This document shows, piece by piece, positions 1 through 64,000 of a DNA stretch of 64,000 nucleotides. The translations under genes and the position numbers were made by a program. Position 1 is the first letter of the stretch, and each line of letters begins with the position of its first letter. Origin of the DNA: an uncultured Chlorobiales bacterium (GTDB lineage: Bacteria; Bacteroidota; Chlorobiia; Chlorobiales; Chlorobiaceae); NCBI GenBank assembly GCA_903929135.1, contig CAIYTH010000048.1:124001-188000 (forward strand). The letters run 5' to 3'. The notes under the pieces were generated by a model that was not told the DNA's origin, did no database searches, and saw only the letters and a list, made by a program, of their open reading frames with translations.

Positions 1-2
1 AA

Positions 3-563
3 CATCCTGCCGGCAAACGCCTGAAGCCGAACACGACCGCACTCAGCGGAATGACCTTCGACATCGAGGGGAAATATTTCCCGGAATTCATCGGCAACAA
101 GTCATCGTTCGGGAAGCTGGCCGGCGAATTCCGCACCTACCTCCCCCTGAACGATTCACATTACTCAAGGGTCGTCCTGCGTCTCGGAGGGCAAAAAAAC
201 TGGGGGAAATATCCCTATTTCGAAGCCGCAACCATCGGGGGATCGGAATCGATCAGGGGGTACGACAGAAACCGGTTCGCCGGGGACGCCTCGGTGTATG
301 CAAATACCGAATTACGGCTCTACTGCGGGAAAACCACGATTTTCATCCCGATACTCTTCGGACCAATGCTGTTTACCGATACCGGCCGCGTATTCGTCGA
401 GGGCGAATCGTCGGACCAGTGGCATACCGGCGTCGGCGGGGGAATCTGGCTCGCACTCTTCGAACCCCGGTACAGCGCGCATATAGCCCTGGCAAGAGGC
501 CTCGACGCCGGAAGGCTGAGCGGCGACTATGCGATGTACGCGAAGGTCGGGTTCAGCTTTTGA
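3..563 (+). CDS. BamA/TamA-like outer membrane protein, C-terminal part (cut by window edge)
   Basis: The frame is open from the first bases of the window, so the gene begins upstream; a methionine at 51 is internal. What remains is a C-terminal beta-barrel of the bacterial surface antigen (D15/Omp85) family. The key sign is the stretch GGSESIRGYDRNRFAGD, matching the conserved (V/I)RG(F/Y) motif of strand-loop 6, followed by alternating hydrophobic strands and a terminal phenylalanine (KVGFSF), the usual beta-signal for barrel insertion. Family members insert outer membrane proteins or are two-domain patatin-barrel proteins; the missing N-terminus would decide which. Position and family are well supported, exact role is not. 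Confidence 0.8.
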   Translation, partial: HPAGKRLKPNTTALSGMTFDIEGKYFPEFIGNKSSFGKLAGEFRTYLPLNDSHYSRVVLRLGGQKNWGKYPYFEAATIGGSESIRGYDRNRFAGDASVYANTELRLYCGKTTIFIPILFGPMLFTDTGRVFVEGESSDQWHTGVGGGIWLALFEPRYSAHIALARGLDAGRLSGDYAMYAKVGFSF

Positions 564-648
564 GCCCTGTCGGACAACACCTCGAACGAGGACATTCCAT
601 CAACCCACAATCAACGCACCTCCAATGAAAAAAAGAGCCGGAAGGTCA

Positions 649-1185
649 ATGAACGTGCAACGCCCGGAGCTCATCCGAGAACTCATCGAACCTTATCGAC
701 AGGCACTGGAGGCGGATTTCGAGGCATACCTCAACCACTGTTTCCGCATCTGGAACTTCTGCCTTGCCCTTGCCGGAGAAGGCGGTGAAAAAGAGGTGAA
801 GATCGCCGTGGCGACCGTTTTCCATGATCTGGGGATCTGGTCGGATCGGACCTTCGACTACCTGCCGCATTCGAAAAAGCTGGCGCGCGAGTACCTCGAA
901 AAAACAGGCCGGAACGGCTGGATCGACGAAATTCTCTGCATGATCGAGGAGCATCACAAGCTGACAGAATGGAAGGGAAATCAGGAATGGCTCGTCGAAC
1001 CCTTCCGAAAGGCCGATCTGATCGACATTTCAGGAGGACTGATCAGGTTCAGCATGGATGATGAGTTCGTCAGGGAGGTGCTGGAGGAGTTTCCCAATGA
1101 AGGGTTCCACAAAACGCTTGTCCGGTTGGCCCTGAAAAGATTCAGGACACACCCGTTCTCCCCCCTGCCGATGGTGAAGTGGTAA
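649..1185 (+). CDS. HD-domain metal-dependent phosphohydrolase-like protein
   Basis: A 178-residue soluble protein with an HD-superfamily layout: a first His in YLNHCFRIW, the paired HD in VFHDLGIW, further His residues in EEHHKL, and a late Asp in RKADLID. These are the ligands that normally bind the metal centre. The substrate cannot be told. The start at 649 is preceded by a GGAAGG sequence only three bases away; an in-frame ATG at 625 is the alternative. It follows the barrel gene by about 85 bases and converges on the radical SAM gene, leaving only 19 bases between the stops. Confidence 0.75.
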   Translation: MNVQRPELIRELIEPYRQALEADFEAYLNHCFRIWNFCLALAGEGGEKEVKIAVATVFHDLGIWSDRTFDYLPHSKKLAREYLEKTGRNGWIDEILCMIEEHHKLTEWKGNQEWLVEPFRKADLIDISGGLIRFSMDDEFVREVLEEFPNEGFHKTLVRLALKRFRTHPFSPLPMVKW

Positions 1186-1204
1186 CCTGTACCGGAAACC
1201 CGGA

Positions 1205-2143
1205 TCAGCCCGCTTTCATCACCCAGTAGAGTTCGTCTCCATGCCTGACCCTGTTGAATCGGCCAGAGGCAAACATCGACTCCATCGCCTGCCGGACGGC
1301 GTCGGGGTCACCCGGAAAACAGTCGAAAAGCGCGTTTTCGAGTTCCCGCTCCTGCACCGGATGGCGTACGGCGATGGCCGTGACGGCTTCGAGGAGGTCA
1401 GAAGCCCCCTTCAGGTTCATGGTGCCCTTGACCGGATGGATCAACGGGGTAGACCGGGAAAGGATGAAAACCGCATTGCGGATACGATCGTCGTCGGGAA
1501 TGTTGACGTGGCCATCGGGGGCCGGCCTGGTCGGAACCACGAGGTGCACCGAATCGGGATGGATCGCCTCGATCACCCCGGCAAGATCCTCGAGTGCCTC
1601 GTCCGTGTCGTTCATACCTGCGATCAGCATCACCTCGAGCCACAGCTTTCCTTTGTACTCATTCCTGAACTGCATGAGCCCTTCGATGTGGAGCCTGAAG
1701 CTGAAACCGGGCGCCGGCCGGTCGATGAGATCGTGGAGTCCGGCCGAACCGGCGTTCAACGAAGGAAGCACGGCATCGGCTTCGAGCAGTTCCTGCCTGA
1801 CCTCGCGAAGGTGCAGGAGGGAGCCGTTGGTGATGACTGCCACCGGGATGGCGGTGACCTTCTTCACTTCATGGATGAGCCAGCCGATACCCTTGTAGAG
1901 CGTCGTCTCCCCTGAACCGACAAAGGTGATCCAGTCGATCGGGACGCCGCTGTCGAGCGCCTCGATGATCTCGTCCAGGATCTCCTGGCGGGGGAAAAAT
2001 TCGCTGCGCTCGGTGACGAACTGCTTCGTCCTGCCAAGCTGGCAATAGACGCAATTCCAGATGCAGCTCTTCGGGGGCAGCAGATCCACTCCGAGAGACT
2101 GTCCAAGCCTTTTCGAGGATACCGGGCCGAATACGTATTTCAT
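1205..2143 (-). CDS. Radical SAM protein, COG0731 (wyosine synthetase-like) type
   Basis: A 312-residue protein with the radical SAM cluster motif CxxxCxxC at Cys27, Cys31 and Cys34 (CIWNCVYC), preceded by the FGPVSSKRLGQSLGVDLLPP block typical of COG0731 proteins. SAM-binding glycines follow in FVGSGETTLYKG. The C-terminal roughly 70 residues look like a small helical/winged-helix domain. Database annotation often calls such proteins tRNA wyosine synthetase-like, but bacterial members have no proven wyosine role, so the substrate is open. It is transcribed leftward, directly downstream of the BCD transporter gene (19 bases between them), suggesting one transcript. Confidence 0.82.
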   Translation of the reverse strand: MKYVFGPVSSKRLGQSLGVDLLPPKSCIWNCVYCQLGRTKQFVTERSEFFPRQEILDEIIEALDSGVPIDWITFVGSGETTLYKGIGWLIHEVKKVTAIPVAVITNGSLLHLREVRQELLEADAVLPSLNAGSAGLHDLIDRPAPGFSFRLHIEGLMQFRNEYKGKLWLEVMLIAGMNDTDEALEDLAGVIEAIHPDSVHLVVPTRPAPDGHVNIPDDDRIRNAVFILSRSTPLIHPVKGTMNLKGASDLLEAVTAIAVRHPVQERELENALFDCFPGDPDAVRQAMESMFASGRFNRVRHGDELYWVMKAG

Positions 2144-2162
2144 GGTCGTAACTTCCTGGGGT

Positions 2163-3512
2163 TCAGCCGGCCTTGGCCTCAGCGGCCATTTCCGCTATTT
2201 TGGCTGCGCTCTCAGCCTCGAACTCCTCCTTGGAAATATGGGGAAGCACCAGGCTCGATGCCGTGAAGGCCACGATCTCGAGGACAAAGATACCCGTATA
2301 TGACCACATCTGGCTGCCCGTAAAGCTGAAGATCACGTCGTGCAGCACTCCGGCCCCGAAATGCCCGATGAAAATGGCGAGGCTCTGTGCGGTCCCCCAG
2401 AGTCCGATATAGACGCCGCTCCGTCCGGCGGTCATGGTCATCATCATAGAGAGGTTGGACACGCTCGCCGCACCGAGACCGATGCCGGTCACGACAAGCG
2501 CGACACGCAGCAGGGTCATATCGAGCCTGAACCCGGCGGCGATCACCAGGGCAAAGCCGATCGCACCGAACACGTTGCCGAAATATGCGCCGCGCTTCGG
2601 GCCGATCCGCGACAGGAGGAAGCCGACCAGCAGCATGAAGATGAGCTGGGTGCCGCCCATGGTCGGCCGGAAAAGTTGCGTCGTCTTGCCGACAGGCATA
2701 CCGAATACCTGGCCGCCGAAGGGATCCATGACGATCTCATTGGCAAACAGCGCAAAGATCGAGATAAAGATGTAAAAGGCGAAGAGCAGGGTTTTAGGTG
2801 ACGACGAGAGCAGGCGTACCGACTCCGAAAAACTGAGGCTGTGCTTTTCAGCGGCCTTGGCTGCATCGGTGTTGCGCTTTTCGACGCCGATGATAGCGAC
2901 GAGGCCGACGACGAGGGCGATGACGCCGCCGATATCGGCCACCTTGTTCAACCGCTCGGGCGTATAGACGTCGAGGTACAGGCCGACGGTCTTGGTGGCG
3001 ATGATGGTGGTCAGCACCATGAGTGTCCAGCTCGCCCCGGTGATCTTGCCGATATGCTTCTCGGCCACCGTATCAGCAATGAGTGCATAGTAGGAGGTCG
3101 TGGCGACCTGGAGGCCGAAGCCGAAAAGCAGGAAAATGAAGCAGAGCTTCCAGAGCCCGACGTCGGTCAGCAACAGGGGCAGCATCTTCTGAAAAGCCAT
3201 GCCGCCGATTTTCACCTCATAGGCGGCCGACGGAGACAGGACGAACGCCGCCACGCAGCTCACCAGACCGAGCAGGATATACGGGGTACGGCGGTAACCC
3301 AGCAGGCGTGAGCGGTCTGAAAGATTGCCGGCCCACACCTTGACGCCGAAAATGGCCAGCAGCTCTTTCAGGCTGATAAGGCCGAACACGATGGTCGATG
3401 AGATGCCGAGGTCGGTCGTCATCACCCGGTTCAGTGTGTCGTGCAGGAAACCGAGCATGATGCCGAACCCCATCTGGAACAGGGCAAGCCGGACAAGATT
3501 GAATGTTTTCAT
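2163..3512 (-). CDS. BCD-family MFS transporter (PucC/LhaA-like)
   Basis: A 449-residue membrane protein with about 12 hydrophobic segments, starting MKTFNLVRLALFQMGFGIM. The N-terminal pattern and the SDRSRLLGYRRTPYILLG loop between helices match the bacteriochlorophyll delivery (BCD) family of the major facilitator superfamily, known from phototrophs (PucC, LhaA, Bch2-type proteins). Family members help assemble light-harvesting complexes, probably by handling bacteriochlorophyll; direct transport is not shown. Its presence in this phototroph fits such a role in antenna or reaction-centre assembly. The C-terminus is Ala/Glu-rich. It is probably co-transcribed with the radical SAM gene downstream. 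Confidence 0.85.
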   Translation of the reverse strand: MKTFNLVRLALFQMGFGIMLGFLHDTLNRVMTTDLGISSTIVFGLISLKELLAIFGVKVWAGNLSDRSRLLGYRRTPYILLGLVSCVAAFVLSPSAAYEVKIGGMAFQKMLPLLLTDVGLWKLCFIFLLFGFGLQVATTSYYALIADTVAEKHIGKITGASWTLMVLTTIIATKTVGLYLDVYTPERLNKVADIGGVIALVVGLVAIIGVEKRNTDAAKAAEKHSLSFSESVRLLSSSPKTLLFAFYIFISIFALFANEIVMDPFGGQVFGMPVGKTTQLFRPTMGGTQLIFMLLVGFLLSRIGPKRGAYFGNVFGAIGFALVIAAGFRLDMTLLRVALVVTGIGLGAASVSNLSMMMTMTAGRSGVYIGLWGTAQSLAIFIGHFGAGVLHDVIFSFTGSQMWSYTGIFVLEIVAFTASSLVLPHISKEEFEAESAAKIAEMAAEAKAG

Positions 3513-3624
3513 GAACCGCCGGAAATGTTTGAGCCAGACATTGGGAATCAGAGGCCTAATTTACTATAAAAGCCCCACGTTCTGAAACTTTGTCGCCAAA
3601 CTGCGGCGTTCTGTCACCGGGCAT

Positions 3625-3660
3625 AAAAAAAGCCGGGCATGCAGAGGCCCGGCTTTTCAA
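3625..3660 (-). terminator. Rho-independent terminator of the lipoprotein cytochrome gene
   Basis: A perfect 10-bp stem (AAAGCCGGGC at 3629-3638 with GCCCGGCTTT at 3647-3656, 8-base loop) flanked by A-runs on the left and Ts on the right, so it can work in both directions. It lies just past the leftward cytochrome gene. Confidence 0.85.
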
Positions 3661-3700
3661 GCTTGGACGGATGAACTGATGTCAACGGCTCAGGACCGGG

Positions 3701-4147
3701 TTACTTCGACCTGGCGAGCATGTAGCGCACCGCGTTGGCTACCTCGGTGTCACTGAGCTCGGCATTGCCGCCCCTGGGTGGCATTGCGCCCTGCTTGCCC
3801 TCGAAGCCGTCGATCGATTTTTGCGTCAGGACCTCGAGCCCCAAGCCGAAGCGATCCTTCCAGTCCTCCCTGGTGCCCGGCTTCGGCGCGCCGCCGGTGC
3901 CGCTATCGTGGCAACCCGCACAGCTCCGCTCATAGACCTCCTCGCCTGCTGCGATCTGGGGATCACTGATGCTCTGGTCAAACGCCGAAGGCTTTTCGCC
4001 GCCTGTAATTTCGGCACTTTCGCTTTGCGCCGATTCCTTATGGTCTGCCGGTTCCCGGGGTTCGGTATTCTGGGCGCTGCAGGCTCCCAGAAAAAGCATG
4101 CCTGTCACAGAGAGCGTCACTAAATGCTTCATGGTTTGACTTGTCAT
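3701..4147 (-). CDS. Lipoprotein monohaem cytochrome c (c5-like)
   Basis: A 148-residue protein with a lipoprotein signal (hydrophobic stretch then LGAC, Cys23 as the lipid anchor), a Glu/Ser-rich linker of about 40 residues, and a class I cytochrome c domain. Haem attachment is CAGCH (Cys76, Cys79, His80) and the likely axial Met is in GAMPPRGG. The domain resembles the cytochrome c-555 encoded at 23264-23593 (same GAP.LG and PP/PAKGGN.LS patterns), so this looks like a membrane-tethered relative, perhaps carrying electrons to the reaction centre or an oxidoreductase. An alternative start is the Met at 4132; neither start has a clear ribosome site. Confidence 0.85.
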   Translation of the reverse strand: MTSQTMKHLVTLSVTGMLFLGACSAQNTEPREPADHKESAQSESAEITGGEKPSAFDQSISDPQIAAGEEVYERSCAGCHDSGTGGAPKPGTREDWKDRFGLGLEVLTQKSIDGFEGKQGAMPPRGGNAELSDTEVANAVRYMLARSK

Positions 4148-6233
<2,086 letters not shown>

Positions 6234-6252
6234 TTGTCTGGAGCGCCTCTCT

Positions 6253-6345
6253 CTCCCCGGACTGAAGTCCGGGGCAATAAAAAAAATGCATTTCGAGGGG
6301 TTCAATTGCCCCCGGGGTTCAACCAGGGGTCAAGGGGCAATGAAA
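6253..6345. repeat. Intergenic palindromic repeat, family B (copy 1)
   Basis: The left unit is a 9-bp perfect stem, CCCCGGACT-GA-AGTCCGGGG (6255-6274), followed by GGGGCAAT-like sequence. The right unit is a degenerate version around CCCCGGGGTTCAACCAGGGG ending GGGGCAATGAA. The same architecture recurs at 35471-35558 and, decayed, at 41163-41228. It fills the spacer between the convergent thiC and tpiA genes. Confidence 0.75.
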
Positions 6346-6384
6346 GCGGGATGTGCATGCCGGGAAAGCTGCAACCGCGAAACG

Positions 6385-6423
6385 AAAAAGCCATCATCCG
6401 GCGGTCACCGGATGATGGCTTTT
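6385..6423 (-). terminator. Terminator of the greA-tpiA transcript
   Basis: A perfect 15-bp stem (6387-6401 with 6408-6422, 6-base loop CGGTCA), with an A-run on the left that gives a U-tract for leftward transcription. Ts at the right end may let it stop rightward transcripts too. Confidence 0.9.
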
Positions 6424-6448
6424 CAGCAGTCTCTAAATTCGTGGTGCT

Positions 6449-7201
<753 letters not shown>

Positions 7202-7202
7202 A

Positions 7203-7427
7203 TCAGTATTCGGTTACTACCTCTCGGTAGATTTTGTCAATGTCAGCGATCTGGAACGTGTGTTTACCAGAGCGGGCATCACGGAGTTCGAGCTTGTCCT
7301 GATCGAGGGCGGTAATTTTTCCGTGCCATACCCGCTGCTCCCTGGTGATCAGGTTGATCTCCTTGTCGAGCAGTTCGCGGTTGCCGCCGATCTGCCTGGT
7401 AGTATAGATAATCTGTCGTTTTCCCAT
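7203..7427 (-). CDS. Small conserved-looking protein of unknown function
   Basis: A 74-residue basic protein starting [15 protein letters not shown]. The frame extends 18 codons further upstream into greA, but the Met at 7427, 25 bases past the greA stop, is the sensible start. It lies tightly between greA and tpiA, ending one base before tpiA begins, which argues that it is a real gene. The pattern [15 protein letters not shown] followed by short strands suggests a small beta-barrel (SH3- or Sm-like), but this is only a guess from strand spacing. No function is assigned. Confidence 0.6.
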
Positions 7428-7452
7428 GAAGGTCGTGTTAATATTAGGAGCG

Positions 7453-7932
7453 CTATTTAACGAAAATCTCCAATATCTCATAATGGAGTTCGCCTTTGGG
7501 CACGCTTATCCGAACCTTGTCGCCGACTGCCTTGCCGATCAGCGCCTTTCCGACGGGAGATCGAACCGAAATCTTGCCGAGATCGGAATCGGACTCTTCA
7601 GAGGAAACAAGGGTATATTCGATGACTTCGTCATCCGCCTGGAGATTGCGGAGCTTCACCGAGGTGAGGATGTATACCCGATCGGTCTTGACCTGCTTCG
7701 GATCGAGAATGGTGGCCGCGGCCAGCTTGCCTTCGAGATCGCTGATCTTCGACTCCAGCTGGGACTGCTCTTCGCGGGCGGCGTCGTACTCGGCGTTTTC
7801 GCTCAGGTCACCGTGAGAGCGGGCTTCCGCGATCTTTTCGAGTACCTCCTTGCGCGTCTGCGTAATCAACAGATGAAGATCTTCCTTGAGCCGGTTGTAC
7901 CCATCCCTTGTCAGATATATTCGATCACTCAT
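7453..7932 (-). CDS. greA: Transcription elongation factor GreA
   Basis: GreA rescues backtracked RNA polymerase by stimulating cleavage of the transcript 3' end. The 159-residue product has the N-terminal coiled coil with the acidic tip ([16 protein letters not shown]) and the C-terminal FKBP-like domain ([16 protein letters not shown]), both hallmarks. The start at 7932 ([12 protein letters not shown]) is preferred over an in-frame Met 24 bases upstream because it matches family length. It heads the leftward greA-small ORF-tpiA run. Confidence 0.96.
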
Positions 7933-8061
7933 GTCGATTCGTGTTTTGGTTGGCAATACGAAAGAGCATAACAGTCACCGCACGGGCATCCCGGACGGCC
8001 GGAAAAACGGATCGGCCGCGCATCCAGGAGGGTTGCGGCAGCGAAGGTACAGGTGGCTAAC

Positions 8062-8101
8062 AAAAAAGAAGCAAAGTCAGCATCGGGGCTGACTTTACTT
8101 C
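8062..8101 (-). terminator. Terminator after the DegP-like protease gene
   Basis: A long hairpin: GAAG-c-AAAGTCAGC (8068-8081), loop ATCGGG, GCTGACTTT-a-CTTC (8088-8101), with six As at the left giving a U-tract for the leftward transcript. Confidence 0.85.
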
Positions 8102-8196
8102 TACAGGAAATGTAAGCATCTTTATCGTCTGGGCAAAGAACCATTGCTGGTCGCCCTGAAAAATCTGCGCCGCGCTTCGATGCCGGTCGAGACGGC

Positions 8197-9654
8197 TTAC
8201 AGTTTGAAGCTGCAGTAGAGACGGCTCCAGCCCCGTTCGATGAGCAGGAGCATCGTATCACCGCGTTTCTTTCCCTTGATCGCGTCTTCGAATGCCGAGA
8301 CCGATGTCACCCTCTTCCGGTCCACAGACAGAACGAAATCACCTGGACGAAGCCCGGCTGCAGATGCCGGACTCGAAGCGAGGACGGCGGTCACGATCAC
8401 CCGCCGCGAGTCCGCATTCTTGTGCAGTTGTTCGGCGAGCTGGGCATCGAGCTTCGAAAACCTGAAGCCGAGAAGGTTGCTGTCGGCCCCAGTTGACAAT
8501 TCGGCGACGGTTCCGGGTTTGTCAGGCAGGTTCTCGATTCTTGCGGTGATGTTCCTCGGCACACCGTCGCGGCTGGCCAGGATGGTGGCCGAGCTTCCCG
8601 GGCTCTGGCTCGCTATGAGGTCGCGAAGTTCCGCAGCACTCGAAACCTTCCTGGAGTTGAACTCGAATATCACGTCACCGCCCATCAGTCCGGCCCTCGC
8701 CGCAGGCCCTCGCTCGACGACCTTTTCGACCATCACGCCTTCCCTGGTCCTCATGTGGAGACCCCTGGCGAGATTCTCGTCGATATCCGTCAGGGCCAGG
8801 CCGAGATAACCGCGGCTTACGGTGCCTTTCTCGAGAATCTCCCGGAGGACCCTGTTGGCCGTGTTCGACGGAACTGCGAAGCCGATGCTCTCGAAACCGG
8901 CCACCCGGTTGGTGACCGCCGTGCTGATGCCGACAAGCTCGCCGTTGATGTTCACCAGCGCACCGCCGGAGTTTCCGGGATTGATGGCCGCATCGGTCTG
9001 GATCATATCATCGTATCCGGCAGATCCCGAACCGGAGCCGCCACTGGCGCTGACAATCCCGCGTGAGACCGTATTGGAGAGATTCTCCCTGATCGGGCTT
9101 CCGATGGCGAGCACCCATTCCCCGACGCGCAGACGGTTGCTGTCGCCGATCTTGATAGGCTTCAGGCCGGAAACATCGACCTTGAGGACCGCAATGTCGG
9201 CACGAGGATCCGTTCCGACGACTCTGGCAGGAATCTTCCGCTTGTCGGAGGTCATGATCGAGACGCTGTCGACACCTTCGATGACATGGCTGTTGGTCAG
9301 GATATAGCCGTCGGCCCCTACGATGACGCCCGAACCGAGACCGGAGAGGGTCGGCCTGGAGTTGTTGACGCTCCTGCCCTTCTCCCCGGCAGAGGTGCCG
9401 AAGAAGTCGGAGGGAAACACCGGTGGTCGGTTGAGCCAGCTTTCGGTGTAGATGGTAACCACCGACGATGCTGCCGACCCGGCGACCTGGATGAACGATT
9501 GGTTCAGGTCGGCGAGCTGATGCGAGGCCGGGCTTTTCGATCTTTCAGCAGCCTGAACCTGTCCGGCTCCTGAATGAAGTCCCGGATTCGGCAAAGCAAG
9601 CAAGCCTGCCGAAATGAAAAACAGTGATTTGATGCTGGTCCTCTTATAACTCAT
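8197..9654 (-). CDS. Periplasmic serine protease, DegP/HtrA (Do) family
   Basis: A 485-residue exported protease/chaperone for misfolded envelope proteins. A signal peptide covers about residues 1-35 (cleavage near VQA-AE). The trypsin-like domain has the complete triad His123 (NSHVIEG), Asp153 (DPRADIAVL) and Ser229 (GNSGGAL), followed by two PDZ domains (about 280-370 and 390-475). This is the standard Do layout. It is transcribed leftward, 23 bases after trpE, and may share a transcript despite the unrelated function. DegP, DegQ and MucD cannot be told apart here. Confidence 0.93.
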   Translation of the reverse strand: MSYKRTSIKSLFFISAGLLALPNPGLHSGAGQVQAAERSKSPASHQLADLNQSFIQVAGSAASSVVTIYTESWLNRPPVFPSDFFGTSAGEKGRSVNNSRPTLSGLGSGVIVGADGYILTNSHVIEGVDSVSIMTSDKRKIPARVVGTDPRADIAVLKVDVSGLKPIKIGDSNRLRVGEWVLAIGSPIRENLSNTVSRGIVSASGGSGSGSAGYDDMIQTDAAINPGNSGGALVNINGELVGISTAVTNRVAGFESIGFAVPSNTANRVLREILEKGTVSRGYLGLALTDIDENLARGLHMRTREGVMVEKVVERGPAARAGLMGGDVIFEFNSRKVSSAAELRDLIASQSPGSSATILASRDGVPRNITARIENLPDKPGTVAELSTGADSNLLGFRFSKLDAQLAEQLHKNADSRRVIVTAVLASSPASAAGLRPGDFVLSVDRKRVTSVSAFEDAIKGKKRGDTMLLLIERGWSRLYCSFKL

Positions 9655-9677
9655 GGCTGCTCCGGATTGTAAGTTGA

Positions 9678-11192
9678 TCAGGATGTTGTCTCGATGCTTT
9701 CGAGGGCGGTAAGGCCGGCCCTCATCTTGTTCATGGTCTCTTCGTATTCGTATTCCGGGGTCGAATCGGCGACGATGCCTCCGGCCGCCTGGAAATAGAT
9801 GACCCCGTCCCGTATCACCATCGTCCGGATGGCGATGGCCGTGGTGAGGTTGCCACGGAAATCGAGGTAACCCACCGAGCCGCCGTAAAGGCCGCGCTTC
9901 TCGCGTTCGAGTTCGTAGATGATCTCCATGGACCGGACCTTCGGGGCGCCGGTCAGCGTACCGGCCGGGAAACAGGACCAGAAAGCGTCCATTGCGCTCA
10001 ATTCGTCCTGCAGCTCTCCCCTGACGTTGCTGACGATATGCATGACGTGCGAATACTTCTCGATCACCATCATTTCGTTGGTCTCTACCGTACCGATTTT
10101 CGCGATACGGCCGATATCGTTGCGGCTCAGGTCGATGAGCATCAGGTGTTCAGCACACTCCTTCTCGTCGGCGAGCAGCTCGTGGGCGATGCGTTCGTCC
10201 TCCTCGAAGCTCTCCCCCCTGCGCCGGGTGCCCGCAATGGGCCGGGTATCGACCATGCGACGACCGCTATGGTCACGCTCGACCTTGACGAGCAGCTCGG
10301 GCGATGATCCCACCACATGGAACTCCCCGAAGTCGAAGAAATAGAGGTAGGGCGAAGGGTTGATGGTGCGCAGCACGCGATAGACGTCGAAGGGCCTGGT
10401 GTGCAGCTTCCGCTTCAGGCGCTGCGATACCTGGACCTGGAAAATGTCGCCGTTCAGGATGTACTCTTTCGCCTTGAGCACCTTTTCGTAATACTCCTCC
10501 CTGCGGGTATTAGACACCACGGGTTCAGGCAGTTCCGGCCTGAGGGACACGAGATCGCGGTCAAGCGGCTCGAACATCAGCGCCGCAAGTTCCCCGATCT
10601 TCTTCTCTGCCCGCTGACGGTCGCCCTCATCCAGGTAGTTCGCAACCAGGAAGAGCTTGCGCATGACGTTGTCGAAGATGACCAGCGTGTCGCAGAACAG
10701 AAGGCAAAGGTCGGGCAGGCCTGCAGGATCGGGCAGCTCTGCGGCAGGGATCTTCTCGATGAGATGCATGGTATCATACCCGAAATAGCCGAACACACCT
10801 GAGGTGATCATGGTGGGCGATCCGTTCTTGCTTCGTGGCGTATCGGCGGACGAGAAAGAAGCCAGGCAGCGGTCCACGATCTCGCGCAACTCCTTCCCGT
10901 CGCGAACGATCGCTTCGAGAGAACGGAACCTTTCGTCACGTATCTCGATCGAGACCTCGCCCCCGACCGTACCCCTGAGCACCGCAACCGGATCGACGGC
11001 GATATAGGAGAATCGGGCAAGCAGCTCTTCGCCCTCAACCGATTCGAGGAGGCACGAGTAGGGACGCTGCATCTTGAGGTAGACCGAAACCGGCGTCTCG
11101 GTATCGGCCTGGAAGGTTTTGACAAGCGGCTTGAGCATGAACGGCGCAGCATCTGCCGAAGCGTTCCCGCTCTCTGAAAATGTGGTGGTCAT
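9678..11192 (-). CDS. trpE: Anthranilate synthase component I
   Basis: Makes anthranilate from chorismate with ammonia supplied by the TrpG partner, the first step of tryptophan synthesis. The 504-residue protein has an N-terminal TrpE domain with the feedback-site sequence LLESVEGEE (the Ser in the conserved LLES tryptophan-binding motif) and a C-terminal chorismate-binding domain with GSSPELLV, RPIAGTRRRG, DEKECAEHLMLIDLSRND and SCFPAGTLTGAPKVRSMEII. TrpG is not adjacent. No attenuator leader with Trp codons was recognised in the short upstream spacer. Confidence 0.96.
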   Translation of the reverse strand: MTTTFSESGNASADAAPFMLKPLVKTFQADTETPVSVYLKMQRPYSCLLESVEGEELLARFSYIAVDPVAVLRGTVGGEVSIEIRDERFRSLEAIVRDGKELREIVDRCLASFSSADTPRSKNGSPTMITSGVFGYFGYDTMHLIEKIPAAELPDPAGLPDLCLLFCDTLVIFDNVMRKLFLVANYLDEGDRQRAEKKIGELAALMFEPLDRDLVSLRPELPEPVVSNTRREEYYEKVLKAKEYILNGDIFQVQVSQRLKRKLHTRPFDVYRVLRTINPSPYLYFFDFGEFHVVGSSPELLVKVERDHSGRRMVDTRPIAGTRRRGESFEEDERIAHELLADEKECAEHLMLIDLSRNDIGRIAKIGTVETNEMMVIEKYSHVMHIVSNVRGELQDELSAMDAFWSCFPAGTLTGAPKVRSMEIIYELEREKRGLYGGSVGYLDFRGNLTTAIAIRTMVIRDGVIYFQAAGGIVADSTPEYEYEETMNKMRAGLTALESIETTS

Positions 11193-11253
11193 GAATATTG
11201 ACTGCTTCGATAAGGGAAAAAAATCATATCATTATTTGCAGGACAACCTGTAA

Positions 11254-11757
11254 GTGAACCATGCCCCTAACTCCATGAAACAAGAATGCAACATCAGCAG
11301 GAACTGGTTCAAGGCGCTCATGCTGTCACCCGGCGTACTGTTCGCCGCGTTTTACCTCGTGGTCTGGTTCTCCACGAACATCTACCTCGACCACACCTTC
11401 AGGAACAATCTTAACCGATCTTTCAGCTCAGTTGCCGGAAGCCGCTACCAGCTTAAAATCGGCTCGCTCGGCACCGGCCCCGAGCTCAATTTCCTGACAC
11501 TGAAACAGCTTGAGTTCGTCCCGATAACATCCGAAAAATCCTCGCCGCCGAGAAGCATCAGGATCGACAAGCTCGATATCGCATGCCCCGATGTCGGATT
11601 TTTCCTGATCAGACCCTCCTGGGCCGAAATCACGACGAGGATGGTTTCTCAGAAGCTCCTTTACCGCTGCGGAAACCAGGCGGTCTCAATGAACGATGAG
11701 CCCGGTCCGGCCCCAGCGTATCGACGAAACCTTGTCCAACGGGCTGGAGAGGATTGA
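11254..11757 (+). CDS. Membrane-anchored protein of unknown function, possibly 3'-truncated
   Basis: 167 residues from a GTG at 11254 (an AGGA sequence lies about 10 bases upstream); an ATG at 11275 is an alternative. One transmembrane helix is clear (LSPGVLFAAFYLVVWF), followed by a periplasmic segment with short strands (YQLKIGSLGTGPELNFLTLKQL) that recalls the start of AsmA-like proteins. The last 24 residues read the lepB gene backwards (72-base convergent overlap), which suggests the original 3' end was lost. Not assigned to a family. Confidence 0.5.
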   Translation: MNHAPNSMKQECNISRNWFKALMLSPGVLFAAFYLVVWFSTNIYLDHTFRNNLNRSFSSVAGSRYQLKIGSLGTGPELNFLTLKQLEFVPITSEKSSPPRSIRIDKLDIACPDVGFFLIRPSWAEITTRMVSQKLLYRCGNQAVSMNDEPGPAPAYRRNLVQRAGED

Positions 11758-12516
11758 CAGATCGGGGTCCCATGACCAGTAGACCATCATGGCCTGGCCG
11801 ACCACGTCGCTCTCCGGGAGAAATCCCCAGTAACGGCTGTCGAGGCTGTTGTCACGGTTGTCGCCCATGGCGAAATAGTAGTTCCGTCCCACCGTATACT
11901 TCGTCGCAGACATACCGTCCACATATACCCTTTCCCTGATCTGGCTGACCTCATGCCCCTCATCGGCAATCAGGTCTCTATACAGCGGGAACGTCGATGC
12001 ATTGAGTAAGATGACATCACCCTTTCGAGGCACCTTGACGGGACCGTAGTTGTCCTTGTTGAAGTCCGAAAGGCTTGGGAAAATCTGGAAATCGGCCAAT
12101 CCCGGCGGCATTTCAGCTCCGATGAACTGGGCATGCTCCGGCAGTTTCACCGGCAAGCCGTTGATAGTGAGCTGTCGCTTCCTGATTTCCAGCAAGTCGC
12201 CCGGCAGGGCCACGCAGCGCTTGATGTAATTCAGGCTCCGGTCCTTCGGAAACTTGAACACGATGATGTCGCCCCGCTGGACGTCACGGACTTTCGGGAG
12301 CCGGATTTCGGTGAAAGGCACCCGCGGACCGTAGACATATTTGTTCACGAACAGAAAATCGCCCGCCAGCAACGTACTCTCCATCGAGCCGGTGGGTATG
12401 CGGTAGGACTCCACGACGAAGAGCCGCAGCACCGTCGCGACCAGGGCCGCAATGATGAGCGCCTCGAACCACTCTTTCGACTGACGTTTTTCGGTTCTTC
12501 CGTTCTCGTTGTTCAT
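11686..12516 (-). CDS. lepB: Signal peptidase I
   Basis: Inner-membrane protease that removes signal peptides from exported proteins. The 276-residue product has one N-terminal transmembrane helix (about 19-35), the catalytic Ser44 in TGSMESTLLAGD, the general-base Lys99 in YIKRCVALPGD, and the conserved GDNRDNSLDSRYWGF box near the end. The catalytic dyad is complete. It lies downstream of lepA, the same order as in many bacteria, but separated by about 250 bases containing repeats. Its 3' end overlaps the rightward gene at 11254. Confidence 0.96.
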   Translation of the reverse strand: MNNENGRTEKRQSKEWFEALIIAALVATVLRLFVVESYRIPTGSMESTLLAGDFLFVNKYVYGPRVPFTEIRLPKVRDVQRGDIIVFKFPKDRSLNYIKRCVALPGDLLEIRKRQLTINGLPVKLPEHAQFIGAEMPPGLADFQIFPSLSDFNKDNYGPVKVPRKGDVILLNASTFPLYRDLIADEGHEVSQIRERVYVDGMSATKYTVGRNYYFAMGDNRDNSLDSRYWGFLPESDVVGQAMMVYWSWDPDLSILSSPLDKVSSIRWGRTGLIVH

Positions 12517-12596
12517 GTTCGATTGCGTTGTTGATCACTGTTGCTGCTGCTCGAAGGCGCTCATCATGAGACGACATCCCGAGCTGTTTCCAGCGT

Positions 12597-12767
12597 TCCT
12601 TACTCTCGTTACTCGTCACTCTGACTCCTGTCATCCTGAACGAAGTGAAGGATCCATCCTACTCCCTTGCTCCTCGCTAATCCACGGCATCATCCAGATT
12701 CTTCTCCCGACAGTCGGGATCAGAATGACAGGAAAAATCGGCGCCGTCACTCGTCACGCGTCACGTC

Positions 12768-12775
<8 letters not shown>
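12597..12775. repeat. Repeat cluster: family A palindrome plus GTCACTC short repeats
   Basis: The spacer between lepA and lepB holds CCTGTCAT-CTGA (12627 onward) and its inverted partner TCAGAATGACAGG (12720-12732), which close a roughly 105-base element that also contains GAAG...GGATCC and GATTCTTC sequences. The same design occurs at 36827-36908 and 41035-41157. On both sides lie short direct repeats built from TTACTCGTCACTC / GTCACTCGTCACGCGTCACGTC. Confidence 0.75.
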
Positions 12776-14585
<1,810 letters not shown>

Positions 14586-14703
14586 AAATAATCGTGTTCT
14601 ATCTGGTGAAAATGGTTTCAGCGAACCCCTTCAGCCCCTTCGGGGCCGAGCGGAATTCATGTCGTGGAATATAAGAAAATAATGACGGATCGCCCCGTGC
14701 AGG

Positions 14704-15651
14704 TCATGAAAAGCAGGCGGGTTCCTCCCCCGGTCGAAGCCCCCTGGCAAAGGATTCTCCGTCCATCGCTTTTTTGCCCTCGGCCTGCAGCTCGAGCAGT
14801 TCGAGCCAGCCGTCGAGCCCCCGCGCAAACAGACGCCCCCCTTCGATCCGGAGGGTGCCCGGAGCGGATTCCCCGATGATCGTCCCGGCATAAGGCCGGG
14901 TACGGTAGATCTTGACCATCCTGCCTCCAAGCGTCGTCCAGGCAGCGGGCTTCATGGCGAGGCCACGGACGAAATCGTGCAGGCGCCGCACCGGCTGCGT
15001 CCAGTCGATCCTGGTATTCTCACGCGTGAGCTTCGGCGCTTTCGTCGCAAGGGTGTCGTCCTGTTTCTGCGGCACGATCGAACCCGCTGCTATCATCGAC
15101 AGGGTTCTCGCCACGGTACCGGCGCCGATCTCCGAAAGGCGCACGATCAGTTCGGAAGCGTTCTCATCGGGGCCGATGGGAGTTTCGTCGAACGTGATGA
15201 CGTTGCCGGTATCAACCGACTTCTGCAGGAAAAATGTGGTGACTCCTGTACGGTTGTCCCCATGGACGATCGCCCAGTTGACCGGGGCTGCTCCACGATA
15301 TGCGGGGAGCAGCGAACCGTGCAGGTTGAAGGTGCCGAGCTTCGGAAGTTCGAACACCTCAGGCGGGAGAATGCGGAACGCTGCGACCACGATCACGTCA
15401 GGCCGGCATTCCGCAACTTTTGACACGAACTCGGGACTCCTGACATCGTCAGTCTCGTACACCGGAAGCCCCAGATCCAGAGCCGCCTTCTTGACCGGAG
15501 TCGGTTCGGGTTCTGAACGGCTGTTCCTTCGAGGCTTGTCGCAGCCGGTTACGACGAGCACCACGTCGTAACCGTTGCCTTCAGTGACGATCCGGCGGAG
15601 CGACGGAACGGCGAAATCGGGCGTGCCCATGAAAACGATTCTCATGCCCAT
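14704..15651 (-). CDS. fmt: Methionyl-tRNA formyltransferase
   Basis: Adds the formyl group to initiator Met-tRNA using 10-formyltetrahydrofolate. 315 residues with the formyltransferase active-site region [21 protein letters not shown] and the downstream Asp in VDTGNVI, then the C-terminal OB-like tRNA-binding domain. It follows def with three bases between stop and start, so the two are co-translated: one adds the formyl group, the other removes it. A second in-frame ATG at 15645 is possible. Confidence 0.97.
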
Positions 15652-15654
15652 GCT

Positions 15655-16215
15655 TCAGCGCTTCGCCCCCACCACGGCATCGCGGGCCAGAGGGTATTCC
15701 GCCCTGACCAGTCCATCGGTTATCGCATCGAGCTCCTTCTGGATACTCCTTCGGTCGCGCTTCTCCATGCGGTCAACGAAAAGGGTGCCGTCGAGGTGGT
15801 CGATCTCGTGCTGCAGCACGCGTGCTATCATGCCGGTGAACTCGGCGGTGTGCTCCTCGAAATGCTCGTCCCGGTAATGCAGGTTGATCGCGGAGGGGCG
15901 CGATACGTCACCCATGACGCCCGGCACGCTCAGGCAACCCTCCTCCATCACGTTACGCCCTTTCACCGCGAGTATCCGCGGGTTGATCACCACCATCGGC
16001 TTCGCGTCCTTGTACGAGTCCATGCACGAGATGTCGATCACCAGCAGCCGGATCGAACTGCCGATCTGCGGAGCTGCAAGACCGATGCCCGACGCGTTGC
16101 GCATCGACTCGAACATGTTGCCGATAAGCTCTTCGACCGAGGGATCGATGCCTCTCAGCGGCTTCGCCTTGAGGGCAAGCACAGGATCGCTGTAAGTATT
16201 GATCGGAATTATCAT
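15655..16215 (-). CDS. def: Peptide deformylase
   Basis: Removes the N-formyl group from new proteins. The 186-residue form starting MIIPINTYSD has all three motifs: GIGLAAPQIG, EEGCLSVPG (metal-binding Cys) and HEIDHLDG (two His and the catalytic Glu). The frame continues 24 codons upstream, but that stretch is Arg/Gly-rich, unlike the family, so 16215 is taken as the start. First gene of the def-fmt pair. Confidence 0.96.
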   Translation of the reverse strand: MIIPINTYSDPVLALKAKPLRGIDPSVEELIGNMFESMRNASGIGLAAPQIGSSIRLLVIDISCMDSYKDAKPMVVINPRILAVKGRNVMEEGCLSVPGVMGDVSRPSAINLHYRDEHFEEHTAEFTGMIARVLQHEIDHLDGTLFVDRMEKRDRRSIQKELDAITDGLVRAEYPLARDAVVGAKR

Positions 16216-16537
16216 ACGCTGTTTGAACTTCTTTGGGGGCAGCCTGCGCCGGAGTCGCGAACCAGAGGTGCCGGTGCCGGCAGTCACTGCCGAAACTATC
16301 TTACCGAATAACCCGGCGAAGGGTCAAAAAGTTGCCCTGCACCCAGCCCCGGAGCGCTTCCGGAGCCGTGGGAACTACCCTGCCGTGAGCTGAATTTACG
16401 ATTCCCGGAACAATTATCCTGCGCTCGTCGGTCAAAACCCCCGCGATGCCCCAACAGATACGGGTTTTGCAAAATAATCGTACATTTCAGGAGATGAGCC
16501 GCCATCATACTTTACCCAGGTAAACCCCGGAAAAACC

Positions 16538-17023
16538 GTGAAGCAATACATCAGCGAACAGACAACGCGGGCCGAGTCCCTGTTCAGGTCCTTCATGAAA
16601 TCCGAGGGGCTTCGTTGCACCTCTGAACGCATCGACGTCCTGCAGGAGGTGTACCGCTCAGGCGCCCACCTCGACGCCGACGAAATATACAGCAGGCTCA
16701 GGGAGAAGGGCACCGGCATTTCGAGGGCCACGGTCTACCATACGCTCGACCTGCTCTTCAGGCTCAATCTCGTCAGCAGGATCGACCTCGGTCACCACCA
16801 CACCCATTACGAGCGGGTCCTCGGAGTGGCAAACCACCTGCACTTCGTCTGCCAACGGTGCGGAAAGGTCTCCGAAGCCGCCAGCAGCCAGCTCGACGGT
16901 ATGGTGGAAAAGCTCTGCGCCACACACGAATTCTCTCTCGGCAGCTTCAGCCTCCAGGTGTTCGGCGAATGCCTTGACCGCGAAGCCTGTACCTTCAGGG
17001 CCGGGAAGGAAAATGCCGGTTGA
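16538..17023 (+). CDS. Fur-family transcriptional regulator (Fur/PerR/Zur type)
   Basis: 161 residues from a GTG start. The winged helix includes LRCTSERIDVLQEVYRSGAHLDADEIYSRL and the recognition helix region GISRATVYHTLDLL. The His-rich loop DLGHHHTHYE provides the regulatory metal site, and two Cys pairs (CQRCG and the C-terminal CLDREAC) form the structural zinc site. Family members sense iron, peroxide or zinc; the sequence alone does not decide. The SMR transporter gene starts 35 bases downstream. Confidence 0.92.
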   Translation: MKQYISEQTTRAESLFRSFMKSEGLRCTSERIDVLQEVYRSGAHLDADEIYSRLREKGTGISRATVYHTLDLLFRLNLVSRIDLGHHHTHYERVLGVANHLHFVCQRCGKVSEAASSQLDGMVEKLCATHEFSLGSFSLQVFGECLDREACTFRAGKENAG

Positions 17024-17058
17024 GAGGGCTCGCCGACAACAACTCACCGCATCGCCCC

Positions 17059-17385
17059 ATGCACTGGCTCTACCTTCTCCTCGCCATCGTATCCGAAGTC
17101 TTCGGAACGACGAGCATGAAGCTCTCCGAAGGCTTCACCCGACCGCTCCCATCGGTTTTTATTTTCGTTTTTTACGCCCTGAGCTTTACATTTGTGACGC
17201 TGGCCCTCAAGGTGCTTCCCGTAGGAATGACCTACGCCATCTGGTCGGCGCTCGGCACGGCGTTCATCACCGCCATCGGCGTAGTCTGGTTCGGCGAAGG
17301 CATGAACACCCTCAAGGCCGTCTCCCTGCTGCTCATCATCCTCGGCGTCGCAGGGTTGCAGTACAGCCAGCAACACTTGAAATAA
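17059..17385 (+). CDS. Small multidrug resistance (SMR/EmrE-type) transporter
   Basis: 108 residues, four transmembrane helices. Helix 1 carries the essential acidic residue in AIVSEVFGTTSMKLSEGF, almost the EmrE pattern, so proton-coupled export of cationic drugs or related compounds is likely; SugE/Gdx-type guanidinium export is less likely from this motif but not excluded. A TTG at 17020 in the same frame would add a non-conserved leader; 17059 is chosen. Sits between the Fur-type gene and proB, three bases before the latter. Confidence 0.93.
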   Translation: MHWLYLLLAIVSEVFGTTSMKLSEGFTRPLPSVFIFVFYALSFTFVTLALKVLPVGMTYAIWSALGTAFITAIGVVWFGEGMNTLKAVSLLLIILGVAGLQYSQQHLK

Positions 17386-17388
17386 GGC

Positions 17389-18468
17389 ATGACACACCCC
17401 GTCTACAGGAAAATCGTCGTTAAAGTCGGCACCAACGTCATCACCGGACGCGACGGCAAACTCGACCCGGATATCCTCGACAGCCTCACCGCCCAGATCG
17501 CGGCGCTGGCCGCTCAATGCGTGGAAGTCATTCTCGTCTCTTCAGGAGCCGTCGGGGCAGGACGCGGAATCGTCACGCTCGCCGGCAACCTCACTCCCGT
17601 CGAAACCAGGCAGGTGCTGGCAGCCACCGGGCAGATCCGCCTGATCAACGCCTACAGCGACCGTTTCGAAAAGCACGGCATGCTCTCGGCACAGATCCTC
17701 GTCACCAAGGGCGACTTCCGCGACCGGCAGCACTACCTGAACATGCGCACCTGCTTCATGGCCCTGCTTCATCAGAAGATCGTGCCCATCGTCAACGAAA
17801 ACGACGCCGTCGCCGTCACCGAACTCATGTTCACCGACAACGACGAACTCTCGGGACTCATCGCCTCCATGATGCAGGTCGACGCCCACATCATCCTCTC
17901 CAACGTCGACGGCCTGTTCGACCTGTCGGGCGACACGAAACGGGTCATCGGCGAAATCGATCCCTCGTCGAGGAACTTCAGCCAGTACATCCGGCCGGGC
18001 AAATCGGAGTTCGGGCGTGGCGGCATGCTCACCAAGTGCAACATCGCCCACAAGCTGTCACGCCTCGGCATCACCGTGCACATCGCCAACGGCACCATCC
18101 CCGGCATCCTGCAGTCGATCGTCAATGGAGATCCCGTCGGCACCCGATTCCTGCCCCAGAAGTCCAAGCACGGAATCAAGCGCTGGATCGCCAACAGCGA
18201 AGGGCTCGAAAAAGGCGCAGTCGTCATCAACGACGGGGCTATCGCCGCCCTCACCGACCACGACCATGCCAGCAGCCTCCTGCCCGTCGGCATCACCGGA
18301 GTAGAAGGCACCTTCTCGAAAGGCGACGTTATCCGGGTCTGCTCCGAGAACGGCACCGTCATCGGCTACGGCATGGCCACCTGCAGCGACGAAAAAGCCC
18401 GCGCCACCCTCGGCCAGAAAGGCCACAAGCCCGTCATCCATTACGATTACCTGTACATCGTCCCATAG
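17389..18468 (+). CDS. proB: Glutamate 5-kinase with PUA domain
   Basis: First enzyme of proline synthesis (glutamate to glutamyl 5-phosphate). 359 residues: an amino acid kinase domain (KVGTNVITG, SSGAVGAGRG, NENDAVAV, FTDNDELSG, GRGGMLTK) and a C-terminal PUA domain from about residue 270. An AAGG sequence in the stop region of the SMR gene serves as ribosome site, so the two are probably coupled. The last 117 bases recur, diverged, about 1.2 kb downstream (19674-19790), bracketing the Fic gene. The partner proA lies at 31512. Confidence 0.97.
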   Translation: MTHPVYRKIVVKVGTNVITGRDGKLDPDILDSLTAQIAALAAQCVEVILVSSGAVGAGRGIVTLAGNLTPVETRQVLAATGQIRLINAYSDRFEKHGMLSAQILVTKGDFRDRQHYLNMRTCFMALLHQKIVPIVNENDAVAVTELMFTDNDELSGLIASMMQVDAHIILSNVDGLFDLSGDTKRVIGEIDPSSRNFSQYIRPGKSEFGRGGMLTKCNIAHKLSRLGITVHIANGTIPGILQSIVNGDPVGTRFLPQKSKHGIKRWIANSEGLEKGAVVINDGAIAALTDHDHASSLLPVGITGVEGTFSKGDVIRVCSENGTVIGYGMATCSDEKARATLGQKGHKPVIHYDYLYIVP

Positions 18469-18520
18469 CGGATCCCGGGATTTCAAATACCGTAAAGTTG
18501 CTGTCATCTCTGCCTGTTCA

Positions 18521-18566
18521 ATCACTAGCGATAGTGATCGGCTTGCAAATGGGTGTAAATGGGTGT
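18521..18566 (+). promoter_or_regulatory. Palindrome and tandem repeat in the Fic gene promoter
   Basis: A perfect 7-bp inverted repeat, ATCACTA-GCGA-TAGTGAT (18521-18538), is followed by two head-to-tail copies of AAATGGGTGT (18547-18566) directly before the Fic start. Placement suggests an operator for the winged-helix tail of the Fic protein or another repressor. Function not shown. Confidence 0.5.
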
Positions 18567-18577
18567 ATTATTGGTTT

Positions 18578-19660
18578 ATGCTGCAAACCGATACGATTCA
18601 TATCACCCCGGAGATCCTCAAGCAGATCTCCCGGATCGACGAGTTTAAAGGCGCATGGCGTGCCTTGGGCATGCTCGCCCCTGATCGTCTCTCAGCCTTG
18701 CGCCGGATCGCCACCATCGAAAGCATCGGATCTTCAACCCGCATCGAAGGAAGCAAACTATCCGATAGAGAGGTGGAGAACCTCCTTGCCAACCTGGCGA
18801 CCCAGACTTGCAATACCCGAGATGAACAGGAAGTTGCCGGATACGCAGAACTGATGGGCCTGGTGTTCGGATCGTGGCAGCACATCCCGTTCAATGAGAA
18901 CCACATCAAGCAGTTGCACCAGACCATGCTGCGTTACAGCGAGAAGGACTCACGGCACAGAGGACAGTACAAGACCAATACGAACAGCGTAGCGGCCTTC
19001 GATGAACTGGGAACGCAGATCGGCATCGTTTTCGAGACTGCCACTCCCTTCGACACCCCTCGTCTGATGTGCGAACTGGTCATCTGGGTGAACGATGAAC
19101 GTGAGAAGGCGCAACTTCACCCGCTCTTGATCATCGGTATCTTCGTTGTCGTCTTTCTTGAAATCCACCCGTTCCAGGATGGCAACGGCCGGCTCAGTCG
19201 TGTGTTGACCACCTTGCTGTTGCTTCAGGCGGGGTATGCCTACGTACCTTACAGCTCACTCGAAAGCATCATCGAATTCAACAAGGAAGCCTACTATCTG
19301 GCTCTTCGGCAGACCCAGGGCACGATCAGGACCGATGCCCCGGACTGGCAACCCTGGCTGGTATTCTACCTCCGCTCGCTAGCTGAGCAAATCCGCCGAC
19401 TTGAAATAAAGGTAGCGCGTGAAAAGATCATCATGGCCTCCTTACCGGAGCTTTCACTCAAGATCGTCGAGTTTGCCCGTGAACATGGACGCATCACCAT
19501 AGGCGATGCCATCAAGCTGACCGGTGCCAGCCGCAACACACTGAAGATGCACTTCCGCAAACTGGTCGAACATCGTCATCTAACCCTTCACGGTAGCGGG
19601 CGTGGCGTCTGGTATGAATTGGGATCACATCAGAACAGCGATCAACAGCCGTTTACATAA
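18578..19660 (+). CDS. Fic-domain protein with C-terminal winged helix
   Basis: 360 residues. Fic proteins usually transfer AMP to target proteins. The active-site loop HPFQDGNGRLSR (catalytic His197) fits the HxFx(D/E)GNGRxxR consensus fully. An N-terminal inhibitory motif (S/T)xxxE(G/N) is present as S53-TRI-E57-G, the class II arrangement that blocks ATP binding until released. The last 80 residues (GRITIGDAIKLTGASRNTLK) look like a winged helix-turn-helix, giving possible self-regulation. The ATG at 18578 is taken rather than a GTG at 18563. It sits between proB and a duplicated proB end, so it is probably imported. Confidence 0.92.
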   Translation: MLQTDTIHITPEILKQISRIDEFKGAWRALGMLAPDRLSALRRIATIESIGSSTRIEGSKLSDREVENLLANLATQTCNTRDEQEVAGYAELMGLVFGSWQHIPFNENHIKQLHQTMLRYSEKDSRHRGQYKTNTNSVAAFDELGTQIGIVFETATPFDTPRLMCELVIWVNDEREKAQLHPLLIIGIFVVVFLEIHPFQDGNGRLSRVLTTLLLLQAGYAYVPYSSLESIIEFNKEAYYLALRQTQGTIRTDAPDWQPWLVFYLRSLAEQIRRLEIKVAREKIIMASLPELSLKIVEFAREHGRITIGDAIKLTGASRNTLKMHFRKLVEHRHLTLHGSGRGVWYELGSHQNSDQQPFT

Positions 19661-19985
19661 AACAGAAAAACGTGACGGCACCGTCATGGGCTACAGCATG
19701 GCCGCCTGCAGCGACGAAAAAGCCCTCACCACCATCGACCATAAAGACCACAAACCCTTCATCCACTACTTTTTCCTCATCATCGTGCCTTATAACCAAC
19801 AGCAGTTAGCGCTTCAAAGAATTGCGGAACCAGAAACATCCCAGGAAGCAGATCGCTTCTGAAAAAAGCTATCTAGTGAATATAGGCTTCAGCCATCCTC
19901 ACATTCTCTATTGTCATAATCACCTAATGATTTGTAAAATTGAAGTAAGCACTCCGCTCAGGGGTTCAATCATATCCCTCGTCAA
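19661..19985 (+). other. Spacer with proB remnant, then AT-rich promoter region
   Basis: The first half is the proB 3' fragment. The rest (19800-19985) is AT-rich, with no gene, and probably contains the promoter of the PLD-helicase gene. Confidence 0.6.
19674..19790 (+). pseudogene. Second, diverged copy of the proB 3' end
   Basis: 39 codons align without gaps to the end of proB (18352-18468 region): both read DGT/NGTV, GY.MA.CSDEKA and HKP.IHY. By hand count 96 of 117 bases match (about 82%). The fragment has no start of its own and lacks the proB stop, running on to a stop at 19862. It begins 13 bases after the Fic stop. Such a partial duplication of a gene 3' end is the usual mark of an insertion or recombination with a foreign copy of the same locus. 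Confidence 0.88.
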
Positions 19986-22900
19986 ATGAGCACGAACCTT
20001 CCGCCAGGTCTTTATGACCTTCTGCACACCATCGACCTTGATAAAAGACTTCGACAAAATGGTCTTTTTGAACAGGCCAAATGGGCTCACATCGAATCAA
20101 GCGAACTGCCCCGACGGTTAGCGCTTGCCATCGCCAAGGAGCTATCCACATTCTTCGTTGACGAGCTATTAAACGTTAAGGAGGAGGAATTGCTTCAAGC
20201 AGTCAACCAGCTCTTCGACTCACCGGAAAAGCTCAGCCCATTCCTGAATGGCTTGCGGCCTCAAGCCATCCAAACGCTCCTGCAGATTAAATCGGAACAA
20301 CCATTCCAACCAAAATCGACTTTCCCTGACACCCCACTCTCGATCTCAGCTTTGCTCACCGGTTCATCCCGCTCACCCGCGCTTCGTACGCAAATCATCA
20401 AGGAGCTTGCAAGCACCGACCAAGCAGATTGGTTGGTCTCGTTCATCAGATATTCCGGACTCCTTCCAATCCTACCTGCCCTCAAAGATTTCACTTTAAT
20501 TCCGAATTCAAATGGAAGTCCGAGGCTTCGTATCGCAACCACATCTTACATGGGAGCAACAGAATACAAAGCCATCAAAGAATTGCTCGAACTCCCCAAT
20601 ACCGAGGTAAGAATTTCATACGACACGAAGCGGACCCGCTTGCATGCGAAAGCTTATATCTTCCACCGTAAAACAGGTTTCGGTTCAGCATATATCGGTT
20701 CGGCGAACATTTCGAAAGCCGCGCTCGACGACGGCCTCGAATGGACTGCAAAAATCAGCCAATATGAGACCGACCATCTTTGGCAACATGCAGTTGCGAC
20801 TTTCGAATCATACTGGGAAGATGAATCCGAATTCACCGTGTGCAGAAAATCGGACCTTCCGCGTCTCAAAGTGGCCTTAGAACTCGAACAATTGAAAGGA
20901 ACTTCAGCCCCTCATGAAATTCCCTTCTTTGATCTCAGGCCTTACAGTTACCAACAGGTTATCCTAGACGACATTCAGGATGAACGAAACGCCGGCAAGA
21001 GCAAGCATCTCGTCATCGCCGCAACGGGCACGGGAAAAACCATGATTGCCGCATTCGACTATAAGCGCTTCTCTGGCGAAGTTCACGGTCTTCCAAAGCT
21101 GCTCTACATTGCCCATCGCGAAGAGATTTTGAAGCAGGCTCGTGGAGCGTTCCGTCAGGTGTTGCGAAGCGGAAGCTTCGGCGACATCGTGGCTGGCGAA
21201 GCAAACCCTGGCGAACTCAACCACCTCTTCTGTACCGTCCAGAGCTGGAACAGCAAGGGGTTTGTCAAACTCGCCCCAGATCATTTCGACTACGTGGTCC
21301 TTGACGAGGCACATCATTCCTCCGCAAACTCCTATCAGGCTCTGATCAATCATATCAAGCCCAAATCACTTCTCGGCCTCACCGCAACTCCAGAACGTGC
21401 CGATGACCATGACATCCGAAACGATTTTGGAGGCACCTTCACCCATGAGATCAGACTTCCAGAAGCTGTTGAACGGACACTCTTAGCCCCATTCCACTAT
21501 TTTGGGATACCTGATTTGGAAGGCCTCAACTTTTCAGGATTGGAGTGGAAAAGAGGCCGTTACAACCAAACTGCATTAGCTAGCATGCTTGGGACAAACA
21601 AGACTCGAGCACATTGGGTCCTAAGCCAACTCGAACGTTACGTCAACAATATCAACCATATCCGAGCGCTGGGATTTTGCGCGAGCATCGCTCATGCCAA
21701 CTTTATGGCTGACTTCTGTATGTCCAACAATATCAAAGCTATATCGCTCAGTGCGGAATCCTCAGTGGATCTTCGCAAGTCAGCACAATGGCAACTGGAA
21801 CAGCGAGAGATCAACATCATATTCACAGTCGACCTTTATAACGAAGGTGTCGACATCCCCGCGATCGACACCGTTGTTTTCTTACGTCCCACCGAAAGCC
21901 TGACTATTTTCCTCCAGCAGCTCGGACGAGGCTTGCGTCTCCACGAACAGAAATCGCACTTAACCGTTTTGGACTTCATTGCACCCCAGCACCGCAATTT
22001 CAGTTATGCCAAACGTTTCAGGGCACTATCAAGCAAACCCGAACGAGCACTTGTCCCACAGATAGAATCAGACATGCCTTACCTGCCGGCAGGTTGTCTC
22101 GTTCATCTCGAGAAGCAGGCAAAGGCGCATGTGCTGCAAAACATTCGATCGGCAACCAACATCCTGCGTGGCAATAGGCTCTTGCAAGAACTCAGGCAGG
22201 TGCACGACGCCATCAGCCTCACTGAGATGCTTGAATACTTGAATCTGGAATCACCTGACGAGATCTACCGCAAAGGGCTTCCACACCTTCTCCTGGCTGA
22301 GGCACATGGTTTAATAAGGAACATTGAAATGCCAAGCTACGCGAAACCTCTTGCCAATGGATTTCGTCGTTTAATGCTCATGGATGATATGGATATCGTC
22401 AATGACGGGGCACAATACCTAAGCGGTACCAATGGCAAATTGCCAGAATCAAACTTACTGCTCCAAAGCGTCTTGTGGGGAAATAACCGACCGGCAACCC
22501 TACAAGAAGCACTGGGCTTTATCGAAAAGTGCCCGGGACTCAAACACGACCTTCTTGAACTGTTTACCTGGCTAATCGAACATAACGTACCTCACGCGGC
22601 TTATCGCTTTCCGGAAATGAGCGGCCCATTGTCGCTGCATGCATGCTACACGAGAGAACAAATTCTCCTAGCCCTCGGTCTTGGCACTTTTGAACAACCG
22701 CAAGCTTCACGAGAAGGTGTGTTGCACGTTCATCAGAGAAAATTGGACCTCTTTTTTGCTGACATAAACAAAAGCGAAGTCGACTTCTCGCCAACTACCA
22801 TGTACGAGGACTATGCCATTACCGACAAGTTATTCCATTGGCAAAGCCAATCGCAGATAGGTGCCGACTCCGCAACCGGCCAGCGTTACATCAAGCATCG

Positions 22901-23093
22901 GGATCAAGGCTACACTCCCTTACTCTTCATCCGCAATCGCAAAATGCTCGACAACGGACTCACCTCTCCATACTTTTTCGCAGGCGCCTTACGCTATTTC
23001 CGCCACGAGGGCTCAAAACCAATATCGATAGTCTGGGAACTCGAGCACCCTTTACCAGCCCGAACACTTTCATGGGCTCGCCGGGTCGCATAA
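19986..23093 (+). CDS. PLD-nuclease / DEAD-like helicase / DUF3427 protein (probable phage-defence gene)
   Basis: A 1035-residue protein. Order: N-terminal region, a phospholipase D-type nuclease half-site (His220, Lys222 in RLHAKAYIF, then GSANISKAAL) around 150-260, a superfamily 2 helicase core with Walker A ATGTGKT (Lys351), DEAH box (440-443) and LGLTATPERADD, helicase C-domain with the QQLGRGLRL motif VI near 640, and a DUF3427 C-terminal domain (YEDYAITDKLFHWQSQ, WELEHPLPA). This architecture is common in defence islands; nuclease action on foreign DNA is inferred. Codon use is more AT-rich than the core genes here. No partner gene is adjacent. Confidence 0.9.
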   Translation: MSTNLPPGLYDLLHTIDLDKRLRQNGLFEQAKWAHIESSELPRRLALAIAKELSTFFVDELLNVKEEELLQAVNQLFDSPEKLSPFLNGLRPQAIQTLLQIKSEQPFQPKSTFPDTPLSISALLTGSSRSPALRTQIIKELASTDQADWLVSFIRYSGLLPILPALKDFTLIPNSNGSPRLRIATTSYMGATEYKAIKELLELPNTEVRISYDTKRTRLHAKAYIFHRKTGFGSAYIGSANISKAALDDGLEWTAKISQYETDHLWQHAVATFESYWEDESEFTVCRKSDLPRLKVALELEQLKGTSAPHEIPFFDLRPYSYQQVILDDIQDERNAGKSKHLVIAATGTGKTMIAAFDYKRFSGEVHGLPKLLYIAHREEILKQARGAFRQVLRSGSFGDIVAGEANPGELNHLFCTVQSWNSKGFVKLAPDHFDYVVLDEAHHSSANSYQALINHIKPKSLLGLTATPERADDHDIRNDFGGTFTHEIRLPEAVERTLLAPFHYFGIPDLEGLNFSGLEWKRGRYNQTALASMLGTNKTRAHWVLSQLERYVNNINHIRALGFCASIAHANFMADFCMSNNIKAISLSAESSVDLRKSAQWQLEQREINIIFTVDLYNEGVDIPAIDTVVFLRPTESLTIFLQQLGRGLRLHEQKSHLTVLDFIAPQHRNFSYAKRFRALSSKPERALVPQIESDMPYLPAGCLVHLEKQAKAHVLQNIRSATNILRGNRLLQELRQVHDAISLTEMLEYLNLESPDEIYRKGLPHLLLAEAHGLIRNIEMPSYAKPLANGFRRLMLMDDMDIVNDGAQYLSGTNGKLPESNLLLQSVLWGNNRPATLQEALGFIEKCPGLKHDLLELFTWLIEHNVPHAAYRFPEMSGPLSLHACYTREQILLALGLGTFEQPQASREGVLHVHQRKLDLFFADINKSEVDFSPTTMYEDYAITDKLFHWQSQSQIGADSATGQRYIKHRDQGYTPLLFIRNRKMLDNGLTSPYFFAGALRYFRHEGSKPISIVWELEHPLPARTLSWARRVA

Positions 23094-23160
23094 CCTAAGA
23101 CAGCTTCATGTTGAATTCATTTTAGCTCGACCACGTGATAACCTGCACTGGGGTAACAAT

Positions 23161-23200
23161 AAAAAACACCGAAGAAGGGCTGTTCTGATGCCGTTCTTCG
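23161..23200 (-). terminator. Terminator of the cytochrome c-555 gene
   Basis: Stem CGAAGAA-g-GGC (23170-23180) with GCC-g-TTCTTCG (23190-23200); six As at 23161-23166 provide the leftward U-tract. Confidence 0.78.
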
Positions 23201-23263
23201 ATGGTTTGGTTTTCTACCGAGCCGGGTTCGCCTGCATCCTTATAATTCGGGACGCGAACCTCT

Positions 23264-23593
23264 TTATTTGGACTGCGCAACCATGTAGGCAACGGCATTG
23301 CCGACCTGGGCTGTCGTCAACTTCGCGTTACCGCCTTTGGCCGGCATCATCCCTTTCTTGCCCCTGTATCCCTTGTCAGAGTGGCTGACAAGCACATCGA
23401 TTTTCTGGGCGATACGGGGAGCCCACGCAGCCTTGTCGCCCAGTTTCGGAGCGCCCATGATGCCTGCCTTGTGGCAGCTGGCGCAGCTGGCATCGTACAC
23501 GGCTTTGCCGGCACTGGCGTTATAGGCGGCAAAGGCATTGCCGGATGAAAACAGAATGGCACACAACAGGGTCGATGAAAATAAGCGTGTCAT
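23264..23593 (-). CDS. Cytochrome c-555-type soluble periplasmic electron carrier
   Basis: 109 residues: a signal peptide (about 1-22, cleavage after AFA) and an 87-residue class I cytochrome c. Haem site CASCH (Cys37, Cys40, His41), axial Met in KGMMPAKGGN (Met82 or 83). The mature sequence closely resembles the well-known small cytochrome c-555/c-554 of green sulfur bacteria, which carries electrons from sulfur oxidation to the reaction-centre cytochrome. It sits alone between the DUF3427 helicase and hipBA, an odd place for a photosynthesis-linked gene. Confidence 0.93.
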   Translation of the reverse strand: MTRLFSSTLLCAILFSSGNAFAAYNASAGKAVYDASCASCHKAGIMGAPKLGDKAAWAPRIAQKIDVLVSHSDKGYRGKKGMMPAKGGNAKLTTAQVGNAVAYMVAQSK

Positions 23594-23880
23594 AATGAGG
23601 TCTCCTTTAGTTGAGATGGTGTTTGGGGCAGGATGTCAACCCTTAAAAGTATCGCTTACCGGCACGTATCACAACATTATTCCAGGCAGTGAAGCTGAAG
23701 CATCCTAGAACAAGCGCTTCACAAACATACCATTTCGAGCACACTAATGAGTGATATTTCATGCAATAAAAGCACAAATCATATATAGTGAATGATAAAG
23801 CATTCGTGGCTTTTGATTTCCGTTTAATTTCAGGTATATTTGAGTGGAAAATCATGCATTAGTGTATCAATAACAGCATT
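23594..23880. promoter_or_regulatory. AT-rich divergent promoter region (cytochrome c-555 / hipBA) with an inverted 9-mer
   Basis: About 290 bases, clearly more AT-rich than its surroundings. ACACTAATG at 23741-23749 recurs as its exact complement CATTAGTGT at 23857-23865, 16 bases before the hipB start. HipB proteins are known to bind inverted operators in their own promoter; these are candidates only. The cytochrome promoter should lie at the 23594-23700 end. Confidence 0.45.
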
Positions 23881-24228
23881 ATGACTGATAATTCATTCAC
23901 GCACTGGGCCTCAATGAGTGACAAGGCGCTTGCTGAGCATCTTGGGGCTTTTGTGCGGCATCATCGCCTGGAGCAGAACAAAACCCAGGAGGCGCTCGCG
24001 CATGCGGCCGGCATCAGCCGATCAACCCTGAGTTTGCTGGAAAGGGGTGAAACGGTCACCCTCGCCACCTTTATTCAGGTGCTCCGGGTATTGGACCAGT
24101 TGCACGTCATGGATGCGTTTGCGGTGGAGCCGCGCATCAGTCCGTTGGCGCTGGCCAGAATGCAGAAAGAAAAAAGACAGCGGGCAAGAGGAACACGGGA
24201 CGCCGAGGCAACTGAAGATGAATGGTGA
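23881..24228 (+). CDS. hipB: HipB-like antitoxin, XRE-family regulator
   Basis: 115 residues with a helix-turn-helix of the Cro/CI type (RHHRLEQNKTQEALAHAAGISRSTLSLLERG) in the middle and an Arg/Lys-rich tail. Immediately followed by a HipA-like kinase gene (three bases from stop to start), the standard hipBA arrangement in which HipB binds HipA and represses the operon. Mildly longer than E. coli HipB because of both tails. Confidence 0.88.
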   Translation: MTDNSFTHWASMSDKALAEHLGAFVRHHRLEQNKTQEALAHAAGISRSTLSLLERGETVTLATFIQVLRVLDQLHVMDAFAVEPRISPLALARMQKEKRQRARGTRDAEATEDEW

Positions 24229-24231
24229 AGC

Positions 24232-25536
24232 ATGAACGTAGCTGAAGTCAAAATTTGGGGGGAATTGGCCGGCGCTGTGGCCTGGGACGATGCCGCCGGC
24301 CTGGCCACGTTTGAATACGATGCCGGATTCAAGTCGAAGGGATGGGACCTGGCGCCCTTGCAGATGCCACTTTCCTCTGCCAGAAACACCTTTGCTTTTC
24401 CGTCCCTTCGCAAAAAGGCCGAACCCTCCCTCGATTCCTTCAAAGGATTGCCGGGGTTGCTGGCCGACGTCCTGCCTGACCGATACGGAAACGAGTTGAT
24501 CAATCTGTGGCTCGCCCGGCAGGGCCGCCCGCAGGACAGCATGAACCCGGTGGAGATGCTTTGCTTTATCGGCACCAGGGGCATGGGGGCTCTGGAGTTC
24601 GAACCGGCCACCTGGAAAGAGAGCAAAAGAACCGTCTCCGTCGAGATCGACACGCTGGTCGAGGTGGCAAAAAGCATGCTCTCCAACAAGGAAGCCCTGG
24701 CCGCCAACCTGCAGGCGGATGGAACCAGGGCGATATCGGAAATCATTCTTGTCGGCACGTCAGCCGGTGGCGCGAGGCCAAAAGCCGTGATTGCCTACAA
24801 CGAAGGAACAGGAGAGGTCCGGTCCGGCCAGACCAATGCGCCCAAAGGTTTCGGGCATTGGCTGTTGAAGCTGGACGGAGTTAGCGATGTGCAATTGGGG
24901 ACCACTCATGGCTACGGCCGGGTGGAAATGGCATACTACAACATGGCAACAGCCTGCGGTATCCGCATGATGCCGTCACGATTGCTGGAAGAGAACGGAA
25001 GGGCGCACTTCATGACCCGACGCTTCGACAGGGAAGGCGGGTCAACGAAACACCACGTCCAGACCTTCAGCGCACTGAAGCACTTCGACTACAACTCGGT
25101 CATGAGTTTCAGCTATGAGCAGCTGTTTCAAACCATGCGCGAATTGAAGCTGCCCTATCCCGACGCAGAGCAGATGTTCAGGAGAATGGTGTTCAACGTG
25201 GCGGCACGCAACTGCGACGACCACACAAAAAACTTTGCTTTCCTGCTGAAGAGAGATGGCGAATGGGAACTGGCGCCAGCGTATGATATGTGCCATGCCT
25301 TTCAGCCCGATCATCGGTGGGTAAGCCAGCATGCCCTGAGCGTCAACGGAAAACGAGCGGACATTACCAGAGCAGACCTTCTGATCGTCGGCAAATCCAT
25401 AAAATTCAAAAAAGCGGCAGAGGCGATCGACGAAATCAATGCAACGGTCACCCAATGGAAAAAGTATGCCGACGAAGTCGACGTTTCACCCCTGTTACGG
25501 GACCAGATCGCCAAAACCCTTGTCCACCTGGGATAA
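24232..25536 (+). CDS. hipA: HipA-like serine/threonine kinase toxin
   Basis: 434 residues of the HipA family, kinases that in E. coli phosphorylate glutamyl-tRNA synthetase and trigger dormancy. Visible: N-terminal HipA domain (LPGLLADVLPDRYGNELIN), the Gly-rich ATP loop region SAGGARPKAVIAY, HWLLKLDG, MTRRFDREG, the catalytic Asp region NCDDHTKNFAF (residues 327-337) and the metal-binding LAPAYDMC. All kinase elements appear intact, so an active toxin is expected. The autophosphorylation loop differs from E. coli, so the target may too. Confidence 0.9.
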   Translation: MNVAEVKIWGELAGAVAWDDAAGLATFEYDAGFKSKGWDLAPLQMPLSSARNTFAFPSLRKKAEPSLDSFKGLPGLLADVLPDRYGNELINLWLARQGRPQDSMNPVEMLCFIGTRGMGALEFEPATWKESKRTVSVEIDTLVEVAKSMLSNKEALAANLQADGTRAISEIILVGTSAGGARPKAVIAYNEGTGEVRSGQTNAPKGFGHWLLKLDGVSDVQLGTTHGYGRVEMAYYNMATACGIRMMPSRLLEENGRAHFMTRRFDREGGSTKHHVQTFSALKHFDYNSVMSFSYEQLFQTMRELKLPYPDAEQMFRRMVFNVAARNCDDHTKNFAFLLKRDGEWELAPAYDMCHAFQPDHRWVSQHALSVNGKRADITRADLLIVGKSIKFKKAAEAIDEINATVTQWKKYADEVDVSPLLRDQIAKTLVHLG

Positions 25537-25982
25537 TGCTTCAGAGCAATCCGGGTAGATTGAGCGCAACTCCGCTCCCCTCCTCTGCTGCGGTTCAATC
25601 ATCAGGCCCGCCTGCAAAACCTGGCGTACCCAGGATTACCTTTATCCTGCCAGCCTGATTCTTCAGCGTTCACTCCTGCATTCCCTCCCGGGCCTGGCTC
25701 CAGCGTATCAGGTGACGTATCATCGCCGCATGATACAGTGTACAGTTTTGCATCACCCACGGCGAGCAATGCCTCAAAACTGCGCCGCATCTGACCCCGG
25801 CGCAAGTCCATAACTCCAATATATTATAGGTAATACGGGCCATGGCATTCGCCAGCTCTCGTTCTGGCATAGTATTTGAAGAATTATAGGTGAAATCCGA
25901 GGTTGACGTACAGCTATGATCCCAGGTCAAACCGATGTAATCAGAACATTCAGTACCGGACACAACCGAATAGGAGGCTAAA
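25537..25982. other. 446-base spacer without a recognisable gene
   Basis: Between hipA and the short zipper ORF. It contains short open frames on the minus strand (25602-25811, 25670-25963) that are Cys-rich and resemble no family I know. It may be decayed sequence at the edge of the accessory segment. Confidence 0.5.
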
Positions 25983-26171
25983 ATGAAAACGAAGAGCTAC
26001 ACCATGGAACCGGTCACAGTTAACCGGAATCATCCTCAATCAAGAGTACCGGTCAGCGATCCTCACCGGCTCAAGAAGCTTCAGGAGGAAAACAATCGCC
26101 TGGAGAAACTGGTTGCGGAACTTTTGCTTGACAACAAGTTGCTCAGGGAACTCTCATTATCCTACTGGTAA
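25983..26171 (+). CDS. Short leucine-zipper ORF resembling the end of IS3 OrfA
   Basis: 62 residues with an almost ideal ribosome site (AGGAGG at 25972-25977, five bases before ATG). The second half, RLKKLQEENNRLEKLVAELL followed by LDNKLLREL, is a coiled coil almost identical in pattern to the C-terminal zipper of IS3-family transposase subunit OrfA, even ending in an aromatic SYW like the usual KKW. The helix-turn-helix of OrfA is absent and no OrfB follows. Either a transposase remnant or a small gene derived from one. Confidence 0.6.
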   Translation: MKTKSYTMEPVTVNRNHPQSRVPVSDPHRLKKLQEENNRLEKLVAELLLDNKLLRELSLSYW

Positions 26172-26531
26172 CACTGTAAGGTGAGCGGACCCAACATCAT
26201 GCCTGGGATCCGCTTGCCCGGACAGGTCCGCTGAAAAGGTGAAGATACGATGCCGAAACATCGGCATCGAATTTCCTGAAGGCGGCCATACCTCCGTTAC
26301 CACTCTCTTCAATTCCCCGCCGGCCCCTGGCAGGAAACCCATCAGAACAACGCAGGCTGCGTGAGCTTCATCGGATGACACTCCGGACTGAGAGCCCATC
26401 CTTTCTTCATTGCAGGAGTCCGGTGGTTGCCCTTCCGGCAGCCAACACCTATATTATGCAGATTTCTCAAAGGCCCCCCAATCAAGCCTGTCCTGTGCTT
26501 AGGGCACAACCAGGCAAGAGATTCATCTGAC
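26172..26531 (+). other. Spacer with two strong hairpins
   Basis: AGCGGACC (26184-26191) pairs with GGTCCGCT (26225-26232), and CGATGCCGA (26248-26256) pairs with TCGGCATCG (26261-26269) across an AACA tetraloop. No U-tract follows, so these are not typical terminators. The rest of the spacer shows no gene; the promoter of the DUF481 gene should lie near its end. Confidence 0.5.
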
Positions 26532-27551
26532 ATGCTTCATCGGACTCGACGTACGAAACCAGCCTTCATCACGCTCATGCTGCTGGCACCATTTGTTGCA
26601 GCCAGCGCAAAAGAGACCGTCATCATGGACAATGGCGACCGGCTCAACGGCCGTGTGCTGAACATGAGCAACGGCATCCTCGAGTTCGAGACCGCCTATG
26701 CCGGCAAGCTCAGGATCGAATGGCCCCATGTTCGTGAAATCCGGTCGGACAGCTCGTTCGACGTGCTCCTGAAGGGCAACGAGATTGCGGCCGTCAAGGA
26801 ACTCAAACAGGAAAACGGAGAGGTGGTGCTGGACAGCAGGATTGAACCTGCCGGGCACGTGCTGAAGCTCAACCCTGCGGCCTGGGAACTCGGCAAGTCC
26901 TCATGGTTCAGCGGTGAAATCGACGCCGCGTTCAAACTCGAGCGGGGAAACACACACGAAAACCGCTCCGATGTCATGGGCAAACTCGAATGGAAAAAGG
27001 CCCATCACCGTATACGGCTCGGCGGAGAACTAGAATACGGCAGAACCGACGGTACGGTCAACAGTGACCGGTGGTCCATCGAAACCTCCTACGATACCAC
27101 TGACGCCAGGCGGCTCTATTATGGTGCAAGAACCTCACTGAAATCCGACGAGCTGGGCGACCTGAATCTCCGATGGACAGCAGGCCCGCATGTGGGCTAC
27201 CGCTTCATCGACACCTCCCGGTCCAGACTCTCTGTGGAAAGCGGCCTGGAATACACCGCGGAACATTACCGGATGGTTCAGGTGGACCGTTTTATTGCAG
27301 AATCGTGGAGGATCGAGTTCACCCGGTTCCTCATCCCGGACAGGCTGGAACTGTATCACCGGGACAACGGGCTGGTCAGCCTGGGCGGTGTCGGAGGGTT
27401 TTCATTCGAAAGCTGGAACGGCGTGAAACTCCCGATCAGCGGAGGGCTGAACACCAGCGCCGAAATCAAGACCTCATACAACGGCGACGCTCCGCCTGAC
27501 GCGATGAAGTGGGATGTCGTCTACCGGCTGAAGATAGGTTACCAGTGGTGA
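26532..27551 (+). CDS. DUF481-type outer membrane beta-barrel protein
   Basis: 339 residues from 26532; an upstream extension to 26427 lacks coding features. A signal peptide ends near VAASA-KE. Residues 30-90 form a small Sm/SH3-like repeat region (VIMDNGDRLNGRVLNMSNG), and the rest is DUF481: alternating strands with aromatic ends (ELEYGRTDGTVNSDRWSIE, GLEYTAEHYRM) and a terminal KIGYQW resembling an outer membrane beta-signal. Related to YdiY-type proteins of unknown function. No operon partner. Confidence 0.82.
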   Translation: MLHRTRRTKPAFITLMLLAPFVAASAKETVIMDNGDRLNGRVLNMSNGILEFETAYAGKLRIEWPHVREIRSDSSFDVLLKGNEIAAVKELKQENGEVVLDSRIEPAGHVLKLNPAAWELGKSSWFSGEIDAAFKLERGNTHENRSDVMGKLEWKKAHHRIRLGGELEYGRTDGTVNSDRWSIETSYDTTDARRLYYGARTSLKSDELGDLNLRWTAGPHVGYRFIDTSRSRLSVESGLEYTAEHYRMVQVDRFIAESWRIEFTRFLIPDRLELYHRDNGLVSLGGVGGFSFESWNGVKLPISGGLNTSAEIKTSYNGDAPPDAMKWDVVYRLKIGYQW

Positions 27552-27624
27552 GCATACCGGGCAGGGTATAAAGACCTCCGTTTCACGATCCCCTGGCCCA
27601 CATGGCACCGAATTGAAACTCCTG

Positions 27625-28275
27625 TCAGTTCTCCGAATTGATCAGCACCTCTTCCCCGAGCTTTCCGACCTTCTCGTACGATGTCCTGTTGGTGGATAAA
27701 GGTGAGCGGAGCACCCGGACGGGTCGTGCGCTGGCCTTGATCGCCTGCTCAATGTCCGAATCGGCGTCGCCGTAATAGATCGTCACCTGTTTCGCCGATA
27801 TGGATGGGGCTTTGGGCTGGTTGCAGGTGAAGACGACGTCGGGCCTGGTGATGTTGAAGCTCTGCATCAGGATCTTCGGAACGGTTGACACCTTCGAACT
27901 GTCGCGAGCCGTGATGAAGACCACCTTGTCCCCCCTTTGGGTGTGCATCCTGACCAGGGCGCTGCCGGATGCCTTCGGAAGACTGAAGTTGTCGAACTCT
28001 CCGTTCATGTCGTTCCAGAATTTCGGCGAACTCAACGGGGCTGAACCGTATCTGTTCCTGCCGTCAGGCCCGTCGTGGTTCGTCATTCCGTAATAGAAAC
28101 CGGGGCTGGAAAAAAGAACCGTGTCGTCGATATCGAATCCTGCGATTACCGGAGTGGCAGGGAGTGATGCCCTGATCTGGTCTACGGTGACGTATCTGAC
28201 GGATTGCGTGCTCGAGCAGGCGGTTGCCGTCGCCAGGTAAACAAGGACAATTGCCGCCCTGATGTATCTGGTCAT
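27625..28275 (-). CDS. aphA: Class B acid phosphatase (AphA-like), predicted lipoprotein
   Basis: 216 residues from 28275; the AAGGGGGGAATC just before this ATG serves as its ribosome site, so an upstream ATG at 28290 is rejected. Resembles E. coli AphA: the HAD nucleophile motif FDIDDTVLFSSPGF, KFWNDMNG, RGDKVVFITAR and YYGDADSDI with the metal-binding Asp residues, ending GEEVLINSE. AphA dephosphorylates nucleotides and other phosphate esters in the periplasm. Unlike E. coli AphA, this copy has a lipobox (ATACSS), predicting membrane anchoring. Confidence 0.92.
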   Translation of the reverse strand: MTRYIRAAIVLVYLATATACSSTQSVRYVTVDQIRASLPATPVIAGFDIDDTVLFSSPGFYYGMTNHDGPDGRNRYGSAPLSSPKFWNDMNGEFDNFSLPKASGSALVRMHTQRGDKVVFITARDSSKVSTVPKILMQSFNITRPDVVFTCNQPKAPSISAKQVTIYYGDADSDIEQAIKASARPVRVLRSPLSTNRTSYEKVGKLGEEVLINSEN

Positions 28276-28365
28276 GATTCCCCCCTTCAATGAATAGTGG
28301 TGAAAGCAACTTCAGGAGCGAACAATCAGCTGAAAGACGAGACGACTGGCAACCGGAGAAGCCCC

Positions 28366-28773
28366 TCAGGCCTCTATCAATCCCTGCTTGACGAGGAAGC
28401 GTCTTTCCATGGTCACAAACAGGGAGATCGCGAGGAAATGAATGAAGACGACAATACCGAGCATGAGCGCGATCGGACCCGGTTGCGGGACCCGACCGGA
28501 AAACAATATTGACGGAAAAACCGAAAGCACGACCTGAATGACGAAGTCGATCGCCAGCATGCCCAGGATGACCCTCGTTTTCTCCTCTTTTGAAAAATAC
28601 CGTCCATTACTCTTCGCAAATTGCCTGCTGACGAGGGTGATGGCTCCGAACAGCAACGCCGCGTCCAGTCCGACGAAGTTCTCGAGTCGAAGAAGGACGA
28701 GAACAATCCATGCGACAATGATGAGTCCGATATAGAACAGGCAAAAACGAAGCAGCAGATTCGGTACGGTCAT
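28366..28773 (-). CDS. Small four-helix membrane protein, ABZJ_00895-like
   Basis: 135 residues from 28773 with four hydrophobic segments (LLRFCLFYIGLIIVAWIVLV, LDAALLFGAITLV, VILGMLAIDFVIQVVLSVF, PIALMLGIVVFIHFLAISLF) and a basic tail RRFLVKQG. The overall pattern resembles the ABZJ_00895 family of unknown function. A longer reading to 28827 adds an unlikely leader. It lies downstream of the lipoprotein gene in the same direction. Confidence 0.65.
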   Translation of the reverse strand: MTVPNLLLRFCLFYIGLIIVAWIVLVLLRLENFVGLDAALLFGAITLVSRQFAKSNGRYFSKEEKTRVILGMLAIDFVIQVVLSVFPSILFSGRVPQPGPIALMLGIVVFIHFLAISLFVTMERRFLVKQGLIEA

Positions 28774-28837
28774 CGGGAACTCCGGAATGGTGTTGCATGG
28801 AACAGCTCGAACAAGGCGGAACGGCAATGTTCAAGGA

Positions 28838-29527
28838 TCACCTCGTGCGCCAGCCGTTGCTGGTCAGGACGAGCATAGTCTCCTTTTCGGCCTGAAGTGA
28901 TTCATCGAAATACTTGTTGAGGGTGGACGACCACTCCGGAACATCTTCCATTCTGGCCTTGTATCTCACGCTGGTGATTTTCATGCCGTTCGACTCCCCC
29001 GGTTCGGTCCATTCGATGATCCTGTCGACTCCCGGTTTGCCGCAATAGAAGGCATAGACCAGAGATCCGCCGCTCCTGACCGGCTTCGCGAAACGCAGTT
29101 TGGCCGACTTGAACAGATAGATGTCGTTCGGAAAATCGAAGAGGCCCTGCCCGGTATAAAAGGCATTCATCCACGGAATGACGATCCCTTTTTTTGAAAG
29201 GTCGTCGAGGAGAAGTTCCCGCTTCCTGTCGCCGAACAACAACTTCGGGACTTTCAGATAGTGGTCCCCGGTCTCGAATCGCTGCTCGATCTTCGCCAGC
29301 CGGTGACCGCCATGGCCGCCGTTGAATTCGGCGACGGACATCTCTTCGAGACTGATGAATATGGAATCGGCAATCGCCGTGTTGATCGCTTCGGTGAAGT
29401 TCGTCCTGTTCGGCGCTTTCGGGTCCGAGCAACCTGCCATACCTGCCAGGGCAGCCAGCACCAGGAGCACAGAAAGTGAGAACCGGCTGAACGACCGTCC
29501 GGAGTTTAGAGCAAAGAATGGCTTCAT
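28838..29527 (-). CDS. Predicted lipoprotein of unknown function
   Basis: 229 residues from 29527. A signal with lipobox (LAGMAGCSD) predicts export and lipidation. The mature part has no family I recognise; it includes a His/Gly cluster (FNGGHGGHR) near residue 70 that could bind metal, and two Cys-poor mixed alpha/beta stretches. Sixty-four bases upstream of the four-helix membrane protein gene and in the same direction. Confidence 0.7.
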   Translation of the reverse strand: MKPFFALNSGRSFSRFSLSVLLVLAALAGMAGCSDPKAPNRTNFTEAINTAIADSIFISLEEMSVAEFNGGHGGHRLAKIEQRFETGDHYLKVPKLLFGDRKRELLLDDLSKKGIVIPWMNAFYTGQGLFDFPNDIYLFKSAKLRFAKPVRSGGSLVYAFYCGKPGVDRIIEWTEPGESNGMKITSVRYKARMEDVPEWSSTLNKYFDESLQAEKETMLVLTSNGWRTR

Positions 29528-29642
29528 GATGATCGTGTGTCTTGTTGACTTCTGAAACCGCAAAACCCTGGGTTACTGAATTATACCACAATCGGGAGGT
29601 CGTTACAACTCGAACGGCAAGTCCGACGGGTCTCCCCGGCGG

Positions 29643-30341
29643 CTATTTGTCGGGACAGCATGACGAGTCGATAAACAGGCTGTAAAAGGCCTTCGCACCG
29701 CCCTCCGCATGCCCGCCCTTCATCGCATCGTACGCCCTCTTTTCAACGTTGCTGCCGATAGCAGCCTCGACGCCCGGCATGGTAAGCGTCCTGAACATTT
29801 CGTCCATTTTTTCAGCGGGGTACGGCATGTTGTTGTCAAGCCACCAGGTCATGAGGGAGAGCAAGGTACTGACCAGATAGTGGGCCGTCACGTCGACTGG
29901 GACCGGCAGCGATTTCCTTTTCCTGACAAGTTCCCCCAGGGGCGGGAGCAGCAGGCCGGTGAGATAGCGGTGCAGGTATTTCAGGATCATCTCGCCGCTC
30001 TGCCTCCCCGCGATTGCCCTGTAGAGGCGGTGATGCTGGCCGGTGTGACGAAAGAGCTCCAGGACGATGTTGACGTCAGGATCGCTGCCGCTCCGCCGTG
30101 ATGCCAGCAGGGCTTCCTGCTGCTGCTCGAACAGCGTGCGCAGATGCTCGAAGCTGGAGAGCAGCAGTTCGTCCTTGTCACGGTAGTGGGCATAGAAGGT
30201 CGATCGCCCCACGTCCGCGCGATCGAGGATATCCTGAACCGTGATCTTCTCATATCCCTGTTCTACTATCAGCGCCATGAGCGCCTCCTGCATCAGCTTT
30301 CGAGAGCGGCTGATTCGCCGGTCTTCCCTTCTTTCTTTCAT
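29643..30341 (-). CDS. TetR/AcrR-family regulator, divergent from arsM
   Basis: 232 residues from the ATG at 30341 (a TTG at 30365 is a weaker alternative). The N-terminal helix-turn-helix is typical (ALIVEQGYEKITVQDILDRA, VGRSTFYAHYRDKDELL). The rest is the variable ligand domain. The C-terminus ends FIDSSCCPDK with two adjacent Cys, which could bind As(III) or another soft metal. It faces arsM across 160 bases containing an inverted CGGACATT repeat, so control of arsM and itself is likely. Confidence 0.88.
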   Translation of the reverse strand: MKERREDRRISRSRKLMQEALMALIVEQGYEKITVQDILDRADVGRSTFYAHYRDKDELLLSSFEHLRTLFEQQQEALLASRRSGSDPDVNIVLELFRHTGQHHRLYRAIAGRQSGEMILKYLHRYLTGLLLPPLGELVRKRKSLPVPVDVTAHYLVSTLLSLMTWWLDNNMPYPAEKMDEMFRTLTMPGVEAAIGSNVEKRAYDAMKGGHAEGGAKAFYSLFIDSSCCPDK

Positions 30342-30387
30342 AAATCCGCTCTTTTCGGCTGACAAAACAGGCCGGGCTGTTCATTAA

Positions 30388-30461
30388 CGGACATTTCCCG
30401 GAACATTGATTGTTGACTGCTCCTCAGAATGTACCTATTTTTTTATCGAACACAATGTCCG
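30388..30461. promoter_or_regulatory. Inverted repeat in the tetR-arsM promoter region
   Basis: CGGACATT at 30388-30395, preceded by TTAA, and its exact complement AATGTCCG at 30454-30461, followed by CTATTAA. The two half-elements bracket the AT-rich core where both promoters should lie. Candidate operators for the TetR protein. Confidence 0.5.
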
Positions 30462-30501
30462 CTATTAAACGAATTGTACAACAACGAAGGAGGGTCTCGA
30501 T

Positions 30502-31338
30502 ATGGATAAGAACAGCATCACCGATGCTATCAGGAACATGTACGCTTCAACCGTGAAGCAAGGCGGATCATGCGGATGCTCCCCGAATGGCGGCAACCCG
30601 GACCCCGTTTCGATGAGGAGGGCAAGCAATGGGCTGGGATATTCGGACGTGCAGCTGCAGAGCATCCCCGACGCATCCAATCTCGGGCTCGGCTGCGGCA
30701 ATCCAGTCGCCCTTGCCGTCATCAGGAAAGGGGATGTCGTGCTTGACCTCGGTTCCGGGGCCGGCTTCGACTGTTTTCTGGCCGCAAATCTGGTCGGCGA
30801 AGAAGGGCGGGTGATCGGCGTGGACATGACGCCGGAAATGGTCGAACGGGCAACAAGGAACGCGAGCAGCAACGGGTACAGGAACGTGGAGTTCCGGCAG
30901 GGAGAGATCGAAAACCTGCCCGTAGAGAGTTCAAGCGTCGACGTCGTCATCTCGAACTGCGTCATCAACCTTTCGACCGACAAGCCGAAGGTCTTTCAGG
31001 AGGCCCACCGCGTCCTGAAACCAGGCGGGAAACTGCTGGTTTCGGATATCGTCCTTCTTGAAGAGCTGCCCGATTATGTGCAAGGCTCGATCGAGGCGTA
31101 TGTGATGTGCATTGCTGGAGCCATCCGAAAGGAGGAGTATCTCAGGGCGATGGAGCAGGCCGGATTCGGGGAGATCTCGGTCGTCGGGGAGAGCCGCTTT
31201 CCGGCAGAGCTGGTCCTCGCGCAACCGCATCTCAGGGAAGCCGTGGAAAAGATGAAGATTCCGATGAGTGAACTTGAGCGGCTGGCAGGCAACGTCGTCA
31301 GCATGAAGGTATCGGCGAAAAAGGGTGATCACCGGTAG
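30502..31338 (+). CDS. arsM: Arsenite methyltransferase
   Basis: 278 residues with a strong ribosome site (GAAGGAGGG). Methylates As(III) with SAM to volatile or less toxic forms. SAM motif I is VLDLGSGAGFDCFLAA; the four Cys needed for arsenic binding are visible: SCGC near the N-terminus, GLGCGNP, SNCVINLS and YVMCIAG. Length is slightly short of larger ArsM proteins but matches many bacterial ones. Divergent from the TetR gene; no arsR, arsB or arsC nearby. Confidence 0.93.
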   Translation: MDKNSITDAIRNMYASTVKQGGSCGCSPNGGNPDPVSMRRASNGLGYSDVQLQSIPDASNLGLGCGNPVALAVIRKGDVVLDLGSGAGFDCFLAANLVGEEGRVIGVDMTPEMVERATRNASSNGYRNVEFRQGEIENLPVESSSVDVVISNCVINLSTDKPKVFQEAHRVLKPGGKLLVSDIVLLEELPDYVQGSIEAYVMCIAGAIRKEEYLRAMEQAGFGEISVVGESRFPAELVLAQPHLREAVEKMKIPMSELERLAGNVVSMKVSAKKGDHR

Positions 31339-31511
31339 CCGCCTTCCCGAACATCCCGGCCGGAGAGCGAAACATCAAAACTGGAGCGACAGGGTTAACG
31401 GATTTTTCTTCATGATTTTCCTGACTGCCGGGATTGCCGCAGTGGATGAATTATGAGTATCTTTTCGCTCATAGACCCATGAACATATCCCCAAGTGAGG
31501 AGCCGCCTGCC

Positions 31512-32774
31512 ATGACCGAACATGAAGCCATCGTCGAACGCCTGAAAGCCGTCCGGAACGCAAGCCGGGGGATTGTCTCCCTCGATGAAGATGCCATCGA
31601 CGGCATGCTCCGCGAACTGGCGGACAGGATTCCGGGGGCAACCGAAACGATCCTTGCGGCCAACAGGAAGGATCTTGAACGGATGGATCCTGCAGACCCC
31701 CGTTACGACCGACTGCTTCTGAACGAGGCCCGGCTTGAATCGATCGCATCGGATATCAGGAACGTCGCCGCCCTGCCCTCCCCACTCGACCAGTTGCTCG
31801 AGGAGCGCACGATGCCGAACGGCCTCGGGCTGAAGAAGGTAACCGTACCCCTCGGCGTCATCGGCATCATCTACGAATCGAGGCCGAACGTGACGTTCGA
31901 CGTCTTCTCGCTGTGCCTGAAATCCGGCAACGCCACCGTGCTGAAGGGCGGAAGCGACGCGGCTTTCTCGAACATCGCCATCGTGGAACTGATCCGGTCG
32001 GTCCTGCAGAATCGCGGGCTCGACCCCGACATGATCTACCTGCTGCCCGCCGAGCGCGAGGCCGCCCATATCATGCTGAACGCCGTCGGGTTCATCGACG
32101 TGATTATCCCGAGGGGGAGCCAGCAGCTCATCGATTTCGCCCGCAAGCACTCGACCGTGCCGGTGATCGAGACCGGGGCAGGCATCGTCCACACCTATTT
32201 CGACAAAAGCGGCGACCTTGAGATGGGACGCGCGATCGTGTTCAATGCGAAGACGAGGCGGCCGAGCGTCTGCAACGCCCTCGATACACTGATCGTGCAC
32301 CAGGACCGGCTCGACGACCTGTCGCTGCTGGTCGAACCGCTGGAGGAGAAGATGGTGCAGATCTTCGCCGACGAGCCTGCCTATTTCAAGCTGGCGGGAA
32401 GGTACCCGGAAGAGTTGCTGGAGATGGCAAGCCCGGAGCATTTCGGCACGGAGTTCCTGTCGCTGAAGATGTCCATCAAAACCGTGGCAAACCTCGAGGA
32501 GGCTCTCGACCACATCGCGCGTTACAGCTCGAAGCACAGCGAGGCCGTCATCGCCGCCGACCAGGAGGTGATCGAGGCCTTCATGAAGCGGGTGGACGCG
32601 GCAGCCGTGTATGCCAACGCCTCGACGACGTTCACTGACGGGGCGCAGTTCGGCCTCGGCGCCGAGATCGGCATCAGCACCCAGAAGCTGCACGCGCGAG
32701 GCCCGATGGCCCTCAAGGAGCTTTGCAGCTATAAGTGGCTCGTCACCGGGAACGGACAGGTAAGGCCCGCCTGA
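31512..32774 (+). CDS. proA: Gamma-glutamyl phosphate reductase
   Basis: Second enzyme of proline synthesis, reducing glutamyl 5-phosphate to the semialdehyde with NADPH. 420 residues from 31512, where GAGG lies about 11 bases upstream; longer starts (31434, 31479) add non-conserved residues. Hallmarks: [31 protein letters not shown], and the catalytic Cys in [13 protein letters not shown]. Stops one base before lolD starts, so the two are translationally linked though unrelated. proB is 13 kb upstream. Confidence 0.96.
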
Positions 32775-32775
32775 G

Positions 32776-33480
32776 ATGCTCGAAGCACGCAAGCTCGTCA
32801 AATCCTACGCGCTGCCCGGCCAGCCGCCACTGAAGATCCTGAACGGAATCGAGCTGTCGATCGGGCCGGGCGAAATGGTGACGATCATCGGTGCGTCGGG
32901 AAGCGGCAAGACCACATTGCTGAACCTGCTGGGCACCCTCGACACCCCGGATGAAGGCGAACTGCTCTTCGATGGTACGCCCATCTTCAGGGGCAGCAAG
33001 TGCATGATGTCCAAAAAGGAGCTGGCAAGGTTCAGGAACAGGAAAATCGGTTTTGTGTTCCAGTTCCACCACCTGCTGTCGGATTTCACCGCCATCGAGA
33101 ATGTGGCCATGGCTCAGTTCATCGCCACCGGCAAGCTCAAGCCTGCGAAAGAGCGGGCGGCGGTGCTGCTTGAAAGCCTGGGGCTGAAGGCCAGGCTCGA
33201 CCACCTGCCTTCTGAGCTTTCCGGGGGCGAACAGCAGCGCGTGGCTATCGCCAGGGCGCTGATGAACGAACCCGTGCTCGTGCTGGCCGACGAGCCAAGC
33301 GGCAACCTCGACAGCCGCAACAGCCGGCTTCTGTACGAGCTGATAGCATCGCTCTGCAAGGAGCGCCGCACCTCGTTCGTGATCGTCACGCACAACGAGG
33401 AGTACGCCGCCACGGCAGACCGATGCTTGCACATGCAGGACGGCATGCTGCACGAGTGCAATAGTCGACCTGAAACCTGA
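32776..33480 (+). CDS. lolD: Lipoprotein-releasing / MacB-type ABC transporter ATPase
   Basis: 234 residues. Walker A GASGSGKTT, Q-loop FVFQFHHLLSDF, signature LSGGEQQRVAIARAL, Walker B VLVLADEPSGNLDS and the H-loop VTHNEEYA are all intact. The GNLD and FQFHHLL sequences place it in the LolD/MacB/FtsE group; LolD, which powers lipoprotein release from the inner membrane, fits best. No LolC/E permease is in the window, so the partner must be elsewhere. Confidence 0.88.
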   Translation: MLEARKLVKSYALPGQPPLKILNGIELSIGPGEMVTIIGASGSGKTTLLNLLGTLDTPDEGELLFDGTPIFRGSKCMMSKKELARFRNRKIGFVFQFHHLLSDFTAIENVAMAQFIATGKLKPAKERAAVLLESLGLKARLDHLPSELSGGEQQRVAIARALMNEPVLVLADEPSGNLDSRNSRLLYELIASLCKERRTSFVIVTHNEEYAATADRCLHMQDGMLHECNSRPET

Positions 33481-33498
33481 ATTATCGCCAGCTTCCCT

Positions 33499-34077
33499 AT
33501 GCGAGTAGTCGCGTTGCTGTTGTTTACAGCCTTGACATGCATGCCTGCCCCCGGTCTGGCCGATGATGGGTATAAACAACTCTTTCAGACTGTGTCAGGA
33601 CAAATTTCCATCGACGATCAGAAGGCTGTCTACCGTTCACTCGACCTGACGTACGACGAGAAGAGGAGTACCTTCAGCTCCGAAAAACAGGGTGACTCGC
33701 TCGTTTTCGAAATCGAGGTTATGGACCTGAACCATGACGGCACACCGGAATTATTCATCAGTGGCGGCAGTACCGGCACCACTGATGCCGCCGGATGTTC
33801 TGTCTGGCTGTTCATCAGGACAAACGGGAAATATCACCAGAACCTCGGCTTTCCGGCCACCAGCTATACGATTCTTGAAGAGTCGGTGCATCATGGCTTC
33901 CCTGACATTCAATTCGGCGGGCAAGGGTTTTATGACACCATATGGCGGTGGAACGGCCATGATTACGCATACGTGCAAAGCGTTCCGATTGAGGCAAAGG
34001 AGATCGAAGAGAAAATTCGCCCGATGCTGAAGGATCATGCCGTCGATGGAGTACCATTCGACCCGACACCTGAATAA
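33499..34077 (+). CDS. Exported protein of unknown function
   Basis: 192 residues with a signal peptide (about 1-21, cleavage after GLA). One calcium-type loop is suggested by DLNHDGTPELFIS, like FG-GAP or EF-hand-like loops. The rest has mixed strands and two Trp-rich spots (TIWRWNGHDY). It follows lolD by 18 bases and may be part of the proA-lolD transcript. Family unknown. Confidence 0.72.
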   Translation: MRVVALLLFTALTCMPAPGLADDGYKQLFQTVSGQISIDDQKAVYRSLDLTYDEKRSTFSSEKQGDSLVFEIEVMDLNHDGTPELFISGGSTGTTDAAGCSVWLFIRTNGKYHQNLGFPATSYTILEESVHHGFPDIQFGGQGFYDTIWRWNGHDYAYVQSVPIEAKEIEEKIRPMLKDHAVDGVPFDPTPE

Positions 34078-34158
34078 ACCTGAACTTCGATCATTACCTG
34101 ATATGGATGTGCTGAGCAGCAATATGGCGCCTGAATCAGAAAACAGCAGGGCAGCAAG

Positions 34159-35481
34159 ATGGGCATGACCTCCGAAACAACGACGATCAGCAGGATCGGT
34201 CCCGTGGAACTGGCGCCTTCGGTGCAACTGAAGCACGGCTGGACATTCCTGGCCCTGGCGTTCTTCTCGATCAGCATGATCACCTTCGTGTCGATCGGGC
34301 AGGCTTACATCCTGAACCAGAACCTGGGCATTCCGACCCACCATCAGGGTACCATCAGCGGCGACCTGGTCTTCTGGACAGAGATCGTGACACTGCTGCT
34401 CTTCGGACCTGCCGGGGCACTCATGGACCGCATCGGGAGGAAACCGGTCTACACCGCAGGGTTCCTGGTACTCGCCCTGGCCTACATCCTCTACCCCTCC
34501 GCTAAAAACGTTGCGGAGCTGACCGCCTACCGGATGATCTACGCAGTCGGGGTTGTGGCCGTGACCGGCGGCCTGGCGACGGTGCTCGTGGACTATCCGG
34601 CGGAGCGTTCGAGAGGCAAGCTGATCGCGATCGTCGGCTTCCTGAGCGGGCTCGGCATCGTGGTGCTGAACCAGTTCTACGGAAGCCTCCCCCAGCGCCT
34701 CGTCATGCGCGGGTTCAGCGGAACGGCGGCTGGATTCTGGATGCATGCGACCGTCGCAGCCACATGCCTGGTTATCGCCGTGGTCGCGGCCGTCGGCCTC
34801 AAGGGGGGAACGCCGGTACGTCACCACGAACGTCCTACGCTGGGCGCACTGTTGACGAGCGGCATCCGCCATGCCAGGAACCCGAGGATACTGCTCTCGT
34901 ATGCTGCCGCATTCGTGGCCCGGGGCGACCAGTCGATCATCGGCACCTTCGTACCGCTCTGGGGCACGACCGCCGGGATCGCCATGGGCATGCCGCCGGC
35001 CGAGGCGGTCAAGCGGGGCACGCTCATATTCATCATCTCGCAGGCGGCTGCACTGCTCTGGGCGCCGGTCATCGGCCCGCTCATCGACCGCTGGAACCGG
35101 GTGACGGCGCTCACGGTCAGCATGGGCCTTGCCGCGGCCGGCTACCTGTCGCTGGTGCTGATCGGCAATCCTCTGGACGCATGGTCGGCCATATTCTTCG
35201 TGCTGCTCGGCATCGGCCAGATCAGCGCGTTCCTCGGCTCGCAGTCGCTGATCGGCCAGGAAGCCCCGAAGGAAGCGCGCGGTTCGGTGATCGGTGCATT
35301 CAACGTCAGCGGGGCGATCGGCATCCTCCTGATCACGATGATGGGTGGCAGGATGTTCGACGGCATGAGCCCCAAGGCACCGTTCCTGATCGTCGGCATG
35401 ATCAACCTGCTCGTCATGGGCGCCGGGGTGTTCGTCAGGATGAAGGAACTGAAGCGGGAAGCCTCTTCCTCCCCGGGCTGA
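34159..35481 (+). CDS. Major facilitator superfamily transporter
   Basis: 440 residues, about 12 transmembrane helices, with the family loop motif GALMDRIGRKPVYTAG between helices 2 and 3. Substrate cannot be told. The last residues (SSSPG then TGA) are encoded by the intergenic repeat B that begins at 35471, so the present stop codon comes from the repeat; the original C-terminus may have been slightly different. A second ATG at 34165 could be the start. Confidence 0.85.
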   Translation: MGMTSETTTISRIGPVELAPSVQLKHGWTFLALAFFSISMITFVSIGQAYILNQNLGIPTHHQGTISGDLVFWTEIVTLLLFGPAGALMDRIGRKPVYTAGFLVLALAYILYPSAKNVAELTAYRMIYAVGVVAVTGGLATVLVDYPAERSRGKLIAIVGFLSGLGIVVLNQFYGSLPQRLVMRGFSGTAAGFWMHATVAATCLVIAVVAAVGLKGGTPVRHHERPTLGALLTSGIRHARNPRILLSYAAAFVARGDQSIIGTFVPLWGTTAGIAMGMPPAEAVKRGTLIFIISQAAALLWAPVIGPLIDRWNRVTALTVSMGLAAAGYLSLVLIGNPLDAWSAIFFVLLGIGQISAFLGSQSLIGQEAPKEARGSVIGAFNVSGAIGILLITMMGGRMFDGMSPKAPFLIVGMINLLVMGAGVFVRMKELKREASSSPG

Positions 35482-35558
35482 AGCCCGGGGCAATTGAGGA
35501 GAATGTTGTCGATGGGGTTCACTGGCACCGGGTTTCAACCCGGGGTACGGGGCAATGA
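35471..35558. repeat. Intergenic palindromic repeat, family B (copy 2)
   Basis: The left unit is CCCCGGGCT-GA-AGCCCGGGG (35471-35490, 9-bp perfect stem) followed by CAATTGAGGAGAATG. The right unit is CCGGGTTTCAACCCGG (35528-35543) followed by GGGGCAATGAATG. Same plan as 6253-6345. The left unit overlaps the last codons of the MFS gene and supplies its TGA. Confidence 0.8.
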
Positions 35559-35619
35559 ATGAGCATGCAAGGCGTGAATGTCCAGTGGTCACAACCACTC
35601 CTGAACTCCGGGAGGCTGC

Positions 35620-36741
35620 TCAGGACTTGACGATCACCTCGCAGATACGGTCGATCTCCTTCTCCTTGAGGTAGGGGTGCATCGGCAGCGAGAAAATCCT
35701 CGCGCTGAAATCCTCCGACAACGGGAAATCCCCTTTTTTATAACCCAGACCTTCGTAGGCCTTCTGCAGGTGCAGCGGGATGCGGTAGTAGATCACGGAG
35801 GGGATGCCCTCGTTGCGCAACGCGCCCATGATCTTTTCCCGCTCGTCGGTCGAGGCGGCGAGCACGGAGTACTGCGCCCAGCATGAGGTGTATCCCGAAG
35901 GGACTCCGGGAACCTCGACGCGCCCCTTCAGGCGGCCGGCATAGGCGTCGGCCACTCGCTGGCGCTCGACGAGCTCATCGTCGAAGATGGCCAGCTTCTC
36001 GAGCACGACCGCTGCCTGGATCGAGTCGAGCCTGCCGTTGATGCCGATGCGCACGTTCTGATACTTGTCGTCACCGTCACCCTGTCCATGCACCCGCACC
36101 GAGCGCAGCAGCCTGTCGAGCTCGTCATCGTCGGTAAAGATCGCCCCGCCGTCGCCATAACAGCCGAGGGGCTTTGCCGGGAAGAACGACGTGGCGCCGA
36201 CAAGGCCGAAACTGCCGGCGCGCCGCCCGTTGATCGTACCGCCGAAACCCTGTGCGGCGTCTTCGAGAATCCACAGGCCGTGCGATGCGGCGACGCTTTC
36301 GAGGCGCGCGTAGTCAGCCGGAAGGCCGAACAGGTCGACAGGGATGATGGCTTTCGGATTCAGCCCTTTCCGCTTCGCCTCTTCGACGGCTGGGCCGACG
36401 AGGTCCGGATCGATATTGAAGGTGCCGGGCAGCACTTCGACGAAGACGGGCGTGGCACCGACGAGGCTGATCACCTCGGCCGTGGCGACAAAGGTGAAGG
36501 GCGTGGTCAGGACGGCGTCACCAGGCCCGACTCCCATGGCCATGAGCGGCATCAGCAGGGCGTCGGTGCCTGAGGAGCAGGAGACGCAGTGCCTGGTGCC
36601 GACATAAGCCGCGAGCTGCAGTTCGAGCTCGGCCACTTCGGGTCCCATGATGTACTGGCCATGGTCCACGATGGCTTCGATGCGCTGCATGAGGCTTGTG
36701 CGGATACGGTTCTTCTGCGTGATCAGGTCAATGAACTGCAT
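35620..36741 (-). CDS. DegT/DnrJ/EryC1/StrS-family aminotransferase
   Basis: 373 residues of the PLP-dependent sugar aminotransferase family, which aminate nucleotide-linked keto-sugars for surface polysaccharides. Hallmarks: CVSCSSGTDALLMPLMA, TTPFTFVATAEVI, LEDAAQGFGG with the PLP-binding Asp, the Schiff-base Lys in SFFPAKPLGCYGDGGA, and the late MHPYL region. Intact and of usual length. Specific sugar unknown; no polysaccharide cluster surrounds it. Transcribed leftward, convergent with the MFS gene. Confidence 0.92.
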   Translation of the reverse strand: MQFIDLITQKNRIRTSLMQRIEAIVDHGQYIMGPEVAELELQLAAYVGTRHCVSCSSGTDALLMPLMAMGVGPGDAVLTTPFTFVATAEVISLVGATPVFVEVLPGTFNIDPDLVGPAVEEAKRKGLNPKAIIPVDLFGLPADYARLESVAASHGLWILEDAAQGFGGTINGRRAGSFGLVGATSFFPAKPLGCYGDGGAIFTDDDELDRLLRSVRVHGQGDGDDKYQNVRIGINGRLDSIQAAVVLEKLAIFDDELVERQRVADAYAGRLKGRVEVPGVPSGYTSCWAQYSVLAASTDEREKIMGALRNEGIPSVIYYRIPLHLQKAYEGLGYKKGDFPLSEDFSARIFSLPMHPYLKEKEIDRICEVIVKS

Positions 36742-37076
36742 GGCTGTCTGTGGATGGGTGGTGTAGAGTTGAATCGCTGTGCATATTACTCTGGCATTAT
36801 AAGTCTCAATTCCGCCTGGTGAACGTTGTCATTCTGAGGCCGACGAAGTCGGTCGAAGAATCCAGACTCATGGATCCTTCACGATGCTGCGCTTCGTTCA
36901 GGATGACAGACCTCGGTCTCTTACTTATTGCGTTCTTTATTTTCCCGGGTAATAAAATACATATTCCGGGCCTGATTACCGAACAGCAGGGCGCCTTCGG
37001 CAGTGCGGTTTTGCCCTCCATCCGATTTTGCTTACTATTACTGGGCAAACCATATAACCAACCTCGTCCTGCCCTC
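36742..37076. other. Divergent spacer between the aminotransferase and mpl
   Basis: 335 bases. Contains repeat family A (36827-36908) and then an AT-richer stretch (36915-37060) that probably holds the mpl promoter. The mpl frame is open across all of it by chance, but the repeat shows it is not coding. Confidence 0.7.
36827..36908. repeat. Intergenic palindromic repeat, family A (copy 2)
   Basis: Begins TGTCATTCTGAGGCC and ends TCGTTCAGGATGACA, near-inverted ends, with inner blocks GACGAAGTCGGTCGAAGAAT and GGATCCTTCACG. Related copies at 12627-12732 and 41035-41157. Confidence 0.8.
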
Positions 37077-38504
37077 ATGAGCTCAATCTACTTCATCGGC
37101 ATCGGCGGCACGGCAATGGCCTCGGTCGCCGTGGCGCTTTCGCACATGGGCCACGCCATCACCGGTTCGGACATGCTGCTCTACCCCCCGATGAGCACGT
37201 TTCTCGAAGAGCATAACATCCGCTACTTCAACGGATTTTCAGAAAAGAACCTCGAAGAAACCTCGCCTGACCTGGTCGTGGTCGGCAACGCGGTCAGCAG
37301 GGGCAACCCGGACCTCGAATACGCGCTCGACCGGCGGATGGAGCTGATATCGATGCCGGAGCTCGTACGGAGGGAGCTGATCGGCCGCAACACCTCGATC
37401 GTGGTGGCCGGAACCCACGGCAAGACGTCGACCACCTCTCTGGCCGCCTGGCTGCTTGAGGCGGGCGGGCTCGAGCCAGGTTTCCTCATCGGCGGAATCC
37501 ATGAAAATTTCGGCGTCGGGTGCCGGGCCTCGGGACTTGTCGAACAGGGGTTCTTCGCGACCGAAGGGGACGAGTACGATTCGGCATTTTTCGACAAGCG
37601 CAGCAAGTTCCTGCTCTACCGGCCGGACATCGCCATCGTGAACAACGTCGAATTCGACCATGCCGACATCTTCAACTCGCTCGACGAAATCAAGCGGAGC
37701 TTCCGCCTTTTCGTGAACCTCGTGCCGAGGAGCGGACTGCTGCTGGTCAACGGCGACGACCCGAACTCGCTCGAGGTCTCTTCGAAAGCGTTCTGCCGCG
37801 TCGAGCGCTTCTCCCTCGACGGCAATGCCGACTGGAACGCTGCGGAGATCGTGACCGGGCCAGAAGGCACGACATTCTCACTCCTGAGGGGCGGCGAAGA
37901 CCTCGGCAGGGTATTCGTTCCGCTCTTCGGCAACTACAACGTCATGAACACGCTGGCTGCGACGGCGGCCGCCATGCATGCCGGGGTCAGCTTCGATTCG
38001 ATCGTTCGCGGACTGGCCTCCTTCCGGAGGCCGAAACGCCGGATGGAGCTGCTCGGCGACTTCCCCGGAGGTGTGACCCTCATGGAGGATTTCGCCCATC
38101 ATCCCACTGCCATAAGGGTAACGCTCGAAGCCATCGCCGGGATGTACCCCGGCCGGCGGATCGTGGCCTGTTTCGAGCCCCGGTCGAACACGACAAGCCG
38201 AAACATCTTCCAGCGCGAGCTGGCGGAGTGTTTCGACGCTTCGGCGGTCGTGGTGTTCGGCAAGGTGAACCGTCCGGAACGCTACGCACCGGAGGATCGT
38301 CTCGACACGGAGAGGCTGTGCAGCGAACTGGCTGAAAGGGGCAAGATCGTCTTCGCAGCAGGAGGGACAGGCAGGGAGTACCCCGGCGACATCGTCGGTT
38401 TTCTCGACGGCGAGGTACGCACCGGTGACGTGGTCGTACTCCTGAGCAACGGAAGCTTCAGCGGCCTGAAGGATCAGTTGACGCAAAAATTCAAAAAATC
38501 ATAA
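37077..38504 (+). CDS. mpl: UDP-MurNAc:L-Ala-gamma-D-Glu-meso-DAP ligase
   Basis: Recycles the murein tripeptide by joining it to UDP-MurNAc. 475 residues from 37077 (MSSIYFIGIGGTAMAS). Mur-ligase features: the N-terminal UDP-binding Gly-rich loop, ATP loop GTHGKTST (Lys116), the central EFDHADIF block and the late FAHHPTAI and FEPRSNT motifs. The MAS...SHMGHAITGSD start and shorter length match Mpl rather than MurC. The upstream in-frame extension (to 36750) is repeat sequence and is excluded. Confidence 0.93.
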   Translation: MSSIYFIGIGGTAMASVAVALSHMGHAITGSDMLLYPPMSTFLEEHNIRYFNGFSEKNLEETSPDLVVVGNAVSRGNPDLEYALDRRMELISMPELVRRELIGRNTSIVVAGTHGKTSTTSLAAWLLEAGGLEPGFLIGGIHENFGVGCRASGLVEQGFFATEGDEYDSAFFDKRSKFLLYRPDIAIVNNVEFDHADIFNSLDEIKRSFRLFVNLVPRSGLLLVNGDDPNSLEVSSKAFCRVERFSLDGNADWNAAEIVTGPEGTTFSLLRGGEDLGRVFVPLFGNYNVMNTLAATAAAMHAGVSFDSIVRGLASFRRPKRRMELLGDFPGGVTLMEDFAHHPTAIRVTLEAIAGMYPGRRIVACFEPRSNTTSRNIFQRELAECFDASAVVVFGKVNRPERYAPEDRLDTERLCSELAERGKIVFAAGGTGREYPGDIVGFLDGEVRTGDVVVLLSNGSFSGLKDQLTQKFKKS

Positions 38505-38539
38505 CATTTTTTCTTCCGATGTTCTATCTTGTGACGTAA

Positions 38540-39619
<1,080 letters not shown>

Positions 39620-39649
39620 GAGGACCTTACCGCTCGAAAACAGCTCACT

Positions 39650-39685
39650 GAAAGGTGCCCCGCAAAGGCACCTTTCCCTGTTTTC
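39650..39685 (+). terminator. Terminator of gap
   Basis: A perfect 10-bp stem, GAAAGGTGCC (39650-39659) with GGCACCTTTC (39667-39676), 7-base loop, then CCTGTTTT. Confidence 0.85.
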
Positions 39686-39786
39686 AGCCGGCACCGTGCA
39701 CACGGGCAAGTTGAGATTTTATTGTGAATGTCTTATCATGAGGTATAGTCGCTTCCCGCGTTCAGCTCAACCTTATCCTGTTACCA

Positions 39787-40257
39787 ATGACCCGGAACAT
39801 CACCAGGCCAACCAGGGCCATCATCCTTTACGACAGCAAATCCAGCGGCGGATCGACCGACCGGTTCATCGACGCGGTCGGAAAGAACCTGGCTGAATCA
39901 GGACTCTATGTCGAAAAGGCTCGATGCAAGGAAAACGGCGATTTCAGTTTCGTGGAGGAGTTCGACCTGGTTGTCATGGGAGCACCGATCTACTACCTGC
40001 TCGTCTCATCCCAGCTCTTCGGCGCCCTCTCCAGGAGCAACCTGAAACAGGTGCTGAAAGGCAAAAAAATCGCGCTGTTCGTTGCCTGCGGCAGCCCTGA
40101 GCCCATGGCCCACCTGCTTTACCTGCCCCAGCTCAAGATGAACCTGGAAAACCCGGTCATCCTTGCTGAACGCGTGTTCTCCACGGACCAGCTCAACGAT
40201 CCGGCCGCCGCCGCCGATTTTGTCGGCCAGATCATCACCGCTTATGAAAGGACTTGA
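39787..40257 (+). CDS. Flavodoxin-like protein (first of a tandem pair)
   Basis: 156 residues with a flavodoxin fold: phosphate-binding loop YDSKSSGGSTDRFIDAVG, then VMGAPIYYLLVSSQLFGAL and ALFVACGSPEPMAH. Very similar in order and wording to the next gene, so the two are tandem duplicates, but this one ends at the flavodoxin domain. Probable FMN-binding electron carrier or reductase; partner unknown. Twenty bases separate the two genes. Confidence 0.82.
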   Translation: MTRNITRPTRAIILYDSKSSGGSTDRFIDAVGKNLAESGLYVEKARCKENGDFSFVEEFDLVVMGAPIYYLLVSSQLFGALSRSNLKQVLKGKKIALFVACGSPEPMAHLLYLPQLKMNLENPVILAERVFSTDQLNDPAAAADFVGQIITAYERT

Positions 40258-40277
40258 AATAACATTACCCTTCACCC

Positions 40278-40934
40278 ATGACCCGTATTGAAGAAAGGCC
40301 GATGAGGGCAATCATCCTCTACGACAGCAGGACCACCGGCGGATCGACCGACCGGTTGATCGATTCCATCGGGAGGGAGCTGGTCGAATCGGGAGCTTAC
40401 GTTGAAAAAGCCAAGTGCAGGGCGCTGGCCGACTACAGCTTCGTCAAGGAATTCGACGTCGTCATCCTCGGCGCACCGGTCTATTATCTGGTCGTATCGT
40501 CGCAGTTGCTCGGTGCACTGGTGCAGAGCAACCTCAAGAAAAACCTGAGAGGCAAGAAAATCGCCCTTTTCCTTGCCTGCGGCAGCCCGGAACCCATGGC
40601 CCTGACCTTCTATCTCCCGCAGCTGAAGGTCCACCTGGTGAGAAACCGCATTCTCGCCGAAAAGATCTTCGCACCACACCAGATGGACGATCCCGAAACC
40701 ATCGGCGATTTCGTCGAGGAAATCGAGGAGGAGTACCGGAAAGCCAACAAGTCACGCACCCGTTCGACCGGAATCCAGTGGGACGATGAAGCTCTCGAGA
40801 TTCTCGACCAGATGCCCTCGATCTTCAGCGGCAAGATCCGGGCAACCATGGAGACCTATGCCCAACAGAACGGCATCACCCTCATCACCCCAGCGGTGCT
40901 CGACGAAGCCAGGTCCAGCCCGATGGGCTTCTGA
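40278..40934 (+). CDS. Flavodoxin-like protein fused to a PCP_red domain
   Basis: 218 residues. Residues 1-155 repeat the flavodoxin-like fold of the preceding gene (YDSRTTGGSTDRLIDSIG, ILGAPVYYLVVSSQLLGAL, CGSPEPMA). Residues about 165-212 (W168, then EALEILDQMPSIFSGKI and ITLITPAVLDEAR) match the PCP_red domain otherwise found at the C-terminus of the BchB/ChlB subunit of dark protochlorophyllide reductase. The fusion suggests a link between electron supply and tetrapyrrole reduction, but no experiment is known to me. No bch genes are adjacent. Confidence 0.82.
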   Translation: MTRIEERPMRAIILYDSRTTGGSTDRLIDSIGRELVESGAYVEKAKCRALADYSFVKEFDVVILGAPVYYLVVSSQLLGALVQSNLKKNLRGKKIALFLACGSPEPMALTFYLPQLKVHLVRNRILAEKIFAPHQMDDPETIGDFVEEIEEEYRKANKSRTRSTGIQWDDEALEILDQMPSIFSGKIRATMETYAQQNGITLITPAVLDEARSSPMGF

Positions 40935-40961
40935 ACGGGACTTCCCTTCAGGGATGAAATG

Positions 40962-41003
40962 AAAAAAGGCTGTCTCAGAAGCATATCTGAGGCAGCCTTT
41001 TTT
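40962..41003. terminator. Bidirectional terminator after the flavodoxin pair
   Basis: An 18-base arm on each side (40962-40979 and 40986-41003) with one mismatch, loop AGCATA, A6 on the left and T6 on the right. Can end the flavodoxin transcript and also leftward dnaJ transcription. Confidence 0.92.
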
Positions 41004-41034
41004 GTTTGTTCCTCGTTTAAGCATGGTTCACATC

Positions 41035-41228
41035 TGTCATTCTGAGTCCGACGAAGTCGGGCGAAGAATCCATCTGAACTATTGCAAGGTATTGCATTTT
41101 ATGAGATAACGACTGATCTCCGAGGAGGATGGATCCTTCACCTCGTTCAGGATGACAATGCCGTCCCCGGGTTGAAACCCAGGGCTACATAAGAGGATGT
41201 AAGAAACTAATGTCCGCAGGGTTGAAAC
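41035..41228. repeat. Intergenic repeats: family A (copy 3) followed by a decayed family B (copy 3)
   Basis: Family A runs from TGTCATTCTGAGTCCGACG (41035) to CGTTCAGGATGACA (41157). Directly next to it is a family B relic, CCCCGGGTT-GA-AACCCaGGG (41165-41184), with a degenerate second unit near 41217 (CAGGGTTGAAACACTG). The whole 330-base spacer between the flavodoxin pair and dnaJ is repeat and terminator, with no gene. Confidence 0.8.
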
Positions 41229-41264
41229 ACTGCTGAATATGGGATCACGGAACAAACTACCTTC

Positions 41265-42464
41265 TCAGGTGAAGAGGTCCTTGGCTTTTTCGAAAATGCT
41301 TTTCTCACTCTCCGGATCGCCGGGGGCCGGTGTGATTCCCGGCGCCTTCCTCAGCTCCCTGAGTTGCTCTTTCTCCTTCGCTGAAAGGTCTTTCGGTATG
41401 TGGACGTTCACCCTGACATACTGGTCGCCGGTGCCGCCGCCCTTCAGGTGGCCGATGCCCTTGCCCGGAATGCGCAGCATGGTGTTCGGCTGGGTGGCCG
41501 CGGGAATGGTCAGCTTCAGCACGCCGTCGAGGGTAGGCACGTCGATCTTGGTGCCGAGCACCAGGTCCGGGAACCCTACAGCAAGTTCGTAGACGACGTC
41601 ATCGCCGTTGCGCCTGAACAGATCGTGCGCTTTCTCCTCGATGATCACAATGAGGTCGCCGCTGGCTCCGCCCCTCGGTCCCGTGTTTCCCTGGCCCCTG
41701 AGCGTCAGGTAGTTTCCATCCTGCACGCCTGCCGGCACGGTGATCTTCACGGTAACCTCGCCCTGCTTGATGCCTTCGCCATAGCATGCGGTACAGCGAT
41801 CCTTGACTACATGGCCTTCGCCGCCGCAGGTCGGACAGGCTGCGATGTTGACGAACTGGCCGAACATGGTCTTGGAGGCCTGACGCACCTCGCCGGTACC
41901 GTGGCAGGTCTGGCAGGTCTCGGTCTTGCCTGTTTTGGAACCGCTTCCGTTACACTCCTTGCAGGCGACCTGCTTCTTGATCTTCAGGGTTTTCTCGACC
42001 CCTTTGGCGATCTCCTCGAGGGTGAGCTTGAGGCGGATCTTGAGATCGCCCCCCTGGATGCCGGCCGAAGGCCTGCCGCGGCGTCCGCCGCCCGCAAAGC
42101 CGCCGCCGAAAACCTCCTCGAATCCGAAAGGCGCTCCGCCGCCGCGCGTGCGGCCACCGCTGAACATGTCGTTGAATGCGCTGAAAATATCGCTGAAGTC
42201 GGCGCTGTACTGACCCGCTCCGCCTTCAGAGGCCGCCGACGAACCGACGCCGGCATGGCCGAACTGATCGAAACGACGGCGTTTGTCGTCGTTGCTCAGG
42301 ACCTCGTAAGCCTCGTTGACCTCCTTGAAATGCTCCTCCGCCTCCTTGTTGTCGGGATTCTTATCGGGATGGTATTTCAGGGCCAGCTTCCTGTATGCCT
42401 TCTTGATCTCGTCCTTGTCGGCTGACCGGCTGAGGCCGAGAACTTCATAATAGTCTCTCTTCAT
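41265..42464 (-). CDS. dnaJ: Chaperone protein DnaJ
   Basis: 399 residues. Co-chaperone that stimulates the ATPase of DnaK. N-terminal J domain with the HPD tripeptide ([17 protein letters not shown]), Gly-rich linker ([14 protein letters not shown]), four zinc-finger repeats ([32 protein letters not shown]) and the C-terminal substrate-binding domain. Last gene of the leftward hrcA-grpE-dnaJ group; dnaK is not in the window. Confidence 0.97.
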
Positions 42465-42504
42465 ATGCTTCCTTCTGGATCAATAATCTTGTAAACTCTC
42501 CGGC

Positions 42505-43080
42505 CTACCTGGCCACGATGACCTTGGCATGCCTGATCACCCGGTCACCGAGCGTATAGCCCGACTGATACTCTTCGACGACCGTATCGGGTTCGGCATC
42601 CGGATGGTCGATCTGCGTGATCGCCTCATGGACATTGACGTCGAGCGTCTGCCCGTTGGCCTCGATCTCCCTGACGCCCTTGCTGACAAGCCACGCGCTG
42701 AAATTCTTCCTGATGAGTTCGACCCCCTCGATAAACGGTTTCGCCGCGTCCATGGCCTGAAGTTCGGCAGGGATGTGGTGCATGAGCCGCTTCAGGTCGT
42801 CGAGCATGGGAAGCAGGTCCCTGACGGAGTTTTCGAGCGAGCGCGTCGACGCGAGGGCCGTTTCCCGCTCCTTCTGCTTCCTGAAGTTTTCGAAATCGGC
42901 AGCACGACGGATCAGCTCCTCCCGAAGCCTGGCGACCTGCTGGTTCAGTGTTTCGATTTCACCCTGGGCCTCATCCGGCAGTGAATCCTCACCGGAAACC
43001 CGGGTCTCCTCCCCTCCCGCGGCTTCGGCAGGTATATTCTCTTGTATCTCTTCCTGGTAATGTGGTGCTTTTCTGGTCAT
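42505..43080 (-). CDS. grpE: Nucleotide exchange factor GrpE
   Basis: 191 residues. Releases ADP from DnaK. An acidic leader (1-50), long coiled coil ([25 protein letters not shown]) and the C-terminal beta domain with [29 protein letters not shown] and a terminal RHAKVIVAR, all standard. Lies 10 bases after hrcA and 40 before dnaJ. Confidence 0.96.
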
Positions 43081-43090
43081 TGCAATGAAA

Positions 43091-44170
43091 TCAAGGTAAT
43101 TGGTTGTTGTCCGTCAGGGCTGCCGACAGGCACCCCGCCATGTAGTTCACCACCCGCACGGCGTGTTCGTAGTCCATCCGCTTCGGTCCGAGGACACCGA
43201 CTTTGCCGACCATCTTTCCGGCATAAAACGGCGAGGAGACAATCGTCAGGTCCGCAGCTCCCGCCTCCCCGTTCTCCTGACCGATGCTGATGACGACCTC
43301 CTGCCGGTCTCCCGAAAATCCGGAAGCGCTTCCGACATCGGCCACGAGCTTGGCCATGCCGAACTTGTCCTCGATCATCGTGATGATGTTCCGCACTTTC
43401 TGGGGCTGGCTGAACTCCGGCTGGTCCACAATATACTCAGTGCCCGAAATATACAACTTGTCGAGAATGGAGGATTCGTCGAACAGGGTATCCGCCGACT
43501 CGACGATACTGTCCATCAGGCCGGTTTCGCCCTTGCAGTCGGAGAGGCGCCTGGCGATCGTGGTGCGGATTTCGTCGAGCGTCAGCCCGGAGAGCCTCTC
43601 GTTCAGGATGCCCACCACGGCATCGATCTTCTGTCTCGACACTTCGGCCGTCAGTTCCATGACGATGGTCTTGACGAAAAGCGACTGGATGGCGATGACG
43701 ACCATGATCCTCGTCGAACTGAGAAGAACGATATCGAGCCGTTCGAAGACTGCGTTGGAGAGCCTTGGCGGCAACACCACGCTGAGCTGCCTCGAGATGC
43801 TCCCCAGCACCTTCGCCGCCGTGCCGAGCACCTCGGCCGAGGTACCTGTCCGTTCAAGCCCGAAAAGGCCGAAGTTGTGGTCGATCACCCGTTTCTCGTC
43901 ATCGTCGATCCGGCTGACTTTCATGATCAGGTCGACATAGTACCGATACCCCTTGTCAGTCGGCACGCGTCCGGCAGAGGTATGGGGCTGGCTGATGAAC
44001 CCGGAAGCCTCGAGGTCGGCCATCACGTTGCGGATGGTTGCGTCTGAAAGCCCGAGATTGTAGCTCCGAGCTATGGTGCGTGATCCGACCGGTGCCGCCG
44101 TAACGACGTAGGACTGGATGATGATGCCAAGCACCTGGCGCTCACGCAGGTTCAAATCGCGATGGTTCAT
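43091..44170 (-). CDS. hrcA: Heat-inducible transcription repressor HrcA
   Basis: 359 residues. Winged helix at the N-terminus ([51 protein letters not shown]) followed by the GAF-like domain of HrcA. It normally represses chaperone operons by binding CIRCE (TTAGCACTC-N9-GAGTGCTAA). No such element is found upstream of this operon, so its targets may be elsewhere (for example groESL). First gene of the group. Confidence 0.95.
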
Positions 44171-44501
44171 CGGTAATACAAAAGTTCATGAACTGGAATA
44201 GAACGCGCTCCTCAAGCCGCAGAACTTCCCGAAGCACCGTGCTTCAGGGGTAGTTCATGTTTTTCATCTCTAAAACAAACGGGGCAAACTGATAGTTGCC
44301 AGGCACAACCCCTTCAATATCGGCAACTTAAGCATCATGCCGGGACCATAAGCCCCGGGCGGCCGGAGCAGGGGCGGCCAACAGCTCGCCCGGTCGGTAA
44401 ATAATATAATAAAAGCGACCTATTCAAGACCGATTTGCCCATTGTCTGTTTTTTTCATAATATCGGATATCCGATTTTTTCCAACACAAACGAACAAGGC
44501 C
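44171..44501. other. Divergent spacer between hrcA and the S24 repressor gene
   Basis: 331 bases. Nothing gene-like is seen. The stretch 44395-44480 is AT-rich and includes the repressor palindrome; the hrcA promoter should lie at the 44171-44300 end. No CIRCE element. Confidence 0.6.
44462..44475 (+). promoter_or_regulatory. Perfect 14-bp palindrome before the S24 repressor gene
   Basis: ATCGGATATCCGAT, 26 bases before the ATG, within an AT-rich promoter region. CI/LexA-like repressors usually bind such sites in their own promoter, so this is a good candidate operator. Confidence 0.6.
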
Positions 44502-45242
44502 ATGTCGGTTAAACCAACAGCTCCCATCGGGTCGAGAATCAAGGAGGTCCGGCGACACTTCGCTTTGCGCCAGGATGAGTTCGGCATCAGGATCGGCATG
44601 TCCGGCAATCGGATTTCCGAACTTGAAAACGACAAGGGCGGCGCCGGAGCCGGGGTGCTCGTCGCCATCTGCCGGGAATTCCCGGTCAATCACGAGTGGA
44701 TGCTTTCAGGAACGGGCCCGATGCTGAAGGCCGCCGGGTCAACCCCGGTTTTCACATCGTCGGGAAGCGAGGAGGATGTCGCCCGCCGTCTCGGCGAACT
44801 CGAACGGCAGATCCGGCTGATCATGCTCGACAGGAACGACGGGGAGCAGGCGCTGCTGCAGGTACCGCTCTACTCGTCGGCCGTCGCTGCCGGCATGCCC
44901 GACCTCGCGTCCAGCGATGTCGAAGAGTCGATCGAAATCCCGGCTTCATGGTCGCACGGAAAAAAGCACCTCTTCGCGGTCAGGGTCCAGGGTGAGAGCA
45001 TGCTCGACGCAGGCATCATGCCCGGAGACCGCCTCCTGGTCGAGGCGACCCAGACAGCCCGGGACCTGCAGATCGTGATCGCGAGCGTCAACGGGGAGAT
45101 GACCGTCAAAAAGCTCTGTATCGACAGGGAAGGCACCGTACGGCTTGAACCGCAGAACAGCGCCTACAACCCTATCGTCATCACGCAGGACATGGATTTC
45201 AGGATCCACGGCGTCGTGCTCGCCGCGATGCGGCAATACTGA
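44502..45242 (+). CDS. XRE/S24 LexA-CI-like repressor
   Basis: 246 residues from 44502. N-terminal helix-turn-helix (RIKEVRRHFALRQDEFGIRI, SGNRISELENDKGG) joined by a linker to a C-terminal S24 peptidase-like domain with the catalytic Ser166 (GESMLDAGIMPGD) and Lys203/204 (VKKLC). This is the plan of phage CI and LexA-like repressors that self-cleave when RecA filaments form. No other phage gene is present, so it is either a stranded phage repressor or a host stress regulator. Confidence 0.87.
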   Translation: MSVKPTAPIGSRIKEVRRHFALRQDEFGIRIGMSGNRISELENDKGGAGAGVLVAICREFPVNHEWMLSGTGPMLKAAGSTPVFTSSGSEEDVARRLGELERQIRLIMLDRNDGEQALLQVPLYSSAVAAGMPDLASSDVEESIEIPASWSHGKKHLFAVRVQGESMLDAGIMPGDRLLVEATQTARDLQIVIASVNGEMTVKKLCIDREGTVRLEPQNSAYNPIVITQDMDFRIHGVVLAAMRQY

Positions 45243-45267
45243 GGGGGAAAGGGAGGAAGAATGGCCT

Positions 45268-45366
45268 GAATGGACAATATAAGAGGGGTAATGGCGTTCT
45301 TTTCTCCCCACGACGTTCCTTACGGTCCATGCCGTCCATTCTGTCCATAACGTCCATCCTGTCCAT
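45268..45366. repeat. 9-nt-periodic GTCCAT array, family C (copy 1)
   Basis: Five GTCCAT hexamers start at 45325, 45334, 45343, 45352 and 45361, exactly nine bases apart with variable triplets between them. A single inverted ATGGAC lies at 45269-45274. It fills the spacer between the convergent S24 and prmC genes. Other copies at 57971-58055 and 60308-60418. Confidence 0.9.
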
Positions 45367-45372
45367 TTTCCC

Positions 45373-46263
45373 TTAACACCGCACGCACGACAGTGCCCTG
45401 TCCAGTTGGCCGTAGTCGCGGATCACCTCGATGTCGCCGAATCCCTGACTGACGAGCCCCTTCACTCCTTCAGCCCCGTCGGCATGGAGTTCGAAACAGA
45501 GCAAACCCCCTTTCCTGACGAGGGCCGAGCCCATTCCAGCGATGCTGCGGTAATATTCGAAACCTTCGGGAGCGACCAGGGCAAGCCTGGGTTCGAAGAG
45601 GCGGACCTCATCCTGCAGGCCGCCCCATTCGGTTTCGGGAATATACGGCGGATTGGAGATGACCATGTCGAACGGCCCGCCGACGGCATCGGGGAACCGT
45701 GGGTCGAGCATGTCGGCCCTGACGAACCGGATCCGGTCGGCCACCCCATGCGCCTCGGCGTTGGCTGCGGCAACCTGAAGCGCCTCTTCGGAAACATCCG
45801 CGGCCGTCACGCGTGCACCTGGAAGCCTGAGCGCCATCGTCACCGCGATGCATCCGCTGCCGGTGCCGATGTCCAGAAGCGAGGGCTCCTCGCCGGAGGA
45901 AGCTTCGCAGAGGGCGAAACGTTCGAGGGCGTGCTCGAGCACGAGTTCGGTCTCCGGCCGGGGAATCAGCACCCGCTCGTCCACCGAGAAGCGGTTTCCA
46001 TAAAAGAAGGCTTCACCGGCGATGTACTGCACCGGCCTTCCCTGTAGCCGCTGCCTGCAGGATTCCCGAAAAGCCTCGAGTTCGCGGGCTGAGACCGGGC
46101 GCTCATGGTTCAGGTAGAGGTCGAGCCGTTTCAGGCCGAGCACGTGGCCGAGCAGGAGTTCGGCCGAAAGGCGCGCCTCGTCGATCTGTTTTTCGGAAAA
46201 AAAGTCCGTCGTGGTTTTCAGCAGCCCGACGACTGTCCACTCCTTCTCGATAGCCATGTTCAT
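45373..46263 (-). CDS. prmC: Release factor glutamine methyltransferase PrmC (HemK)
   Basis: 296 residues from 46263 (ATG at 46257 also possible; a further upstream extension is rejected). Methylates the GGQ glutamine of peptide release factors with SAM. N-terminal helical domain for the release factor (LLGHVLGLKRLDLYLNHERP), YIAGEAFFYG, RPETE, SAM motif LDIGTGSGCIAV and the diagnostic NPPYIPE. prfA, often adjacent elsewhere, is not here. Confidence 0.95.
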   Translation of the reverse strand: MNMAIEKEWTVVGLLKTTTDFFSEKQIDEARLSAELLLGHVLGLKRLDLYLNHERPVSARELEAFRESCRQRLQGRPVQYIAGEAFFYGNRFSVDERVLIPRPETELVLEHALERFALCEASSGEEPSLLDIGTGSGCIAVTMALRLPGARVTAADVSEEALQVAAANAEAHGVADRIRFVRADMLDPRFPDAVGGPFDMVISNPPYIPETEWGGLQDEVRLFEPRLALVAPEGFEYYRSIAGMGSALVRKGGLLCFELHADGAEGVKGLVSQGFGDIEVIRDYGQLDRALSCVRC

Positions 46264-46462
46264 GCTTCCGTTGCGTTTCTGATGCGTCATTATAAACCTT
46301 TTTCCCCATTCCCGTGACGGAGCCGACAGGAAAAAACGTCCAAACCAGCAGAAGAACGGAAGCAGTTTTGCCTCCGCCTCCGTTTTTTTACGATATTTCC
46401 CTGTCACGGCCACGCCGGAGCCTGCGTTGCGAGCCGTGCCATGAAAACCTGAACCCTGACCG

Positions 46463-47203
46463 ATGAAACACCCTTTCCTGCTCCTTGCCTCGCTGCTTCT
46501 CCTGCTTCAGGCAATCCCGGCGAAAGCCACCGCCGCCTTTACCGGCCAGATGGAGATGTCCCTGAAAATGCCGAACGGATCTGCCGACATCACCTACCTG
46601 TTCGGCAAAGGCGCACAGCGCATGGACATGACCATGCGGCTCGACAAAATACCCGAACCGCTGAAGACAACCGTCATCACGAGGACCTCCCGTCCCGACG
46701 AAGCGACCATCGTGAACCACGGGACGAAAACCTGGAACACCGTGAACCTGAGGACAGCCGCAGAGAGCGCAACCCTGATCAATTTCGACAGCAACTACCG
46801 GCTTACCCGCCTCGGCAGCGAGACAGTCAAGGGGTACCCGTGCGAACACATCAGGCTCACCAGCAGCACCGAACAGCTCGAGCTGTGGATGTCGAAGGGC
46901 CTTGCCGACTTTTCGACCTTCAGGCTCCTGCAGTCCCAGAATCCCCGACTGTCGAACACGTCGCTCTCGAAAACCATCGCCCAGGCGGGGATCGAAGGCT
47001 TCCCTGTCAGGATCGTCCAGAAGAACGACAACGGCTTTTACGTGGTGGAGCTCAAAAGGGCGGTTCCGGGGCCGGTCGCCGCTTCGGATTTCAGCGTCCC
47101 GCCCGGTTACGTGAAGAGCGGTGACGGGCCGCAGGCGGTGGACAGCCTCCAGAAGCAGCACCTTCGCAAGCTCATGGAAAAAATGAAGGATTTTGACCGG
47201 TAG
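46463..47203 (+). CDS. Exported DUF4412-like protein
   Basis: 246 residues with a signal peptide (about 1-22, cleavage near AKA). The mature part has the strand pattern of DUF4412 or LolA-like proteins: [30 protein letters not shown], and [11 protein letters not shown], where a modified lipocalin-like sheet is expected. Periplasmic, possibly lipid-binding; not proven. Fifty bases upstream of proS in the same direction. Confidence 0.72.
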
Positions 47204-47253
47204 TCGCTATATTTTCCGGACTTTTCCCGAAACCATCAACCAAATGCGCAACC

Positions 47254-48699
47254 GTGGCTGAAAAAATCACAACGAGAGAGCAGGACTATTCACAGTGGTA
47301 CATCGACCTGGTCCGGTCGGCGAAACTGGCCGATTACTCGGACGTTCGGGGATGCATGGTCATCAGGCCGAACGGTTATGCAATCTGGGAAAAGATGCAG
47401 GCCGCACTCGACGGCATGTTCAAGGCCACCGGCCACGTCAACGCCTACTTCCCGCTCTTCATCCCTGAAAGCTTCATCGCAAAGGAGGCTGAGCACATCG
47501 AAGGCTTTGCGCCCGAATGTGCGGTCGTCACCCACGGCGGAGGCGAGGAGCTTGCAGAGAAGCTCTATGTCCGTCCGACTTCAGAAACCATCATCTGGTC
47601 ATCATACAAGAAATGGATCCAGTCTTACCGCGACCTGCCGATCCTGATCAACCAGTGGGCCAACGTCGTCCGCTGGGAGATGCGCACCAGGCTCTTCCTG
47701 AGGACCACCGAGTTCCTCTGGCAGGAGGGGCACACGGCGCACGCCGACCCCGGTGAGGCTCAGGAGGAGGTGATCAGGATGATCAACGTCTACAGGACCT
47801 TCGCCGAGGAGTATATGGCCATGCCGGTCATCGTCGGCAAAAAGACCGACAGCGAGAAATTCGCCGGGGCCGACGCAACCTACTGCATCGAGGCCATGAT
47901 GCAGGACGGAAAGGCACTGCAGGCAGGAACATCGCACAACCTCGGCCAGAATTTCGCAAAGGCCTTCGACTGCCAGTTCCAGACCAGAGAGAGCGGACTG
48001 GAATATGTCTGGGCGACCAGCTGGGGTGTATCGACCAGGCTGATCGGCGCACTTATCATGGCACACTCGGACGATCGGGGGCTGGTGCTGCCGCCGAAGC
48101 TCGCCACCCGGCAGGTGGTGATCATCCCGATCCTCAAAGGAGACAAGTCCAAGGTGGTCGCGCACGCGAACTTCGTCGCAAGGGCCCTGAACCAATCCGG
48201 CATCCCGACCTTCGTGGACGACAGCGAGCAGAACTCCCCCGGTTGGAAATTCGCCGAGTATGAGCTGCAGGGTATCCCGGTCAGGATCGAGCTCGGCCCG
48301 AGGGACATCGAGAACGGCAAGTGCATCGCCGCTCGCCGGGACACGCTCGAAAAGAGCGAGCTGCTGCTTGACGAGACGCTGCCGACGGCCATAAGAGAGA
48401 TCCTGAACAGCATCCAGCAGAACCTTTACGACCGTGCCCTGCAGTTCAGGACGGACAATACGGTCCAGGTCACCTCCTGGGAAGAGTTCAAGTCAGCCGT
48501 GGAGAAAGGGTTCGTGATCGCCCACTGGGACGGCACCGCTGAAACCGAAACCCGGATCAAGGAAGAGACAAAGGCGACCGTCAGGGTGATCCCGACCGAC
48601 CAGGATTACCGCGATCGCTATGGGATGGATGAACCTGGCGTCTGCGTCTGTTCGGGCAACCCGGCAGCACAGAAGGTCGTGTTCGCCAAAGCCTACTGA
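47254..48699 (+). CDS. proS: Prolyl-tRNA synthetase, short (archaeal/eukaryote-like) type
   Basis: 481 residues from a GTG. Charges tRNA-Pro. Class II motifs are intact: motif 2 region [21 protein letters not shown], motif 3 [21 protein letters not shown]. It lacks the editing insertion of E. coli-type ProRS and has the C-terminal extension of the archaeal/eukaryote-like type (ending [13 protein letters not shown] with Cys residues VCVCSG nearby). Such forms are found in several bacterial groups. Confidence 0.96.
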
Positions 48700-48703
48700 A
48701 GAG

Positions 48704-48850
48704 AATGGATAATTGCTAATGGACAATGAAACAAATTTGTCCGGCAGATCATCTGCTATTCACGTAAGAATCTATATGCTCAATGGATGAAAGGAAATCG
48801 GACCGATCTTCTTTTCATTATCCATTATCCATTGTCAATTATCCATTAAA
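48704..48850. repeat. ATTATCCATT-type repeat, family D
   Basis: Left unit AATGGATAATTGCTAATGGACAATG (read as 48704-48728 in short blocks) and right inverted unit made of repeated ATTATCC/ATTGTCA blocks at 48816-48848. Inverted repeat around a 90-base core, in the spacer between convergent proS and the peroxiredoxin gene. Confidence 0.75.
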
Positions 48851-48899
48851 AAAATAGCCCCCCCGCGAAACTACCTTGCAGGGGGGCTCTTGCTATTTA
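48851..48899 (-). terminator. Terminator of the peroxiredoxin gene
   Basis: AGCCCCCC (48856-48863) pairs with GGGGGGCT (48881-48888), extended by AAATAGC / GCTATTT outer pairs; A-run at 48848-48854 is the leftward U-tract. Confidence 0.82.
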
Positions 48900-48919
48900 A
48901 AACCTTGAGCAGTAATGCG

Positions 48920-49507
48920 TTACTCTCCGAAATACTCCTTCAAACCCTCTTCGGTCGGCTTCATGCTCTTGTCGCCCTTGTTCCAGTTGGCCGGGCACAC
49001 TTCCCCGAACTCCTCGGTGAACTGCAGCGCATCGACCAGCCTGAGTACTTCGTCGACGTTCCTGCCGAGTCCGAGGTCGTTGATCACCTGGTGCTTGACC
49101 ACGCCTTCGCGGTCGATGAGGAAAAGACCCCTGAGCGCGATGCCGGCATCCTCGATCAGTACGTCATAGTCCTTGGAGATCGTCTTGTTGATATCGGAAA
49201 CGAGGGGGTAGGTGATCCCCTGAATGCCGCCCCTGTTGCGCGGGGTGTTGAGCCATGCGAGGTGGGAGAACTTCGAATCTACCGAGCAGCCGATAACTTC
49301 CACATTCTTCCTCCTGAACTCGTCGAGCTTCTCCTGGAACGCATGCAGTTCGGTCGGACAGACGAAGGTGAAGTCGAGAGGATAGAAGAACAGCACGACA
49401 TACTTGCCGCGGAAGGCGGAAAGCTGGCAGGAATCGACGAAACTATTTCCGTTGACGACTGCAGGTGCATTGAAATCTGGTGCCTTACGGCCTACGAGCA
49501 CGCCCAT
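48920..49507 (-). CDS. Typical 2-Cys peroxiredoxin (AhpC/Prx type)
   Basis: 195 residues. Reduces peroxides; useful to an anaerobic phototroph exposed to oxygen. Peroxidatic Cys50 in [14 protein letters not shown], resolving Cys171 in [10 protein letters not shown], Arg in TPRNRGG. Typical two-Cys layout with the normal C-terminal tail. Stands alone with its own terminator; no AhpF or thioredoxin partner nearby. Confidence 0.96.
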
Positions 49508-49731
49508 GTGGTATCTCCTTGACTTGAAATGTTGACTGATGCCTTTAAATAGGATTTATTTAGTCCAATATATGCAACAGGAGGGATTCCGCCAACTCCG
49601 GCACTGCATTTTTTTCAGATTTTTTGCGTCCGTTCATCAGGATCCCTCCCGGCCCGAGTCATGCAGATTCCTGCGACTTTATTATTATTTTGCAGCAGGA
49701 AAAGATCTTGTGCCCCAATCAAGCGCCGCCA

Positions 49732-51033
49732 ATGCGAACCTTTTTCGAATTCGACAGGCTCCGGACCAGCTACCGGCAGGAGATCATTGCGGGAGCAACC
49801 ACGTTTTTCACGCTCTCCTACATCATCGTCGTCAACCCCGCAATCCTTGAAGCAGCAGGCCTGCCGCGCGGAGCATCGATGACCGCCACCATCCTGACCG
49901 CAATCTTCGGAACCCTGCTCATGGCGGTATATGCGAAACGGCCGTTCGCGGTCGCGCCGTACATGGGCGAAAACGCCTTCATCGCCTACACTGTGGTCAA
50001 GACGCTGGGATACTCCTGGCAGACGGCGCTGGGGGCGATCCTTGTCAGCGGCCTGCTCTTCACGGTCATCACGCTCACGGGGTTGCGCCGGTGGATGGCC
50101 GAGGCGATTCCTACCTCGCTCAAGCACAGCTTCTCGATCGGCATCGGGCTATTCCTGGCGTTCCTGGGACTGAACAGCATGGGAGTGATCGCAATGGGGG
50201 TTCCAGACGCGCCGGTGAAACTGGCCGACATCTCTTCCCCGGCGGTACTGTGCAGCCTTGCGGGGCTCGCCGTAACGGCTTCACTCCTGGCGCGGAAAGT
50301 CACCGGTTCGCTGTTTGCCGGCATGGCGCTGACGACGCTCGCCATGATCTTTCTCGGCCTGGCCCCCCTGCCCCGGACTTTTTTCAGCGCCCCGCCTTCA
50401 CTGGCGCCGATCTTCATGCAGGTGGACGTGAAGGGGGCCTTTACCTGGGGGTTCATCGGAGTGGTGACGAGCGTGCTGGTCATGGATTTCGTGGATACGA
50501 TGGGCACCCTCATCGGGCTTTCTGCCCGGGCCGGCCTGCTCGACAGGGACGGCAACCTGCCTGAGATCGAAAAGCCGATGCTCGTCGACGCCCTCTCGAC
50601 GACCGTGGCAGCGCTGCTGGGCACAACGACGGCAGGGGTGTTCATCGAATCTGCTTCGGGGATCGAACAGGGGGGCAGAACCGGGTTCACGGCACTGGTC
50701 GTGGCAGCCCTGTTCGCCCTGGCGCTTTTCTTTTCACCGATCCTGACCATCGTGCCGCCGCAGGCCTACGGGCCGGTGCTTGTCGTGGTCGGCATGTTCA
50801 TGATCGAATCCTCGGCAAAACTCGATTTCGGCGACTACACCGAACTGATGCCGGCGTTCCTGACCATCGTCATGATGCTGTTCACCTTCAATATCGGCGT
50901 CGGCATCACATCGGGCTTCATCAGCTGGGTGGTGCTCAAGGCGCTCTCGGGAAGGGTCCGCGAGATCAACGGCGGCATGGTTGCGCTTGCCGCTCTGTCG
51001 CTGTCCTTCTACCTTTTCTATCCATACCATTAA
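49732..51033 (+). CDS. NCS2-family purine permease (AzgA/PbuG-like)
   Basis: 433 residues from 49732; an upstream extension to 49624 is rejected. About 12 helices with the AzgA-type motifs TFFTLSYIIVVNP, PYMGENAFIAY and DFVDTMGTLIG and the substrate-site region TTTAGVFIESASGIEQGGRTG. Family members import guanine, hypoxanthine or adenine with protons. Followed 12 bases later by a nitrilase-like hydrolase gene, likely in one transcript. Confidence 0.92.
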   Translation: MRTFFEFDRLRTSYRQEIIAGATTFFTLSYIIVVNPAILEAAGLPRGASMTATILTAIFGTLLMAVYAKRPFAVAPYMGENAFIAYTVVKTLGYSWQTALGAILVSGLLFTVITLTGLRRWMAEAIPTSLKHSFSIGIGLFLAFLGLNSMGVIAMGVPDAPVKLADISSPAVLCSLAGLAVTASLLARKVTGSLFAGMALTTLAMIFLGLAPLPRTFFSAPPSLAPIFMQVDVKGAFTWGFIGVVTSVLVMDFVDTMGTLIGLSARAGLLDRDGNLPEIEKPMLVDALSTTVAALLGTTTAGVFIESASGIEQGGRTGFTALVVAALFALALFFSPILTIVPPQAYGPVLVVVGMFMIESSAKLDFGDYTELMPAFLTIVMMLFTFNIGVGITSGFISWVVLKALSGRVREINGGMVALAALSLSFYLFYPYH

Positions 51034-51045
51034 GACCGGACCACG

Positions 51046-51906
51046 ATGCTGAAGTCAAACCTCCGAATCGTGCAGAGCGACTGCACCCTGGCCAATTTTG
51101 ACGAGAACCTCGCCCGACACGTCGAGGCGATCGAACAGGCCATACGGGATGGCGTCGATGCCATCGCGTTCCCCGAGCTGTCGCTTACCGGCTACAACGT
51201 CCAGGACGCGGCACAGGACATGGCCCTGCACATCGACGACCATAAACTCGATCCGCTGCGCGAGTTGAGCCGGCATATCTGCATCGTCAGCGGGGGAATT
51301 GAGTTGAGCGATGATTACGGGGTCTACAATTCAGCCTTCATGTTCGAGGACGGCCTGTCGAGAAGCGTCCATCGGAAAATCTACCTCCCGACGTACGGCA
51401 TGTTCGAGGAGCTGCGCTACTTTTCCGCCGGCCGCCAGATCGAAACGGTCGACAGCAGGAGGCTTGGCAGGATCGGTGTGGCCATCTGCGAGGATTTCTG
51501 GCATGTCTCCGTGCCGTACCTGCTGGCACATCAGGGTGCGAAGCTTCTGCTGGTGCTCATGTCGAGCCCGCTCCGTCTGTCGCCCGGCAACGGCACACCG
51601 GCCATCGTTTCGCAATGGCAGACCATCGCAGCGACCAGCGCGTTCCTCTTCAGCTGCTATGTCGCCTGCGTGAACCGGGTGGGTACGGAGGACAGCTTCA
51701 CCTACTGGGGAAACTCGTCGGTCACCGCTCCTGACGGATCGGTTGCGGCATCCGCGCCGCTGTTCGCCGAGCACTCGATGGACGCCGTGATCGACTACTC
51801 AGTCGTGAAAAGGGCGCGCCTGCAGTCCTCACATTTCCTCGACGAAGACCTGAAGCTCTTCTCCACTGAACTGGAAAGCATCATCGGCAGGAGGCGGCGA
51901 GAGTGA
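51046..51906 (+). CDS. Carbon-nitrogen hydrolase (nitrilase superfamily)
   Basis: 286 residues with the complete triad Glu44 (FPELSLTGY), Lys111 (HRKIYLPTYG) and Cys148 (AICEDFWH). The LTGYNVQD and ICEDFWH wording recalls the glutaminase domain of NAD synthetase, but the synthetase domain is absent, so it is a free-standing amidase. Its substrate is open; a role in nitrogen salvage with the purine permease is a guess. Stops 19 bases before the convergent ispE. Confidence 0.85.
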   Translation: MLKSNLRIVQSDCTLANFDENLARHVEAIEQAIRDGVDAIAFPELSLTGYNVQDAAQDMALHIDDHKLDPLRELSRHICIVSGGIELSDDYGVYNSAFMFEDGLSRSVHRKIYLPTYGMFEELRYFSAGRQIETVDSRRLGRIGVAICEDFWHVSVPYLLAHQGAKLLLVLMSSPLRLSPGNGTPAIVSQWQTIAATSAFLFSCYVACVNRVGTEDSFTYWGNSSVTAPDGSVAASAPLFAEHSMDAVIDYSVVKRARLQSSHFLDEDLKLFSTELESIIGRRRRE

Positions 51907-51925
51907 GGAGGCCATGGCGCCGCTG

Positions 51926-52786
51926 TCACTCCATCCGGAATCCGGCGGGGGTGACGTTCACCCGTCCGAAGGCCTGCAGACGCTCCGCGGCGGCCTTCGC
52001 CCCGGAAGGCTCGTCGAACAGGGCGTAAACGGCGGAGCCGCTGCCGGAGAGCGACGCGAACACCGCTCCGGATTCAAGCAGCCCATCCCTGACTTCGCGC
52101 ACCACCGGGTAGTGGTCAAAAACAACAGGGGCAAAATCGTTCTCGAACACGTCGAGCACGCCGGTGTCCCGATCGGTGCACAACCGTCTGACCAGCGTCC
52201 TGAGATCAGGCACCGGACGTTCGAATTTCGGGCGGAAATTTTTATAGGCCCAGACCGTGGGCACCTGAACCTCCGGGAAGACGGTCACCACATGCCAGGG
52301 CAGCGACAGGGAGAGCTCTTCAAGCTCCTCGCCGATGCCGGCAGCAAAGGCAAGGCCTTTCATTTCGAGGAAATAGGGCACGTCTGCACCAAGCTTCACG
52401 GCAAGGCGATGCAGCTCTGCGGAGGGTGCGTTGACCTCCCAGAGTTCGTTGAGCACCCTCAGGGTCGCCGCAGCGTCGCTGCTGCCGCCACCAAGTCCGG
52501 CACCGAAGGGCACCCGCTTGACGAGTCCGATCTCCACGCCTGCGTTCTTTCCGGAATAGTCCCGGAGCGCCTTCGCCGCACGGATGCAGAGGTTCGAGTC
52601 GTCGGAGGGCAGGTCGATGTTCGAACAGCTCATGCTGATGCGGTCGGAGAGCGAGAAATCGAGCGTATCGAACCAGTCGATCGGAGCGAACACCGTTTCG
52701 AGGGTGTGGTATCCGTCGGAACGGCGCCCGGTGATGAGCAGACCGATATTGATTTTCGCGCAGGCCTTGACCGAAACGTTACGCAT
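51926..52786 (-). CDS. ispE: 4-diphosphocytidyl-2-C-methyl-D-erythritol kinase
   Basis: 286 residues from the ATG at 52786. GHMP kinase of the MEP pathway making isoprenoid precursors for carotenoids, bacteriochlorophyll tails and quinones. Hallmarks: AKINIGLLITGRRSDGYH at the N-terminus and the ATP loop PFGAGLGGGSSDAA, then the late SGSGSAVYALF. A TTG three codons earlier is unlikely to be used. Confidence 0.95.
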   Translation of the reverse strand: MRNVSVKACAKINIGLLITGRRSDGYHTLETVFAPIDWFDTLDFSLSDRISMSCSNIDLPSDDSNLCIRAAKALRDYSGKNAGVEIGLVKRVPFGAGLGGGSSDAAATLRVLNELWEVNAPSAELHRLAVKLGADVPYFLEMKGLAFAAGIGEELEELSLSLPWHVVTVFPEVQVPTVWAYKNFRPKFERPVPDLRTLVRRLCTDRDTGVLDVFENDFAPVVFDHYPVVREVRDGLLESGAVFASLSGSGSAVYALFDEPSGAKAAAERLQAFGRVNVTPAGFRME

Positions 52787-52834
52787 AGAAAGCAATTGAT
52801 TTTATAGTGATTATTTTCCCATATTCACTGAAAG

Positions 52835-52860
52835 GCCGGGCGCAGCATCCTGCGCCCGGC
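52835..52860. other. Strong GC hairpin upstream of the SPOR gene
   Basis: GCCGGGCGCAG-CATC-CTGCGCCCGGC, an 11-bp perfect stem with a 4-base loop and no U-tract. It lies between the divergent ispE and SPOR genes, 32 bases before the SPOR start. Could be an RNA structure in the leader or a repeat; function unknown. Confidence 0.55.
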
Positions 52861-52892
52861 ATCGATCATCCAACCTCTGACCCGAAGGATTC

Positions 52893-53723
52893 ATGCAACA
52901 GGCACGCAATACCCTGCTCTCGTTCATCATCGTCACAGGCAGCCTGTTCTGTTCTTCCCAAAGCCGGGGCACCGAGGCGGCAAAAGCCTCCTATGCCACT
53001 GAAATCCTGAAGGATGTCAGGGAAGATAAGGTTTATTTGCTGGAAAATATCCGCCGCAAGGTGACAAAACCTTCGGAAAAAACGCTGGTCGAGGCGCTTC
53101 TGACCGAGGACGGCCCGAAGGCTGCCAACCTCTACAGGAAGCAGCTTTCGGAGCACCCGGACCCGCAACTCGACGACATCAGCCGTTCGAGGCTCGCCGC
53201 TTACGAAAAGGCGGTGGGTTCGACGTCAAGGCCGGTCATGACCGGCCAGAAACCTGCCGTTCCGGCCCAGGTGGTGACGGTTCAGACAACTCCGGCAAGG
53301 AAGGCCGATACGGTCTCCAGCCAGGCCGTGGCGCCGGCCGTTGCGACGACGACGCACGCTGCCGCTGTCAAGAAACCCGACTCCATTGCCAGACAGGCGA
53401 AGGCGCTTGCAGCCAAACCCGCACAGGCGGCAAAACCGGATTCCGGGAAGAGTGACGCACCTGCCGCACCCAGGGTGGCAGCTCCGACAGCATCCAAAGC
53501 TGCGGCAGGAGGAAGCTATACCCTGCAGTTCGGAAGCTTCGACAACGTCACCAACGCAGACCAGCTGGCCGCGCAACTCTCCGCGAGCTCGCCGGCCAGA
53601 GTGCTCGAGATCAACGGAGTCTACAAAGTCAGGCTGAAAAAGGTCTTTGCGACCCGTGAGGAGGCGTCGAGCTTCAGTCGGACACTGCCCATCGAATCGT
53701 TCGTGGTGACGGCCCTCCCATGA
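52893..53723 (+). CDS. Exported SPOR-domain protein
   Basis: 276 residues. Signal-like N-terminus, a short helical domain (30-110), a long Ala/Pro/Lys-rich linker (110-205) and a C-terminal SPOR domain (GSYTLQFGSFDNVTNADQLAAQL and the YKVRLKKVF strand), which binds denuded peptidoglycan glycans at the division site. Cell-envelope or division role is inferred. AAGGAT precedes the start. Confidence 0.85.
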   Translation: MQQARNTLLSFIIVTGSLFCSSQSRGTEAAKASYATEILKDVREDKVYLLENIRRKVTKPSEKTLVEALLTEDGPKAANLYRKQLSEHPDPQLDDISRSRLAAYEKAVGSTSRPVMTGQKPAVPAQVVTVQTTPARKADTVSSQAVAPAVATTTHAAAVKKPDSIARQAKALAAKPAQAAKPDSGKSDAPAAPRVAAPTASKAAAGGSYTLQFGSFDNVTNADQLAAQLSASSPARVLEINGVYKVRLKKVFATREEASSFSRTLPIESFVVTALP

Positions 53724-53757
53724 CCCGATTCCTGGCACCATTTCACGACATGCCGTC

Positions 53758-54900
53758 ATGAGCCGGAACATCGAAATCCTGGGCCGCTCCCCCGTTATCC
53801 TGCAGCTCAAAGCACTCGCCAGGCAGGTCGCGGTCACCGACGTCACGGTGCTCATCACCGGTGAAACAGGATCCGGCAAAGAGGTGCTTGCAAGGTTCGT
53901 CCATGAACACAGTCGCCGGTCGGCAAAAAGCTTCATACCGGTCAATTGCGGGGCGATACCGGCGGGCATCATCGAATCGGAGCTGTTCGGACACGAAAGG
54001 GGGGCATTCACCGGAGCCGTCCAGTCCAGGAAAGGCTACTTCGAAAGCGCGGACCACGGATCGATCTTCCTGGATGAAATCGGGGAAACACCCCTCGAAA
54101 CCCAGGTCAAGCTGCTCCGGATCATCGAGACCGGCGTGTTCCAGCGCGTCGGCGCCTCCGAGACGATCTCGGCAGATACCAGGATCATCGCGGCCACGAA
54201 CCGCAACCTGCATCAGGAGGTGGTGGACGGCAATTTCCGCGAAGACCTCTATTACCGACTGCGCAGCGTCGAACTGCAGTTGCCCGCTCTCAGGGAGCGC
54301 GGCAGCGATATCCTGCTTCTGGCGGAACATTTCGTTCACGAGTTCGAAAGCAAGCACGGCATAACGTTCGAGGGGTTTACCCCCGAGTCGACGGAACTGC
54401 TCCTGCGCTACCCCTGGCCCGGTAACGTCCGTGAGCTCAGGAACCTGATCGAATCGCTGCTGATCCTCGAGCGGGGCAAACAGATCTCTCCCGACATCCT
54501 CGAACGACACCTTGTGCAGCGGAGCAGGAACAAAAGCCTGGTCCACGACCCCGTGAGGACGGAAAAGAATGAGCTGAACCTCATCTACGGAAGCCTGATG
54601 CAGCTGAGGCAGGAGATCGGGGAGATCCGGCAGATGCTGCAGCAGCTCCAGCCGACGCGCATAACCGCGCCCCAGTTCCTGCTGCCGGTTCCGGCCGGGC
54701 AGGAGCCGCCGGCCCTGGAAAACGACGCTACGCCGCCGAAACCATCCATCGAGGAGCAGACGGCGACCCTTGAAGAGCTCGAAAAAAGGAGTATCGACGC
54801 AGCCCTCCTGAAATTCGGAGGCAACAAGCGAAAAACCGCCCAGGCACTCGGCATCAACGAGCGGACGCTCTACAGGAAGATCAAGGAGTACGGATTGTAG
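53758..54900 (+). CDS. Sigma-54-dependent activator without a receiver domain
   Basis: 380 residues. Starts almost at once with the AAA+ domain: Walker A GETGSGKE (Lys41), the sigma-54 contact loop GAFTGA (82-87), Walker B IFLDEIGE, and the RYPWPGNVRELRNL sensor II region. A Gln-rich coiled linker (about 275-320) follows, and a C-terminal Fis-type helix-turn-helix (KRKTAQALGINERTLYRKI). No receiver, PAS or GAF domain, like PspF, so activity must be set by a partner or by expression. Targets unknown; 34 bases after the SPOR gene. Confidence 0.93.
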   Translation: MSRNIEILGRSPVILQLKALARQVAVTDVTVLITGETGSGKEVLARFVHEHSRRSAKSFIPVNCGAIPAGIIESELFGHERGAFTGAVQSRKGYFESADHGSIFLDEIGETPLETQVKLLRIIETGVFQRVGASETISADTRIIAATNRNLHQEVVDGNFREDLYYRLRSVELQLPALRERGSDILLLAEHFVHEFESKHGITFEGFTPESTELLLRYPWPGNVRELRNLIESLLILERGKQISPDILERHLVQRSRNKSLVHDPVRTEKNELNLIYGSLMQLRQEIGEIRQMLQQLQPTRITAPQFLLPVPAGQEPPALENDATPPKPSIEEQTATLEELEKRSIDAALLKFGGNKRKTAQALGINERTLYRKIKEYGL

Positions 54901-54922
54901 GAACCCAAAGGATCTCTTTATT

Positions 54923-56548
54923 TCACTGCTTCTCTTTTTTCCCGACTGTCGAAACCAGCCAGAGAAGTCCCGCGATTCCCAGGCAGACCTTTGGGAACAG
55001 GTCCGGGTGCAGGGTATACCAGCTCAGGCCGTTTTCGAGGGGCACGTCGGCCGACAGCACCGAACTCTCCCACCAGGGTGTTTCAGCGATCGTCCGCCCG
55101 AAGCGGTCATAGAAGAGCGTCACGCCAGTGTTTGCGCATCGGGCCATCGACCGCCGGTTCTCGATGCAGCGCAACCGTCCGATGGCTGCATGCTGCCAGG
55201 GCCCGTAGGACGTGCCGTACCACCCGTCGTTGGTTACCAGAGTCACCAGTTGGGCCCCCCTGGCGACGAACTCCGCTACCAGGCCGGGAAAAATGGATTC
55301 GTAACAGATGATGTTGGCTATCCTGAACACTCCACCACGGGGGTCCCTGACCGACAGCACCGCGGCATCCCGCCCCCTGTCCCAGCTCGTGATGCCCGAA
55401 AGCGAGAAGCTGAGGTGTTCCAGAATCGGCAGGTACTCGGAGAAGGGAACCCGTTCGCCGAAGGGCACCAGCCGCATCTTGTGGTAGATCTGCACGCCGG
55501 CATCGCCTGGCTGCAGCAGCATGGAGGCATTGTATGACCTGGACGCTCCATCCCGGTCATCATCCCTGATGCCGGCCGTAGCATCCGTTGACGCGAGGTC
55601 CCGGGGCGCCCGCTCCCTGTCCGGGAAACCGGTCAGCAACGGCGTTTTCCACTGCTCGACCGAACGTCGCACGGCGCTCATGTAGCCAAGGTTTTCCGTG
55701 TCCCGGATGGGGAATGGTATGGCCGTTTCGGGCCACAGCACCAGATCGGCACGGCCGGCCGAAAGGCTTCTCCCGGTCAGCCGGAACAGGCGGGACATCG
55801 TTTCGTCAGGGCCGATCCCGCCCCATTTCTGATGGGGATCGATGTCGGGCTGCACGAGCAGCACCCTCACGGTACGGGAGCTGTCCTGACGACCGGCGTT
55901 ACCAAAGAGATACCATGCATAACCGAGCGGAGCAACGATCATCAGCACCATGACAGCGGCGATGATCGACGCCGGACGAATGCGGGAGCGCTCCCTGAGA
56001 AGCAACAGGGCAAGCACATTGAACGAGACAAGCCAGAAGCTGACTCCCCATACGCCGGTGATGTCTGCATACTGGACCATCCAGAGGAGGTTCGCCTGCG
56101 AATTGCCGAGGGTGAGCCAGCCGAACGAGAGCTCCTGCTGCATGTAGGCCCATTCCCAGCCTGTCCAGATGAAAGGAAGCGAGAAGAGCGCGTAACGGTA
56201 ACCTGCCCGTTTCCTTATTAGATAAAAGAGCGTGAAGGGGACCGTCGAAAAAAGGGACTGCACGAAAATGGTCAGCACCCCTCCGGTGAAGGTAGCAAGG
56301 CTGACCCACCAGAGGCTGATCAGGCAGGTGACGAACATGGCCAGCCAGACCTTCCTGAAGAATGGAGCGAAACGGGCTTCATGCTCGATCGAGAGCAGAA
56401 GCGGGACCAGCCCGACCCACGCCAGGGGTTCGAGGTGGACCGAAGGCCAGGTAGGAAACGAAATGCCGAGCAGCATTCCGCTCAGGAGTGGCAGGAAAAT
56501 GCGATGATTACTGGCCGGAGATGCGGCCGAAGGATTGTTCGGGTTCAT
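54923..56548 (-). CDS. lnt: Apolipoprotein N-acyltransferase
   Basis: 541 residues. Adds the third acyl chain to lipoproteins in the inner membrane. About eight hydrophobic segments, six to seven of them before the nitrilase-like domain, which has the Glu-Lys-Cys triad in LWPETAIPFP, RLVPFGERVPF and IICYESIFPG. Consistent with the several lipoproteins encoded here. Converges with the sigma-54 activator gene (22 bases) and is divergent from fmoA. Confidence 0.95.
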   Translation of the reverse strand: MNPNNPSAASPASNHRIFLPLLSGMLLGISFPTWPSVHLEPLAWVGLVPLLLSIEHEARFAPFFRKVWLAMFVTCLISLWWVSLATFTGGVLTIFVQSLFSTVPFTLFYLIRKRAGYRYALFSLPFIWTGWEWAYMQQELSFGWLTLGNSQANLLWMVQYADITGVWGVSFWLVSFNVLALLLLRERSRIRPASIIAAVMVLMIVAPLGYAWYLFGNAGRQDSSRTVRVLLVQPDIDPHQKWGGIGPDETMSRLFRLTGRSLSAGRADLVLWPETAIPFPIRDTENLGYMSAVRRSVEQWKTPLLTGFPDRERAPRDLASTDATAGIRDDDRDGASRSYNASMLLQPGDAGVQIYHKMRLVPFGERVPFSEYLPILEHLSFSLSGITSWDRGRDAAVLSVRDPRGGVFRIANIICYESIFPGLVAEFVARGAQLVTLVTNDGWYGTSYGPWQHAAIGRLRCIENRRSMARCANTGVTLFYDRFGRTIAETPWWESSVLSADVPLENGLSWYTLHPDLFPKVCLGIAGLLWLVSTVGKKEKQ

Positions 56549-56680
56549 GATTCGGCAGGGGCAAAACAGGCTTCCGGGGCTCTTGTCCGGTATTTTCTCT
56601 GCAATTTCCCCGTTTCAGGCAGGAAGAGGTCGAAGAGAGCCGGTAAGAGGCAAAATTTCTTTATTAATTAATATTTATTC

Positions 56681-56711
56681 TGTAAATTTGTTACAAGCTG
56701 TTATTTAACAG
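56681..56711 (+). promoter_or_regulatory. Two short palindromes upstream of fmoA
   Basis: TGTAA-N5-TTACA (56681-56695) and CTGTTA-TT-TAACAG (56698-56711), side by side in a very AT-rich stretch 67-97 bases before the fmoA start. Candidate regulator sites or promoter architecture of a strongly expressed antenna gene. Confidence 0.5.
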
Positions 56712-56777
56712 GAAGCAACCGAGTGTTTTTCCTGATAATACCATTTTAAAACGCCACTCAGAAAAAGGAGAATCATT

Positions 56778-57878
56778 ATGGCTCTTTTCGGCTCCACCGA
56801 CACGACAACCGCCCATTCCGATTACGAAATCGTTCTCGAAGGCGGTTCCAGCTCCTGGGGAAAGGTAAAAGCCCGGGCTAAGGTCAATGTCCCTCCTGCA
56901 AGTCCTCTGCTTCCTGCCGACTGTAACGTCAAGATCAATGTGAAACCTCTGGACCCTGCAAAAGGTTTCGTACGGATCTCGGCTGTGATCGAGTCGATCG
57001 TAGACAGCACCAAGAACAAGCTGACCATCGAAGCCGACATCGCCAACGAGACCAAGGAAAGAAGGATTTCCGTGGGCGAGGGCACCGTGTCCGTGGGCGA
57101 CTTCAGCCATTCGTTCTCCTTCGAGGGCTCCGTCGTGAACATGTTCTACTACAGGTCCGACGCTGTCCGCAGGAACGTTCCGAACCCGATCTACATGCAG
57201 GGCCGCCAGTTCCATGACATCCTCATGAAGGTACCCCTCGACAACAACGATCTCATCGACACCTGGGAAGGCACCGTGAAAGCCGTCCAGGGCACAGGCG
57301 CATTCAACGACTGGATCCGCGATTTCTGGTTCATCGGACCTGCCTTCACGGCTCTCAACGAGGGTGGCCAGAGGATCTCGAAGATCGAGGTCAACAGCAT
57401 CGGCACCCAGAGCGGCGAAAAAGGCCCGGTCGGTGTTTCAAGATGGCGTTTCTCGCACGGCGGTTCAGGTATGGTCGACTCCATCTCCCGCTGGGCGGAA
57501 CTCTTCCCGGCTGACAAGCTCAACAGGCCCGCTTCGGTCGAAGCCGGATTCCGTTCAGACTCGCAGGGCATCGAAGTCAAGGTCGACGGCGATTTCCCCG
57601 GCGTTTCCGTGGATGCAGGCGGCGGTCTCCGCAGGATCCTCAACCACCCGCTCATCCCGCTGGTTCACCACGGTATGGTCGGCAAGTTCAATGACTTCCG
57701 CGTCGATGCCCAGCTGAAGCTCGTGCTTCCGAAAGGTTACAAGGTGCGCTATGCCGCTCCCCAGGTCCGTTCGCAGAACCTTGAAGAGTATCGCTGGAGC
57801 GGTGGTGCTTATGCCCGTTGGGTCGAGCACGTCTGCAAAGGCGGCGTTGGCCAGTTCGAAATCCTGTACGCACAGTAA
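56778..57878 (+). CDS. fmoA: Fenna-Matthews-Olson bacteriochlorophyll a protein
   Basis: 366 residues, exact family length. The trimeric, water-soluble antenna protein that passes energy from the chlorosome baseplate to the reaction centre; each monomer binds seven to eight bacteriochlorophyll a. Found only in green sulfur bacteria and a few relatives, so it fixes the taxonomy. Sequence is wholly typical: starts MALFGSTDTTTAHSDYEIVL, with the conserved His residues that bind pigment magnesium (FSHSFSF, GRQFHDIL, FSHGGSG, LNHPLIPLVHHG), ends FEILYAQ. Strong ribosome site AAGGAG seven bases before ATG. Own terminator downstream. Confidence 0.99.
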   Translation: MALFGSTDTTTAHSDYEIVLEGGSSSWGKVKARAKVNVPPASPLLPADCNVKINVKPLDPAKGFVRISAVIESIVDSTKNKLTIEADIANETKERRISVGEGTVSVGDFSHSFSFEGSVVNMFYYRSDAVRRNVPNPIYMQGRQFHDILMKVPLDNNDLIDTWEGTVKAVQGTGAFNDWIRDFWFIGPAFTALNEGGQRISKIEVNSIGTQSGEKGPVGVSRWRFSHGGSGMVDSISRWAELFPADKLNRPASVEAGFRSDSQGIEVKVDGDFPGVSVDAGGGLRRILNHPLIPLVHHGMVGKFNDFRVDAQLKLVLPKGYKVRYAAPQVRSQNLEEYRWSGGAYARWVEHVCKGGVGQFEILYAQ

Positions 57879-57902
57879 TCGACCTCAAAAACCACTACTT
57901 GC

Positions 57903-57933
57903 AAAAAGACCGGCACATGCCGGTCTTTTTTTT
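57903..57933 (+). terminator. Terminator of fmoA
   Basis: A perfect 12-bp stem, AAAAAGACCGGC (57903-57914) with GCCGGTCTTTTT (57919-57930), loop ACAT, followed by further Ts. Very typical. Confidence 0.95.
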
Positions 57934-57970
57934 GTTGAAAAGAAAATGGAATGAACAAAGAGTAGACGTT

Positions 57971-58055
57971 ATGGACGAAGTGGACGGCATGGACTAATAA
58001 AGAACGGGAACCTTCCGGGCTCCCGTTTCTTGTCCATCAGGTCCATACCGTCCAT
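57971..58055. repeat. 9-nt-periodic ATGGAC/GTCCAT inverted array around a hairpin, family C (copy 2)
   Basis: Left arm: (A/G)TGGAC at 57971, 57980 and 57989. Centre: hairpin AACGGGA (58003-58009) / TCCCGTT (58021-58027), probably the terminator for the MerR gene. Right arm: GTCCAT at 58032, 58041 and 58050. All hexamers are nine bases apart within an arm. Confidence 0.9.
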
Positions 58056-58062
58056 GTTGTTT

Positions 58063-58506
58063 TTACCCGATGAGCTGCAGGATATCCTCAAGCTCATCCT
58101 TGATCTCGCGCAGGAGCATTCGCCGGCGTTCATCGGTAATTCCGAACTCCTTCTGATCACGGCCTATCTGCTTCTGCAGCTTCAGTATCTCGTTGGTCTT
58201 GTGGTCTGCCCCGTCATCCACAACCGCACCCTTGCCGACCATCTGGCTCGCCTTGTTGAGCTTGTAGCCCTTTTCGTAGACCAGTTCCTTGATGTTCAGC
58301 ACCATTGCGATGTCGCGGTTCGTATACCTGCGGTTCCCCCGGGTATCCCTCGCCGGCGCAAGCTCGCTGAAGAACTCTTCCCAGTAGCGCAGCAGATACG
58401 CTGGAATACCGGAGATGCGGCTGACCTCTCCGATCGAATAGTAACTCTTGCTTGACTCGAACGCCATGGCAATGTCCGTTTGGTTTTGTTTCATCTTATT
58501 ATACAT
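58063..58506 (-). CDS. MerR-family transcriptional regulator
   Basis: 147 residues from the ATG at 58506 (a GTG at 58518 and later Mets are also possible). The winged helix is typical of MerR: YYSIGEVSRISGIPAYLLRYWEEFF, RDTRGNRRYTNRDIAMVLNI. The C-terminal half is a long coiled coil for dimerisation (LKLQKQIGRDQKEF, RRRMLLREIKDELEDILQLI) with no Cys for metal sensing. Ligand unknown. Divergent from the ABC exporter gene; starts overlap closely (about 28 bases apart), so it may control it. Confidence 0.86.
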   Translation of the reverse strand: MYNKMKQNQTDIAMAFESSKSYYSIGEVSRISGIPAYLLRYWEEFFSELAPARDTRGNRRYTNRDIAMVLNIKELVYEKGYKLNKASQMVGKGAVVDDGADHKTNEILKLQKQIGRDQKEFGITDERRRMLLREIKDELEDILQLIG

Positions 58507-58533
58507 TTCATTCGTCACATCAAAAAAGGACGG

Positions 58534-60294
58534 ATGAAAAATCTGCTTGCACTGAAACCCTACCTGTTACGTTACAGGAAAACACTCGCATGGGGTGCAG
58601 TATGCGTCATTGCCACGAATTTCTTCGCCGTGGCCGCCCCCCGCTTCCTCGGAGACGCCATCGATATCATGGCCAGGAGCTTCTCGATGGACGAAATCAT
58701 GAGCAAAGTCGGCCTGTACATTCTTTTTTCCGCATTGAGCGGCATCACGCTCTACCTGGTCCGCCAGCTGATCATCGTCACATCGAGGGAAATCGAATAC
58801 GACCTCAAGAACGACTATTACGCACATCTCCAGACCCTCTCGACGACCTTCTACGACCGAACCGGCTCCGGCGAGCTGATCTCGAGAGGCACCAACGACC
58901 TGAACGCCGTCAGGGATTTCCTCGGCCCTGGCATCATGTATTCGATCAACACCCTCTTCAGGCTCCTGTTCGCCATCGGCGCAATGGTCTCCATCTCGCC
59001 TTCGCTGACCTTCTTCGCACTTCTTCCCGCGCCGTTCCTCAGCTTTTCGGTCTACAGGACCGGCCTCTCCATCCAGAAGCGCTCGAAAAGGATCCAGGAG
59101 AACTACGCATCGATCACCAATCTCGTCCAGGAAAACATTTCGGGCATCCGGGTCGTCAGAAACTACAACCGGGAGCTGGTTGAGACCGGACGGTTCGAGG
59201 CGCTGAACCGCGAGTATTACGACAACAACCTTGGGCTCGCCAAAATCCAGGCAGGGTTCATGGCCATCCTGACAGCCCTGACGGCGCTGTCGCTCATTCC
59301 GGTCATCTGGGCAGGCGGCCTGAACGTCATGAAGGGCAGCATGACCATCGGGGGCATCGCCCAGTTCGTCATCTACGTCACCATGCTCAGCTGGCCGATG
59401 ATTTCGATCGGCTGGGTCACCAACATCGTCCAGAAAGCGGCTGCGGCCCAGACTCGCCTGAAAGAGATCTTCGATGCCAGGCCGAACGTCACGGACGAAT
59501 CGGGCGGGAATCATGGTCCGGCGGATGAACCTCTGAAAGGTACGGTCGCCTTCGAAGGCATCGGCTTCAGCTATCCGTCGCAGCCGGACAAACGCGTCCT
59601 CAGCGATATCTCCTTCACGATCGAGCCGGGCACGAAGGTAGCCATAGTCGGAGCCACCGGTTCGGGCAAATCGACCCTGATCAACCTTCTTCCCCGCCTT
59701 TACGATCCCGGCGAAGGGCGGATCACCATCGGCGGAGCTGACATCAGGAACGTGCCGCTCGCACGTCTCAGGCGAACCGTCGGTTTCGTGCCGCAGACGA
59801 ACTTCCTCTTCTCCGACACCATCCGACGCAACATCGATTTCGGAGCCGGACGCCATGAGACCGGCCCCGACGTTATCGAAGCCAGCCGGATCGCCATGCT
59901 TTACGACGACGTCATGGATTTTCCCGAAAAGTTCGACACCATGCTCGGCGAAAAGGGCATCAACCTTTCGGGAGGTCAGAAGCAACGCGCCTGCATCGCC
60001 AGGGCGCTCTGCTGGGACCCGGCTATCCTCGTGCTCGACGACGCGTTGTCAGCCGTGGATACGGCAACCGAAGCAAGGATTTTCGATGGACTGCTCGAAA
60101 AGCTTCCCGACACGACCGTCGTCCTGATCAGCCATCGGATCTCGACCATCAGGAACTGCGACCGCATCATCGTGCTCCATGAAGGCCGCATCGCCGAAAG
60201 CGGCACCCACGATGAGCTGCTCCGGAACGGGCAGTACTACGCCGACCTCTACACGCGCCAGCTGCTCGAGGAGGAGATAAGCGCAATCAATTGA
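58534..60294 (+). CDS. ABC exporter (MsbA/MdlA-like), ATPase-permease fusion
   Basis: 586 residues from 58534. Six-helix export domain then a nucleotide-binding domain: Walker A GATGSGKST, signature LSGGQKQRACIARAL, D-loop SAVDTATE. The Walker B is followed by Asp (ILVLDDALSAVD; Asp502, Asp503) where most exporters have the catalytic Glu, the pattern of the degenerate half of heterodimers such as MdlA, YheI and BmrC. No partner half lies next to it. Substrate unknown; the divergent MerR gene may regulate it. Confidence 0.9.
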   Translation: MKNLLALKPYLLRYRKTLAWGAVCVIATNFFAVAAPRFLGDAIDIMARSFSMDEIMSKVGLYILFSALSGITLYLVRQLIIVTSREIEYDLKNDYYAHLQTLSTTFYDRTGSGELISRGTNDLNAVRDFLGPGIMYSINTLFRLLFAIGAMVSISPSLTFFALLPAPFLSFSVYRTGLSIQKRSKRIQENYASITNLVQENISGIRVVRNYNRELVETGRFEALNREYYDNNLGLAKIQAGFMAILTALTALSLIPVIWAGGLNVMKGSMTIGGIAQFVIYVTMLSWPMISIGWVTNIVQKAAAAQTRLKEIFDARPNVTDESGGNHGPADEPLKGTVAFEGIGFSYPSQPDKRVLSDISFTIEPGTKVAIVGATGSGKSTLINLLPRLYDPGEGRITIGGADIRNVPLARLRRTVGFVPQTNFLFSDTIRRNIDFGAGRHETGPDVIEASRIAMLYDDVMDFPEKFDTMLGEKGINLSGGQKQRACIARALCWDPAILVLDDALSAVDTATEARIFDGLLEKLPDTTVVLISHRISTIRNCDRIIVLHEGRIAESGTHDELLRNGQYYADLYTRQLLEEEISAIN

Positions 60295-60307
60295 AGGAAA
60301 AGAAAAA

Positions 60308-60418
60308 ATGGACGAATGCAGGTAGATGGACGGCATGGACTTTATGGACTGAATGGACAAAGGAACAAGAAGAGGGACCCACCTCTTTTTCTTCGTTCAT
60401 GTCGTCCATAAAGTCCAT
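60308..60418. repeat. 9-nt-periodic ATGGAC/GTCCAT inverted array around a hairpin, family C (copy 3)
   Basis: Left arm: ATGGAC at 60308 and then at 60326, 60335, 60344 and 60353 (nine apart). Centre: hairpin AAGAGG (60370-60375) / CCTCTT (60382-60387) with trailing Ts, a plausible terminator. Right arm: GTCCAT at 60404 and 60413. Lies between the convergent ABC exporter and radical SAM genes. Confidence 0.9.
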
Positions 60419-60426
60419 TTCTTGCA

Positions 60427-61845
60427 TTACATTCCCATCTCCTTCAGCTGCCTGCGGAGGTCGCGGCGCGACAGTCCGTACATGTGCACGTAGAGTGAGT
60501 TGAACATCAGCACGGCCGACCGGAGCGTCGGGGCTCTCAGAGCCCGCTCGACCGCATGGCGCAGCGTGAAAACCCGCGAGGTGAGGCCGGTGTAACTCGG
60601 AATGAATTCGTCGAGTGGCATCTGTTTCGGAAGATAGAGCATCTCCTGGGCCCAGGAGAACCTGAAGGCTTCGTGGTCGTCACGGCATTGCAGCAGCCGC
60701 CCTTCGTCCGCGAGCCGGTCGAAGACGCCGGTGCCGGGGATGGGGCGCAGTAGGTTGATGCCCGGCACATCGATGCCGGTCTCCTCGATGAACTCCTCGA
60801 TCGTCGCAGCCATGTCGGCGGTATCGCCGTCAAGCCCGTAAATGAAACTGCCGTAGACGCAGATGCCCGACTCGCGTATGGCCTTGATGCATCGGGCCTG
60901 CCTGGCTGCGGGATTGTGGAATTTATGATGGGCGTGGTTGCTCTCGTCGGCGAGGCTTTCTATGCCGACCAGCAGGGCGCCGCACCCCGATCGGGCGAAG
61001 GTTTCAAGCAAAGCCGGATTTTCACCGAGAGCCGTCGTCGACTGTCCGACCCAGCGGATGCCCAGCGGGGCAAGTCGGGTAAACAGCTCTCCCGCATATG
61101 CTTCGTCGGCATTGACCGTATCGTCGAGAAAAAAGAAGATTCGCCGGTCACCTTCGAGAAAACGCTCCACCTCCCGGACGACGGCATCGACCGGACGGTG
61201 CCTGAGCCGGTGGCCGTTCATGACGTGCACGCTGCAGAAGTCGCAGCTGAACGGACAGCCCCGTGTGGTCTGGACCACGTTCGTGGTGAAGTAGCTGCGG
61301 ATATCGAGCATGGACTTGCCGACAGGGCGCTCAAGCGAAAGGTCGGGAAAGCTCCCCTGTCGGTACTCGGGCTTCAGTCGCCCTGCCCTGAGGTCCAGGA
61401 GCAGATCCTTCCAGAGGTCGTCGGCCTCCCCGATGACCAGAACGTCGGCATGCTCCCGGCATCGCTCGGGAAACATCGTGACGTAGGGGCCGCCGAGCAC
61501 CACTTTCGAACCCCCCGCGCGGAACCGGGCGGCCAGTTCGAACGCCGGACGGGCCGCACCGGTCTGGACGCCTATGCCGACCAGGTCCCAGTGCCGTTCG
61601 AGGGGAAGCCGATCGAACCTGAGGTCGCAGAACTCCTGCCGCACTCCCGGCACCTCCACAGAGGCAAGTATCATGAGCGACAGGGGGGGGATGGCGAACT
61701 GCGCCCGCTTGATCACGCCGCTCAGGGTGCGGTCCTTCAACAGCGACAGAAGCCCTTTCGAGGCGCCTGCATCGAGTGAGGCTGCGCCGTCCACGCCGCT
61801 CGACGCCTGGACGAACACGAGTAGCACCGAGTATGTTTTTTCCAT
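60427..61845 (-). CDS. B12-binding radical SAM protein (BchE/BchQ/BchR-like group)
   Basis: 472 residues from the Met at 61845. An N-terminal B12-binding-like domain (VGIGVQTGAARPAFELA, VVLGGPYVTMFPE, VLVIGEADDLW) and a radical SAM domain with CxxxCxxC at Cys197, Cys201 and Cys204 (GCPFSCDFC), then a DUF4070-like C-terminus with a basic tail. This group includes BchE cyclase, BchQ/BchR methyltransferases and hopanoid methylases. In a green sulfur bacterium a bacteriochlorophyll or hopanoid role is possible; substrate not assignable. Begins 13 bases after mutS ends. Confidence 0.87.
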   Translation of the reverse strand: MEKTYSVLLVFVQASSGVDGAASLDAGASKGLLSLLKDRTLSGVIKRAQFAIPPLSLMILASVEVPGVRQEFCDLRFDRLPLERHWDLVGIGVQTGAARPAFELAARFRAGGSKVVLGGPYVTMFPERCREHADVLVIGEADDLWKDLLLDLRAGRLKPEYRQGSFPDLSLERPVGKSMLDIRSYFTTNVVQTTRGCPFSCDFCSVHVMNGHRLRHRPVDAVVREVERFLEGDRRIFFFLDDTVNADEAYAGELFTRLAPLGIRWVGQSTTALGENPALLETFARSGCGALLVGIESLADESNHAHHKFHNPAARQARCIKAIRESGICVYGSFIYGLDGDTADMAATIEEFIEETGIDVPGINLLRPIPGTGVFDRLADEGRLLQCRDDHEAFRFSWAQEMLYLPKQMPLDEFIPSYTGLTSRVFTLRHAVERALRAPTLRSAVLMFNSLYVHMYGLSRRDLRRQLKEMGM

Positions 61846-61858
61846 GGAGGTCACGGTA

Positions 61859-64000
61859 TTAGCGGGCCGTCCGGCCAAGGGCGATCTCCTGCAGCCGCTT
61901 CAGCTCCACCAGGGCATCCAGTGGCGTCAGGCTGTTGATATCGAGCGATGAAACCTCCTTGCGCAGCACGCTCTCCTCCTCCTCGAACAGCGATATCTGC
62001 CGGGCCTGCAGGAGCGACGACGACGGGCGTGCAGGCGGCATCTCGATCTCGCGTTTTTCCATGCCTGCGAGGATCTCCCTTGCCCTCGTGATCACCTCCG
62101 CCGGCATGCCGGCCATTTTGGCGACCTCGATGCCGTAGCTGTTGTCCGAGGCGCCCCGGACGATCTTGCGGAGAAAGATGACCGTGTCGGCCGTCTCGAC
62201 CACCGTGGCGTTGAAGTTGACGGCCCTTTCGAGCCGCTCCTCGAGCTCCGCAAGTTCGTGGTAATGTGTCGCGAACAGGGTCCGGGCGCGCAGCCTGTCG
62301 TGGATGTACTCGCTCATCGACCAGGCTATCGACATGCCGTCGAAGGTGCTGGTGCCGCGGCCGATCTCGTCGAAAAGCAGCAGGCTCTGCGACGTGGCGT
62401 TGTTCAGGATGCTCGACGCCTCGTTCATTTCGACGAGGAAGGTGCTCTCGCCGGAGGTGATGTTGTCCGAGGCGCCTACCCTGGTGAATATCCGGTCCAC
62501 GATGCCGATCTCAGCTTCGTCTGCAGGCACGAAGCTGCCGACCTGCGCGAGCAGCACGATTAGCCCCGTCTGCCTCAGGAACGAGCTTTTACCGGCCATG
62601 TTGGGACCGGTGATGATCAGGAGCTGGTTGCGCTCACCGATGTCGCAGTCGTTGGCCACATAGGGGTCGTCGACGCCCATGATCCGTTCCAGAACCGGAT
62701 GGCGACCGGCCCTGACCGAGAGCTCGGGCCGTGATGTCATCGTCGGCCGGCAGTAGCGGTATTCGGCAGCGCACCATGCGAACGAAGCCAGGCAATCCAA
62801 CTCGGCAAGGGCTGAAGCGCTTTTCTGGATCGATGCCGCACTGGATGCGGCCATGGCGCAGAGGTCATGGAACAGCTGGTGCTCGAGGATGAGGCTCTTC
62901 TCCTCGGCCGTCAGGATCTTCTCTTCGTACTCCTTCAGGGCAGGAATCGTGTAGCGTTCGGCGTTGACCAGGGTCTGCTTCTTCTCGTAGTACTCCGGAA
63001 CCTTGTCGCTGTTGGCCCGGCTTACCTCGATGTAGTAGCCGAACACCTTGTTGTACTGCACCTTCAGAGAGGAGATCGAGGTTTTGCGGCGCTCATCCTG
63101 CTGGATGTCGAGCAGCCGGTCCCTGGCCCCGGAGGAGATCGCCCGCAGTTCGTCGAGCTCGGCATGATAGCCTGACCTGATGTAGCCGCCGTCGCGCAGG
63201 GTGCCTGTGGCTTCGGGATCGAGTGCACGGTCGATCGATCCCGCGAGCCCTGGCAGTTCCTCGAGCTCGGCGGCAAGCTGCTTCAGCCTCGGGGAACCGG
63301 CGTCCGAGAGGAGTGCCCTGACCTGCGGGATCATGTCGAGGGAGGATCCCAGCATGCGCACCTCCCGAGGCATCGCCCTGAAGGTGGCGACCCTCGAGAG
63401 CGCGCGTTCGAGGTCGATCACCCCGCCGAGAAGCTGTTGCAGTCCATCGCGGAGACGCGGTGCGTCGACAAGCTCATCCACCGCGTCGTGCCGGTGCGTG
63501 ATCGCTTCGATGCGCTTCAGGGGGTGCAGCAGCCAGCGCCTGAGCAGCCTCGCACCCATCGGGTTCCGCGTCCGGTCGATCACCTCGAGCAGGCTGCCGT
63601 TGAGTGTGCCGTCCTGCATCGAGGAGATGATTTCGAGGTTGCGTCGCGTCTGGACATCGAGCGTCATGGTGTCGGCGCCTTCGACAAGCCCGATACGTGC
63701 AAGGTACTGCAGGCTGCCCTGCTTCGTCTCCTCGAGGTACTGCAGCACGACCCCGGCAGCAACCTTGCCTGCTTCGGCACCCTCGATGCCGAACCCTTTC
63801 AGGGAGTGTGTCCTGAAATGGTCGGCCAGCACCCTTGCGGTCTGCTCCTCGCTGAACATCCAATCCTCGAGCTCGCTGAACAGCACCTCGGCAAAGAGGC
63901 TTTTCTTCAGCGATTCCTTCAGCTCCTTCTCTTTCGAGGAGATGAGTATCTCCGCCGGATGGAGCGATTGCAGGAAGTCCTTCAACGCCTCCGGCAGAAG
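61859..64000 (-). CDS. mutS: DNA mismatch repair protein MutS (N-terminus outside window)
   Basis: The frame is open to the end of the window, so the gene continues beyond 64000; about 713 residues are present. Recognises mismatches and starts repair. Seen: the connector and core/lever domains ([58 protein letters not shown]), clamp ([13 protein letters not shown]), and the ATPase with Walker [10 protein letters not shown], Walker [13 protein letters not shown] and the ATHYHEL loop, then the C-terminal dimer region. The mismatch-binding domain with the Phe-x-Glu motif lies outside the window. Confidence 0.96.

Follow-up and report, generated by a model that had tools for sequence, protein, structure and literature searches.

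Two adjacent flavodoxin-like genes, F1 and F2, lie within the 64,000-nucleotide stretch of Chlorobiales DNA analyzed here (the window), and the second of them ends in a PCP_red domain of the BchB type. As our best explanation, put forward tentatively and with close to even confidence, we propose that F2 is a PCP_red-docked FMN carrier feeding bacteriochlorophyll synthesis, most likely its radical-SAM enzymes.

The pair described in the initial annotation was recovered as two open reading frames (Table 1), which share 61% identity over 155 residues at the protein level and 72% over 300 nt at the DNA level and are thus true duplicates. The genes are co-directional with an intergenic spacer of 20 nt, and this short spacer together with the 18-pair stem that follows F2 suggests a two-gene F1-F2 unit. 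The conserved upstream neighbor, presumably gap judging by its sequence, probably has no part in what the flavodoxin pair does. A dispersed intergenic repeat was also observed in two copies (window 36827-36908 and 41035-41157, the latter just 3' of F2), which match over 38 nt at 95% identity and over 26 nt at 85%.

Table 1. Features of the F1-F2 locus, with positions in the window.
Feature	Position	Strand	Evidence
gap (glyceraldehyde-3-phosphate dehydrogenase), presumed; upstream neighbor	38615..39619	+	Gene order equal in Chlorobaculum and Chlorobium
Terminator-like stem between gap and F1	39650..39676	+	Stem scan
Two overlapping promoter-like sites 5' of F1	39711..39749	+	Consensus scan, 10/12 and 9/12 matches; not evidence of function
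F1, unfused flavodoxin-like protein, 156 aa	39787..40257	+	ORF; Flavodoxin_5 27.1 bits (cutoff 27); 61% identity with F2
F2, flavodoxin-like protein with C-terminal PCP_red, 218 aa	40278..40934	+	ORF; Flavodoxin_5 and PCP_red above cutoff; AlphaFold2 mean pLDDT 84
F2 flavodoxin domain, residues 9-157	40302..40748	+	Foldseek to Desulfovibrio flavodoxins; invariant positions in 33 relatives; phmmer alignment
F2 linker, about residues 158-167	40749..40778	+	pLDDT <50 at residues 160-163; variable in length and sequence
F2 PCP_red domain, residues 168-212, three helices	40779..40913	+	PF08369 42.9 bits; 2KRU fold; BchB/ChlB profile match
Strong terminator-like stem 3' of F2	40962..41003	+	18 pairs, then a T-rich stretch

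Both proteins exceed the Pfam cutoff for Flavodoxin_5 (27 bits), F1 at 27.1 bits and F2 at 29.8 bits, and all 33 family members match this model at E ≤ 0.01. The AlphaFold2 model of F2 displays the alternating alpha/beta flavodoxin fold, a weakly predicted linker at residues 160-163 and a three-helix tail (mean pLDDT 84), and in Foldseek the full model superimposes on Desulfovibrio flavodoxins with a TM score of 0.75 by target length. The F2 loop DSRTTGGST aligns with the FMN phosphate loop and, like the tyrosine pair Y69/Y70, is well conserved among 33 relatives. By curated score F1 and F2 are members of the flavodoxin-like superfamily, and F2 is so by fold as well.

The Pfam model for PCP_red (PF08369) matched F2 only, at residues 168-212 (42.9 bits, E 5e-11, cutoff 32.5), in agreement with the initial annotation, which had placed this domain on the second gene alone. 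When the tail was modeled by itself (pLDDT 78.6) its top match in the PDB was 2KRU, the solved PCP_red domain of Chlorobium BchB (TM 0.76, E 3.2e-3), followed by the stand-alone protein asr4154 (2L09), with the ChlB chain of 2YNM in fourth place; this bears out the comparison with BchB that had been suggested at the outset. A profile built from 18 tails retrieved ten BchB/ChlB or asr4154 sequences at E values from 1.5e-11 to 5e-6, of which 2KRU gave 1.5e-11, and in the alignment the tail keeps BchB-type spacing along its length. The NCBIfam BchB models cover the F2 tail alone, at 20-40 bits against cutoffs of 490-912, and the nitrogenase-like body of the BchB/ChlB subunit of the dark-operative reductase (DPOR), about 450 residues, was not found in F2 with these models. 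The description of the domain as the tail of BchB/ChlB thus holds for sequence and fold and needs to be widened, since PCP_red also ends BchZ and occurs as the stand-alone asr4154. The tail is under purifying selection, weaker than that on the flavodoxin part (median dN/dS of 0.26 for the tail and 0.13 for the flavodoxin part in 128 pairs, whose synonymous changes are almost saturated).

In a survey of 394 genomes of the phylum (98 Chlorobiales and 296 others), members of the flavodoxin family were present in 96 of the 98 Chlorobiales, comprising 84/86 genomes in the family of the window and 12/12 elsewhere in the order, and in 0 of the 296 genomes outside Chlorobiales; the two Chlorobiales genomes that lack it are only 81-82% complete. 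Neither a mismatch of the tail fold nor the presence of the pair in non-phototrophs, which the initial annotation had named as grounds for abandoning its idea, was encountered. Outside the phylum the search comprised plasmids and a peptide-pattern scan that finds close relatives only, and the plasmid search returned no fusion. Within the phylum survey the fusion is confined to Chlorobiaceae, the 12 Chloroherpeton-type relatives having one unfused flavodoxin only. PCP_red of the BchB or BchZ type is carried by every Chlorobiales genome examined; a third PCP_red protein per genome, considered as a second fusion, was rejected because it is BchZ by sequence.

The F1-F2 arrangement is real, being conserved beside gap in every Chlorobaculum genome examined and bearing a tail under selection, and its counterparts in Chlorobium are varied. 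Most Chlorobium genomes combine an unfused gene at the gap site with a divergent second, fused paralog elsewhere, eight hold the fused gene only (G044, G081, G098, G111, G145, G163, G301, G324), and three near-complete genomes hold the unfused gene only (G056, G123, G201). Because fused-only and unfused-only genomes both exist, the unfused twin, which the initial annotation had proposed as a partner of the fused protein, is not an obligatory one. In a phylogenetic tree, Chlorobaculum F1 falls outside a clade made up of all fused copies and two unfused Chlorobium groups. The simplest reading of this tree, whose inner branches are weak, would be a single fusion followed by losses of the tail, and its topology suggests more than one origin for the set of one fused and one unfused gene. 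Remnants of the PCP_red tail of the fused paralog were noted in G313 and G254 (L207:1367-1492 and L208:1766-1891), where the frame directly 5' resembles what we take to be the end of a Tn3-type transposase; each is probably a transposon-cut pseudogene.

The neighborhood of the window copy, which adjoins gap and dnaJ and not pigment genes, is uninformative as to function. Chlorobaculum and Chlorobium share the order mpl, gap, flavodoxin, dnaJ, grpE, hrcA, which implies that the gap site is the ancestral place of the flavodoxin. The fused paralog of Chlorobium is the informative one, being set among other genes: in 17/20 loci it lies beside a putative CsmB-like gene of 74-75 aa, and in 17/20 it lies upstream of a DUF1997-like gene. 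In four genomes (G044, G098, G111, G123) the CsmB-like and DUF1997-like genes are present at this site and the flavodoxin is missing there. At three loci (L152, L159, L164) the paralog is near a run of an ArsA-like ATPase, a radical-SAM/B12 protein and BchU, the last identified by TIGR02716 at 496 bits, and at two others (L154, L156) it directly faces a gene of the same radical-SAM family. The latter two loci and L157 carry a protein of 514-521 aa, presumably a CruB-type cyclase, although this 520-aa candidate had no match in Pfam or NCBIfam. Overall, a BchQ-like radical-SAM/B12 gene lies within about 6 kb of the fused paralog on the same contig in 17 of 50 genomes, which through kinship are not independent, and in seven of those 17 the distance is 213-237 bp; two random genes in a 2.5-Mb genome would be expected this close about half a percent of the time. 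One genome (G085) holds both fused types, the second of which adjoins an extra, partly assembled BchQ-like gene, and another (G098) holds neither the second fused type nor the extra BchQ-like gene. Small CsmB-like genes were also seen at L204:10009-10233, L205:10001-10222, L206:10001-10225 and L201:9001-9225, where they adjoin a run of phosphotransferase, NTP-transferase and DUF1343 genes conserved in Chlorobium, and most genomes searched contain two to four CsmB-like paralogs.

The radical-SAM neighbor is best read, tentatively, as BchQ, judging from its family membership, size and domains and from the position of the corresponding gene in G003. Its family is present in most Chlorobaculum and in green-type genomes at 64-67% identity, including G003 (67%), which we take to be a green-type genome resembling C. 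tepidum. An assignment to BciD was rejected on this distribution, since BciD is limited to brown species and absent from green ones (PMC3613366). The genome of the window itself (G000) has two BchQ-like genes (C48:1395-2744 and C57:53264-54610, with 73% and 67% identity to the query from Chlorobium), and the gene is single in most Chlorobaculum. Two of the three genomes with only the unfused flavodoxin (G056, G123) retain a full-length BchQ-like gene despite having no fusion.

The initial annotation, by which PCP_red would take part in substrate binding in BchB, had tentatively linked the fused protein to a tetrapyrrole reductase. A connection with tetrapyrrole metabolism is sustained by the neighborhoods of the Chlorobium paralog, whereas a necessary role with BchN/BchB/BchL is weakened by the three unfused-only genomes, which keep BchB; the genomic linkage favors radical-SAM methylation and the genes of antenna pigments. 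The linkage of the paralog to BchQ-like, bchU and CsmB-like genes supports a role in the synthesis of bacteriochlorophyll c/e, and the combination of a BchB-derived domain, a flavodoxin and an adjacent BchQ-like gene is explained most simply by a pathway-specific carrier. BchQ and BchR are radical-SAM methyltransferases that act on bacteriochlorophyllide (PMC7242693). In radical-SAM methylases that depend on cobalamin, both the Fe-S cluster and cob(II)alamin have to be supplied with electrons, and a flavodoxin system can do this (PMC8992657). In the mechanism we propose, F2 would bind FMN within its flavodoxin fold and serve as an electron carrier, and the PCP_red domain of the BchB type, acquired by this carrier, would dock it to a tetrapyrrole or a tetrapyrrole enzyme. 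F2 could then pass low-potential electrons to the enzymes that make bacteriochlorophyll, the most likely clients being radical-SAM tetrapyrrole enzymes such as methylases of the BchQ/BchR type, and F1 would represent the ancestral, general form lacking the docking domain. Several observations weigh against this mechanism: the window copy adjoins gap and dnaJ in place of pigment genes; the linkage belongs to the paralog, not to F2, and is found in only about a third of the genomes with the paralog; and three near-complete Chlorobium genomes do without the fusion, two of which (G056, G123) nevertheless have the full-length BchQ-like gene.

We also consider a further-reaching version, possible in our judgment and rather doubtful, in which the BchB-derived domain directs the carrier to BchQ, BchR and possibly BchE, and the supply of electrons thereby governs how the antenna bacteriochlorophyll is methylated. 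If the carrier role is right, F2 would be a physiological electron donor for bacteriochlorophyll-synthesis enzymes, a donor that the cited literature does not name with certainty, and PCP_red would gain a role separable from BchB, that of guiding a partner towards tetrapyrrole enzymes or substrates. Because the fused gene has been lost, kept or duplicated across green sulfur bacteria, the group offers a simple genetic test.

Among the alternatives, the one closest to the original proposal would have F2 act on the nitrogenase-like reductases, as an accessory donor or as a regulator, its PCP_red domain occupying the tail position of BchB (or BchZ) and either allowing reduction of BchL/BchX or competing with the native tail. 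The F2 tail, which aligns lengthwise with BchB tails and is free of the BchZ-type insertion, is consistent with such a role, as is the need of the reductase for a low-potential donor, most likely ferredoxin or similar (PMC12518044). Against it, BchB in the same genomes retains its own tail, the three Chlorobium genomes without the fusion keep PCP_red-bearing frames of BchB length (with BchB homology checked in G056 and G123), and no linkage of the fused gene to bchNBL or bchXYZ was seen. As at least three near-complete genomes keep BchB without the fusion, an essential part in the dark reductase is unlikely; the donor model first suggested for DPOR is possible but weakened, and we consider the accessory role as a whole unlikely. 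A trade-off between BchB tail and flavodoxin tail was considered and rejected, since in at least two complete genomes the apparent lack of BchB comes from masking: the bchB region reads as N at L171:1-1501 and L172:1-1504 (G185 and G016), which mimics partial gene absence, and the bchB gene of G003 is probably masked as well.

Somewhat less likely again is the idea that F2 is a redox-linked buffer or sensor of free chlorophyll precursors, acting in photoprotection or pathway regulation, and not a dedicated donor. The stand-alone asr4154 (2L09) implies that PCP_red serves some purpose when no catalytic partner is attached, and the fusion can be lost, both of which fit a buffer or sensor, whereas the stronger conservation of the flavodoxin half suggests that redox chemistry matters.

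We regard it as improbable that the flavodoxins are an unrecognized anaerobic protoporphyrinogen IX dehydrogenase of the HemG type, which oxidizes protoporphyrinogen IX with menaquinone, and that PCP_red would help to bind or pass on the product. HemG, which belongs to the flavodoxin family, functions in the absence of oxygen (PMC7242693). Among flavodoxin families, Flavodoxin_5 gives the best match to the pair, which also matches HemG PRK11104 weakly, and in Chlorobaculum both HemY (TIGR00562) and HemJ (PF03653) fall below cutoff. HemG membership, raised by these sub-cutoff results, was not accepted, as the PRK11104 score of 16-18 bits is far below the cutoff of 142 and covers the N-terminal half only. 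HemG needs a long inserted loop, for which F1 and F2 appear too short; moreover, relatives in family f2 with a clear HemY also carry the flavodoxin. In the Chlorobaculum genomes themselves, a divergent 399-aa protein of the amine-oxidase type (L145:978-2174), which has a weak HemY match, could be the protoporphyrinogen oxidase. Equally improbable is that F1 and F2 are ordinary flavodoxins with no special pigment link, the tail setting only stability or dimerization: the neutral neighborhood of the window copy and the fact that Chlorobium has lost the tail repeatedly would suit this reading, but the tail is under purifying selection, the second fused paralog is repeatedly near pigment genes and the family is restricted to phototrophic Chlorobiales.

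The carrier we favor can be set beside several known systems. With HemG (PgdH1) the pair has the Pfam family Flavodoxin_5 in common, and departs from it in scoring far under the PRK11104 cutoff with a half-length match. The flavodoxin system of cobalamin-dependent radical-SAM methylases (PMC8992657) has the same low-potential electron supply that we propose; a docking domain is not described there, and the likeness of F2 to it is drawn from gene neighborhood. The short-chain flavodoxins of Desulfovibrio (3F6R, 1AKR) are alike in core fold and length at about 20% identity, but the F1/F2 family has a longer phosphate loop and a tyrosine pair in place of the usual tryptophan, and F2 has the additional tail. 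The asr4154 protein of Nostoc is a PCP_red domain outside BchB/BchZ that matches the F2 tail in fold and profile and, unlike F2, has no flavodoxin part. The closest likeness of the tail is to the PCP_red domain of BchB/ChlB (2KRU, 2XDQ, 2YNM), with which it shares the three-helix fold and the spacing of W, P and YA..G..IT; the F2 counterpart of the basic BchB helix (RKKVRKN) is less charged, and the domain is joined in F2 to a flavodoxin rather than to a nitrogenase-like body.
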